Shown: positions 1 to 64,000 of the stretch, piece after piece | Numbering within the stretch: the stretch's first letter is position 1 | Layout: each line of letters starts with the position of its first letter | Assembly (NCBI RefSeq): GCF_002105155.1 | Contig: NW_019028989.1 | Coordinates: 682,001-746,000 of the forward strand | DNA from: Lobosporangium transversale | Taxonomy: Eukaryota > Mortierellomycota > Mortierellomycetes > Mortierellales > Mortierellaceae | Reading direction: 5' to 3' | Length of the DNA stretch: 64,000 nt | Position numbers and translations under genes: made by a program | The notes under the pieces: generated by a model | Database searches by the model: none | The model's input: only the letters and a program-made list of their open reading frames with translations | What the model was told of the DNA's origin: nothing

Positions 1-880
1 TTTGTTTTAGCCAACTCCCACACAGCTTTCAATCGGACCTTAGGATCTCTGATTCGACGTGCGCGAACAAACTTGCTATTGTTCTATAAAGATGATGCAA
101 TTATCCAGTAGATGCGATTGGCACTTTGTCATTGAGTGTCTTTTTTTTTTTTTTTTTTTTTTTTTTGTTTTTGTTTTTCTCTGTAGAGAGTTTATGTGGA
201 AAAAAAAAAAAAAAAAAAAAAAATACTAAACGACCAAATCCTTACATCGTCCACTTTGAGTTTTGAGCAGGAGTAGCATACACACTCAAGGATCTTTTTG
301 ACTTTTGTGAGGAAGCCTAGAAAGTTTAAACAGATATAGATCAGATTATAGATAATAAATGGATAATAAAGATTAACAATAGTAATTAAAAATAATAAAT
401 AATAAATTACAGTAACAAATAGTAAATAAATAAATGATAATAGTAGAAATGCTGTTTGATTAGAGCCAATTAAGTGTACCGTTGAGATAGACAGGCTTAG
501 CAAGCTCAATGTGCCCAAAGTGGCCAGGACACTCAGCCATGCCTTCAGAGCAAGTTTGGCACTTGAAGTTTCGGTTAATAGTTCCCATTCTAGGGTCATG
601 CAGGCCACCAATCTTAGGTCTCTTAGTGGCTTCGTCGATCAGTTCTGCATGCTCAATCTTGGCCACTGACATATTTTTCTATATTAAAAGAAAAAAAGAA
701 ATGTGAGAAACCGATAAGCATTTATTAATATTGCTTTACTTTACGGGAAGCAGCGATAATACATCTTGTTTCTCTTTTCATCATGAAACGTACAATTTCC
801 TCAGGTGAAAGGATGCCAAACTGTACGCAGTCCACACGCCGCAGCGGTGCTGATGAATATGCGAAACGTGTATTACTCAT
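1..880 (-). pseudogene. RPB1: Partial second copy of RPB1 (exons 1-3 and start of exon 4), cut by window edge
   Basis: This is the mirror copy of the 5' end of RPB1. Exons map to 794-880, 480-678, 246-316 and 82 down to position 1. They encode the same 119 N-terminal residues, including the clamp-core zinc-binding Cys motifs ([19 protein letters not shown]), and the splice sites are unchanged. The TATA box is mirrored at 943-949. No disabling change is visible. Whether the copy is complete cannot be judged because it leaves the window inside exon 4. A truncated duplicate is the likelier reading, because RPB1 is normally single copy. Confidence 0.8.
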
Positions 881-2231
881 GATAGAGAAGGACAGATGAC
901 AGATGACAGAGCAAAGAGAGAATCAGATGGGAAAACTCCTGTCTTTATAGCTATTCTCCACTTTCTGCTGCGCATACGTAAAAATAAATCTTGGTGACGT
1001 ACGTAGCTGCGTGTCTAGAGCTTGAGCGCTAGCTAACACCTCAGCTAACACTTTTTTTTTGTTAAATGCACCTCAGCTAATACTTTTTTTTTTTTTTAAC
1101 ACTTTGTACCCTCACTCACGTTTCCAGCAGACGCCTAACGTTCTCACCCAATGCACCTCTTTTCCTCATTTTCCGATTACATGTCTAACGACCTAATTCA
1201 ATTCTATTGAAGTCCTCTCTTTTTTCTAGTCATTAAACCTTACAGCAGTAGACAAGTTTGTGAGTGATCCTTTCCCAAGCTTGTATTCATCACTAGGCTC
1301 AGAACCTTAAGAGGCTTCACCACCTTTACACGCATTACATGAGTCCTACATTGTCATAAAAAATTTACATTATATAACACATAAAAAATAATAAATAATT
1401 AAAGGATCTTTATTTTTCAGTGGGTGTCCATGAATTTGTACCTTGACCGCCCTTCAAACCTAGTCTTTAGGCAATTTGGCTGACTTAGTAGGATAGGTAG
1501 TTGATTTTCTGCTGCACTCAAGCCGAGGCTGTCTGAGTCTTTATCTCTTTCTTGCTCTCTCTTCATAGGCAGTATACAATCGACTCACCATGTTGACTAT
1601 GGCCGATCAGAATCTAGGAGAATAACAGGAAGATATTGGTACTAATATTTATTGACTCTCCTTGCTGCAATAGACATTTCATTTTATCTCGCACATTTGA
1701 ACTTCTTTTCACTCTGTCGTTGCTATCGTCCATAATTTCACCTGCTTTGTGCCTCCTTTCCCCTTCACGGCGGCCTTCCTCTGCCTCCTCCTCTCCTGCT
1801 TCGCTCTCTTCTCATTCTCTTCTTCTCTCTTTTTCTCCACTTCTTCCTTCCTAGCCAATATTTATCTTAAATGATCAAAATCATTTGATATGTAAACGGA
1901 TTATTCAGTAGGCGGCGGTCGTGTCCATTTTCTATAGTTTAGTTCCTTATGAAACTTGTAAGACTTCACTTCATTTATCCCTGGCCTTTCTGATTCCACG
2001 CACCTTCCTGATTCCGGATTCGGGGAGCCGTCGCTAACAAGAGACCATCACTTTCTAAAAAGTAGGAAAGCATATTAAACTTAGATTTATGTATAACTCC
2101 CATAAATTCTGAATGATAGGGACGATGATACTCCACTTACTTAGAGTAGACGTGCCCAATTCATGTACCAGTGTTATCTAATACAAAAATAACATAAACC
2201 TAGGACCGTAATCTACCCAGAAAGAGAGTTG
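881..2231. other. Left-arm spacer between RPB1 copy and unknown gene
   Basis: This is the mirror of 7654-9004. It holds the RPB1 promoter with a TATA box (complement of 943-949), several short T-runs, and on the minus strand a Lys/Glu/Arg-rich open stretch (1709-1852). I see no complete gene. Confidence 0.5.
1709..1852 (-). other. Possible decayed exon, Lys/Glu/Arg-rich (left-arm copy)
   Basis: Mirror of 8033-8176. The reading frame opens at a CTAG acceptor-like site and encodes about 46 residues. A charged stretch is followed by a Gly/Lys-rich tail ending in KLWTIATTE and a stop. I found no upstream exon. It may be the tail of an old gene fragment. Confidence 0.25.
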
Positions 2232-2372
2232 ATGTCATGTCCAAGCCATCCAGAATCTGAGTTTCAAGAGGAGCAGTACCTCGAGTCCAAATATGGCACT
2301 CTTGGAGGCAACATCAAAGTTGGGGCATACTTTAAGGTCTTGACTTTTAATGAATTCACAAGACTAATTTGA
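2232..2372 (+). CDS. Small ORF of unknown function (46 aa), left-arm copy
   Basis: An ATG-started frame of 46 codons encodes a protein-like segment (EEQYLESKYGTLGG, then NIKVGAYFKVLTFNEFTRLI) before a TGA stop. The frame also stays open for about 13 codons upstream of the ATG. The composition looks like a genuine exon rather than noise, but no family is recognised and no partner exon was found. An identical mirror copy lies at 7513-7653 (-). Confidence 0.3.
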   Translation: MSCPSHPESEFQEEQYLESKYGTLGGNIKVGAYFKVLTFNEFTRLI

Positions 2373-2860
2373 GTGCTAGAGTCAAAGGGAACGAAGCAGA
2401 CAACTTAAGGCAAGCTACGAAGAGAAATGAAGCGTAGCTTACAGCAGATACGCCAAAACAACCCATGCAGGGCCAAACAAAAGAAAGTTGGCTCCGAACC
2501 GCTTGTTTGGCAAACTCTGTTGCGATTAGCAGTCATTTACATGGGTTTTTACTATAGCTAAGATTTTTACCCTTTTTATTTAACGAAGATCCCTGGATCA
2601 TAATAAACACATCTTTCTTTCGTTCTCGTTACTTATTATGATCCTGGCATATTTCAAACTCCAAAACAAGCTCTGATATTAAGTAACCGTTATCTTAAAT
2701 ATACGACAAGACCTGGATCGTACATATTATAAGGGAAGAATCCATGGCCAGTGCCTGTATCCCATGAAAATGGCAAACATGAGAGAAGTCCATGTCCGCG
2801 AAACACAGATTTTTTTAATAAAAAAAAGAAAACTAATGAATCAGTCAAACTCTCCTGAAA

Positions 2861-3612
2861 TCATCCATGTTTGGCCTCAGGCGCGTTCATTTTTTTTAGT
2901 TCGCTTAATATGGTGCTTTGCATTTTGTCCATTTTGTCCAAGGTGCTCTTCAGCTCGGCTGTGGTGCAGATCACAAGTAGACATGGCAAAGCATATTAGG
3001 CAAAAAATAACATTAAAAAAATAAAAAATAAAAAGTACAGATATCAGAAAGCCTGTTGTCTGTTGTTCTCAACTGAATTGAATTGATATCAACTAACTTA
3101 CAGACATTCTCTTCTAGAGATCTTAGACGAGATGCTATAGTACCACCATCAGCTTCACTACCATACTTGCCGGGATCTGGTGAAGGAGAAAATGCCTTGC
3201 TGGGATCTGGTGGAGAGAAGAATTCTGCGGATATGACGACCGGGGTCGGGTCGAGATAATGGTGGTGCCTGCTGCGGTTGTCAGGCAGTGCCACAATCGT
3301 GGCGTTTTTTGGACATTTTTTTTTCTCCGTAAATATATCTAAAATCATCGTCTGGCACGCATGGCATCTGTGGACATGCCGAGGAAACCTTACATGTCCA
3401 ACTTCACTACATTCTTCCCCGGGCGGTTTGAACGTGCCAGTTTTTGTCGGTGTAGTAGTGTAGGCGATGCACAGCTTGTTGGGAATAAGTGGTTTGATGT
3501 AAACGATGGCACTTGTAGGTGTAGGGGAAGAAAGGCTTTCTTTATCATCGTAAGGAGGAGGGAGGGTATTAAGCGTGACAGCCTTGAATTTTTTTGTTAT
3601 AGCTTTAGGCAT
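2861..3612 (-). CDS. Unknown Cys/His-containing two-exon protein (left-arm copy)
   Basis: Exact mirror of the gene at 6273-7024. Exons are 3102-3612 and 2861-2958 on the minus strand and give 202 residues. See the right-arm entry for the domain description. The two copies point away from each other, flanking the dead transposase. Confidence 0.55.
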
Positions 3613-3840
3613 TACAAAAAAAAAAAGGAACTTGATGACAGGAGGAGAAGGTGTGAATTTCTTTTCATGTTGGCTGCCTTTTAAGTTGCGAGTACCCCAA
3701 CTTTTTTACACGACTTACTGCGTCGATATTATTTGAGCAGCATGCTTACATTTTACAGTCGATATTGATTTTTATAGGCGTTTTCTTAAGAAAAACGTCT
3801 ACAAATTTGATTAAATTGACCTCCCTAAATGTTTTATTCT

Positions 3841-3885
3841 AAAATGACGTTTGGAAAGTCACACATATATATTTCTCACATGACA
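3841..3885. repeat. Inner end of left palindrome arm
   Basis: Mirror identity ends at 3885 (pair 6000). The last 45 bases contain the only mismatch seen between the arms (3853 G versus 6032 T, which is not the complement). The paired inner ends flank the transposase relic and could include its terminal inverted repeats. Confidence 0.6.
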
Positions 3886-4130
3886 TGTGATGAGAAACAA
3901 AAATTTTTATTTTTTTTACTCATTGCTGCTTATAACAAAAAAAAAAAACTACCCATTGCTGCTTCTCGACGTGTCAGTATCCACTTCATCCCTGCAGCTT
4001 GCACAAGTACGCACCAAGTCCTTCACTATCTTTCGGATCTCCCGTTTCTTTGCCGAGCCTTGGCTAGTCTTCTGTCTGATGTGTTTAAGGCCTTCATGAC
4101 TGAGTACTTCGTGATCTCCTGCTAAACGCT

Positions 4131-5913
4131 TCAATATTTGAAGGTCACATCCATATCCATATCGGCAAGCGGTGAGCTTTCAGCTTCAGCAGGGCTGGAA
4201 GTAGCACTACTAGGTTCTGCTACGTATTCGCTGCTTGTCCTATCTCCCATGGCCCTCTCCTGTTGCAGGGCTTCTTCAACTAGCTCTTGCTCATCCTTTT
4301 TCTGTACTACTTCGAAATGCCAGCCTTTGATCATAGAGACCTCAGCGATCAACTGCTGGAAGTATGCTCTCTCTTGATTTTTGTATCGGTTATGTCGAAT
4401 AAGCAGCCGCATTTCTTCATCGACTGCCGGCCTTTGACAACGGAGACGCTCACGCATTTCAGTCGGAAGGATTGGCGTTTTGGCAAAACAGTTTCGAAGC
4501 GTATGTGGCTTGATGTAACTCCATGCCTCAGGGATTAGTGCCCATGCTTCGCCGTTAGAAATAGATTTTTTGTTGCCAAAATTCTGAACGAGATACGTTT
4601 CGGAAGTAAGTAATTCCAAGAACGCCCGCTTGAAAACGCTTATCACCCCAGCATCGAGAGGCTGAGTTACTGGAGTGGTAGTCGCTGTATTCGGATATGC
4701 CTCCAAGGGATCCCTTCCTCTGGAACGCGCATGTCGATGTCGTTGTGCGCTGTCGCGGAGTCAAGGAGAAGAAGTGTGGGTTGCCAAAGCTCATCATCAA
4801 ACTTTTGCAACTACTTGATGAATATACATCGATTCATCCATCCTGAATCCGCTTTCTCTATAGTCATTTTCAATGCCTTATCTTGTTCGACTTGTCTCGC
4901 GAAGTGTTTGGCTAACGAATATCAAACAAATGCAATTGTCACGAAAAGAAATAAGAAAAAATAACAGCCAACATAGACTATTACATTCAATGTATTACCG
5001 ATGACTAATGGCTTCAATGAAGTCATTGTATTGGCCATAGAGAGAGAAGTGCCAGAGGCATTGATGCAAAATAAGATAGACACCTTGCATTCTCTGAGAG
5101 CTTTGGCACCAGTTTTGGAGGTTGGTATCGTATAGGATTTGGAATCCAGCTCTTTCAAATAGAACCCTGTTTCATTGCAATTAAATATATTATCGGGGGT
5201 GTACTCAGCGCAGATCTGGCGAATTTTTTTGAACTCAGGTTCAATTGCGTCCAAGAGCTGCCTCTCCATGAAGTTGACAATATGAAATACGATGGCGCTT
5301 CTTAAAAGTATCGAACCAATAAGCCGAAAATGATGGCTGTGCTTCAGATAGTGTATTTCCTGATTCATCTTGAAGATCACAGAGAACCGTGTATGTTACA
5401 TTGGCTGCGTGTTTGAGCATCCTGCCGTTGATATACCGACTTTTCTTTCGTTGTCGCTGTATCCAGTAGTAGAGGACTTCCTCGAGAACCACGTTTTTTC
5501 GCTCAACGATATAATGTGAGCCCGGGGGGTATACCTCGGCTGCAGCTCGAATTTTGTTTTCATTACGAAGTATTCGCTGAAAGCTACTTTTTGGAACGTA
5601 TAACTCCTATTAAGCATCCGAAAGATTTAGGAGAAAGCTTGACTGGGAGGCAGTCTTTCCGCTGTTCAAGGTAATGATAAATATCCAATAGCTCAACTTG
5701 TTTTTCAAGGGAGTATGAGAACCTAGACATCGGGATCTCAAACTGTTTGGGGTTTGGGAGCAAAATAACAGCGGACATGTCATTTTTTCGGGCACTCTTT
5801 AAAAGCTCACTATACCTCTGTTCATGAGTGCGGTCGAGCTCTTCCAGCTCGCACTTTGTATATTTTTTATCATACTTAGTGGGGAGGAGAAGGAGTTTTT
5901 TATTGTTTGGCAT
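4131..5913 (-). pseudogene. Decayed pogo/Tigger-type (DDE_1) transposase
   Basis: Several frames on the minus strand line up in order with a pogo/Tigger transposase of the Tc1/mariner superfamily. From 5913 there is an N-terminal segment (MPNNKKLLLLPTKYDKK), then at 5600-5250 a CENP-B-like DNA-binding region (W-I-Q-R-Q-R-K-K, then SYCQLHGEAALG). At 5200-4990 lies the first catalytic block, NIFNCNETGF, where the usual Asp is Asn. At about 4770 is the second block, LLLLDSATAH, and at 4680 the third, QPLDAGVISVFK. At least three frame changes and the Asp-to-Asn change make it inactive. It sits at the centre of the giant inverted repeat. Confidence 0.8.
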
Positions 5914-5999
5914 CGTTTTAATTGAACTGTGGTGATGACTGTAAAAAGATGTAGACTTTTTTTGATTGTAAAGGGATGTAAAAGCTAACAAAAAAAGTG

Positions 6000-6044
6000 T
6001 GTCATGTGAGAAATATATATGTGTGACTTTCTAAACGTCATTTT
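6000..6044. repeat. Inner end of right palindrome arm
   Basis: Mirror partner of 3841-3885. Identity with the left arm starts at 6000 and continues to 9884. Confidence 0.6.
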
Positions 6045-6272
6045 AGAATAAAACATTTAGGGAGGTCAATTTAATCAAATTTGTAGACGTTTTTCTTAAG
6101 AAAACGCCTATAAAAATCAATATCGACTGTAAAATGTAAGCATGCTGCTCAAATAATATCGACGCAGTAAGTCGTGTAAAAAAGTTGGGGTACTCGCAAC
6201 TTAAAAGGCAGCCAACATGAAAAGAAATTCACACCTTCTCCTCCTGTCATCAAGTTCCTTTTTTTTTTTGTA

Positions 6273-7024
6273 ATGCCTAAAGCTATAACAAAAAAATTCA
6301 AGGCTGTCACGCTTAATACCCTCCCTCCTCCTTACGATGATAAAGAAAGCCTTTCTTCCCCTACACCTACAAGTGCCATCGTTTACATCAAACCACTTAT
6401 TCCCAACAAGCTGTGCATCGCCTACACTACTACACCGACAAAAACTGGCACGTTCAAACCGCCCGGGGAAGAATGTAGTGAAGTTGGACATGTAAGGTTT
6501 CCTCGGCATGTCCACAGATGCCATGCGTGCCAGACGATGATTTTAGATATATTTACGGAGAAAAAAAAATGTCCAAAAAACGCCACGATTGTGGCACTGC
6601 CTGACAACCGCAGCAGGCACCACCATTATCTCGACCCGACCCCGGTCGTCATATCCGCAGAATTCTTCTCTCCACCAGATCCCAGCAAGGCATTTTCTCC
6701 TTCACCAGATCCCGGCAAGTATGGTAGTGAAGCTGATGGTGGTACTATAGCATCTCGTCTAAGATCTCTAGAAGAGAATGTCTGTAAGTTAGTTGATATC
6801 AATTCAATTCAGTTGAGAACAACAGACAACAGGCTTTCTGATATCTGTACTTTTTATTTTTTATTTTTTTAATGTTATTTTTTGCCTAATATGCTTTGCC
6901 ATGTCTACTTGTGATCTGCACCACAGCCGAGCTGAAGAGCACCTTGGACAAAATGGACAAAATGCAAAGCACCATATTAAGCGAACTAAAAAAAATGAAC
7001 GCGCCTGAGGCCAAACATGGATGA
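6273..7024 (+). CDS. Unknown Cys/His-containing two-exon protein (right-arm copy)
   Basis: Exon 1 is 6273-6783 and exon 2 is 6927-7024, with a GTAAGT donor and a CACAG acceptor; together they encode 202 residues. Residues about 60-100 hold a Cys/His cluster (EECSEVGHVRFPRHVHRCHACQ, broken here as EEC, GHVRFPRHVHRCHAC) that could bind zinc. The middle is Ser/Pro-rich with a repeated DPSKAFSP/DPGKYG motif. The spliced C-terminus (ELKSTLDKMDKMQSTILSEL) has heptad spacing typical of a short coiled coil. I do not recognise the family. It may belong to a mobile element, given its neighbour, or be a host gene duplicated by the palindrome. The splice is inferred from the restored coiled-coil frame. 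Confidence 0.55.
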
Positions 7025-7240
7025 TTTCAGGAGAGTTTGACTGATTCATTAGTTTTCTTTTTTTTATTAAAAAAATCTGTGTTTCGCGGACATGGACTTC
7101 TCTCATGTTTGCCATTTTCATGGGATACAGGCACTGGCCATGGATTCTTCCCTTATAATATGTACGATCCAGGTCTTGTCGTATATTTAAGATAACGGTT
7201 ACTTAATATCAGAGCTTGTTTTGGAGTTTGAAATATGCCA

Positions 7241-7290
7241 GGATCATAATAAGTAACGAGAACGAAAGAAAGATGTGTTTATTATGATCC
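7241..7290. repeat. 12-bp inverted repeat with 26-nt loop
   Basis: GGATCATAATAA at 7241-7252 pairs perfectly with 7279-7290. The mirror copy is at 2595-2644. It could be a hairpin or a dimeric protein-binding site; the function is unknown. Confidence 0.6.
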
Positions 7291-7512
7291 AGGGATCTTC
7301 GTTAAATAAAAAGGGTAAAAATCTTAGCTATAGTAAAAACCCATGTAAATGACTGCTAATCGCAACAGAGTTTGCCAAACAAGCGGTTCGGAGCCAACTT
7401 TCTTTTGTTTGGCCCTGCATGGGTTGTTTTGGCGTATCTGCTGTAAGCTACGCTTCATTTCTCTTCGTAGCTTGCCTTAAGTTGTCTGCTTCGTTCCCTT
7501 TGACTCTAGCAC

Positions 7513-7653
7513 TCAAATTAGTCTTGTGAATTCATTAAAAGTCAAGACCTTAAAGTATGCCCCAACTTTGATGTTGCCTCCAAGAGTGCCATATTTGGAC
7601 TCGAGGTACTGCTCCTCTTGAAACTCAGATTCTGGATGGCTTGGACATGACAT
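7513..7653 (-). CDS. Small ORF of unknown function (46 aa), right-arm copy
   Basis: Mirror of 2232-2372, identical. See that entry. Confidence 0.3.
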   Translation of the reverse strand: MSCPSHPESEFQEEQYLESKYGTLGGNIKVGAYFKVLTFNEFTRLI

Positions 7654-8032
7654 CAACTCTCTTTCTGGGTAGATTACGGTCCTAGGTTTATGTTATTTTT
7701 GTATTAGATAACACTGGTACATGAATTGGGCACGTCTACTCTAAGTAAGTGGAGTATCATCGTCCCTATCATTCAGAATTTATGGGAGTTATACATAAAT
7801 CTAAGTTTAATATGCTTTCCTACTTTTTAGAAAGTGATGGTCTCTTGTTAGCGACGGCTCCCCGAATCCGGAATCAGGAAGGTGCGTGGAATCAGAAAGG
7901 CCAGGGATAAATGAAGTGAAGTCTTACAAGTTTCATAAGGAACTAAACTATAGAAAATGGACACGACCGCCGCCTACTGAATAATCCGTTTACATATCAA
8001 ATGATTTTGATCATTTAAGATAAATATTGGCT

Positions 8033-8176
8033 AGGAAGGAAGAAGTGGAGAAAAAGAGAGAAGAAGAGAATGAGAAGAGAGCGAAGCAGGAGAGGAGGAG
8101 GCAGAGGAAGGCCGCCGTGAAGGGGAAAGGAGGCACAAAGCAGGTGAAATTATGGACGATAGCAACGACAGAGTGA
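8033..8176 (+). other. Possible decayed exon, Lys/Glu/Arg-rich (right-arm copy)
   Basis: Open from a CTAG acceptor-like site. It encodes a charged segment and then a Gly/Lys-rich tail ending KLWTIATTE and a TGA. No partner exon was found. Confidence 0.25.
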
Positions 8177-8935
8177 AAAGAAGTTCAAATGTGCGAGATA
8201 AAATGAAATGTCTATTGCAGCAAGGAGAGTCAATAAATATTAGTACCAATATCTTCCTGTTATTCTCCTAGATTCTGATCGGCCATAGTCAACATGGTGA
8301 GTCGATTGTATACTGCCTATGAAGAGAGAGCAAGAAAGAGATAAAGACTCAGACAGCCTCGGCTTGAGTGCAGCAGAAAATCAACTACCTATCCTACTAA
8401 GTCAGCCAAATTGCCTAAAGACTAGGTTTGAAGGGCGGTCAAGGTACAAATTCATGGACACCCACTGAAAAATAAAGATCCTTTAATTATTTATTATTTT
8501 TTATGTGTTATATAATGTAAATTTTTATGACAATGTAGGACTCATGTAATGCGTGTAAAGGTGGTGAAGCCTCTTAAGGTTCTGAGCCTAGTGATGAATA
8601 CAAGCTTGGGAAAGGATCACTCACAAACTTGTCTACTGCTGTAAGGTTTAATGACTAGAAAAAAGAGAGGACTTCAATAGAATTGAATTAGGTCGTTAGA
8701 CATGTAATCGGAAAATGAGGAAAAGAGGTGCATTGGGTGAGAACGTTAGGCGTCTGCTGGAAACGTGAGTGAGGGTACAAAGTGTTAAAAAAAAAAAAAA
8801 GTATTAGCTGAGGTGCATTTAACAAAAAAAAAAGTGTTAGCTGAGGTGTTAGCTAGCGCTCAAGCTCTAGACACGCAGCTACGTACGTCACCAAGATTTA
8901 TTTTTACGTATGCGCAGCAGAAAGTGGAGAATAGC

Positions 8936-8942
8936 TATAAAG
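8936..8942 (+). promoter_or_regulatory. RPB1 TATA box
   Basis: TATAAAG lies 63 bases upstream of the RPB1 start codon. The mirror copy is at 943-949. Confidence 0.6.
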
Positions 8943-9004
8943 ACAGGAGTTTTCCCATCTGATTCTCTCTTTGCTCTGTCATCTGTCATCTGTCCTTCTC
9001 TATC

Positions 9005-12000
9005 ATGAGTAATACACGTTTCGCATATTCATCAGCACCGCTGCGGCGTGTGGACTGCGTACAGTTTGGCATCCTTTCACCTGAGGAAATTGTACGTTTC
9101 ATGATGAAAAGAGAAACAAGATGTATTATCGCTGCTTCCCGTAAAGTAAAGCAATATTAATAAATGCTTATCGGTTTCTCACATTTCTTTTTTTCTTTTA
9201 ATATAGAAAAATATGTCAGTGGCCAAGATTGAGCATGCAGAACTGATCGACGAAGCCACTAAGAGACCTAAGATTGGTGGCCTGCATGACCCTAGAATGG
9301 GAACTATTAACCGAAACTTCAAGTGCCAAACTTGCTCTGAAGGCATGGCTGAGTGTCCTGGCCACTTTGGGCACATTGAGCTTGCTAAGCCTGTCTATCT
9401 CAACGGTACACTTAATTGGCTCTAATCAAACAGCATTTCTACTATTATCATTTATTTATTTACTATTTGTTACTGTAATTTATTATTTATTATTTTTAAT
9501 TACTATTGTTAATCTTTATTATCCATTTATTATCTATAATCTGATCTATATCTGTTTAAACTTTCTAGGCTTCCTCACAAAAGTCAAAAAGATCCTTGAG
9601 TGTGTATGCTACTCCTGCTCAAAACTCAAAGTGGACGATGTAAGGATTTGGTCGTTTAGTATTTTTTTTTTTTTTTTTTTTTTTTCCACATAAACTCTCT
9701 ACAGAGAAAAACAAAAACAAAAAAAAAAAAAAAAAAAAAAAAAAAGACACTCAATGACAAAGTGCCAATCGCATCTACTGGATAATTGCATCATCTTTAT
9801 AGAACAATAGCAAGTTTGTTCGCGCACGTCGAATCAGAGATCCTAAGGTCCGATTGAAAGCTGTGTGGGAGTTGGCTAAAACAAAAATGGTCTGCGAGGG
9901 CGGCGATGAAATTGACGGTGAGATGGGCAACGAAATGGAAATTGATGAGCATGGAAACCCACAGCCAAAGAAAAAGTCACATGGAGGATGTGGGCATCGT
10001 CAGCCCATCTTCCGCAAAGAAGGTCTGGGACTGAGCGTTAATTTTAAGGCCAATGCCAACGATGACTCACAACCCGAAGGCAAGCGCACATTATCACCCA
10101 GCGATGCTTATCATATTCTCAAACGTATCTCTGACGAGGATATTGAGGCGATGGGATTGTCACCAGAATTTGCTCGGCCAGAGTGGATGATCATGACGGT
10201 CCTGCCCATTCCTCCTCTAGCAGTTCGTCCTAGTATTCAGATGGATGGATCAAGTACAGGAGAGGATGATCTGACTCACAAACTGTTCGCCATTATTAAG
10301 ACTAATGCTGATGTTTATCGATGTGCGCAAGATGGAACACCGGCTCATTTGATTCAGCAGCACGAACAACTGCTTCAATATCATGTGGCAACATACATGG
10401 ACAATGATATTGCTGGCCAGCCAGCAGCCGCGCATAAAAATGGACGACCTGTAAGGATAACTTATGACGTTATCTCAAGATTATTAAGTCCGAATATTGC
10501 GGGCATATCCATAACTGACATCTTTTTTTTTTTTTTTTTTTTTTTCTCTTCTTCTGGTTGATTATACATAGTTGAAATCAATCCGTGCACGTCTGAAGGG
10601 CAAAGAAGGTCGTTTGCGTGGGAATTTGATGGGTAAACGTGTGGATTTCTCGGCACGTACGGTCATTACAGGAGATCCTAACCTATCGATTGATGAGGTT
10701 GGTGTTCCGCGCAGTATTGCCCGAACGCTCACATTTCCAGAGCTGGTCACGCCTTACAACATTGACAAATTGCAGGAGTTGGTGAGAAATGGTCCGACGG
10801 AACATCCTGGCGCAGTATATGTGATTCGCGACGATGGGCAACGTATTGATTTGCGGTGGAACAAGCGCGAAGTACCTCTCCAGCTTGGATGGAAGGTTGA
10901 GCGCCATATCAATGACGGCGATGTGGTCATTTTCAACCGACAGCCTTCGTTGCACAAAATGTCTATGATGGGCCACAGGATTCGTGTTATGCCTTACTCG
11001 ACATTTCGCTTGAATTTGTCTGTTACATCTCCATATAATGCCGATTTCGACGGAGACGAGATGAATTTGCATGTGCCCCAGTCAGTAGAGACTCGAGCTG
11101 AGATCACAGAGATTTGCATGGTCCCTCGCCAAATTGTATCACCACAATCCAACAAACCAGTCATGGGTATCGTACAAGATACTTTGTGCGGTATCCGCAA
11201 GTTTACAAAGCGCGATTGTTTTCTGACCAAGGAGATGGTGATGAATCTGGTGATGTGGGTTCCTGGCTGGGAGGGCTTTTTGCCGACGCCTGCTATCCTG
11301 AAACCTAAGCCGCTATGGACTGGAAAACAATTAGTGAGCATGATTATCCCTAAGGGTATCAATTGTATTACATTTCATTCGACCCACCCTGATAATGAGG
11401 AAAGCGATATTTCACCTGGGGATACCAAAGTAATTGTCGAGAATGGCGAGCTGATCTGTGGTATTATTTGCAAGAAGACCGTTGGTACATCTGGAGGTGG
11501 ACTGATCCATGTTATTATGAATCAGCATGGGCCTGAAATTGCGAAAACATTTTTCAATGGATGCCAAACAGTTGTAAATTACTGGCTTCTTCATCACGGA
11601 TTCAGCATTGGTATTGGAGATACAGTCGCTGATCGTAACACTGTCATGACAATTACTTCAATTATCAACAATGCAACTACGAATGTGAGTGATTTGATTA
11701 TTCAAGCACAACAGGATAAGCTAGAGTGCAAACCTGGTATGACACTGCGTGAGACATTCGAGTCAAATGTCAACAGAGCATTGAACACAGCCCGTGATGA
11801 TGCTGGTAAGATGGCGCAACAGAGTTTGCGCGAGGATAACAATGTCAAACAGATGGTTATCTCAGGATCGAAGGGTTCGTTCATCAACGTTTCGCAAATG
11901 ACAGCCTGTGTGGGTCAACAAAACGTGGAAGGAAAGCGTATTCCTTTCGGTTTCAAGTACCGCACATTACCTCATTTTACAAAAGACGACCACTCACCTG

Positions 12001-15000
12001 AGAGCCGTGGATTTGTCGAGAATTCATATCTCCGAGGTCTTACTCCTCAGGAATTCTTTTTCCATGCCATGGGAGGTCGTGAAGGTAAGGATCAAAGACC
12101 GGATCACATATATTATATAAACGGTACTAATGTTAGTGAGCGTAATAATCAACGTTATGATACATTTCGATTGCTTTATTTCTCTTGCAATTTAAAGGTT
12201 TAATTGATACCGCTGTTAAGACTGCCGAGACTGGCTATATCCAGCGTCGTCTCGTCAAAGCTTTGGAGGATGTGATGGTCAAGTATGATGGCACTGTGAG
12301 AAACTCTCTCGGGCACGTGGTTCAATTCTGTTACGGCGAGGACGGTATGGATGCTTGCCACGTTGAGAAGCAGCGCATTGACACCGTGAAGATGTCGAAC
12401 GCACAGTTTGAGAAGAAGTTTCAGATTGATCTTACAGATAAAGCTAAAGGCTTCAAGCCGGGTGCTTTAGATTACTCTGTGATCAAGGCAATGGAGGAGG
12501 CAGATATAGAGTCAGTGAAGCGTGGTGAACCTGACATGCAGACACTATTGGAGCAGGAATTCAGGCAGCTTGAGGCCGACCGCCATCTTCTGCGCAACTA
12601 CATCTTCACCGAAGGCGATGACTCGTGGCCCCTTCCCACTAACATCAAGCGATACATTTGGAACTCGAAACAAATGTTTCACGTAGATCATAAGCGACCA
12701 AGTGACCTTGATCCCCGCCACATTTTGGAGAGTGTTAAGAATTTGGAGAAGCAGCTTATAGTGGTACGCGGCACGGACCGTATCAGTGTAGAGGCTCAAG
12801 ATAACGCAACATTGTTGTTCCGTATGTTGATCCGATCGACATTGGCGGTGCGTAGGGTGATTGAAGAGTTCCATTTGACTCGTGAAGCATTTGATTGGGT
12901 TGTAGGTGAGATTGGTTCGCGTTTTGCACATGCAATTGTCAATCCTGGTGAGATGGTTGGAACGGTTGCAGCACAATCGATTGGAGAGCCTGCAACGCAG
13001 ATGACGCTCAACACGTTCCATTATGCTGGAGTGTCGTCGAAGAATGTGACACTTGGTGTTCCTCGTTTGAAAGAGATTATCAATGTGGCGACGAACATCA
13101 AGACGCCTTCGCTGAACGTCTATCTGACACCAGAATGTGCTCGTAACATGGAGCGTGCTAAGCAGGTGCAGGTTGCTTTGGAGTACACTAACTTGAAGAA
13201 AGTTACGTCGGCGACTGAGATTCATTATGATCCTGATCCCGAGAACACTAATATTGAAGAGGATCAGGACTTTGTATCTGCATACTATGCGATGCCCGAT
13301 GAGGATCTGAATTTATCCAGGACATCACCTTGGTTGCTTCGTATTGAGTTGGACCGTAAGATGATGCTTGATAAGAAGCTGACAATGGCGGATGTCTCGA
13401 ACAAGATATCAGAGGACTTTCAACGTGATTTGATGTGTATTTGTTCAGATGACAACGCTGAGAGGTTGATCATTCGCTGCCGTATTATCAATGAGGAAGC
13501 AGCGGACAAGCAGCCCGACGTACAAGACGAGGAAGATGTGTTTTTAAAGAAGATTGAGAACAGTTTGCTTAGTTCAATCAGCCTGCGTGGCATCAAGAAT
13601 ATTGCACGCGTTTACATGGTGGAGAAGAAGAAGACATACATCAAATCAGATGGAACGTTCGACTCTCAGAAGGAATGGTACCTAGAAACAAGTGGATCGA
13701 ATCTGAAGGCGGTCATGTGCGAGGAGGACGTCGATGCCACACGTACATACTCGAACAACTGTGGAGAAGTGATGGCCGTACTAGGTATCGAGGCGGCACG
13801 TCAGGCATTGTTGAAAGAGTTGCGCGGAGTTATCGAGTTTGATGGTTCTTATGTCAACTATCGCCACTTGTCGTTGCTGTGTGATGTGATGACGCACCGT
13901 GGCCACTTGATGGCCATCACACGTCATGGTATCAATCGTGCTGAGACGGGTGCACTGATGCGCTGTTCTTTTGAGGAGACTGTTGAAATTTTGATGGAGG
14001 CTGCAGCAGTAGGAGAGCTGGATGACTGCCGTGGTGTTGCTGAAAATATCATGTTAGGTCAGTTGGCACCTTTGGGCACGGGTGAATTTGATCTAATGCT
14101 GGATGAGAAGATGCTCAGTACTGTTGTTGAAGGACCACGTCCAGGCATGATGGGTGTGAATATGGGCATGGGTATGAACAGTGATAATTTAGCATCACAG
14201 ATGACACCATACGATGGACGGTCACCGCAGTATGTGGACTTTTCACACCCAGGATCGCCAATGGATGCGGTGTTCTCGCCAATGGGCAATTCTGGAGCAA
14301 GTTCTCCGATGGGAGCAGGTACATGGGATGCAGCAAGCCCGTTTGGCGCGACCAGTCCTGGATACTCCCCAGCTTCGCCTGGCTATTCACCCAGTTCGCC
14401 AATGTATGCAACAAGTCCTGGGTATAGCCCCACATCACCCAGCTATAGCCCTACATCACCCAACTATTCCCCTACATCCCCATCATATTCCCCTACGTCC
14501 CCATCGTACTCACCTACCTCGCCTTCTTACTCGCCGACATCACCCTCATATTCTCCTACGTCGCCATCTTACTCACCTACATCGCCGTCTTATTCGCCAA
14601 CATCACCAAGTTACTCACCCACATCTCCAAGCTATTCGCCTACGAGCCCGAGCTACTCCCCTACGAGCCACGGCTATGGAGCGACATCGCCGGCTTACTC
14701 TCCTACATCACCTTCATACTCTCCAACATCGCCATCGTACTCACCTACATCGCCATCATATTCGCCTACGTCGCCATCGTATTCACCCACATCACCTTCA
14801 TACTCTCCTACATCACCTTCGTATTCTCCTACATCGCCTTCGTATTCTCCTACTTCGCCCTCGTATTCTCCTACGTCGCCTTCGTATTCTCCTACATCAC
14901 CTTCGTATTCACCCACGTCACCAAGCTACTCGCCCACGAGCCCGAGCTATTCCCCAACGTCGCCTTCGTATTCGCCAACAAGTCCTAGCTACTCACCTAC

Positions 15001-15217
15001 GAGCCCGAGCTATTCACCAGCGAGTCCAAGTTATTCTCCAAGTTACTCTCCTAGCGCGACGTCATTCTCGCCGATGGATTACTCATCTGGTGGACAAGGC
15101 AGTGGTTCAGCGACACCAGGACGACCTGGATACAACCCTGTGGGAGGCAGCAACAGCTCTAGTTCTTCTGGCCAAGGTAAATCCTCAAATGCCAAGTACT
15201 CTGATGATGAAGAGTAA
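9005..15217 (+). CDS. RPB1: DNA-directed RNA polymerase II largest subunit RPB1
   Basis: Catalytic subunit of nuclear RNA polymerase II. Six exons are inferred: 9005-9091, 9207-9405, 9569-9639, 9803-10450, 10572-12084 and 12198-15217. They give about 1845 residues, the usual length. The start gives [16 protein letters not shown], typical of fungal RPB1. Landmarks are the clamp zinc motif [17 protein letters not shown], the lid and switch region ([19 protein letters not shown]), the Mg-binding catalytic loop [10 protein letters not shown] near residue 493, the trigger loop ([19 protein letters not shown]) and the C-terminal domain from about residue 1555. The C-terminal domain has roughly 30 YSPTSPS heptads, degenerate at both ends and with one odd repeat ([14 protein letters not shown]) in the middle. 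The tail is acidic (KYSDDEE). Exons 1-3 and part of exon 4 are duplicated in the left arm of the palindrome. Confidence 0.97.
14350..15055 (+). repeat. RPB1 C-terminal heptad repeat array
   Basis: A tandem 21-bp repeat encodes YSPTSPS units, the phosphorylation platform of RNA polymerase II. Third bases vary widely between units while the protein repeat is kept, which shows purifying selection. On the opposite strand and in other frames the array creates long false ORFs. Confidence 0.95.
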
Positions 15218-16096
15218 ATCTGATTCTGCAAGCAAAGAACTCGGAGGGAAAAGATGTTTGTGTACGGTCTTGATTAGTTTTGTAAAGTATGTTAGTAAAA
15301 GGAAATACATTAAAGAAATAAATAGGAGTTTAAAAAAATCTTCAGTAGCCAAGAAATGAAATGAATGTGCTGTGTGAAGTAATTAAGCACCCGAAGTTGA
15401 AGTTGAGGACGGTTGTTCCTGGATCGCATTGAGCATATAAAGATGTTTGATTGATAAACCAAATTGGTGACAAGATAATATAGATCCACAGTGTTTGAAC
15501 CATGAACTTTTTATTGTATTCTTGCGCTTTCATTTGTCCCCTCCTTCGGCAGAACATTGGCTCTATACGATTCCTCTCGTTTACCGCAGTGCTTTCAAAT
15601 TATAATATGCGTATTTGTCCATGTCATTATGAAATAAAACCTCTTAACATTCACAGCTTTGATAGTGAAATTGGCTTTATCTACGGGATTGCAGGAGCTT
15701 TTCAAAAATTCTGTCATTTGCACGTCCAATAATGACCATCCTCTTCTGTACTCCCATCATGTACTGCCCTCGGGAGGTATGCATCTCTGACTTCCAGATG
15801 AGTTATCTATACTCTCCGTCATGTTCTCTACTAAGGCCTGTGTGATGTAAACGGCCAGGGATTCACTTTTGGTAACTACTGGACTGTCTTTTGGCCACAC
15901 TTGGCACTCTTTTCGGTGGCAATTGTTGTCCGTGATCATTGTGTATACCAATATGAGGTGCGCCACTAAAATAAAAGCAAGATATTTGACCGTCACCTGT
16001 AAACAATTTTTTTTTTTTTTTTTTTGTGCTCTGGTTTTTGGTTTCGTCTCTTTCTCATTCACAAACTCACAAACAGGACACGCATTCAGTAGAGCA
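15218..16096. other. RPB1/REX1 intergenic region
   Basis: Contains RPB1 3' sequence with AATAAA-like signals (for example around 15317) and the REX1 5' region. A T-run of about 20 lies at 16008-16025. Open frames here cross the T-run or lack support. Confidence 0.5.
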
Positions 16097-17858
16097 ATGG
16101 GGATTGACAAGAAAAGAAAGCGCTCCAAAGAAGAGGAGCCAACGATTACCTCTGGAGGAAGTAGAGCGAAACGTGTGGAGGTGATTGAAGAAACTTCTAG
16201 AAAGATGGCCGAAGTTATCAGTGCCAGCACCGGTAGTAACATGAGGAATAGCAAGGAAAGCAAGGAAGACAAAAAGGAAATAAAAGACAAAAAGAATAAG
16301 AAGGAAAAGAAAGAAAAGAAGAAGAGAGGGAAAGAAAAAAAAGAGAAGAAACGTATCGTTTCTGAATTGCCTCTATCATCACTTCACAGCGAAGCTGATT
16401 CTGATACTACAACAAGCCTCGGCATGGATATGGATGTAGATTTAACCCCTACAGCCACTACAGAGGAACAGAGAATTATGAAAGCGCTTACTGAGGTCAA
16501 AGAGACTTCTGATCAAGGGAGAGATTCCAAGAAAGCCAAGGACATGATACTGGTCAAGTCAGTGAAATTTAATTCAAAGGATGCGCCTCCGACACTTGTC
16601 ATGAACACTTCAAACATCACGGCTGACCATAATATTAGCAGTAGCGATGACTCGGGTGATTCAAGAAAGGACAATGAGAGCGGAAAGGATGGAGACAAGA
16701 AAAAGACTAATCAACTCAAATGTACAGGCTCATTTCGTGCTCTTCTTTTGCACCATGGCTAGGTTAGAATAAACCAGTCTTCAAATGGTGGACTAATATA
16801 GACTTGTCCTTGTATCTTATTACTTCCTATTACATAGTGGATGGTTTGACAAAGAAGGAACGGAAACTTCTAAAGATCAAAGAGAGACAATTTAACAGGA
16901 AAAGCGAAGGAGATGGTGAACCTGCTTTTATACTTAAAGATGGTCACGATCTAACTTTGGGGGTATGAGTTCAGGCAATGCGCTTAGTTATCATATATAA
17001 CCCGGGTAATGCGTTTACTGGATTTATCAATTCAAAATTTTTTTAATTCTTGCTGCTACTGTAGGAGTTACGTGACCTTGTTGTTTTTATCCTGACAGAG
17101 ACCCCATCATTGCCATGGATCCAAGTTCTCAACAAATTCAAAATTGAAAAGGTTTTATTACTTTACATCTCAGGCCTTGACCCAAAACTGTTTCATATGA
17201 ATGCAAGATCCTCAGATGCGCACAAGTCCATCGCATGGGCCCAGCGTGCAGACACCCATATGGGCCCCGTTGAAGAATTTGAACATCTAAGAGAGTATTT
17301 TGACCGGGCTAATGTTGTCAAAGCAGCTGGAGACAAATTCAGAATCTTTTCGCCAACAAATACACTGTTGAATGTACCACTGAGTAACTCGGAGAAAGTC
17401 AAACGAGAAAAGGAAAAGGAAAGAAAAGGTATCTCCATAGAGCGTTATGGGTTCTTCTCAACATTGATTATATACTTAAATTTCTATCTACTCTTTTGTT
17501 TATATTGCCTTACAATTTATACTTTCAATTATTGTTTCCAATCTAGAAAAAAGCGCAGGGAGGAAAACAAAACCAGAAAACTATATGATGTCGTTGGAAG
17601 AGCTGCAGGAAAATAAGTTTCCTCTGCCACGATACCTTCTTGAAGAGGCATCGAATCTGGGTGAAGGTTGGATTGAGACACCAAAGCTCAAAAAGACCAC
17701 ATTAACACCTCCTCCCAAGACAATGATTGCCATAGACTGTGAAATGGTTAGTATCATTACTACCATTCTTTTGTTTTCTTCCTATCAGTCATGTTGCGCT
17801 ATCTATCGCCACCGAATGTTGCCTAGAGTGGTTTATCTTTACTCATTCTTGCATTTAT

Positions 17859-17937
<79 letters not shown>

Positions 17938-19099
17938 CAGTGTAAAACAACAGCTGGTACGGAGTTGACGCGTGTGACTTTGATAAATCATGAAGGCAAA
18001 GTCATCTTAGATGAACTAGTGAGACCAGAAAACCCTGTATTGGATTATCTTACTCAATACTCAGGCATGACCGCTGCGAAGCTTGAAGGTGTCACCACAA
18101 GGCTAGTAGATGTTCAGAAGAAACTGAAAAAAATCATCAACTACAACACTATTCTTGTGGGCCACTCTCTTGAGAATGATATGACTGTGTTAAAGGTACA
18201 AATACAAAAAAATGGCCTAAAACCTGGTGTATTAGGCTTGCTGAAACTAATCGTTGACCCTAATGGTTACCGTTGGTCCTTTTTTTTCCCCCAAGCTCGC
18301 TCATCCATTCATTATCGATACTAGTTTAATCTTCCACCATACTCGTGGACCCCCATATCGCCCTGGATTAAAATGGTTAGCACAAAAATGGCTGCAACGT
18401 CATATTCAAGATAATGTAGAGCGAGGACATGATTCTGCAGAGGATGCGCTTGCATGTATGGATCTTGTTAAGCTCAAGTTGTTAAAACCTAAAGGGTTCG
18501 GCGAATATGAACAAGATCAAGAGTCACTGTTCTCAAGATTGCATCGGTTCAACACCCTGAGGACCTCCGCTTTAGTCGATTCAGACGCTTTTGCGGGACA
18601 GTCCGCAACGACTACCATCCGGACTGCAAGTGATGAAGAGGTTGTGAAGGCTATTCCTGAGGTTATTCAGAAACACAATTTTGTGTGGGCACGTCTAAGA
18701 GACATTGAGATTAATCATGGAAAGGTTCCTGAACAAACTCCAGTAGAAAGGCAAGAAGTAGACAAAGGGCGGGGTGCGAAAATTAGCAGTGCGGACAAGA
18801 TCCAAGCTTCAGAGGAAGAGATTCGTGCAGGTATTCGATCTATTGACAAGAGCGTGAAGGCGATTATGGACTCACTGCCATCACGTACTGCTGTGATTAT
18901 TACGAGTGGACAAGGTGATCACCGCGAAGTGTCGAGGTTGCAAGCAAGGCAAAAGGTGTTTCAAGAACTGCTTAAGCAGAAAGGTTCAATCAATGAAGTT
19001 CCACAGCAAAACCGCTTTCTGGAAGAGGATATGCGCAAGCTGGAAATAGCTGTAGAAGATGCAAAGGGTGGTATTTGTCTTTTAACAGTAAAGAAGTAG
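16097..19099 (+). CDS. REX1: RNA exonuclease REX1-like (DEDDh 3'-5' exonuclease)
   Basis: Six exons: 16097-16721, 16838-16962, 17065-17428, 17547-17746, 17941-18195 and 18296-19099, about 790 residues. The N-terminus is a Lys-rich, probably nuclear or nucleolar targeting region. The exonuclease domain carries motif I IAIDCEMC across the exon 4/5 junction (near residue 436), motif II LVGHSLENDM (near 510) and motif III HDSAEDALACMDLV (near 568), so the DEDDh acidic and His residues are all present. REX1/RNH70 family members trim 3' ends of 5S rRNA, tRNA and other RNAs in the nucleus. Intron 4 (17747-17940) contains a TTA microsatellite and a very long T-run just before its acceptor. Confidence 0.9.
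17863..17932 (+). repeat. (TTA)n microsatellite followed by long poly-T
   Basis: Within REX1 intron 4. About 13 ATT units run directly into more than 30 T residues that end 8 bases before the 3' splice site. Confidence 0.9.
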
Positions 19100-19326
19100 C
19101 GAGAAGAATAAAATTGCACCAGAAGAATGTCAAGGAAATGAAGTCGATATTTAGTCACGTTTCAGACATCAAGAAACTCCATGAACTTAATAAAATATGT
19201 CGATCAATTAGACCATATTGGCCCGAAAAAGAAAAAAAAAAAAAAAAAGAAAAAAGAAAAAAAAAAACACTACGCAGGTATTAAATATTGTACAAAATGC
19301 AGTTTATCCATAGTAATATCTCTTAG

Positions 19327-20351
19327 CTATTCTTCATCGTAATTGTCTTCATCCTCAGCCCGTTTGCGTTTCCAAAGATCATGGTTTAGCAGATTCTGCT
19401 GATTCTGTGTCAACGACTGCTCCACAACAGCATCTTTCATTTCCTCATCTTCGTCCTCGTCTTCACTCTTAACTTTGAATAGTGATGGTGGTTCTGCTGA
19501 TAACGGTGACGCCAATGGCGCTTCTCCTACTCCTCTTCCTCCTATTGACGTGCTTATAGCATCTGATGAAAGACGCTGAACACCCGATGGCGGTAGCTAT
19601 TAAGCAATGAGTCATAGGACATTAAAAAAAAAACTGTTTAGTACAAAGACGTAGTTGGATTAAAGACCATATCCAAGGGGTATATCGCTCTTACCTCTGG
19701 AATAAGTTGAAAATTGACTGCTGTAAGACAATGTCGTTCATGAGGCAATCGGATACCGTATTTTTCTGGGATTAAAGGAAGAGGGACCTTATTCTTTTCT
19801 TCTGCAAGCTCGAGCAAGAACTTAGGAAAAATAAAAATAGTAATGGTCAGCATGTGCACAGAGGTACACTATTTTCACCATATTTCAATCAATTACCTCT
19901 TTGAGCGGCGGTGATGTGAAGGAATGGTTAACACGGCCCTGGATAGCTAACTTCACATCCTCTAGTCCGACTTCGGTCCTGCCTGCATGTTCAGAGTAGA
20001 GAAGTGCATCCTGAAAAACATCCGTGGTATATCCTAAAGACACATTATATGTATAAAAATAATATTGCTACGCGCTATGAGTATTAAGCATAAACCATAG
20101 CACATGCTGAACAAGAGAAATAAGACATACTATGCGCGAACTCGAGTAATTGATGAATGACTTTTTGCTCAGTATCCTCCACTGAGAGTGACTGAAGGAT
20201 CAGCGAGATGACTAATTGAAAGTTGAGCAAAACAGTATTGAAGAATAAAAAAGTCAGAATGTCTGCGCTATTTTTGGCCCATGAGCGGCTCCATTGAATG
20301 CAATCCTCTGCGTGTACCTTTTGCATCCCTAGGCTGAGTTGTCTGTGCCAT
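19327..20351 (-). CDS. TAF9: TFIID subunit 9 (TAF9), histone-fold protein
   Basis: Five exons on the minus strand: 20318-20351, 20131-20211, 19897-20033, 19695-19820 and 19327-19596, giving 215 residues. The spliced N-terminus starts MAQTTQPRDAK and runs into the histone fold (ISLILQSLSVEDTEQ, then VIHQLLEFAH and DVFQDALLYSEHAG, then EVGLEDVKLAIQGR). The TAF9-specific block follows: SFTSPPLKE, LPLIPEKYGIRLPHERHCL and TAVNFQLIPE. The C-terminus is acidic and ends in a basic/acidic tail (WKRKRAEDEDNYDEE). TAF9 pairs with TAF6 in TFIID and SAGA. Intron phases all agree, which supports the model. Confidence 0.92.
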
Positions 20352-20739
20352 TTCTGACGTCTTTAATGGATGTTTCTCAGATTATGCCCTCTCTGTTCTT
20401 TTCTGATTAAGAATAATTAAGAATAATATTTATAATGATTGTTGAATATCACCTGACTAATACCCGATATGATCTGTGCAAACCAATCAAAATGGACTTT
20501 ACAACCTTTACAAGGGCCTAATGACCGTTCTATTCAAGTGGGGACTACCCACCAAGCAGAAACAAACCACCAGTAGCGGAAAAAGCTGCAATCAAAATGA
20601 TATCGCATCTAGTACAGCATTGGCCCACCAGCTAATGAGCATGGATAGATATGACGAGACCCTTACAGTTACTATCTGTTGATCTGTACGGTTTTTGCAA
20701 AAGATTAGAGAGGATACAGGAGACGAAAATAAACAGAAC
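20352..20739. other. Spacer between TAF9 and the FEN-Fanzor copy A
   Basis: 388 bases hold the TAF9 promoter and the region 3' of copy A. If copy A ever made a guide RNA from its 3' side, it would lie here. I see no convincing hairpin, and the 39-bp element found 3' of copies B and C is not present. Confidence 0.4.
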
Positions 20740-23219
20740 TTACAAATTTTTTGTGGGTGTGCCGGCACCCAAATACTTGTGTCTAGCGTCGTGCGCGCTT
20801 TGCAGCCGGAGCAGGGACTCTTCCGTGGGCTTGTACTTTGCAGGCCTCTCTTGCCTCTCAATTTGAGCAAGACCGATTCTTGCGATGTTTTCCGCCCCTA
20901 CTGCGTCACGGTCGAAGAATACCTTACATGTCCAGCAATATTTAGAGCGAGGGTACACCGTCTCTAAAAAGCTATCGCAGAGAGGTCGGGGACAGCGGGC
21001 GCTGGTGTAAAATTCGTGCGCCCCTACAGTGAAGTGTCCTCGTGCTTTGACCTAAGCGTTTCAAATGGCAGTCGTTTATTAACAAGGGCTCTATGGCTTT
21101 CCAGCTTTTCTTACTTTTTTTAAAAAAAGCCATACCTGTGTGACAAGGTGTCTCGTTATAGCAGTGTGCTTGCTGGGAACTCCTTTACTACTTTCAACGG
21201 ACCCTAGGCCGACGAAAAGCACCCCTTTTCCCCGAGCATCTTCAACACTCGCTGCACCGCGTAGTCGAACGTAGCTCGTTGAGCCTTTCGTAGGTCCCAT
21301 TTTTTTTTCAGGTCCACCTGGACTCGTAGAATTCTTGAAGCACATCCAAATTCTTTGATCCTATCTGTGTCTGGGACTCCTCGTTCATCCATTGAAAGTA
21401 CTCATTGTACGTATCCCTTCCAAACACAGGGATGGCGCTCTCAACCTCAATCATTCCTTTTTCACGCTTCCTTTTGTTCAACAGGTGATTGAAGCGGAGG
21501 ACGGGGAGGTACAAGAACCTGCTTCTCACCTTTACCTTTTGCCGCAAGTTAGGGTTGTGAGGATCCAGGGAGGAAAACGTAAGGGCGTTAACAATACCAG
21601 TATCACATCCGACGATAGTTGTGGTGTTTACGGATGGGCATCGCCCTGGTTTGTTGAATGTGAGCTCAACGTTTTCAAGCAGTTTGGAGCTCCTCTTCCA
21701 GTTTATGTTTGCGTAGTCTTCATCTGTTAGGTCTTCACCGGCCGCCTCTGAACACGTCGTGTTGAGAAATCCCTGAGAAAGCTCCAGTTCTTGGCTGGGG
21801 TCTTCTTCATCTACGTCAGACTGCTGCTGTCTCTTCTTCGTCTGGGTTGTGTCATAGGCAAGTAGATTCAGAACTAGACCGTTGGTAGAAACTGTTCCTT
21901 TGAGTTTGAACCGAGTTAGATCCTTGTCCTGTGACTGCAGGGATACTTTGTCTCGATATCCAAGAACCATGCGATCGCCTCCAATGTCACAAAAGAGAGC
22001 CTGAATCAAAACCCCTTTTGTTCCCTGTACACACTCAAACATTGCAGTCTTGGAAGGATTGTCGAGAGGCAGAATACGCTCCAGCAGCTGCTTGGTATCT
22101 TCGTTCGCCCAGAGGGTGTCAACTAGGGCGTGTTCAGACAGATACACATACCCGGGTGACCAGGGGGACGTAGGAAAGTCTGAGTATTTTTTCACTTTTT
22201 TGTTCTCCCGCAAAAAAAACTCAATGTCGCTCATATCTTCGTTTGTTTTCTCGACATCAAACTAGGAAAAAAAAAATAAAAATAAAAAATAAAAGTCTGA
22301 ATAAAGAGCATTTGATTGCAGAATATACATGAAAATACCTTACACAAGGTTATACCATTGCGTTCCTGTACTGCCGCGTTCCCTCCCAACATCTCACTAG
22401 CTTCCCTTAGGTAATCTCGAAGCATTTTATTGTAGTTCTCGTTCCACGCAACCTTTCGAATTAATCGAAGATTATTAATCGGGCCAACGTCTCGAGGTTC
22501 CTTGAGTAATCATTGCCTGCGATGGCACAGAATAACACCAGATGTTCATGTGATGACGGGCTTAGTGCTTGGATAACGTTGTCTACATCGTAAACCCCAA
22601 ACTTCCGTCTACGGTGTGGAAGGGGTCGCGCTAGGAAGCAGACTCGTTCGCACGCAAAAAAATCAGAGTCTTGGGATATCACGATTCTATCATTCTCCTC
22701 ATTATGGCACCCTATGCATGGGTCCGCTTCATATGTACACAGACAGACATCGAAGACAGAGCTAAGGCCTGTTGCCAGCTGATCCTTTTCCTGGACGCTA
22801 AGGGTGTGGACTTCTCGAAGACCCTTCTGGATGCGCCTCATGACTTGAGGACGAGTCCATACCCCACTCCGAGAATTTCTCTCGAAGGTGCTCATATCGT
22901 TCTCCAAAGCATCCATATTTTTTTCTCTTATGGCTTGCCGTTCTGTCCTTGCTTTTTCTTTCTCAGTACAAGGTTCCCCATCAATATGTATAGTCAGATT
23001 GTCCTTTATCACGAGAGCCAGGGACCTTCCTACATCAATGATGGATTCGCTTTTCATCTTGGCATGGACGACTCTGCGGAGGGTGTCGTAATAGAACGTA
23101 CCGAGGAGATCTACATGAACAGAATGGTCAGGGTTTGCCGCCAAGAAATTGCCCACGTCAGTTTCCGAAGGTAAAACCCCGCGATCCGCAACCAGTTTGA
23201 AGAAGGACTTCAGCCCCAT
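20740..23219 (-). pseudogene. Copy A: FEN1/XPG-like nuclease + Fanzor/TnpB-like RuvC nuclease, broken
   Basis: Start is ATG at 23219. Residues 1-250 resemble the FEN1/XPG family: MGLKSFFKLV, Asp in HVDLLG (37), HIDGEP (80), YEADPC, SQDSDF and GNDYS. Introns follow at 22262-22338 and 21052-21135. The C-terminal part is TnpB/Fanzor-like: RuvC-I VGCDTGI (21,680 region), PSKHTAITRHL, an E in GAHEFYTSARC, a Cys zinc ribbon (ARCPRPLC, KYCWTC) and RuvC-III FDRDAVGAENIAR. Three frame changes occur: after NLETL (about 22,490), at an A9 run (about 21,300) and at a G/A/G run (about 21,225). Compared with copy B about 330 residues between the two domains are missing. It is therefore probably dead, unless the homopolymer shifts are sequencing errors. 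Expression signals remain: a TATA box at 23455-23463 and a 5'-UTR intron acceptor just before the ATG. Confidence 0.8.
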
Positions 23220-23284
23220 GGTCAATATCTAAGCGAAAGAGAAAGAAAAAGGAAAAATGGTGGTGATGAAAAGAAATGAAAAAG

Positions 23285-23317
<33 letters not shown>

Positions 23318-23454
23318 GACAAAGGTATAAAAGGATGAGATTTTTTATGGTTTAAAGATCCAAAGTGAATAGATAAAGAATATTGAGGGAAAGATACAGG
23401 AACAAGTGGCAGTGGTAAAAGGGATGGGACTTTGAAGGAGGAAGGCAATGGTCC

Positions 23455-23463
23455 CTTTTTATA
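23455..23463 (-). promoter_or_regulatory. TATA box of copy A
   Basis: TATAAAAAG on the minus strand, about 240 bases upstream of the copy A start. A TTCGCTTAG acceptor-like site 10 bases before the ATG suggests a 5'-UTR intron containing the A/T-rich tract. Confidence 0.5.
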
Positions 23464-23507
23464 TCCTGGATTGATCATGAATTTTAACATTGTCTCATAT
23501 AGTTTTG

Positions 23508-23761
23508 ATATCGATCCTTTGCTTCACAGGCCACATCAATCTTTATTCAGTTTCTTTGTTTGGATTGGGGTTTGTTCAAGTCAATAGCAGAGATTGACAA
23601 ATAAATACAAGCTCTCGCATGAACGGCAGATTGGAAACAATAGCATTGAGATACCAAAGTGAGCATTCGAAAATCATCTCCATATACAGCATACAGTGTC
23701 GATGTCGATCCTTTGTTACACAATTTTTTTTTTTTTTTTTCAGTTTCTTTTGTTTGTACTG
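23508..23761 (+). repeat. Diverged direct repeat, period about 188 bp
   Basis: The segments TCGATCCTTTG..CAC..CAGTTTCTTTGTTTG at 23508-23572 and 23696-23761 align with a few substitutions and a T-run expansion in the second. It looks like an old tandem duplication. Confidence 0.6.
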
Positions 23762-25239
23762 GCCCTTGCTTTGTGCTTTGTGAGGAATTTAATGAATAAA
23801 AGAAGATTTATAATTTTGAACAGGGGTAATAAATGCATTGACAGATATGACTCGGTGATTATAGGTAACAACTAAAGAAAAAAAGTCTTTTTTTATCAGA
23901 GAATGGCTTCAAATGATGCTCTTTGCTCCAACAGCCCCAGTACTATTGCGTTAAAGCAGAGATATTCGTTGACTCTCAGATTCCGGCATCAATGGCGGAG
24001 ATAGGAGTGATGTAGTTGCATGCGCTTATTGCTTGGAGTTAAAGCTATCTAAGCACCCTTTCTTACTGGACGATGCCTTGTTAATGGTGATATTGCGCAG
24101 CGCCTTGTGGATGGAGGGAGAGCAGAAGCGAGAGTGGTGGTTTTTGGCGGTCGTTTGGTGTGTGTATGTGTGAATTTGATAGTTGATACCAATCGCCAAA
24201 ACATATGCATCTAGAAATACAGAAGCGAGATTGATACCGACGCGTTTGATCCTTTCCTAGGGATTGTTATAACCATGGGATGATTGTGGAGTGGCCACCA
24301 AAATAAAGTTTGTTTGGAGGCACCAATGGAAAACGCTTGTGTTTTGAACAAAAAAAGACGCCGCGATGTAAAATGTGTTTATACATGTACAGAAACCAAA
24401 GAGATGCTTCAGCTGCTTATTCGTGCACACAGTGATTGACGAACAAAAAAGGAAAAAAAAGCCCGCGATGAAAGAAGGCATGTGCAGACAACAAATAAAC
24501 ACAGCAACTGTTTGCTCACATACATTTTTTTCACCGTTGTCTGTATCTCTTCTAAGCTTTCTGTCTGGCCGTCTAACACAAGGAACCCTCAGAAAGAGAA
24601 ATACCTCGCATGATTGGTGCCAGGTCTGAAAACAACAATAATGCAATGCTGTACGTGGAAGATAGGGTCTAGAAACTATACCATTGATCACAACTGCTAC
24701 TCATGCCCTCTTGCCAAGGACTTGAACATGCATACCAACCCCTTCTTCCTTGCTCTCATAACCGCTCACATCCTTTCGATGCATTCTTCCGCCGTTTATG
24801 TCCACTACATCTGAACCACACACAGTTCACCACTCACTCCAACAGAGATATTTGTATCACCTTGGGTATGATATGTTGTTGTGGTTCCCTCTGGTTTCAA
24901 CAGGCCCAACAAACTCTATTAGCAGTGTTTACCAACCCAGATACATCAAGGGAACGCAAGAAGACGAGCAAGTAAATGATGTGACAAATCAAGTCTTGCC
25001 GAGCTTTACAGGGTGCGGTAGAATGAATCAACTCAGATTGCCCTCCTTTCAAGTCGAGACTACGGCGGCGAATATTATCACTGCTATATTACACCTGTCA
25101 ATAAATAAACGATACAATGGACTCCCAAGAGGATGCTAGGGTCATGCGAAAGTCTTCATGAGTTTTTTATTTGCACAAATAAAGAAGCCAGGATAGCTCC
25201 ATGACAATTTAGTTTTCGGTCATTTATTTCGACATCGAA

Positions 25240-25431
25240 ATGAATTTTCAAGACAATGCCCATGGATTGCTGGATTTTAAGCCCATTTATAATGGCAAAT
25301 TTGCCCTTGTTACGGACGAAGGGATAAGGCACCTTTGGGTCAACTACTTTGATAATGACCAGTCAATATGTAAAGTGGATAAGTTGCATTTCCGAATGAA
25401 GGGAAGTTTCGAGGAAGAACAACATAGATAA
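25240..25431 (+). CDS. Short ORF of unknown function (63 aa)
   Basis: ATG-started frame with balanced composition (LLDFKPIYNGKFALVTDEG, then IRHLWVNYFDNDQSICKVDK). There is no recognisable domain, no nearby exon and no clear promoter. It may be a fragment of a decayed gene. Confidence 0.2.
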   Translation: MNFQDNAHGLLDFKPIYNGKFALVTDEGIRHLWVNYFDNDQSICKVDKLHFRMKGSFEEEQHR

Positions 25432-26229
25432 CCTCTGTTTCAAGCGATTTTCGCTTTTACCTCAAAGTTTTTCATTTTTTTTCATTTGAAAAGTATACAA
25501 TTAGCCGCCGTGTAAGAAGGCGTTGATGTGATTATTCTCAAGAGTTTACACTAAAGTGCTTTTGGTCACGCAGTCATTTGAATCTGAAGTTTACTTGATA
25601 CAGGGTTTACGACAGATCAGACATGATGGCAGCAGCATTCAAATCATATTCAGTCTCTCAAGGCTCCCACAGGACTGTATTGGCAACCTTTATGGTGAAG
25701 GTGTTCACAGAGTACAGATATAAACGCAGAGACAAGCGTTAATGAGCTTCTTAATGAGAACACAGCATAGATCAAGCAAACTCCTACATGATACGTGTCT
25801 CACTGCAGACGTTCAATAGTGGCAACGTCTATCGTGACAATACAACAGCGATGCTACTTCCAAGTGGAGGAGAAATTATTCAAGAGCTCACCAAGATTAT
25901 CCCATGAAGCACACTCATATTAATAATCTCAATGGTCTATCCGATATAGTTCTACTCTTTAGCGGGTTGAGTCTGGACACCTTGAAGCGCCTCTCCAATT
26001 GGGAGCAAAGGCCCCTTAGTTCAAAGCAGATCCTACATTGATTGCAGCATGAATTTATGCAAGCCTCATGTGTCCACGCAGAATTCAATAAGTATTTTAT
26101 CATTCCATAACCCCGTAATCCCACGAAAAGTCATCTTTAATGAATACTTTTATCGAGCTATACTAGACATTTTTGAATTTTTATTTTACTTTTTTTTTTA
26201 AAAAAAAAGAAAAGAAAAATCAATCGTCT

Positions 26230-28976
26230 TCATCCTTCAACGGAAGTAGAGTTGGCCTTGTGTTTAGGATCAAAGCGGAATGCCTCAGGAGCTGGCCCTA
26301 AAATCATTTCACTCAGCTTAATCCAGTCCTTGACATCAGGAGAAGCCATCAGTGTCTCAAGGTCATTACGTCCAAAGAAAAGAGGCGGCCGATCATTCAT
26401 CTTTTGCGGAAGGACCTCAAGCAGGCCAACTGGGACATAGCGATGCAAAAAGCCTATGTAGGGTATAGCAATAATAACAGGACGATAACAACAGGTCAAC
26501 TGAATAAATCGATTCAATGACCGCTTCCAAAACTTTTATCAATGGATACATACTTTGCCACTCTAACAAAAAACGACGGGTTTGGTTAACGCCTTGAGTA
26601 TCGGAACCCCAGTGTTCTAGCCCATAATTACAAAATCTCTTCATCATATCGAAGCGCTCGCCAGAAGAAATGTCCCAGTCGCGGTTTGACTTTATCTCCT
26701 CAAAGATCCAGGGCTTCATCAATGCACCACGTGCAATCATGCATCCGTCCACATTGTGCTCCTTCATATGACGATAGTAATCTGAGGGTCCGAGGATATC
26801 TCCATTGCCAAAGAGTGGCATATAATCATCTGCACCTAGAGATCCACGATTGATTTTAGTACATTGGCTAATATAGTCCCAATCAGCTAACTTGGTGTAC
26901 CGTTGTTGTCGTGAGCGGCCATGAAGAGTACCAAGAGCCGCTCCAAAATCATAGAAAAGAGATGTCATAGTTTCGCCAATTGGCTTCTTGTCATGTACAG
27001 CCATCCTAAATTTGACTGTGACAGGAACATCCAGTACTGTCTTCATTCCCTTGATCATTCTCTTGATCTTATTGGGAGAGTTTAGTAGTCCACTTCCAGA
27101 GCCCTAGCAATGCAAAAAGAATAACGTTCATCAACTTTCGAGATCTAACTAGGGCAAATACACAATGTATAGTTATGTTCTAGCCACTGGATTTTTTACA
27201 TTGTTGTAAACAAGGTCGATCGGGCACCCCATGTTCAAATCAACAAAGTCTACATTAGCCACCTGGTTGATCATATCACAGGCTCTAACAACAACATCGA
27301 CCTTGTTACCAGTCAACTGCACGCCAAAAATGTCTTCGCTTTTGTGTCTTCTCAAAAGAGCCAGCTCTCCCTTTTGTCCCTGTACTAGATTTGAAGCCAT
27401 GGCCATCTCGCCACACGTGATGTCAACACCATATTCTTTGCAAATGCGTCGAAAAGGTAGGTTTCCAACCGTAGTGAGAGGTGCCAAGTATGTCTTGCCC
27501 CTAAAATCGATCTATGAATGATAGGACATTTAAGTTAAATATATTAGGTAAAAAACGATACGTCTGCTTGATATATGCTCATGCCGTATTGAGCATCACC
27601 TACCTTCTTCTTCTCGCATGGGCGTAATGGAACATCAGGCGTGTCGGCAAGTGTAGGACCATCTATAGCAGTTGATGTTGTAATACTCTTGATATTTCTG
27701 CCTTCCAAATCTAAATCCTGATCCGATATAATCGTCTCTGTTTCTTTAGTAGCTGTGTTGGACGGGGACAGCGTCTCATTGCTACTAATTTTATCTACTA
27801 TTTGCTCTTCAGACTTATTTGGCGCATTTTGTGCAATCTCCTCTGCCATTTTCTTGACATATGCCTCTGATCGTGAAAAATCGAACTAAATATAAAATAT
27901 TATAATAACAATTAATAATTGCGAACATCTCTTGAAGAGTATGTCAATATCAGTTCAGCCATTTGTAGCGGATGGCATTTTACATACGTTGAAAGATCGG
28001 AGCTTAAGAGTAAGATCATGAGTGAAGACATTGAGAGACTGGGGTTCATATTTAGCGATTTTTTCTTTATCCTTAATAAGTTTCCCGTCTGCGTCTAGAT
28101 GAGCGCTCAAATATCTGCATTTATATCCGTAGTGACAGCTAATCCACAATGTAAGGACGAAGCCTTGTGTTAAAAAAGGGAAAAGGATTAACTTGATAAA
28201 ACATATTATGCGCTAAATGGGACATTAAAATGACCTATTATAGCAAATCAATAAGACGTACTCTCCAGTCAGTTCATAGTTAGGGCAACGGTCACCTAGA
28301 TCCTTCCCTTTTGCTTCCAGATACTTTTGAACATTATGATTAAACTTGCAGCTATAGTGTAAAATCATCCACGGAGCAGAGTACCAGTTAGAAAATATAC
28401 ACCTGGTATCATTTCATTTGCAACACTAATGTATGGGCAATACCTATCGCCTTTATCGCATTCCTCGCCTCTTGCAACTTTAAAGCAGATCTGAACCTCA
28501 TCTTCGATGCGACGTGTAACAACTCGATCCTGAGTTTGCCCTCCACGCTTCTTCTTATTATTCTTGACATGCTTCTAAAATATTCGATGAAGAGAAAATA
28601 TAGTGTTAACACATTGATCAATGAAAGAAGCCATACCTTTCGGTGGCCTTTTAGGCAAAATAAAATGAAATGAAAATAAATAATAATAATAGATAACAAT
28701 AATTACATCTTTACGGCTTCGCTTGTTATTATCATTCTTAGTATCCTCGTCTTCTTTTAAGCTATTATTGTCACCCTCTCCAGTTCGTCCCTCATCGCCT
28801 TCTTTCTCGACCGTTTCACTTAAGGAAGCTATGGTTTCCTCCTGCTGAACTGCCGCTGCTTTGGGGCGAATATACTGGGGTTTTATGGGTGAAATTCCCT
28901 TTTGATAGGTTGTACTTGAGGAAGATTCATCTTCATTCAACATGGTTGCTGTCGGTGCAGGGTTTTCAGAAGACAT
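26230..28976 (-). CDS. DUS3: tRNA-dihydrouridine(47) synthase DUS3
   Basis: FMN enzyme that reduces U47 in the variable loop of tRNAs using NAD(P)H. Eight exons: 28707-28976, 28444-28574, 28262-28351, 27988-28138, 27604-27885, 27200-27511, 26554-27103 and 26230-26453, about 669 residues. After an acidic N-terminus come two CCCH zinc fingers typical of DUS3 ([20 protein letters not shown] and [18 protein letters not shown]). The TIM barrel begins [20 protein letters not shown]. The catalytic Cys lies in [11 protein letters not shown] (near residue 403), with VKFRM and [16 protein letters not shown] following. The C-terminal helical domain is [12 protein letters not shown]. All intron phases agree. 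The exon 3/4 junction uses a GATTAG acceptor at 28139, which restores the second zinc finger. Confidence 0.93.
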
Positions 28977-29242
28977 GTCTGTTGCCTGTCTGTCGTGAAG
29001 AATTATAATGGTACATCAGACAGTTGAAAAGCCCGACGTTATCCTCAAATAAGCAGTCATTTCTGTTGATCCGCGAAAAAAAAAAAAAAAAAAAAAAAAA
29101 AGCAGCACATGCGATGCTAGTCTACCTTCTTTTATTTCACAGCATATTAAGCTTTTTTTTTTTCTGCGAGCTTTTGCTAATGAAGCTTCCTCCCTGAGTT
29201 AATCAGAGAAATGGTTGGTGACGTGAAAGAACAGAGCCAAAG
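28977..29242. other. Divergent promoter region DUS3 / NLR-like gene
   Basis: 266 bases shared by two genes facing away from each other, with an A-run of about 26 (29077-29101) and a T-run. No clear TATA box was seen. Confidence 0.4.
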
Positions 29243-32200
29243 ATGCATCAAACGGGCTCTACTCTCTTTTCCGAGATGAACTTGGCTAGAGCTTTGTTAG
29301 CTTTTTTTTACATCTATTTTTCTCTGTTGCATCGCATTCAATATACCTCTCAGAAAGCTTTTATTGAACGAGCCATTGACATACTTTATAGCGGTATGTA
29401 ACCCCTACAAACGCATTTATCCCATCTAAAGGAAGACTGCTTTCTAATAATGCCATTCAAAATACTAATTCTTTGAAAATTGATAGTCTTGACCTATACA
29501 AGAAAAAAGGAAGGCAGTATCCAATGTTTGGTTCTACGTTGACTTCATCACGAGGCGTCCTCTTGCCATCAAAGGCTCTTAAGCTCTTCAATCTTTACAT
29601 GGAGGATACTCGGAGAATAGACAATGACCATGCCATCCTCATGGAGCTGTGTCTCGATGCAGACTTTGCGCTGTCTCGAATTGGGCGATCGGAGAGAAAG
29701 AATCTGGCCTCTTCAGGTTCCATTGAAGACAAGATGCTTTATCAAAGTATCGGCTCGGCCCATTATGAAGTTGCTCGCTTATTCGAACGTTTGGGTCGCT
29801 CAAATGATGCCAAGAAGAGCGACATAAAAGCAGAGAAATGGGGATATGTCCCAGGAAGCAGCAATATATGTCAACAACCATCACGATTCGGTAGCTTTAC
29901 TAACAATAACAACAACAACAATAATATCAATGCTAAGCAGGAGAGCGGCGGCAACAGCATCAGCAAATTGAAGGAGATGAATAAAGCAACAAAATTTGAA
30001 ACGACACACAGCATCGCAGTTATTCCCTCAGATATTTTTGACCGCGACGTAACTCAAGCGACCTTCAAGTGTAACCTGCCAGATCCAGATACTCCATTAA
30101 ATAATACCCAGCAGCTAGCCTACTGTCTCACTTTGCTTTCGACTGCACAACAACCACTAAAGGATCTTACAGCTCAGGAGCAAGAGTGGTCTTCGGCCAC
30201 ATCGAAAGATCAAGATGAGAACGCTAGACTTTATAACTTGGCTTCAGATGTAATTGCAGTGTTCATCGAGGATGATATCAAGACTGAGGCTGCTGTTGCT
30301 GAGGTCGTGATGCTGGCTCCAGTTCTCAAGCATGAACAATATAGGAAAGTGCTCATGACCTTGGTCAATGGAATCAGCCAGAATATCATGCTGGCGACTT
30401 ACTTGCTTGAAGGGTTGGCTCAGCTGATTCAGCATGCTTCTCCTGGATACCTCGACTCTGATGATCTGGTCAATATCCTCAACACTCTCAATTCTCGCTT
30501 ACAGGGAACGCACATGGAGTCCAGCAGCCATATCTATCGGCTTTGTGTTACAGTCTCACATGTGCTTGATGCCATGATAAACAATCAGGTTAAGGGTCTA
30601 AAACGGGAACAGCTCCATGAGCCATTAGCAGCCTACTTGAAAGAACTAAAAGGCAGCTCAGATCCTCATCTGGTATACCATGCAGCCTATGCTTTCCAAG
30701 CTCTGCTATATATCCCAAATGATGAGTCATCAATGCAGGCCATGCTTCGACGTACATCAGCAGTGGCTCGAGGAGTATTTGGACTAGTGAGTGCAGTCAA
30801 AGAATTAAATCTAAATGACTTTATGGATGAACTAGCCAATATTCAGAATGAGCTTCATTATGTAACAGACATTGTTGATAAGAGTCTGGATGTGTACAAA
30901 GGCGCGGTTTCACTATACGAGAGTGGAGCGGCATTCAAACAGGATATGGAAGAAGGGCTCAGCTTTAACCGCAAGACTGCATGGTATCCAGCGCTCCGCG
31001 GAGCTGATGCACTCCTCCAGACTGGCGAGTTCACCAAGTTCAAGACTCTTGTGTGTGAAACATCCTGTCGAAATGATACAGCATTCCAATGGGGACTATG
31101 CCAGCGGTTAGGACAGATTGCAGCCAATCCACAATGGGACCTGAAGGTTCGACAAGATGCCATCGCATTCCTTGGAGAGATGTACAAGAATGACAAGGAT
31201 TGGGGCCAACATGTGAAGATCAAACAATGGATTGTAACTATACTGAAGGGATTGACCTCGTTACCAATCGATGGTCTACAAGGTATGTAGATATGATATG
31301 GTGTCTCCGTCATCATTGAGTCGGTTATGAGAAGCGAAGATACTGATGCTGATGGTATATTATCTATATACATTTCATTGTAGTTGTAGAGTCACTCCTG
31401 CATGATCTTGCTACGGATGGAGATACCAACAAGCAACAGCTCTTCAGCAATTGCTCTCAAGAGGCAATAAGACAATACCCTTTTATTGTCGCTCTGCCTC
31501 CGCCTGCATCTCCATCATTGATTAATCGTGCACAGAATAGGCCCGATGTGGAAAAGAGTCTGCGTCTACTCATGCGACAGCGGATGGCGAACAGAGATGA
31601 TAAATACTTTTACATTCAACAATATGCCAAAGCCAGTCCACAAGCGAATGACGACGACTCGTTCTTGCTGATGGACAAGGTGAATGAGTTCCTGGACAGC
31701 GATCAGAAAGTTCTACTTATCCAAGGTGATTCAGGGGCAGGCAAGTCGACATTCAACCACGCTCTAGAGCACACTCTGTGGGAAGCATATCAAAAGAACC
31801 ATGATCGAATCCCACTATTCATCAATCTACCAGCCATCGATGACCCATCCAAGGATGTGGTCACAAAACAGCTGCGAATGTATGATTTCACCAAGGAGGA
31901 GATCAAGGAACTGAAGATGACCCGGTCATTCATCTTGATTTGTGATGGGTATGATGAGGCTATGCAGACTAATAATCTGTATTTCACCAACCACCTCAAT
32001 CAGCCTGGTGGGTGGAAGTGTCAGATGGTGATCAGTTGTCGTAGTGAATATCTTGGAAATGATTATCGAAGCCGCTTCCAGCCTATGAACCGCAATTACC
32101 AAGTAAACGCAGAGTTGTTCCAAGAGGCTGTGATTGTACCATTCTCTGAGGCTCAGATCGATGACTATATCAAGCAATATGTCGCAACAATGGACATACT

Positions 32201-35200
32201 GTGGGGTGCAGAAGACTATCTGCGTGCACTTAAGATGGTCCCTAGTCTACGAGAACTTGTGAAGAATCCATTCATACTATTGATGACGCTAGAAGTATTG
32301 CCACGAATGGTAGATCCGGATCAAGATATCTCCAAAACGCAAATCAAGCGCGTCACGCTGTATGACCAATTCGTTGAGCTGTGGTTTGAGCGAGGCAAGA
32401 AGCGATTAGGCGAGATATCGATGCCAGAGGATAGGAAAATGTTCAGAATACTATGCGATGAAGGGTTCGCACAAAATGGGATCTTGTACTTGAAAGAGCT
32501 TGCTGTGGCAGTCTACAAGAATCAAGATGGCAATCCAGTGGTGGATTACTCCCCATCCAAGGATAGGAGTACATGGAAAGAGGAGTACTTTAGCAGAGAT
32601 AGCAGGAATAATCTCCTGCGAGAAGCATCACCTATGAGCCGCACAGGTGGCCAGTACCGGTTTGTGCATCGGTCTATTCTGGAATACTGTGTGGTACGAG
32701 CGATGTTTGAACCACAGAAAGTGACAAAAATGAACGCTATTGATACAGAAGCAACAGCGATACCGAATTCCCGCCGAAGGAGCATCAGCTCTGTATTCAG
32801 TTTTGAGGCGGAAGAGAGCCAAGCAGTTGAGCAGGCAGCAGATCCAGCCGAAGCGAATGAGACCTCGCCTTTGGTGTGGAGAAGCTTTGTGAATGAGCCA
32901 TCGATTCTTGAGTTCCTGAAAGACCGAGTTGGAATGGAAGCAAAGTTCAAACGGCAGCTATATGAGTATGTTGAACTGTCGAAGAGCGACAAGCAATGGC
33001 GGACAGCAGCAGCAAACGCAATGACGATCTTAGTCCGAGCAGGAGAGTCGTTTATTGAAGCAGACTTGCGAGGCATCCAGATCCCAGGAGCCGACCTTAG
33101 CCATGGAATATTCGATGGAGTTCAACTACAAGGAGCAGATTTGAGGAATGTCAACCTTCGTAGCTGTTGGCTTCATAACGCAGACTTGAATGGAGCAAAG
33201 ATGGCAGGTGTACAGTTTGGAGAATGGCCACTTCTTCATGCAGGAGGGAAGATACTCCAGGTATCATATTCGCCTGATGGTCAGACATTAGCTGCAGCTG
33301 TGTACGATTATGATACCGATGAGTATTATGTCAGGATCTATAATACGTTGACATGGGAGAGGTGTATGAATTTGGGGACGGAAGAATACGGCCAGAACTT
33401 TATCTACTCCCCAGACAGTCGACACATTGCCATATGGCATAAGGAGAAGAGTGCGGTTCTTGTGTTCGATGCAACATTAGGCACAGTAGTTCATAGGTTC
33501 GAGGGTCATACAGATGTTATCTGCTCAGTAGCATACTCTCCAAATGGTGATTATCTCGCCTCAGCTAGCAAGGATGGATCAGTGCATGTGTGGGATGCCA
33601 GGTCTGGAATGACCCAATACATAATAGAGGCTCATGCTAGTAAGGTAGCAAGCCTGGTGTATTCACCTGATGGAAAGCAGATTGCAACTGGAGGTGAAGA
33701 CAAGGCGGTACGGTTATGGGATGCTGCATCAGGGAAGCTGATGCTAATGCTTCAAGTCTATAGTTCGCAAGTTTTGCAAATCGTATATTCACCTAATGGT
33801 CAGGAAATCATCACTCGCTATGAGGCCCGTAAATCATTGGATGTATGGGATGCTAGATCTGGTCAGAAGAAATGGGCCCTAGAGCATAAGGGCGATGTTG
33901 ACGGCGTTCAATATCCTCCTGATGGAAAATACGTCGCTTCATTCTCCAAGAATACAGCATTTCAGTGGGATATGCAAACAAGGGAAATCATTCATACTCT
34001 TACTGGTACTTCCAGTACCATTAATGGCTTGAAATATTCGCCAAATGGAGAACAGATTGCCACTTACGGCAAAACAGTGCGACTTTGGGATGCTCGATCA
34101 GGACAGCTGGTCAACACATTTTGTGCCCATTTTATTAATGTAAGGGGTATGGCATACCCACCAAACGGCTCTCAGGCTGCATCATTCGGTGAAGATGGGA
34201 CGATACGGCTGTGGGACACACAATCACAGCAATCCAACCACGATCAATATGGCCATACAGATATCATTAGACAAGTGAGGTTCTCACCGAATGGTCAGCA
34301 TATGGCCTCATTCAGCAGGGACGGTACAGTGCGTATGTGGAATGTTCGAACAGGACAGTGTATCCATGTCTTACAAAGCCGAGCAAAGGACATTAAGTAT
34401 TCGCCTAGCGGCCAGCTGCTCGTATCTATCGATCCCTTAGTTGATCCCATTTACTATTGGGACACTGAATCAAGCCAGATTATTCAAGTCTTACGCTCGC
34501 AACACCAAAGCGGAGGCATCAATGCCTTTGATATTTCACTCATTGGCCAACAAATTGCTTGTGGCCATGGAAAGGGGAACGTGACTGTATGGGACGCGCG
34601 AACAGGACAGCTCATACATACTCTGCAAGGGGGTAGATATCTTGTGCGTTCTGTGCTATTCTCGCCTAATGGTCATCAGATTGCTTCTTATGATAACAAC
34701 AGTAGGATCAGAGTCTGGATGGTGCACTCAGGAGAGCTCCGGTATGAATTAGAAGCCATGGGACTGGATAAGCCTTATTTGGTTTACTCGCCTGACAGTC
34801 AGAAGATAGCATTTGTTCAAGACTACAAAAAGCTACAAGTACGGAATGCGGAAACAGGCGAGCTCTGCCACGAAACAATCTTCGATGGTATTCCACCACA
34901 GATAGCATTTTCGCCATCCGGTCGACTGGTAGTTGTTGGAAGTGCAAAAGGGCCAATTAATATGATGGATACTGAGACAGGGACTGTGCTACATACGCTC
35001 GAAGGGCATACCAACTGCACAGTCAGCATATCTTATTCTTGCGATGGCCAGTACATTGCCTCAAGCAGTGAAGACGCGACTGTACGACTGTGGGATACAG
35101 AGTCAAGCCGGTGCTTGGCTACTATCCCAATCGCAGCTGGATATGTTCATACCCTTGGATGGAGTATTTCCGAGGAGGATTACTTTCTGGCGACAGGACA

Positions 35201-35675
35201 TGGTGATGGCTGTATTCGGATGTGGCAAATTGTCAAGAGTAAGGATGGCCAATGTCATACCCGCTTGAAGTGGAGCACAAAGCAAACAGTTCTATGCGCT
35301 ACAGGAGCAAGCATTCGAGATGTAGCGGGCTTGAGTCAAGCTAATAGAAAGCTTTTGGAACAACTTGAGGCTGTTGGTGATCCAACACAGTGTCCGACTT
35401 CCCAAGCATCAAATCATGAGACAAAAGCAGTGCCATCTACGCCATCTGAGCTGGGAAGCGACGTTTTGAGTACGATATCAAAGAGGAGCAATTCTAGAGC
35501 AGGGCTATTAATCGCTAAAAGTGAAGGAATCAAAGAATATCAATTTATTTGCAGCAAATGTAATGAATGCAACGAGTGCGATGTTGCGCATTTTATCTTA
35601 TGTGGCTCATACGACAGTATCGATAGCACTGATCTGCACAAGGTGAAGAGCGCACATATCGATCTAATAGAGTGA
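29243..35675 (+). CDS. Giant NLR-like STAND protein: helical N-terminus, NACHT, pentapeptide, WD40
   Basis: Three exons: 29243-29393, 29432-31282 and 31384-35675, about 2097 residues. The first intron is only 38 nt, so the 5' end is less certain; 29276 is a second in-frame ATG. Residues 1-700 form an alpha-helical, ARM-like region with an Asn-rich linker. The NACHT NTPase has a P-loop GDSGAGKSTF (near 780) and Walker B ILICDGYDEA (near 850). Pentapeptide repeats (ADLRGIQIPGADLSHG, GADLRNVNLRSC, ADLNGAKM) span about 1226-1283. About 14 WD40 repeats follow (for example SVAYSPNGDYLASASKDGSV) to about 1956. The tail has a Cys cluster (CSKCNECNECD). Such proteins are signal-sensing switches in fungal self/non-self recognition and immunity; the ligand is unknown. 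Uniform reading frame and no stops suggest an active gene. Confidence 0.85.
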
Positions 35676-36456
35676 AAATACCCTACTCTTCCATTGCTCT
35701 TTCTTTATTTCACTTGAAATAAAAGCCGCATAATCTACTTGCCGAGTTGAAACTCCTTGGCGTCTTGTCTTTTCTAACGACATGAGTGATATAAATAGCC
35801 TGTGACAAGTTCTGTTATTTCTAGCATAGATGCAGTAATTGAAAGGTAATCTAAGACGAGGGTAGACTAAGCATTCGTTTGGGTTCGTAGGTGGGTGATT
35901 GGTTATTGATCATGAATTGTGAAGGGATGGTGTCTCCCACCTAGTCATACATTGGGGAGGAAGCGAATGTTCTCGCTGACTATCACATGTATCATCAAGA
36001 GTGGTCTTCTCTTTTCAAGTTTCATTTACTGGATTTTTAATTTTTTTATTCTGGTACTGTGATTTGAACATCCATTGAAACCAACGCATTTAGTATCGTC
36101 CCTTGCAGTTCATTTTTTACACCCCAGAACATCTCGGTGAAACCCAGTTCGCGGTGGACTTTAGGAGCCATATCAGCTGTACTCTAAAATACATGAAGCG
36201 CAACATCCATTTCTACCATGGGAATGGCCGTCTGCCCCGAAGCTCGTACGGAACATTAAAACATCAAGTTGTTACGGAGAAGTGAATCAAGGACTTTGTT
36301 CCACCTGATCCTCACTGTGATGCGCACTTTAAGATGAGCCATGAAATGAATGGTGATTGAAATGTGCTTTGACACTTTATAAACAATGTGACTGTTACCG
36401 AAATAAGTTCTTTATCTGTTGCAAGCGCACTCATTCAACTTCCAAAAGGACCCGTC
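35676..36456. other. Intergenic region
   Basis: 3' end of the NLR-like gene (AATAAA near 35718) and 5' region of NDUFAF3. A 60-codon frame at 36103-36285 has no support. Confidence 0.4.
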
Positions 36457-37444
36457 ATGCTTGCATCAGTTCTAAGAAGAGCAACAGTGAGACACTTATC
36501 AGGAACGGCAGCAGCGCTCCCAAATGTATCTTCACGAATGCGTGTGGCTACTACGAGGCTGTCTGTCGCTTTGGTCCATTCACGAAATATCACGTCAAAT
36601 AGTACTAGTTCTCAGCAACAGCAACAGCAACAACCACAGTCTGCAGCGGCACGCCAGTTTATTGAAGGTCTTCGTCAAAAGAATATCCCATCTCCAGGAT
36701 CAAATGAAGACGCAGCTGGCGCTATATCAGGTTTCATGAATATGTTCAATGATAAGGAGTCTAAGACTGTTACGATCACTGCCTGTACAAAGCATGGTTT
36801 CGTCACCACAGAAGCCATTACTCTACAAGGGCCTGTACTTTGTATTGGCGGACAAGTTTTCCTATGGGATATCTTCAAAGAATCCGGAGCAATAGCACAG
36901 TCACTGGAAAAGAGCTCCGATTCTGCACAAAAATTAAATTCCTCCCAGCGATCCATCTTTGAAACCATAGATGAAAAAACTGCACAGGAGATCTTTAAAA
37001 TATTTGAGTTAATGAATCCTCGGCCAGGTAATACAGACTGATATACCCCTAGAAAGGCAATATACGTAAGATTAGTATATGGTGGAAGAAGACGACTAAT
37101 TCTTTTTATTCTTCACTTCTTATAGAGATCTTAGTCATTGGGACTGGAAAGGCTTTCGCGCCATTAAGCCCAGCTATTCGGTCTGTGATCCGTAATTTAG
37201 GAATACAAGTTGATATGATGAGCACAGTAAGTCTGAGGCTAAGGGCCATTGGGTATATGCCTAAAGGTAAACATGATTAAAAGTTAATACAGTGCTCTGA
37301 CCATCTGCTTACTCCCTTCCTATTTGGTTTTAGGCCAATGCGGCGGCGACTTACAATATGCTGGCAGAAGAGGGTCGTGACGTTGCTGCTGCTCTCTTAC
37401 CATTGGAACCTTCAACAGTTCAAATTGTCCATGGTAGTCAATAA
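36457..37444 (+). CDS. NDUFAF3: NDUFAF3-like complex I assembly factor (Mth938 domain)
   Basis: Exons 36457-37027, 37126-37226 and 37334-37444 give 260 residues. The first 50 residues are basic, Ser/Ala-rich and lack acidic residues (MLASVLRRATVRHLSGTA), a typical mitochondrial presequence, followed by a Gln-rich linker. The Mth938/DUF498 fold is seen in GFVTTEAITLQGPVLCIGGQ, EILVIGTGKAFAPLSP and the closing block ANAAATYNMLAEEGRDVAAA. Members help early assembly of respiratory complex I in the matrix. The start was chosen because it gives the presequence. Confidence 0.88.
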
Positions 37445-37461
37445 TCTATTTATTTATTATT

Positions 37462-37602
<141 letters not shown>

Positions 37603-37719
37603 TATACTCGTTCCGCTATTTGGATCTTTGTATCATGACCATTCTATCTTTTATACAGTTAAGGCGTGTCTATGTCTACAAGTACATGCATGTGTTTAAT
37701 ATTTCTGAATTATCTTCTC

Positions 37720-39713
37720 TCAAGTCCTTTTGCTCTCTGAATCAACAGTTGGCTCATGGTTGGGCATATTCTCAAGCAATATAACGCTGGCTCTCTCTTG
37801 TGAATCTGCTACCTCACCAAATGGACCCTGTTGAAGCTTGAGGCTCCGAATTTGATGTTGTTCACAGTCAAAAGTGCCTATGGCTCTCATATGGTCCCGA
37901 CAGCAGTGTTTACATCGTTGATGCACACATTTTAATGAGTAAGAATGATGACAGGCGCCACTCAGGCAAAGGTTGTACACGGGCTTTATCTTCTTAACCC
38001 TTTTGTTTGATATGATTGAATTAATATCCTGTGCTTGATCTGACTCTGTTGCAGCGGTAATAATACTGAGCTCATCCTTGTGCTGTTCCGTAGTCATTAT
38101 GTCTACCTTGCCACTAGCTATCATCGTTGTGCCTAGTACCTCCTGTTCGTTGTTGCTCTTGCATTTCTGTTGCTGCTGCTGTTGTTGCTGCTCAGGCCTA
38201 ATATACGGCTGGACGAACCAGTGGGGCAGAGTTGGGAAACCTTGGTTATCAGCTTGGTCTTTAGAGTCTCCTCTAGTCGAACGTGATGCCTCTGCATCCG
38301 CCATAAGCCTTGCTTTCAATTTCTTCGTAACTGCCCACATTTGCTCGTTGCTCTCTGCCAGTCCGAGCTCCGATCTGAGATCTGTATGAACTAATAGACT
38401 GGTTCTGAAGATCTTGAACAAATGCCCACGAATATGTGCTAGTTTGGTTTCAACTTGATCACAGATAGTCAGGTACTCTTCAGCAAGCTTCCAAGCTTCT
38501 AAATGTCCTGGCTGAAATATACCAGGATTGTATAGGTTTCCTTCTGCTGTCATGACTCCAGCACATCCTGTTTTCTCAAGGCACTTAGCAAGGTCTTCAT
38601 GATAGAGGATGTTACCGTTGGCAATGACAGGCACTAAATCCCCAACGGCCTCTTGAACGAGTCGAATCTTTTCCCAATCTGCTATTCCAGTCAAATGGCC
38701 TTTCATCTCACGCAAACGACCATGGACAACGAGCATCTGTGCACCTGATTCTACAACCATCTTTGCGTACTCGATAGTCTTTTCTACCTCAGGGAAGACT
38801 CGAATCTTTGCTGTGACAGGAATGGGAAGGTGCCTGTGAAGTGTTGAGATGAGAGATGATATCAGGGGCCAATCTTCCATAAGAAACGAGCCGTAATGTC
38901 CACGTCTGGCGATGTGCTGTGGACATCCTAGATTAAGATCAACAGCATCACAATATGGTGCCACCATCAGTGCAGCTTGAAGTAAACATTCTGGATCGTT
39001 TGCACAAAACTAAAATTCAGGAACAAAAAAAAAATTTTTTTTCAAGATCAATGAAATGTAATCAAACTGTATACATGAAGCATAAACATTTTTTTTTTTT
39101 CCTTTACCTGTGCAATCAACGGTCTATCATTAAGTCCTCCACCTTCAAGACCTTCTTCGAGCCCAGTCCATTGCTCATCTCTGTAACGTTTATTTTCAAT
39201 AAACAGTTTGGCGTTGAACATGGGTGTATAACACAGATCAGCATTGTATCTACGACTGAGGATCCGCCACGCTAGTTCTGACTGATCGACCATTGGTGCA
39301 ACTATGTATTTGGGTGATCCGATGGATCTGTAGAATTCCCATCCGGATAGTTTCGGAGGGAAGGAATGCTCGGCTCTACATTTGGCTGCTGCTGCTAGGT
39401 TACGCTGTTCAGCCTGGTTCTTTATGGGGTTGATCATCAAATCGGTGTAATACTGAAGATGAGGAAACTTCTTGAACATTTTTTGTCGATGGCCATCAAG
39501 GTGTGTAGAAGTGAGAGGCTTTGGATAAGACCGATGTGATGTTACTGGTGTTGCCGGTATTGATTCTGATGGAGACGAAGAGGCAGGGGTATATGAGGGA
39601 GTGAAGAAGGACGAGAGGATGGCTGCATTATGAGAGGCAGAAGTGGAGATGTATTTCGGAGTTGAGAGGACAGAAGAGAACGTTCTGCCAGACAGCAGAG
39701 TAGCAAGTCGCAT
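37720..39713 (-). CDS. DUS1: tRNA-dihydrouridine(16/17) synthase DUS1
   Basis: Exons 39108-39713 and 37720-39009, 631 residues. It reduces U16/U17 in the tRNA D-loop with FMN and NAD(P)H. The domain begins [18 protein letters not shown]. The catalytic Cys lies in [20 protein letters not shown] (near residue 231), followed by [24 protein letters not shown] and PVIANGNI. The N-terminus is Ser/Thr-rich and basic ([16 protein letters not shown]), which could be a mitochondrial signal. The C-terminal 180 residues are unusual: a poly-Gln run and then a Cys/His cluster ([26 protein letters not shown]) that could bind zinc. The split intron has matching phase 0 ends. Confidence 0.92.
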
Positions 39714-39765
39714 TATAAAAAAAAAACACAAAGTGAAAGGGGGGAAGAGAAATGAGAAAGAAAGG

Positions 39766-39804
<39 letters not shown>

Positions 39805-40316
39805 AATAAAGGGTGACTGTGGCCATTATGAAAGAAAGCACAGACAGAACTTACCCCTGGGCGAGTGACATGCCCCCAATTATAGGTCACAATTGCATTG
39901 CTCTCTGTCTCTTTCATTCATCTATTCATCCTCTTCATCCTCTTCATCTGATCTGTGTTCAACCGCATCAAACCATCACCCAAAATATAAACTGCTCATC
40001 AACTAATGAAGAAGACTTGGCACATATTTGTCAAGCTGTAAACACTCTATCAGTCCAAGTGCGCGTTTATAATAGTAGACTGTTGCTCTTTCCTTCTTAC
40101 AACTCAAAGCATAAGGTAAAATGGAGCGCCATGTTTTTGCAGACAACACAAGCCAATCCAAGTGCAGGTGAAAGCTTCATACTTGTATGGATCAGATACT
40201 GCAGATACTGTCTTCCTTAGTTGATACTGACCAAGAGTAAATTGACCATTTGGTTTTTTTTTTTGAATTCTGTCTGGCTGTTAGATTGAAATTAACGGAG
40301 CAATTGATTGTACGTT
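39714..40316. other. Divergent spacer DUS1 / glycosyltransferase
   Basis: Contains an A-run of about 29 at 39768-39796. The frame at 39813-40220 is not supported by any motif. Confidence 0.4.
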
Positions 40317-41979
40317 ATGGGATTACCGCAACCTATAGCAAAGCTGCTGCGATACGGCGTGCTGGCATACCTCGCAGGCTCAGTTGTATTTACGCTACAC
40401 ACCCATTTCAACCAGATCCAGGATTCTGAAGTTATACAGGACCTCAAACCTAGAGCTTTGCTGGAGCCGGGACAAGCAATATTCGATGTCGAGAGCATAG
40501 TTTACTCGAACCAGCTCATAGAATGGAAGTGTATGTTCAACAGCGGGGCTTTAAGTTCATTAACACACGTAGTCAACATTGGCTTTAAAATACAACAAAA
40601 GCCCAATAGAGTTTTTTTTTTACTCACATATTGAATTGTTGAACTCTTTTAGCGCCCAGCGATTTTCCCACCCACCAGACCAAAGAAGACGCTGTGATTC
40701 ATAAGATTTTTGCAAACACCATGCAACCGTCAAAAGTCTTGCCGTACTACTTCAAGGCAGGGAGGAAATTTGATCCAGAGGCAGTGACCATTACAACTTT
40801 AATTACTTTCGATCGATACCCTATTTTCAGTAAATTAGTCACCAACTACCAGGGCCCTATCTCAGTCAGTATCCATGTCAACGACGACGAGAACCGGGAC
40901 GAGAACCTGTCAAAGTTGCATGACATGTACAATTCCAACCCATTTATGAAAGAATTCGTAGATGTGCATGTCGTCGTTGATAAATTTGACCGTCAATTCA
41001 ACATGTGGCGCAATGTTGCCAGGTTCTTTGCTAGAACAAATTACTTTATGATGCTCGATGGTAAAAACTCAATGGAAGTATAGACCATGTTATTGTAACT
41101 CTATTCTAATCGACTTGCTGACATATATCTTCATTCATGGTCTACATTTGCTTTGTATTCCTTGCCTAGTTGACTTTCATATCTGCACAAATTTAAAGCA
41201 TCATTTATCATTGGACCCCGAGGCTCAGAAGCTTATGCGGTCAGGAGCAGCAGTGTTATTACCCGCATTCGAATATGTTAATCAGGATGATGGAATCGAC
41301 TCGGCGACATTCCCAAAGGACAAGGAGTCGGCAATCCGCCTGGTGCAGGAAAAGAAGTTGACAGTATTTCATGACTTTTTTCTCAAGGGCCATGGCGCGA
41401 CAAACTACGAGCGTTGGTACAAAACTGATTCTGTCTACAAAGTGACGGAGTATCAGCACTCGTATGAACCATACGTGATCCTCAAAAAGGAAGGAACACC
41501 ATGGTGTGACGAGCGATTTGTTGGCTACGGAGCTAATAAAGCAGTACGTTCCGGTTTCTTTCACGACTTGGCTTTTTTTTTTTTTTTTTTTTTTTCCGCA
41601 ATGATTGAGAAAAGAGGAAAGAAAGAAAACGATTACTTACTCTCACCCTTCTATTTACTATTTTTTTTTTTTTTTTTTTTTTTCAACATCTGCTCAGGCA
41701 TGCCTATTTGAGATTTATATCTCTGGAATTGACTACTATGTACTGCCTCACGACTTTTTGATCCACCAATCTCATCCATACAAAGAGGAAACTCGGAAAC
41801 AAGAACGCAAGTACAATCGAAAGCTTTATCAAAACTTCCAAGAGGAGGTCTGTTTCCGATACGCTATGAGGTTCGTACACGCCAATCTCTGGGATTCTCC
41901 GAAGGCTAATAATCTAAAGGAACAGTGTAACAAAATTCGAGGCTTCAAGCAGGCTATGACACAGTTCAGTCAGCTCTGA
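40317..41979 (+). CDS. LARGE/B4GAT1-like glycosyltransferase (GT49)
   Basis: Exons 40317-40530, 40653-41060, 41170-41543 and 41698-41979, 425 residues. A short cytosolic stretch is followed by one hydrophobic segment (GVLAYLAGSVVFTL, residues about 13-27), giving a type II membrane protein of the Golgi or ER. The catalytic part has ITTLITFDRYPIFSKLV, IHVNDDENRDE and the metal-binding DxD in MMLDVDFH, which is restored across the exon 2/3 junction near residue 207. EGTPWCDERFVGYGANK and YISGIDYYVLPHDFLIHQSH follow, the pattern of GT49 enzymes. Substrate is not predictable from sequence. The last intron contains two long T-runs. Confidence 0.85.
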
Positions 41980-42308
41980 ACAGGAAAATAAGACTGATCT
42001 TACGATATAGAAATGCATAGAGTATAAATAATAAAAAAGAAGAGTAAAGATGTGTAATCAGCTGGGGAGATTTCCTTCCAAGGATCACTTAATAAATACG
42101 TGAATCTGCTCAGCCTTCAAAATTATTTGCTTTTATTAAGAAGATTGGCAACATCGATTCTACAAAACAAGAGCATTGGCATAAAAAAAAAAAAAAAAAA
42201 GAACTTGTATAAACAAATTCACCTCTAGGATCACCTCATTGTCCTGTTCAATCCGATACAACAGCAACAGCTACAGTAGCAGCTACATTTCTCTCTTCTC
42301 AAACAATA
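41980..42308. other. Intergenic region
   Basis: Glycosyltransferase 3' end with an AATAAA-like signal, an A-run at 42183-42200, then the TAF11 5' region. Nothing else seen. Confidence 0.4.
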
Positions 42309-43979
42309 ATGACATCAGGATCATCATCCACTAGTTCCGCAGCTCCTTCGCCCACAGCATTTCCTGGACCTTCTGCTGCTTCCACTCCAACTCCATCGAC
42401 ACCCACTACAGTAGCAGGCGTTACTGCACCTGCACCACGGAAACGAAAGAATGCAGCTGTGATGCCTTCATTACCCAAACCCAAAAAACAAAAGCTACAT
42501 CGAAACCTTGATAATATTGTTGCAAGAAAGCAATTACCTGATGTTCCCACTGGCGCGAATGCGGGTGGTAACAAGACAGGACAACGTATGGTCAAGGGGC
42601 CTTACAAGAAACGAGAAAAGAAAGCGGATAATAAGGACGGCAAGAAGGGCGCTGGAGGAGATACAGCTCCTTCGACACCTGGAGGAGGAATAGGAGCATC
42701 GTCTTCTAAAAAAGGTAAAGGAGGAAAAGGAAATATGGGTAATACTGCTTCAGCTGCGGGGTCTATAGCATCAGGAATGGCAGCATCAACAGCAGCAGCA
42801 CATTCCTTAGGAGGGATTGGAGGAGTAGATGCGGATGGAACTAATGGATTTGGACAAGGTGGGTATCAACTGGGCATCAAGAACGAGGATGATGATGAGA
42901 CAGAAAGCCGTGCAGGACCGAGTCAAGCTATTGATGGAGATGGAAATCCCATTACCGGAGAGGCTGGAGGTGACGCTGGAGGTGAAGGCAAAGAGGATGA
43001 GGATGATGAACATGAAGAGGAACCAGAGTATACTGATTATGAATGGAGTCAGGAGGCCAATGCTAGGGGACGAAGTAAAGAGGAACTCAAGTAAGCCTAC
43101 AATGCAGCTGAAAAAAAAAAAAAAAAAAAAAAAAAAGGCTGAACTGTATGATTATTTGTAGTAACCATGTATCCTTCTCTGGGTAGAGCGCTACTCGACT
43201 GCTTCTCTGAGGAACAACTACAACGCTATGAAGTGTACCGTCGATCTGTACTTAGTAAATCAACTATTAAGAAGGTAAAAAAAAAAAAAAAAGGAATTTT
43301 TTATTTTTTATTCTATCCTTTTAATTTTATTTTGATTCCAATTAAATCTTGATTTAAAACTAATCTCATTTTTATTCTCACTTTTATTTATTTTGATTTT
43401 CTATCTCCTAACTCTTGATTTATTAAAAAAAAAAGTTGGTAGGAACCATCTTGAATCAGCAAGTCACCCAAACAATGGCATTTGTTGTAGCAGGCTTTTG
43501 TAAGGTCTTTGTGGGCGAGATGGTTGAAAAGGGTAAGTAAAACCTAACTTTCATTCACTTGCTCTACTTTGTTATATGACACTTTTTTTTTTTTTTTTTT
43601 TTTTTTTTCACTTGACTTGACTTGACTTGGCTTGGCACTGACTTTACATTGCTCGTCTCTTTTAACTTCTTAATTTTCTATTCATTTTACTTGCTTTGGT
43701 TTGGTTAATGTTATTAATATCACTATTATTTTTGTTTACCATTATTATTATTGATATTGATATTGATGTTGTTATTGTTATTGCTATTGTTATTGATATT
43801 GTTATTATTAATATTGTTTACTATAAGCTCGGGAAGTAATGGAAGACTGGGGTGAGACAGGCCCAATTCGACCTGAACACCTTCGAGAAGCTCAGAGGCG
43901 GCACAAGAAAAAGGAGCTTCAACGAGGACAAGGTGTCAGGACTCCCTATGGATACAAACGACGCATGTTTTGTAGATAA
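42309..43979 (+). CDS. TAF11: TFIID subunit 11 (TAF11), histone-fold protein
   Basis: Exons 42309-43090, 43187-43274, 43436-43532 and 43828-43979, 372 residues. The N-terminal 260 residues are low complexity, rich in Ala/Ser/Thr/Pro, then Gly/Lys and finally acidic. The histone fold is split over exons 2-4: LLDCFSEEQLQRYEVYRRSV, LNQQVTQTMAFVVAGFCKVF, VGEMVEKAREVMEDWG and PIRPEHLREAQRRHKKKE. This matches TAF11, which pairs with TAF13 in TFIID. The exon 2 acceptor was placed at GGGTAG (43186) because it is the only one that keeps the frame. Confidence 0.92.
43583..43827 (+). repeat. T-run and imperfect trinucleotide repeats in TAF11 intron 3
   Basis: A T-run of about 27 is followed by CTTGA units and then imperfect ATT/GTT/GAT repeats up to the acceptor. 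Confidence 0.85.
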
Positions 43980-45708
43980 AAATATTGAAAGTTAGAAAAA
44001 TCAATTTGTCAATAAATTGTCCGCCCTGCCCTCTTCTTCCGATCATCCCCATTCACGTTCATGACATATGAATACACATGTGTGCATCTTTGCTTGGCTT
44101 GGTTTATAACCCATCTTGTTCCTCACATCTCTCGCCCTCTTTCATATTCTTTCTCTCCTTCTCCCAACTTTTCTCTCTCTATCTCTATCTCTCTCTCGCA
44201 CATGTATATACAATAAAAGAAAACAGGGGTAGTGGAGAAAAGAAGAGAGAGAGAGCGGGGGGGAGGGGTAAGAGGGGGATGTGTATAACAAGTGTGAGAG
44301 AGACAAATCTTTGGCGGGATCAAGTTGAGCCAAATCACATGTAACATTTTTCCGTAGAAGATGTAGACGATTTCGTAGGACAAATTTTGGCGGGATGGCG
44401 GGAAGAAAAAGAGAGGGAGTAAAAAAAAAAAAAAAAAAAAAATGTATGGTCTAGAATAATAAAATAGCGCACAAAGAGTTGTGTGAATGTGCGTAATTTG
44501 TTTTGGTGCCTTGCTTGTCGCATGCATATTACGTATCCGATGGCATGTTCTCTCTTCTCTCTCTTTTTCTCTCTCTCTTCTTTCTCCTAATTATATTTAT
44601 ATATTCATATTTTATATAAATATATAATGTATTTGTCTATTTGTATATATTTGTATTTGTATTAAATTAACGAAATAAACAAATGAATACAAAAAGTAAA
44701 AATACACTTTGGTTTACTATTGTCCCCCCCTTTTTATATATGTATTAACATTAATTATGTGTTTTTCTCTGTTCCTTGATGACTCCATTCACCGTTGGAA
44801 GAAATGTTGTAGGGTCAATGTATTTATAAAAGATTGTGGATATTCGGAATATGTAAAACAGAAGGTGACAAATAGCATTGTCGATTCATTAATAACGTTG
44901 AAAGTGTAAATTAAAAAGAATAAAAAAAAAGGGGCGATAGATAGTTTGATTGTATATACTTTTTTTTTTTTGATTTGACTCCAACTCTTTTTATTTTTCC
45001 CTTCTTTTTTTTTTTTTTTTGTTTTACAACGTCTTTGTCTCTTTTTTTCCATTCCTCTTATGTTTCTTATGATTCACTTGATCAACAATGGCCATGCCAA
45101 CAATCCAGTATTGTCTACCTTTTTTGGTACTTTTTGGTCGTATGGCCCTTTTCTTCTCTTTTTTACTTTCAACCGTTGTTACTCAATAACCCAATTCAAT
45201 AAAAAAAATAAAAAAACTTTTTTTTAAATTTTTTTTTATTAAGTCTTTTTACGATACTGATTACTACATAATTGGCTTGGATATACAACAAAATCAAAAA
45301 GAAAAATGTAATTGGAATTGCATGCTTAAATAGACCTGATCTGACTCAGGCCCATTTCACGCGTCTTGCCAACAAGAAACCAAAAATAAAAAAAAAATAA
45401 AGTAAATAAAAATAAAGAGAGCACAAATCGGAAATGCAAAAAATAAAAAAGAAAAGAAAAAATAAATAAATGCAGACTGAAAAAGGTATCAAAAAGTAAA
45501 ACTAAACCTATCTTTAAAAAAGAAATATTATAGTACAACAAAAAAAAAAAAGAAAAGATAAAATAAAATAAAATAAAATAAAATAAAGGGTAACCAAGTG
45601 CTAGACTGCAATCAAGTGATGCAATCTGGTCACAAGAATGGGTAACAAAAAGGTGACATACGAGACTACACACGAGCTAAATAAGCAGCAGATCATCAAA
45701 TCAACCGT
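43980..45708. other. Intergenic region between TAF11 and E2F
   Basis: 1.7 kb of AT-rich and CT/GA-rich low-complexity DNA, T-runs at 44960-44970 and 45006-45021, and AAATA repeats near 45560-45585. No gene is supported. Three E2F-like sites lie at 44310-44404. Confidence 0.5.
44310..44404 (+). promoter_or_regulatory. Cluster of three E2F-like sites
   Basis: TTTGGCGGGA at 44310-44319 and again at 44386-44395, followed by GGCGGGAA at 44397-44404. The sequences match the E2F consensus (TTTSGCGC/GGCGGGAA type). They lie 3' of both neighbouring genes, so no target is obvious. Confidence 0.4.
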
Positions 45709-48700
45709 TTACTCGCTCATGCACTCATTCTCGCTCTCCTCTGCCTCCTCAAGGGCAGCACGGTGAATGATGTCGACCTCCTGTTGAGGAACACTCGAGA
45801 GGATCATGTTCTTGCCAACCATCGTCTTGTACAACGGTGTCGTTGGCAAATCCTCATCGTCCGAAGATGAATAATCAGATGATTCGTCGCTGTAATCATC
45901 CGATGAAGACGAGTAATCTGAATCATCTGTAGACTCATCATCCTGTGAAGAGTAATCATCCAAGGACGAATAATCGGTCGATCCCTCCGTAGACGAATCA
46001 GACGACTGCGAAGCTGACTCGTTGCAACGAGGAGGAACAACAAATGAGCTCAGCTTGACATCGCCAGATTGTGTCTTGTGTTCCAAATTCATAACAAATG
46101 GCTTTGTGAGCTAATTTCATCAAAAATCAGAGCACAGAATAAAATAATAATAATAATAATAATAACAAAAAAAAAAAAAAAAAAAAAAGTTAAAAATCAT
46201 AAAGTCATTTTAAAATTGAAGAACAAAGAGACAATAGAGTACCAACTTACATCTGCGGAACCATCATCGACTTGCATATAAGTCTCATAGGGAGTATTCA
46301 CAGCCAGAACCAGGGAATCTTGCAAAGAGTCAACCTTTTTGATATCATCCATGGTAACATAGGCATATCTATAGATTTGTCAAAAATAACTTGCGTCAGT
46401 TTCAAAAAAAGTTTAAAAGTGTCCAAGCGTGCAACATTCCAAGGTCTAAAGAAGATTATACACAATATGAAAAAGAAAAAGAAAAAAAAAAAAAAAGCTA
46501 CTGAATACATACCGAGCAGTGTTTTCATTGGTAAGAGTATCTCTGATGGCACCATCCACCTGGGACCTCATCTGCATCAAACGTGCATGTTCCTGCTCCA
46601 GACGAGCCTTCTCTTGCAATAGCTCCTCTTTACGCTGGCGGATGAGAGAGGGCGAGGCCGTTTTGCAACCCGCCGTTGATTTGTTGACTTTGCTCGTGGC
46701 GGAGACACCCCTAATGCACAAAATTAAAATTGCGGGAAAAAATAAATAAATAAATAAATAAGCGTCGGGTCAGTAAGGGGAGATGAGCAAAGATTCAATG
46801 ATAAACATGAAATAGACCCCTCTCCTTCAATTGTGTTGCATTCCTCTGTCCTCGCCTCTTCTCCCCTCCCCCTGGTCAGAAGTGATATTTAGTTGTCATC
46901 GACCTGCTGACCAGTCTGAGCGGAGCTACTCTGTGTTCGATCGCAAACCAAATGGTAACACAATAAACAATACCAAATATGCCAGTGCCACTATTGTCCG
47001 GGACAGACATGGTGCGCGCGCGGCTGTTCTGTCATTCGCTATTCTGTTTCCCTTTCTCGCCCTCACCCCTCACCCTTGTCACTTCTCTCCCCCCGTATTT
47101 TGTTCCATCTTGCTGTGCATGTCATCCAAGTCTGCCTTGTACCTTCTTGTTGAAGTTGTTGTAGTCTTTTTTTTTTTTTTTTTTTTTTTTTTAATAATGT
47201 TCGATCAAACATCCCTTTTTCGTTCTGCTCTGTATGTGTAAATCCCCATAGCCAACCTTACACAAAGACAACACGCATCACCAATGCTGTATCCCTCTTT
47301 GTCCTCAAGCACAATTCTTTTCTTTTTTTTCTTTTTTTTTTTTTTGGTGTGCCATTTCATTTGTCCCATGACCGCAAGGGCAGTAAGATGCACAAGAAAT
47401 TCCCGCATTATCAATGCTCCATGACTGATGGTCGAGACTCAAAATATACGCTTGACGTTTTGATATCCTGATCTGAGGATGGTGATGAGGATGATAGCAG
47501 TGTATAGGATTAAATAAAAGAACACTTACTTCCAGCGGACGTTATTCTTCTTGAACTTCTCAATAAGGTCAATTCCTTCCAAAACGTTCGTGATGTCATA
47601 GATTCGGCGCTTCTGCACATGGAGTCTCTCCGCAGTTTTGTTGAGATCCAATGTGCCACTCTCGTCCTTAAGAAGCTGAATGAACTGCCTGGTCAGCATC
47701 CCGAGAGAGCGTTCCGAGCGGCTAGAATCTAGTATGCCGTAGGATGAATGACAGACATAGAATAAAGTTAAGTAAGAGAGAAATAAGGATAGAAATAAAC
47801 AATCAGGAGCGTGGATCAAAGAGCATTTTTTTGTTGAATATTGATTTCCATCAAAACGGGACGGGAGATTTTTGGATCGCGCAAAAACACACGAATTAGT
47901 TGTTTGTATGCTGTACGAGTATGTATCTCTGTCTCTCCTTTGGCACTGCTTCTTCGTCCACCTATCCTCTGTCCTGCCGTTTCCTTTTTTTTTTTTTTTT
48001 TTTTTTTTTTTGTTGTTGTTGTGGTCGCAAATACTGGGCTTTGTACGGAGCAAATAGATATAGAGGAGAGGACGAAGGGTAGATGAGCAACCTACTCACT
48101 TCAGGAGTTGCTTCATCCTGCATCCAGTCGTCCAGTCACCCTCTTCAAAAGGTAAAAAAAATGTCCGGAATTTTTTGCTTAATGTGTCCATCATCCTGTC
48201 TCTGATCCGATAAATATATGGCGTGTCCATGAAACTATCTCCTTGAGTTGAGCCAAATGATCCGAAGAAGAAAAAATAAATAAATAAAAGTCTTTAATAT
48301 TTTACCTTTAGGAGCAGCAGATCCCTTTGGCTTGGCATTGTTTGCGGGGGAGTTATTGCCCTTGCGGCCACGCTTGCCAGTTGCCTTGACCAACGAAGGT
48401 ACGGGCTCGTGAGCAACATTCGATCGGTTCTAATAGTATGCGTGTGAAAATAATAAGAAATTTGAAGGTGTGAAAGAGCAATAGGGAGAGTTGAGAGCGA
48501 GAGAGAGGAAAGAATAAAGAAGTAAAGAGAGAGGTGAGCAACATGTTCATCAATCAAGGGTGCAACCACACTTCAACTATGATAAAATGCAATAAGACAG
48601 AAAAAGAGACGGATGAAGTGGGCGGCAGACGAAGAAAAGGGAAAGTAATAAAAATTGATTGAATGGGCAATTGGGTTGGAATATAGACTCAGGATATGGC

Positions 48701-49797
48701 GGACTATAGTAAACCGTAGGAAACACTTTGCTTCCAAAAGGCGGGAAAATTTTAAAAAAAAAAATGCTTATCAATTGAAATCAATAGGAGTGAATACTCC
48801 ATCCATAAAAAGGGCAGCTCCACCCGTAACTCGCTCAAAGAAGTACAAGAGTCACAACAACAAAAAAAAAAAAGACATTACGCTCATGTCATAAAGAGCG
48901 TGCACAGAGTTTAGAATGAATAAAGTAAAACAATACGAAATAAATAAATAGCCCGACAGTTACATCGAAACAAGCGCCCATAATCAAGTGGTGGTGTGAA
49001 CAAAAATAAAACCTGATTTCAATGAAGCGTGCAATGAAGCCAGAATGAGTGCAGTGTTTTTTTTTTTTTTGTCTGTGTCCTTCTTGTGCTGCTCTGTTCG
49101 TTTGAAACTTCCATTGCGCAAACGAGATCTCAATTGACCCGCCTCCGATGAGGAGAACATAATGAAATAATAAAATATGGTGGAACGGTGTATACTGTAT
49201 GAAGTATATTGTGTGTCTCCATATTGTCAGTGCCAGCCGCCATTCAGACTCCTGCCTGGCTCATCCCAAAAGAATCTTTTTTTTTTTTTTTTACAGGTGC
49301 TAATCCCGAGAGGCGCAGAGTGTGTGCTGTGTTGTTGTGTTTTCTGGTCACCTTTTTTTTCCCTCTCGTCTTTATCCTGGTTGACAGTGTCGAACTGTTT
49401 TGCTGTGTCTGCTTGTTTTCCAGTTGCGGTTTTGAAGGAATGGCGACAATTGAGCTCCATTCCTGTGATCACCCCATTGTGGACCCGAAATGCACTCATT
49501 CATCGAACAGAGGAGGGGAAGGAAAAGGAGAAAAAAGAGAAAACCAAAAAAGAACAGAAGAACATGGCTCCTTCAACTCTTGCCACACGAGACACAGCGC
49601 AATAATAACCATAATAATGATAATTATAAAAAATAAAAGAAAAAAGCTTCCTCTTCCATCCCATACAAAATAAAAACCTTTTGTTCGTTCTTTTTTCTTT
49701 TTTTGCTTACCTCTCTTTCGACCCAGGCGTGGTCCGGGTACGAGGACATGGTGGGCATGGTTGGCATCGCGGCCATGACATGAGCGGCTGAGGACAT
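45709..49797 (-). CDS. E2F: E2F family transcription factor
   Basis: Six exons: 49711-49797, 48306-48429, 47530-47728, 46513-46710, 46251-46368 and 45709-46110, 375 residues. The winged-helix DNA-binding domain (residues 71-137) reads [40 protein letters not shown] and [13 protein letters not shown], with the E2F-specific RRIYDI contact motif. A leucine-zipper-like coiled coil follows ([20 protein letters not shown]), then a marked-box-like strand region ([27 protein letters not shown]). The C-terminus is acidic with repeated DYSS units ([14 protein letters not shown]) ending [12 protein letters not shown]2F with DP activates G1/S genes. Introns are large (up to 1281 nt). Confidence 0.93.
48738..48749. 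promoter_or_regulatory. E2F-like site in E2F intron 1
   Basis: AAAGGCGGGAAAATT matches the E2F consensus (complement TTTTCCCGCC). Its location inside the E2F gene would fit autoregulation; this is inference. Confidence 0.35.
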
Positions 49798-52700
49798 GGT
49801 TATTGTGAACTGTGAGTGTTGAGAAAGAAGTTTATGAAAAAAAAGGCCTCGGAGGAAACCAGCGAGAATAGTGGGTTGAGGTGGTTGTGTGTGTGGATCG
49901 AGGTCTACAGGTGCTTGCTTGAGTGTCAAAGGCAGGTCCGAAAGGATTCTGTCCTTGTCTTGATAGAGAAACTTGTTTTTTTTTCTGGACGAGTGTCTTG
50001 ACGGATAGATAATCGACAGACGAATTCTGTTTTGGAGCGCGGTGTTCGATTCGATCTTGGGGTTACGAGCAAGGTCTTGTTTTTTCGAGAAGAGAATGCG
50101 ATCGCTTGATTTTTTCCTTTTTACGATGGCTCTTGGTTCGTCTTGAGCTTGAACTTGAACTTGGCTAGACTTGAACAAACGACGATGAGAGTACTTGTAG
50201 AATGAGAGTGGAAGTGGGAAGAGCGAGGGAGTGAGTTTGAGTGTGTGGTAGTGTAGAAGGTGGAAGGAAGTTGTAGTGTTGGAAAGTGGAAGAGGAGTGG
50301 ATGAGTGAAGAAGAAAGAAAAAAGAGAAAGCAGAGTTGAGAAGAATTGAACGCTTTTTATACCTGTCAGAAAAGCGAAAAAGTCGATGAAGGCGACGATG
50401 ACAAGCTCAAGAAAGAGCCGGATGGTCCTTGGACTGTTTTGTCTCTCTTTGGGGAAGGAGTGTCCTTTGGCTTGGACGGGTCCTTTGGGATGGAGGCAAT
50501 CCCAGCGACTGCTGAGCAGAGCAAAAAGTCAAAAAAAAGTGGGTGGAGTTCCCTCACTTTTTTTATTTTTTGGTTTTAGCACGCACGCAGAAAAAAAATT
50601 TCTTGCAGCAAAAAAAAAAAAAAAAAAAAAAGAAAATGCTGCCCTGAGCCTTTTGGTGGTGATTGAGATGTATTTATTATATTACAGTTGCTAGACTCGT
50701 ATAAACTTCCTTGACTCTGTCTTTTCTTCGTGCTTCACAAGGATATCAAGTATAAGGATAACGATATGGTGGACTGCACTGTATTAGATACTATGCGGAG
50801 GAAACAGTAGGCTGACTTATGTGATTCTTAAACAGATGTATGATATGTGATGTATGGTGTGCGTTGTGTAATGTATGTTGTGGATAAATGAAGGATGTTC
50901 TCGGTTTACGTTACTTTGCTTAGCGTTTGAATACCAATGTCTATTACCGGAAAGCCATAGTTCAGTACCAACGTAATATTAGATGAACAGAAGTGTAGCA
51001 TCTATCGCCTTGATCTAAGAACGTGTGCTAGAAACATTACCTCTTATGCTTTCTCTGCTTGAATGTTCACTTACATCTTTCCTTGCTTCGCGTGACGATG
51101 TAGATGTTGTGAACACGATTGAATTGTCATTTTGTTATATCTGAACATATAAAGAGAAAGCAATGAATTCCAGCATGCCTAAACCAACGAAGGATAGGAA
51201 TGGCGCGTCTAAGGAAAAAGGTGGCGGTCATTGAGACCAAAAAAGTATAAAAGGCTAGTCATGGAAGCATTCAAAAAGTTTATGAATATGATACATATTT
51301 GCGATGTTGCTGCAAGGTCCAACTCAAAAGGGAAGAGAGGGGGGGAAGGGGGGAAGGGGAAGGGAAAAAAGGAAGGAGAAAAGAATGGAAAGGTAAAGGT
51401 GAGAGTGCAATATCACCAAGACAGATAATATTGCTGTGTTTCTGCAGTCATGATAATGATGATGATGACGATGCTTATCGTTAGTTTACAATGATTCATA
51501 GCTACATTGGATACAAAAGAAACCAAAGCAATTGTTCTGGATCTGCAAACAACTTGAACTGTTGCTTGTTACTCGAGCTTTTGGCTTTAGAAATGAATAA
51601 AATGATTTCGGATACATGCACATGTCCAGACAAAGTGACAATCATTAGCAATACCAGCTTACACTGCAAACCAACTGTCGCTGCAAATTGTAAATAGAAA
51701 TACAGCTACAGCTACAACTACAATATCAGTCTCGATAACAATGATTACAACAAAATTGAGAACCGGTGCGAGAGGATGTCATTATGATCTGTTGTCATTT
51801 ACAGATCGCAAGTTACACTCAGTACCCCTGTCTGTTCTTGTCTTTCTTTCCAACCAACAAACTAAGAACGGGGATTTTTTATATTTTTTTACTTTTTATT
51901 TTATTAGTAAAACAGATATTGTTATTGTTTCTCAGATTATAGTAGCAGGAAAAAAAAAAAAAAAAAGAGTAATAAGGGGTAGGATTATGAGGATGAGATG
52001 AGAGGATGAAAGGATGTGAAAGTTGGTTCAAACAGGATACATACAGCAAGCACACAGCAACTTTCTCTTTTTGTTTTTGTTTTTTTTTTTTTTTTTTTTC
52101 TCCTGATGCTCTCTTCTTTGTCCTACCACTGGTCCATGTGCCAGTGCCAAACGTGCGTCTGCTTCCTGCTCTGTTCAGTTTGTTCTGTTTTTGCTCTATT
52201 GCCTTTGCTTGCGCTCATACTTGGAACCTATCGGGGCATGGACATGGACATTAAACATGTCCTAAATAAATTTGGAATGGTGTGGTGAATGGTATGAAAA
52301 TCCAAGTCTATGCAGTAGTTGGTTTTGAAAGTCAACTTTCTTTTTTATTCGATTAACGCCTTTTTATTTCAATCAATCAATCATTCAAGGACACTAACTA
52401 TGGCTCGCTTGCAATATACACATGTTCACCAAATACTCTGACTAGAACCACTTCACGTATCTGTACTTATCCTGCAATTGTTGTTCTCTTGTGTGTGTAC
52501 ACACCAAAAAGGAAGTTCAACTTGCGCCAATTGTCATCATCATGACCAAAAAGAAATTTAAAAGGACTCATCTCTTTTGCTTCTTCATTTTAACATCTTC
52601 ACTCACTTGACACACTCACTTTTTATCGTGTTATCTCTTCTACAAGATTATGTTTTTATTTTTTATTTTTTATTTTTATTTGTCTAAAAGAGTCAGGGGA

Positions 52701-53826
52701 TCATGGATAGAAGCAATGAGGTTTTGAGGCTTTAGATGTTGTATGCATATCGGGATGATTTCTACTTTTTGGAATAAAGCGTCTGTGAAAATGGATGGTG
52801 TGAATGTGGAGATGTGTTTGTGTAAATAATGTTTGTTGGTGATAGATTGCCACCAATAGCAACAACATCACGATCAGTGAAATAAGGGCATACCGCGGAA
52901 TCTTCCCGCCCTTTTTCCTACGGTAGATTTTTCTTTTCTTATCCCTCCTAGACAAACCCAGCTGCAAGCATAAACAAATTGGGACAGCCTACAGATACAT
53001 ATGAAACAGATTTAAACAAGGTAAACAGGAAAAAAAAAGGCGTAGACTCCATTCTAAATCTGGTTACATGTATACCATCCATATATTATTTATACTACAC
53101 ACACTCACACACTCACACACTCACACTCACACTCACTCACCATGCACTCACACTCATCCATGCACTCACACTCATCCATGGACCCATACTCACACCTACA
53201 TTCACACCTACACTTGTGTGAAGACTATTGTTCAATAGAGAGAAAAAGAGCGACAGTGAGAGAGACAAAGAAAGAAGTTATAAAATGTGGCACCCCTAGT
53301 TGACTAACATTCCACATTGGTATGAAGCCATGAAGGTAATGGGGTGTAACATAGTCTTGAACGACGCCATGTGCTGTGTAGAGTTTGGGTTTTTGAGAAG
53401 TTTTGATCCCACGGCTGGTTTTCAGTCGTTCGTTTAAAAAATATGTATGATGGAATCATAACTTTTTCGGACCGGATCATCAAATGGCTTTGTGACTGGC
53501 CACATTTTTCAACTCGTTGTCTTGTCCTTGGTGTTTACTCAAGGGGACAAGAATCCGCCCTTCAACAAAACAACCCTCCAATTGGATAAATTTGGGGACT
53601 GTTCAAAAAGCTCCTATCATATACCGGCTCGGATGTTGACTGAACGGTTCATCTCATGCATGTCAGTAACATTGCAACACTATTCATCTTTTATCTCTCT
53701 TCTTTCTCTTCTTCTCTGCTTTCTACGCTCCCCTTTTCTTGTGCTCTTACTCTCACTTATCCCTTGGGCTTCTCCAAAAACATCCTTTTTCCCGGCTCTC
53801 TTTTTCAAAAAAAAAAAAAAGAAAAA
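49798..53826. other. 4-kb gene-free region upstream of E2F
   Basis: Contains the E2F promoter side, long T- and A-runs (for example 50610-50631, 51949-51966 and 52080-52099), G/A-rich low-complexity sequence (51327-51390) and a CACTCA minisatellite. Frames here are low complexity and not supported. An E2F-like TTCCCGCC lies at 52903-52910. Confidence 0.45.
53096..53216 (+). repeat. CACTCA/CTCACA minisatellite
   Basis: Short CACACT/CTCACA units pass into a longer ATGCACTCACACTCATCC unit repeated twice and then ACCTACATTC units. Confidence 0.85.
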
Positions 53827-55372
53827 ATGTGTCAAGGTGCTGTGCCTGAATATTTCAAGTTTAAAGAGGCTCCTCCAGAGCTACCCCCAGGTTGGCTAGG
53901 GTCTCGGTTCCTACACGAATTAGATGTTATCGATCCTCATACACAGACGAAGGAGTACGTGGTGTCCAAAACAGCTCCATGTCCTATCATTGATGCCCAT
54001 GTTCATGGTAAATAATAATAAAAAAAAAAACACGATTTGTGATTAACATTGAACGAGATAACTTCAATTGGAGACTTTTCCCTCTTATTTAATGCATACT
54101 CGTGGGTTTCATTGTTAGTTTTCCCTCAGAAACTCATGGATGCTGTGTGGACGTTCTTTGACAACTTTTATTGGCCTGTTCGTTATAAGGGAACATATCT
54201 TGAAAGTAGAGCTGATTTCTTGATCGAGCATGGTGTCACTCATGTTGTGCTTCTGGTGTAAGTCTACCACACTAAAAAAGACGGATGAGCCAAGAAGCAG
54301 AGCACGAAAAGTAACAAAGTTTCTTTCACTCTACCTATTTTTTTTTTTTTCATTTTTTATTTTCATTATTATTATTACAAGATATGCACACAAGAACGGT
54401 ATTGCGCGCGATTTAAACAAATATCTCGCTCAAGTCGTCAACGACATGAATACACGCTATAATAAAAAGTTCTCAAAGGAAGAGGCATCCGGCCAGATTC
54501 AGAAACAAAAGAGAAGAAGAGTGGCTACGGGTCTTGCAACGGTCATGCCTGGAGAACCTGGAGCTAAAGACATCCTAGCAGAAGCATTTACAACATTGGG
54601 ATTATCAGGAATTAAAATGCATTCACATGTTCAGTCTGTTCCAGCGAATCATCCAAGCATGGATGAGGTCTATGAGACCTGTATCCGTTTCAACAAGCCT
54701 GTACTCATCCATGCAGGCAAAGCCCCCAATAGCTCTGCCTACAAGGTCGATGCAGGCAAGATTTGTGATGCTAGCATTGTGGAGGATGTACTCAAACGTT
54801 ATCCTCGCCTACGCATGTGTGTTCCTCATCTCGGTATGACTCCTTGGCCCATCTCTCTCTTTTTGGTCTAATCGGATACTGTGACTTGGCTTATTAACTA
54901 CTGTTTCGTATTCTCTTTTATACGTCTAGGCATGAACCAATATGAAGAGTTCTTTGATTTATTGGATCGATACCCTAATTTCTATCTGGATACGACCATG
55001 ACATTCGGCTCATTCTTTCAGACGTTTGAAGAAAACAAGCCTCTAGCAGAACTGCTTCGGACAATGTTTCTTAAGCACAGTGATCGGATCCTCTACGGGT
55101 CAGATTGGCCTAATATTCCATATTCATGGAGTCGTGAGATAGCTAACTTGGTTAGTTTGATGGATGGTGATGGTGATGTTATTTCTTCGGCTGTAGCAGG
55201 AGGAGGAAATCAAAAAGGTATACACCGTACAGCGGAAGGCGATACGGTATTAGAAAAGATCCTGTGGCGTAATGCAAGCCGATTCTATGGCATCTCTGAA
55301 GAGGACTTGGGATTGTCCGACATTAACTCTAGTGGCAGTCAAAATTCCACGCCATTCCCATCAAATCTGTAG
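53827..55372 (+). CDS. Amidohydrolase-2 family metal-dependent hydrolase
   Basis: Exons 53827-54007, 54119-54257, 54382-54833 and 54930-55372, 404 residues. It is a TIM-barrel hydrolase of the ACMSD-like amidohydrolase-2 group. The metal site HxH lies in PIIDAHVHVFP (near residue 57, restored across intron 1). GLSGIKMHSH follows, then PVLIHAGKAP and the catalytic Asp in LYGSDWPNIPYS (near 313). C-terminal ILWRNASRFYGI is typical of the family's last helix. The substrate is not evident. The frame is open upstream of the ATG through an A-run, so a longer N-terminus cannot be excluded, but that stretch looks like 5' UTR. Confidence 0.85.
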
Positions 55373-56147
55373 TTTAACATGGCGCTTTTTATATTCCAAA
55401 ATGTGTTTAAATGCTGTGCAAGTTATGGAGGGACATTGATGTAAAGATATTTTTAGTGTAGCCCGTTCCATTTGGTCGCGATCCCTTATATTTTTTGAAT
55501 ACTCTTAAATGTATTGGCAGCCAATTGACTCGCTTGTTATTGCAAGTGGTGTGACTGGTCAACTGGTCATTAAAATTAATTTCAGTTTATCTTGTATCCA
55601 CTAATCTGTCGAACCAGCTTAAAGGAATCTTTGCGCAAAGCCTTTGTAGTCATAGGCGGGTCCGCCTCACCTAGAAACTACCGAGTATAAAAGCCAAAGA
55701 AACTTCCTTCTTAATAAAGTCTTCAGTTTTCCCCACATGTCTTATTCTTCATCCGCAGTTCATCTTGCCATTTATCTTTTTCCCCTTTTCACAACAAGCA
55801 TTTGTCTTCCGGTAACTCATTTTGTGAGCTCACCTATAAAGCTCCCATCTTTTCTTTTGACATTCTATGGCGCTGTTTGTAGTCAAGGTTATTTGACTCT
55901 ATTTTCTCTTGTCAATCTTGTTGACACTCTTTGTCCTGCCTTTTCCTGATTGTGTCTATCTTTCTGTCCCTTAAGCAAAGATATTTTTTACAACAATGCC
56001 ACCAAACCAATTTATTATGATTAAGATATGTGGGGTCTATATGTTGTCTAAATAGTCCTCCTTATAAAAAAACACCATCTAGACCAAGCATAGAAATAAA
56101 GAGATTAGTCAAGAAAGCACTGTCGAGCTAATACTTACAACTTTTTC
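55373..56147. other. Intergenic region
   Basis: A TATAAAAG at 55685-55692 lies 45 bases before an ATG (55737) that opens a 70-codon hydrophobic frame. This may be the remnant of a promoter and first exon, but I cannot support a gene. Confidence 0.35.
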
Positions 56148-57165
56148 AAGACGAAGGCCTTTCCCGACCTAGTCATGTTTGTAGTATCTCATGAAAAATT
56201 TTAGACAGACAAATAGTAACCAGGGAGCAGAAGTGAGAATAGGATGTGGGTTCACACATCACATCCATGGGGCATTTATCCAAATTTGTATCAAAATAAA
56301 ACTGCAAGTTTGTCTCGGGCACCACACCATGGGGCATAGAGCTGTTAGTATGTCTGTATTATAAATTTTCATGTAACACGTGTACTGTGAAATATGCAAC
56401 TGATCATATCCTATTGTTGTTGCCGGCTTGGTGTCTTTCCTCCCCATGGATTCAACGAAGGCTATTTTGGTATCTCGAGTTTGGACTCAACCTGTCAGTG
56501 AGCATTGGTGCAACGCATATAAGGCACACAGGCTGTTGACGAGCCTACTTCTCACCTTCACCGTTTGACGCAGGTCAGGGTTGTGACGGTCTAGCGAAGA
56601 AAACGTAAGGGCATTAACAATACCAGGATCGGATTAGACGGTAGTTGTGGTATTTGCAAATGAGCATCGCCCTGGCTCATGGAATATGAGTCCAACGTTT
56701 TCAAGAAGTTTGGGGCCCCTCTTCCAGCTTATGTTTGCGTAGTCTTCATCTATCAGGCCTTCACCGGCTGCCTTTAAAACACGCCGTGTTAAGGAATCCT
56801 TGAGAAAGTTTCAATTCCTGGCTGAGATCTTCTTCATCTACGTCAGACTGCTGCTGTCTCTTCGTCTGGACTGTGTCATAGGCAAGTGGATTCAGAACAA
56901 GGCCATTGGTAAAGTCGTTCCTTTGAGTTTGAACCGAGTTATACCTTTGTCTTGTGCCTGTAGGGGTACCTTGTCTCGATAGCCATGAAACATGCGATCT
57001 CCTTCAATGTCACAAAGAGAGCCTGTATCTAGACTTCTTTTGTTCCCTGTACACATTCAAACACTGCAGCCTTGGAAGGATTGTCGAGAGGATGTCAGTT
57101 AGGACGTGTTCAGACAGATACACATACCGAGGGGGGACGTAAGGAAGTCTATTTTTTTTATTTCT
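56148..57165 (-). pseudogene. Copy C: truncated relic of the FEN-Fanzor family
   Basis: Nucleotides 56540-57150 align colinearly with 21515-22175 of copy A (for example AACGTAAGGGC and TTATGTTTGCGTAGTCTTCATC in both), covering the region before and through RuvC-I. Nucleotides 56408-56470 instead match the tail of copy B (TGTTGTTGCCGGCTTG), and 56148-56186 match the flank 3' of copy B. Everything between RuvC-I and the tail, including the zinc ribbon and RuvC-III, is gone, as is the FEN-like half. Stops occur in all frames. It lies head-to-head with copy B. Confidence 0.8.
56187..56398. mobile_element. Possible 0.2-kb insertion inside copy C
   Basis: Copy B has 9 bases between its stop codon and the conserved 39-bp flank; copy C has about 212 extra bases here. 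The inserted stretch contains an inverted repeat (CATGAAAAATTT near 56190 and AAATTTTCATG near 56366) and two CCATGGGGCAT boxes. This is compatible with a small non-autonomous element, or with a deletion in copy B. Confidence 0.35.
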
Positions 57166-57553
57166 TGTTGATTGTCATGGCGAAGGCTTGATTTGGTAAA
57201 TGTAGATGATTGGAGAAGAGCTGTAAACAATACTCGAAATCCAAAAAGTTAAAACCTGTCGCTGAGAATCTTATTGTTTCGAGTTGTTCCAAATTCATCA
57301 GCCTTTTGTTTCGTTCTCTTTCATACACCTATAAATACGTCCTGCCTCCTTCTCTTTTTCCCTCTCTCTCTCTCTCATTTACAACGACATTGCTTTCGCG
57401 CTCTCACCCGTACTCTTACACCCTCATCCCCTCACAGACCATAACTTTTTGCTTTCTTAAAGGTAAACTATCTCTACTCTAACAACTTCAGCTTCAATCT
57501 TTAGCCGCTTAAACCAACATTGCTTGCACTGTTTTACACTATACTTTCTCTAG
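57166..57553 (+). promoter_or_regulatory. Promoter and 5' UTR of copy B
   Basis: TATAAATA at 57330-57337, then a CT-rich stretch. A likely 5'-UTR intron starts at the GTAAAC after 57461 and ends in CTCTAG directly before the start codon. Copy A has the same arrangement. Confidence 0.5.
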
Positions 57554-60500
57554 ATGGGTATTAAAGGACTCTATTCATACCTTTCAAGGAGAGACCTGCC
57601 ACCAAAGGAGATTGATGTACATGAGCTTGCTGCTGAACCCCATTCATCTTTTGAGCTGGATCTGCTTGGCACTTTCCACAGCGATATACATAATATCATC
57701 CTAAGGAGATTCAGCCGGCAGAGTTCTTTCACTGCCTGCGGCCATGCTATGGCTAGTATCATTCGAAAGATCTTTGGTCCTCTTGCCACAGTGACGATAC
57801 ACATTGATGGGCCTCGCTGCGAAGAAAAAACGCGTGCCTATAGGGACCGAGATGCTAAGCGTACAGCAGCGGATGCAAAACTCGATACGCTCATAGCCAA
57901 CATGGAAACCAAGTCCAATGAAGGCAAATGGGAATCTCGAAGCCATATGATTGCCATTAAAAAGAATCTTCGACAGCTCTTCACATTCAGTCATAACGAG
58001 AAGAGGGAGCTCGTGGCGCCATTCGGTCGATACAATAACTTTGTGATTTGCCATTGTAGAAATGAGGCTGATGTGTGTATTGCCGCCAAATGTACACCAA
58101 CCAGTATCGCTGTGTCTGGGGACTCTGACCTTCTCATCTATCCTTCTATAAAAAGAGTTCTTCGTCCAATCCCTCGTCGCCATCACATGTTTGCACTCTA
58201 TGAGAAACAAGAGGTCCTGCAAGCCCTTGGGTTTTCAAGGAACAGTCAACTCCTGGTCTATGGCATTATATCCGATAACGATTACACCCCAAATATCCCA
58301 ACCTTTGGTCTTGCTACAAATGCTGAGATTATCTCCGCGCTCACTGACACTGATGCCGAAAAGTTGACGGTATCATATGTTCGTGAGGTCCATGCCCGTA
58401 GCCGTCGAACTCCTGCAGAAGGCCAGTTTGACCATTCAATTAATGTTTTCTTTGGTGGGATCCAAACCCAGGCCTCGCAGCAACCAACCGCTGAAAGATT
58501 CCTTCATTACCATGATAGAATGAGGACTGCGATATCTGCTAGGTACCAGAATAAAAATAATCAACCTCAACCCAGGTAAGCTCCTTCAAATGAACATTTT
58601 CCAAAGCATATACAAAAAAAAAAAAAAAAAAAAAAAAAAAGTCATCTAACCCTTGACATTGTTGTTCCTAATTAGATTCTATATCCCTAAACGCGCAAAG
58701 CCGAATCGCTATCGGCCTGTTTTCCCTACCCAGAAAAAGGAACTTTCCCCTAAGAAATATGACCTGACCAACTGCAAACAACACGACCGTCCCGTCAGCT
58801 CCAGCCGTCAAAGAAAGTCCCCCAAAAAAAAAGGAAAAGGAAAAAAAAGAGGATGACAAAGAAGAGGAGGTTAAGGAGGAAAAGAAGAAAAAAAAGAAGA
58901 ACAAAGGGAAGGCCAAGTATATCAGAAAGACTGATAAGACCAGGAAAGTGAAGGAGGCTACTGCCGAGGACCGACGGTTGAAGAGGGCCCACCCCACTGT
59001 TGCATTAACTCTGGGCACGTTAAAGACATGTGTAGTTGCCAAGCTGGACTCTACTTCCGATCCCAATCTCAATCCCGAGCAACTTGCTGCAACAATTCAA
59101 GGGCTCAATCAATCATTTATTAAAATGTTGAATGAGGCACGGATTCGAGCTTTCTGGGCCTGCGCCTTGTGGATCGATAACCTGCTTACCACTGGGCCAT
59201 CCAATCCAGCTGATCTCCCACAACTCCTAGATGAAGTTCTTGATAGCAGGGACTTTATTTACGGCCTTGCTGCGTTGTTGTATCACGGAGTGATGAGTCC
59301 ATTATCTAGGTATAGCAGGGAAGTGAAGAAAAAAGGCGAAGGGAACGTAGCCAAGCCGTCCCAGCTCAAAGCATACGAAAACTTCTATGCAAAGACAGGG
59401 CTTGGTCCTTTAAACCAGATCTATCCCGATTTGGTGATCAGCAAGTCGTCTCGGATGGTCATGGTCCCTGTTCGAGCAGCGCTAAGGTCTCACTATCGGA
59501 ATGCGCAGGTAAATATAATATTATAATATTTTGAGGTTATCTTATAATATGTTTATAGAAATGTTCCTAATCATTTCTTCAATATAATGTCTAGTTTGAC
59601 ATAGATATTCCAGGCGATGGAAGAAGTTCCATCCAATTCTTTTTTGAGCAAAATGCAACTGCCAAAAAATATCTGGATTTCCCTACGTCTGCTTTCCCGC
59701 CTCGGTCTCTCTGCCTAACGGAAGCCTGCCTCCTGGATATATTATGGTCTAACCCAACAGTTCGAGAGGAAATAGTCCAATTGTTGGAACTAAACATGAG
59801 TACCAAGGGGGCTGCGGAGGACAAGATCCTTAACCACAAGGGGATATTGTTGCAGGAGCTGTTTTCCTTGAAAGGATACAAGGACGTTGGACTGCAATCT
59901 GATGATGGCCCTAGAAGGAAACTACGGACATCGTTCTTTACAAACGGCCTTACCCTAACACTTCTTGCCTATGACACATCGAAGCAAAAAAGAGGTAGAG
60001 GTTCGCAAGCTGCCCAACCTTCGGATACTCAAAGATCTCAAGCAGTCCAGGCTTCTTCAAGTGCTCAGCAGGGATCCTCGTCTTCAGGCCATGGTGCAGG
60101 TGATGGTGGTGATGATGGAGACGACGACGGAAATGAAGATGACGATATCTTGCTGGGTATCAGCGATATTGACTTGCTGGAAGTTGATGAACCATTCTTA
60201 GATGGCGACGAGGGAGAAGAAGCAGCTGAAGAAGGTACATCGAGCACAAATCCACTGTCCCCGGTGAGTCCCAGTCCCCGGCGTGAGATCAACTGGAAGC
60301 AGAGATCCCGTCTCCTCGAGAATGTAGAAGTTAAATATGACACCCAGGCAGCATGCCCTCCCCCCGAAAGTACCATTATCATTGGGATCGATCCAGGCGA
60401 GAGGTACTCGATGACAATTGCAAAGTTGGATCCAAGGAAACCTAACGAACGTGAGATCCTCCGGATTTCTAGAGCGTACCTTTACAAACCATCCAAGAAG

Positions 60501-60972
60501 TTTCAGGGCGAGCTAGAGAGGCGAAAGCTTAGAAGAGGAATTACAGAGATTGAAAGCCATTGTAGGTTATCATGAATACTACACATCTGCCAAGTGTCCA
60601 CGACCTCACTGTGACAGTATATTGGAGAATGTTCCTTTTCGATCCAAGTACTGTCGAAATTGTAAAACATACTTTGATCGAGATGCTGTTGGTGCTGAGA
60701 ACATCGCAAGGGTCTGTGAGTCGCAGATAAGAGAGCAAAAACGACCTGCAAAATATATGCCACCGGACGGAGGAACTCAAGGCCAAGCTTCTAGCGGTAG
60801 TGGCGACGGTGGAGGTAGTGGTGGCAGTGGTGGCAGTGGTGGTGGTAGTAGCAGATCCACAAAAAGGGAATTTTCAGATGAAGGAGGAGGAGGAGTAGAG
60901 GGATCAAGACCACCGAAAGGACCTTTGCTGGGTCCAGGAGGAGGGGGAGAGACAAGCCGGCAACAACAGTAG
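57554..60972 (+). pseudogene. Copy B: FEN1/XPG-like nuclease + Fanzor/TnpB-like RuvC nuclease, broken
   Basis: Exon 1 (57554-58575) is one clean 340-codon frame resembling FEN1/XPG: MGIKGLYSYLSRRDLPP, Asp in FELDLLG (36), HIDGPRC (85), NEADVCIA, VSGDSDLLIY and SDNDYTPNI. All acidic metal-ligand positions of that family appear kept. Exon 2 (58676-59508) holds a Lys-rich linker and a helical domain (ALTLGTLKTCVVAKLD, NQSFIKMLNEARIRAFWAC). Exon 3 (59595-60972) carries RuvC-I IIIGIDPGERYS, the zinc ribbon (AKCPRPHC, KYCRNC), RuvC-III FDRDAVGAENIAR and a Gly/Ser-rich tail. Faults are a one-base shift in A-runs at 58824-58848 and an internal deletion with frame change at about 60,555. The deletion removes about 110 residues between RuvC-I and the zinc ribbon that copy A retains. 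The RuvC half is therefore dead. Confidence 0.82.
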
Positions 60973-60981
60973 GACACAATC

Positions 60982-61020
60982 TACTACAAACATGACTAGG
61001 TCCAGAAAGGCCTTCGTCTT
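60982..61020 (+). other. Conserved 39-bp element 3' of copy B
   Basis: Starts 9 bases after the stop codon. It matches the complement of 56148-56186 at 37 of 39 positions (TACTACAAACATGACTAGG, then GAAAGGCCTTCGTCTT). It could be the 3' end of the transcript, an element boundary or part of a guide RNA; this is inference. Confidence 0.6.
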
Positions 61021-61586
61021 AAAAAAATTGTAAGTATTGGCTTGATAGTACTTTTTTTTCTTGGTTAATTTATTTATTTATTTATTTCTGTGTTCTAATA
61101 CATTTCTTCTTTTTACAATTGATGGAATGTCTCGTTTTTTAATGGGACGGACTACACATGGGATAGACACAGCCCAAACGCCTCGAGGCGTCGTGGCTTT
61201 CTTCTGATGACATGAATCCCATGCCTGTGTTCCGTTGGGCAAAAAAGAGAAGCCAACACAGCATGCGGCGAAATCGTGGCTCTGTATGCGGGAAAAAAGA
61301 ATCGCGGGACGTACTATTTGCATGTAATTCACTCACTGAAAAAAAAGTTTTCTTTCTTTCTCACACAGTTGTTCTCTTTCTTTTTTTCTTTCTTCCTTTC
61401 TGATTGTTCATTTTGCATAATTATTAATTTCATTTTATTTCGCTCCACTTCATTTCATCGCAACTGTTGCTTTTTATACAAATCTACTCATTATAAAAAA
61501 TAAAAAGACATTCCAAACACTCAATCTCCTGTTTAATCTTTCTCTGATCCACAACAAAAATATCAGCAAAAAGAGAAAAAAAAAAA
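61021..61586. other. Intergenic region
   Basis: Contains a perfect 14-bp palindrome (ACGCCTCGAGGCGT, 61178-61191) and CT-rich sequence before the membrane-protein gene. No gene supported. Confidence 0.45.
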
Positions 61587-62148
61587 ATGTCACGACAAAG
61601 ACAGCATTGTTGTTGGTGCATTCCTCTACGATTAGCCACTTTCATCGGTGGGTTTCTTCTCGCTGTAAGTACACACCAAGCTACAAAACTATTGCCTTCA
61701 AAGTAAACTTCACCTTCTCTTTTTTCAACCCCTATTTCTATTTTTTTTTTTATCTACATTGCCTGTAAAGCGTGATCATCTTCAACCCAATGAACAATCC
61801 TAATGCTATTCTTGAATACTATCAATTTAGGCTCTCGGCGGTGTAGGAACCTGGCTTTACTTCACAAACCCCGATCTGCGTAAGTCTTGTTTCAGCAACG
61901 CTTTCACTTTTGTTCCTGATATCCCTTTCTAACTCAATCTTTTATTTTATTTTTCTCGCTCGCTTAGCTAAGCGCACTTTCTCTGTATCAGGTACATCCC
62001 AAAACCAGAACAATACCAACGATGAACAATAAAAAAAAAAAAAAGAGCAGATCCAGGTTGAATAGGATCTTGGATAGGGGCAATAGCAGAACAGGGATGA
62101 CATTTTTTTTATCTCCAAGGACCAAGGTTGCTATTATCATGTGTTGAC

Positions 62149-62179
<31 letters not shown>

Positions 62180-63492
62180 CCTTTCACTTAATAGGCGTCA
62201 CGTTATCCCCCTTAGAATCAGGACAGATACTTTGGTATTATTTTGCAGGTGTCAGTGTTCTGGCAGCAGCTGTAGGATTGTTTGGGATGTTTTCAGCTCT
62301 TGCAGCCAACAGGAAGGCTGTAAAAGCATTCGAGGCGTTGTACTTTTTGGCATTGATGACACAGGTGGCTTTTGTGATCTGGGCCATGACTTGGTGCAGG
62401 AAGAACAAGAGTAACTTCCTTACAGTCTGCAATGCTTCTAAAGATGGTCTGTTTGACCTCCCAGCCCCTGGATTTGTCTCGGGATGGTCCTGTGATAACA
62501 TGTTCTTGGCTCTGATGCTCTCCCTTGGCTTTGGTAATGCAATTTGGCTCATTTTCCATGTAAGTATATTATTGATTTGACATAAAAAAAAGACCGCTTG
62601 GGCTATTTACTATTTTAGTGGCGCATAGCCACAATGGAAAATTGGATTAGAAACAACACAAATTACATAGAGCGCAATTTATTGAGCTTGGATTGACCAA
62701 TCGTACCTCTCTTCCGTATTTGAAAATAACCACTAATCCATTTAAACAATAATTCAGATTTACATGACCAATCGTGTGATCCACTACGCTCGCGAGCTCT
62801 TTGCTGAGAAGGCGAACCGTTACAAGGTTCTGGGTGAGGCTGCAGTTAAGGAGCTGGATCGAGAGCAACAGATTCCTCTCAACTACACTAATATTGGAGG
62901 TTCTTCAAACGACCGCGAGCCTCCTCAACCTTCATACAGTGATGAGATTGAGTACAAAAATCCTCGCTCAGATGATTATCACCAGCAATCCAGAGCTGCA
63001 GCTGCAGGTTTTGGTTCTTATGGACATGACCTGCCTTCTCATCAGCAGCAGTTCCACCAGGGTTACCAGCCTTATACTCACCAACCTGCTGCTCCTGGAT
63101 TCAGCCATCGCGACTCTACTCAAGGACTGGATCTTGTGAATCCATACTATGATGATGGAACCATCCCTGCACCTCCGCCTCCACCTGTCGCTTCGTCTGC
63201 TCCTTTCGTGACTGTGCCAGGAGTTGGTCAATCGTTTGTTCATGGGTCCACCAATAAGATTCCCTCGCCATTTGATGATGATGTACCTGTTACTACACCT
63301 CCAGCACCAGCAACAGCACAGTCACCTAGCCAGGATATCAAAGTGCCAATGCCTCCATCACCACGCGACGAAGATGTTAAATCACCATCTTATCCTCCTG
63401 TGGATCTGCTTTCGCCTACTCTTGCTACACAACAAGCTAGTGGGAGTGGCAGCAACAACAATGGAAAGAGTGGTGAACCTTATCAATTTTAA
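61587..63492 (+). CDS. Four-helix membrane protein with Pro-rich cytosolic tail
   Basis: Exons 61587-61664, 61831-61879, 61968-61991 (a 24-nt microexon), 62195-62559 and 62758-63492, 416 residues, with all phases consistent. Four hydrophobic helices are seen: LATFIGGFLLALGGVGTWLY, ILWYYFAGVSVLAAAVGLFG, ALYFLALMTQVAFVIWAMTW and MFLALMLSLGFGNAIWLIF. A Cys-containing loop (CNASKDGLFDLPAPGF, then SGWSC) lies between helices 3 and 4. The C-terminal 220 residues are hydrophilic, rich in Pro/Ser/Gln with Tyr-containing motifs, suggesting a cytosolic signalling or sorting tail. I do not recognise a named family; the layout is tetraspan-like. Confidence 0.75.
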
Positions 63493-63619
63493 AGAAAGGG
63501 ATTTAAGAGAGCATTATTTTTTCATATCCATCAATCTTTTCGTTCTAAATACCAAATACCAAATACCAAGCAAATATACGGTGTGTTCATCATATGTAAA
63601 TAAACTACAATAACATTTC

Positions 63620-63653
<34 letters not shown>

Positions 63654-63793
63654 GTCATAAAAGCAATGTTCTCTGGTAAAGATGGATCTGCTATTATGTT
63701 GTGTGTCTGGCTTTGTTTAATAGAGATAGATCTGCAAGCCATTTTAGACCAATTTTTTTAAAAAAAAAAGACTTGTCAGCAAACTAAAAAACC

Positions 63794-63824
<31 letters not shown>

Positions 63825-63877
63825 CGTAATATCTTTTCCCGGATAATTTGTCGCTTGTTTATCCCTTTTGAACAATG

Positions 63878-63921
<44 letters not shown>

Positions 63922-64000
63922 TTAGAAACCGATAAAAGCAAACTCTTGGCTTTGGATGGGCTGTATACTGTGTGTGGCGTTGCCAATGAGAAAGGTCCTA
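63493..64000. other. 3' flank with poly-A/poly-T tracts
   Basis: Four long homopolymer runs (63625-63651, about 63761-63769, 63795-63813 and 63880-63919). No gene seen. Confidence 0.5.

Follow-up and report, generated by a model that had tools for sequence, protein, structure and literature searches.

Can one gene of a mobile element encode both a flap endonuclease and a nuclease of the RNA-guided type, and what might such a pairing do for the element? Fanzors are eukaryotic relatives of CRISPR-Cas12. The question is raised by the window, that is, the whole 64-kb stretch of Lobosporangium transversale DNA analyzed here, in which the initial annotation had placed FEN1/XPG and TnpB/Fanzor motifs side by side. 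Together with its relatives, the locus establishes that a nuclease of the FEN/XPG/EXO1 superfamily is encoded by a mobile element at the N-terminus of a Fanzor1-type nuclease.

A decayed fusion gene in the window

All of the FEN and TnpB/Fanzor motifs claimed at 20740..23219 are present. They lie on the minus strand, which the initial annotation had not given; the plus-strand translation of 20740-23219 contains stops throughout. The FEN-like motifs HVDLLG, HIDG, YEAD, QDSD, and GNDYS fall in the minus-strand frame 23219-22461, and RuvC-I, in the minus-strand frame 22261-21308, reads GCDTG where most relatives have DPG. The features of this locus, which we call copy A of family A, are as follows.

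20673..25326, minus strand: family A element, copy A, from TA to TA, its ends aligned with those of other family A copies
23220..25326, minus strand: upstream region of about 2.1 kb, with no transposase-like ORF seen by eye
22461..23219, minus strand: exon 1, FEN1/XPG-like nuclease part, with the start ATG at 23219 and open up to a premature stop
22346..22509, minus strand: what remains of exons 1 and 2 in a shifted frame, including the deletion junction
21136..22261, minus strand: exon 3, acidic linker and RuvC-I, frameshifted
20743..21051, minus strand: exon 4, with the EFYTSARC alternative Glu, zinc ribbon, and RuvC-III (DRDAVGAENIA); late frameshift
20673..20782, minus strand: candidate omega-RNA scaffold region, from the stop-codon position of other copies to the right end, by analogy with SpuFz1

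The 5′ (left) end of copy A was also recovered by a genome-wide terminus search (C13:707208-707326). Copy A is a pseudogene. Its reading frame is broken by a frameshift or stop after GNDYSRNL and by more frameshifts in exons 3 and 4, and some 1.05 kb present in other copies is missing (junction near 22380), comprising the end of exon 1 and almost the whole of exon 2. Like the strand and the decay, three features described below were absent from the initial annotation, namely introns, TA at the element boundaries, and a TAM-like motif in the left flank. Pfam searches of copy A pieces returned Cas12f1-like_TNB at E = 1e-5 (26.0 bits, cut-off 26.3) and XPG_I at E = 0.11, borderline scores that make the window by itself suggestive and not decisive; both domain assignments became firm in relatives. 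Pfam/NCBIfam lines for AvrBs1 and proline-tRNA ligase among the window pieces were far under the cut-offs of those models and were discarded.

The window holds a second copy, belonging to a diverged family B (L032).

55457..61156, plus strand: family B element, inverted ends about TATAGYCCGTYCCATT, here TGTAG...CTACA
57554..58575, plus strand: exon 1, FEN-like part with LDLLG, HIDG, NEAD, SGDSD, and SDNDY; open frame
58948..59508, plus strand: part of exon 2; REC-like helical region
59781..60575, plus strand: part of exon 3 with RuvC-I GIDPG, ending at a deletion of about 575 bp
60550..60972, plus strand: exon 4, with EYYTSAKC, zinc ribbon, and DRDAVGAENIA

Exon 4 of another family B copy, L030, matched Cas12f1-like_TNB at E = 6.7e-7. 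Three family B copies (L032, L033, and L034), each at its own site, all lack these 575 bp of the RuvC region, which indicates that a defective form of family B has spread, presumably helped in trans. The family B upstream region also carries pieces of family A exon 3 in antisense (553 bp at 85% identity and 94 bp at 76%, L030 compared with L013; L030 positions ~1987-2615); matching ORFs occur in the window copy, where the minus-strand ORF at 56892-57056 makes up part of this region.

Copies in the genome and gene structure

The genome (42.7 Mb, 127 contigs) contains at least 112 matches to the copy A exon-1 frame, fragments included, among them 13 near-full-length family A copies (identity of at least 89%) and 14 copies of family B (35% identical over residues 1-245; one at window position 57554), numbers that are somewhat inflated, since identical flanks on different contigs (C48/C50, C82/C39, and C59/C53) mean that some contigs are duplicates or haplotypes. 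Chance occurrence of the motifs is ruled out by the copy number and by the relatives described below.

An alignment of 20 loci (12 of family A, 8 of family B) yielded a gene of four exons and three GT-AG introns, whose positions are homologous in the two families. Intron 1 lies between the two halves of the protein (...RRRT/GVPSFYI and ...QPQP-R/FYIPKR, with the slash marking the junction), followed by intron 2 (HYRNAM/FDVEK and HYRNAQ/FDIDI) and intron 3 (LVTQ/VKARG and LVEK/AKSLD). Public gene models match the predicted splice places at intron 1 (P0007) and intron 2 (P0001), and the introns together with fused proteins elsewhere rule out two adjacent genes.

No spliced copy in the L. transversale genome is unbroken (0 of 20). 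The family B copy L030 has a single in-frame stop ahead of its natural end, at codon 767 of 1220, and the longest-running family A copy, L013, stays open up to a stop at codon 985 of 1082. Within family A, and with L022 excluded and pairs with dS ≤0.01 or ≤50 codons dropped, median dN/dS was 0.51 for the FEN part (51 pairs, range 0.23 to 0.86), 0.34 for exon 3 (50 pairs, 0.20 to 1.31), and 0.29 for exon 4 (48 pairs, 0 to 0.75), medians that are descriptive since the pairs share history.

Fused relatives in other fungi and identity of the two halves

Three protein searches recovered at least 7 proteins with a 766-aa query, at least 5 (4 of them new) with a profile from six proteins, and at least 64 with a profile of the C-terminal half, counts that are lower bounds given that each search scored only the ~8,000 candidates sharing most words. 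Among the 73 distinct proteins, all 9 of at least 900 aa match the FEN profile at least in part; this profile was built from P0003, P0004, P0007, P0008, P0009, P0010, and L030, which match by construction, and 4 of the 9 long proteins took no part in building it. The complete FEN profile occurs together with DPG, the alternative Glu, and DRD in P0004 (Podila verticillata), P0009, P0010, and P0013 (Mortierella alpina). These four homologues, which encode both halves in one protein, bear out the claim of the initial annotation that a FEN/XPG-type and a RuvC/zinc-ribbon half belong to a single gene, and they run counter to its refuting condition of halves always encoded by separate genes. The FEN part and RuvC-I are likewise present in P0003 (Benniella) and in the partial P0008 (M. 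antarctica), both of which end early. FEN sequence was found in 7 of the 64 shorter proteins and in none of the other 57; many of these are fragments or models of one half, and true unfused genes may be among them. All hits bearing an organism name come from genera that we take to belong to the Mortierella group. The phage records searched gave no match.

Alignments and motif positions place in the FEN half the seven metal-binding acidic positions of the FEN1/XPG (Rad2) superfamily, namely the D of DL[LF]G, the D of H[IL]DG, the E and D of E[AS]D, both D's of DSD, and the D of DY, although FEN1/XPG have Glu in place of the D of E[AS]D; the partial model P0006 lacks most of the seven. Through its relatives, the FEN half is homologous to XPG/Rad2/FEN1/EXO1, with which it shares the modeled FEN/EXO1 fold, the acidic motifs, and the Lys/Arg spacing, but it is diverged from them (Pfam XPG_I stays under its cut-off) and joined to a Fanzor.

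In the C-terminal half, RuvC-I reads G[ICM]DPG in P0004, P0009, P0010, P0013, P0003, P0008, L030, and the family A exon-3 frames shown. The Glu of the alternative site, separated by six residues from a zinc-finger Cys, is found as EFYTSARC, EYYTSAKC, EYFTSAKC, or EFWTSAKC, with HGFYTS at this site in L016. According to PMC10711439, such an alternative Glu upstream of the zinc-finger Cys is a fingerprint of Fanzors. This half resembles solved Fanzors in sequence and fold, with SpuFz1 as its best structural match. Structure prediction, a check that the initial annotation had proposed, returned a FEN/EXO1 fold for one half and, with lower confidence, a RuvC fold with Fanzor as best match for the other; the match lists were filled by XPG and RuvC entries, respectively, so that absence of other families from them is no evidence. 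A lysine-rich linker connects the two halves. We regard it as nearly certain that a FEN-superfamily nuclease and a Fanzor1 are fused in one protein.

That the fusion is instead an artefact of gene merging or annotation, or that the FEN half is a nonfunctional passenger domain, we consider very unlikely. Such an explanation would accommodate the breakage of all 20 spliced L. transversale copies and the many public models in that species that hold one half only, but the two diverged families share intron positions, fused proteins with conserved catalytic positions occur in several genera, and median dN/dS is below 1 in both halves.

Element ends, mobility, and derivatives

Family A elements measure about 5.8 kb (L013) and family B elements about 6.1 kb (L030), with ends TA/TCCC...CAGA/TA and TA/TAGCC...GGACTA/TA, respectively; the inverted ends of family B read TATAGCCCGTTCCATT and TATAGTCCGTCCCATT. 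TA was found at 20 of 21 left ends of family A (23 read, with L016 and L023 dropped as outside the search pattern) and at 22 of 22 right ends (20 distinct right flanks, those of L013/L019 and L015/L045 being the same), and in family B at 16 of 18 left ends (of 19, the left-truncated L029 was dropped) and 14 of 16 right ends. A pattern of TA at both ends is given equally by TA duplication and by a TATA target without duplication. L013 and L019 (C66 and C14) have in common more than 3 kb of right flank and differ in left flank, through ectopic recombination or misassembly. A 9.2-kb span lies between family B-type ends on C85.

One family A element is placed precisely at the right terminus of a family B copy (C37:47445; L042 and L043; C37:43349), a junction that fits insertion inside TATA without duplication better. 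It would also suit a fusion protein directed at rival elements or incoming DNA in place of its own element, as would the antisense stretch of family A exon 3 in family B (553 bp, 85% identity), but that piece may be the scar of a nested insertion, and we give this reading very little credence.

No DDE transposase was seen by eye in the ORF lists of the ~2-kb upstream regions of families A and B, and we therefore call the element ends mariner-like only. Elsewhere in the genome there are 154 DDE_3 matches, which makes mobilization in trans plausible. The upstream part of one family A copy, L022 (C56:247493-247927), contains a mariner-type DDE_3 match in a 339-aa frame, probably a nested insertion. 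A Helitron, Crypton, or IS605-like element, which had come into consideration when no duplication was seen and a hairpin was noted near the family B end, was rejected because the tally has TA at both ends; regarding the Helitron/IS605 type, there is also no CTRR 3′ end, and no HUH-like ORF was noticed by eye in the upstream regions.

Element ends also flank shorter derivatives, one of 0.6 kb and others of 2.2 and 3.9 kb. Among the many ends without a FEN match, we examined two long examples and four short ones as candidate transposase-bearing partners, which they proved not to be: L063 and L064 are family A deletion derivatives, and L066 to L069 (C57, C1, C35, and C106) are ghost elements of about 190 bp whose first 83 bp are common with family B (the ghost search had 144 candidates initially, of which 40 were scored).

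Since deleted derivatives and ghosts carry the same ends, something acts on these ends in trans. Could it be the fusion protein itself, as all or part of a mobility enzyme, with the FEN half trimming flaps or gaps at the termini as the element is excised or inserted? The shared ends are consistent with this, as is the lack of a transposase-like ORF seen by eye in the ~2-kb upstream regions of families A and B. We nevertheless think it unlikely, as terminal TA on either side is in line with a Tc1/mariner-type transposase, for which the 154 DDE_3 matches offer a source, and we know of no FEN nuclease that joins DNA ends.

Left-flank motif and right-end region

Bases just outside the elements are conserved on the left side. 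Family B has G at -1 of the left TA in 17 of 18 cases and A at -4 in 14 of 18, whereas family A divides into A1, with C at -1 (9 of 11) and A at -2 (10 of 11), and A2, with T at -1 (9 of 9). The resulting motifs are AC/TA (A1), T/TA (A2), and ANAG/TA (B). Motif positions carry 1.0 to 2.0 raw bits on the left, against at most 0.66 for right-flank positions (duplicates, L016, L021, and L023 excluded). These bases resemble the TAM of SpuFz1 elements, an analogy that would make them TAM-like; possibly they reflect a transposase preference. Two nested cases show left-flank bases that were part of the neighbor beforehand, GGAC/TA for family A at a family B end and AAGG/TA for family B in a ghost, where the right flank differs from the remainder of the ghost. 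At both junctions a few bases are shared, so recombination could have made them, and neither is clean proof.

On the right, the region from the stop codon to the element end (about 140 nt in family A) is 99 to 100% identical in three of four pairs, compared with 92 to 98% for introns, and 92.5% identical in the fourth (indels ignored). RNA folding z-scores of the 3′ region (+0.85 and +0.70 in family A; -2.24, -2.22, and -1.80 in family B) gave no firm structured RNA. By analogy with SpuFz1, a candidate guide of copy A would derive from the sequence outside 20673. We consider it probable that the protein is RNA guided, with a guide taken from the right flank.

Comparison with known Fanzors

The closest parallel is SpuFz1/Spu-1 of Spizellomyces punctatus, a Fanzor1 whose basic element, as described in the parts of PMC10432273 consulted, likewise has a single ORF, a zinc ribbon, inverted ends, many ghost elements, a conserved region from stop codon to right end, and conserved bases immediately outside the left repeat; its TAM, too, ends in TA. 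These bases are CA and the TAM reads CATA, unlike the left-flank motifs found here; these parts mention no FEN domain, and the SpuFz1 locus is about 2.1 kb, compared with about 5.8 to 6.1 kb for the present elements, whose gene is spliced (PMC10432273). In PpFz1 of Parasitella parasitica, also a Fanzor1, the TAM is ATN and the extra feature is a cyclophilin-binding RuvC insertion and not an N-terminal nuclease, as far as the consulted parts of PMC11423790 describe it. Fanzor1 in Tc/mariner elements and MCi-2 of Mucor circinelloides offer parallels to the present families in the form of TA-flanked, Fanzor-only elements and of fungal multicopy elements. The GIY-YIG nuclease of PGv-1, by contrast, is a protein of its own, unfused; no XPG/FEN domain is mentioned in these passages (PMC3627910).

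In keeping with the initial annotation, which knew of no description of this combination, we found no paper in the open-licence literature on fusion of a FEN/XPG nuclease with a Fanzor or TnpB, apart from one ambiguous preprint sentence. That sentence uses the name "Fanzor flap endonuclease homologs (Fendons)" for candidate genes of two viral contigs, and the text available describes no domains, fusion, or sequences and does not contain the term XPG (PMC11071296). The name Fendons could be a loose way of saying Fanzor, or it could hint at a Fanzor-FEN link noted earlier in viruses. The consulted parts of PMC10432273, PMC10711439, and PMC11423790 name no fused nuclease, and those of PMC12719977 contain both Fanzor and flap-endonuclease terms, mentioned apart.

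What the FEN half may do

Man-made fusions of guided nucleases to end-resecting enzymes have a natural parallel in this protein. Encoded by mobile elements of Mortierella-group soil fungi, it suggests one enzyme that cuts at a site chosen by RNA and processes the cut ends, and would be a tangible example of an RNA-guided nuclease that evolution has combined with an end processor. It also makes testable the question of what Fanzors do for their elements, be it keeping, copying, or insertion. The initial annotation had surmised that the FEN half might process ends or serve the element's own copying, and action on the ends of a guided break is the role that we somewhat favor.

In the explanation that we prefer as a whole, to which we assign a probability of roughly 55%, a guided Fanzor cut and EXO1-like trimming would lead to homologous copying, by which the element is kept or regained. 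The Fanzor half would cut element-free copies of the site that bear the left-flank motif, and the FEN/EXO1-like half would act on the 5′ ends or flaps of the break, trimming 5′ to 3′. The SpuFz1 cut leaves 5′ overhangs (PMC10432273), and by analogy a tethered FEN/EXO1-like nuclease would trim 5′ ends or flaps of this kind. Such trimming could steer repair away from end joining and toward homologous copying from an element-bearing chromosome. Restoration of the element by homologous repair after its excision would be the most likely benefit, with excision and insertion probably carried out in trans by a TA-specific (Tc1/mariner-type) transposase.

FEN-superfamily enzymes cut junctions of single- and double-stranded DNA with 5′ flaps. 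The FEN half might accordingly complete or alter the guided cut, at a displaced strand or at a 5′ flap of the R-loop or overhang, and so change the break and not the repair pathway; the lysine-rich linker joining both nucleases is compatible with this. We rate such a role as rather improbable, considering that the RuvC domain of SpuFz1 alone cuts both strands (PMC10432273). Taken further, the preferred explanation of cutting and trimming could extend to "cut and resect" homing by a single polypeptide, in which the Fanzor makes an RNA-guided break, the FEN/EXO1-like half resects its 5′ ends at once, and the element is copied by homologous repair. We are doubtful of this extension, which, if true, would mean RNA-guided spread in eukaryotic chromosomes through host recombination, hardly dependent on a transposase.

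Other genes in the window

By eye, two minus-strand ORF groups of the window (26417-27058 and 37720-39731) resemble tRNA-dihydrouridine synthases, and plus-strand ORFs at 17965-19099 look like a REX-type DEDDh exonuclease split by introns.
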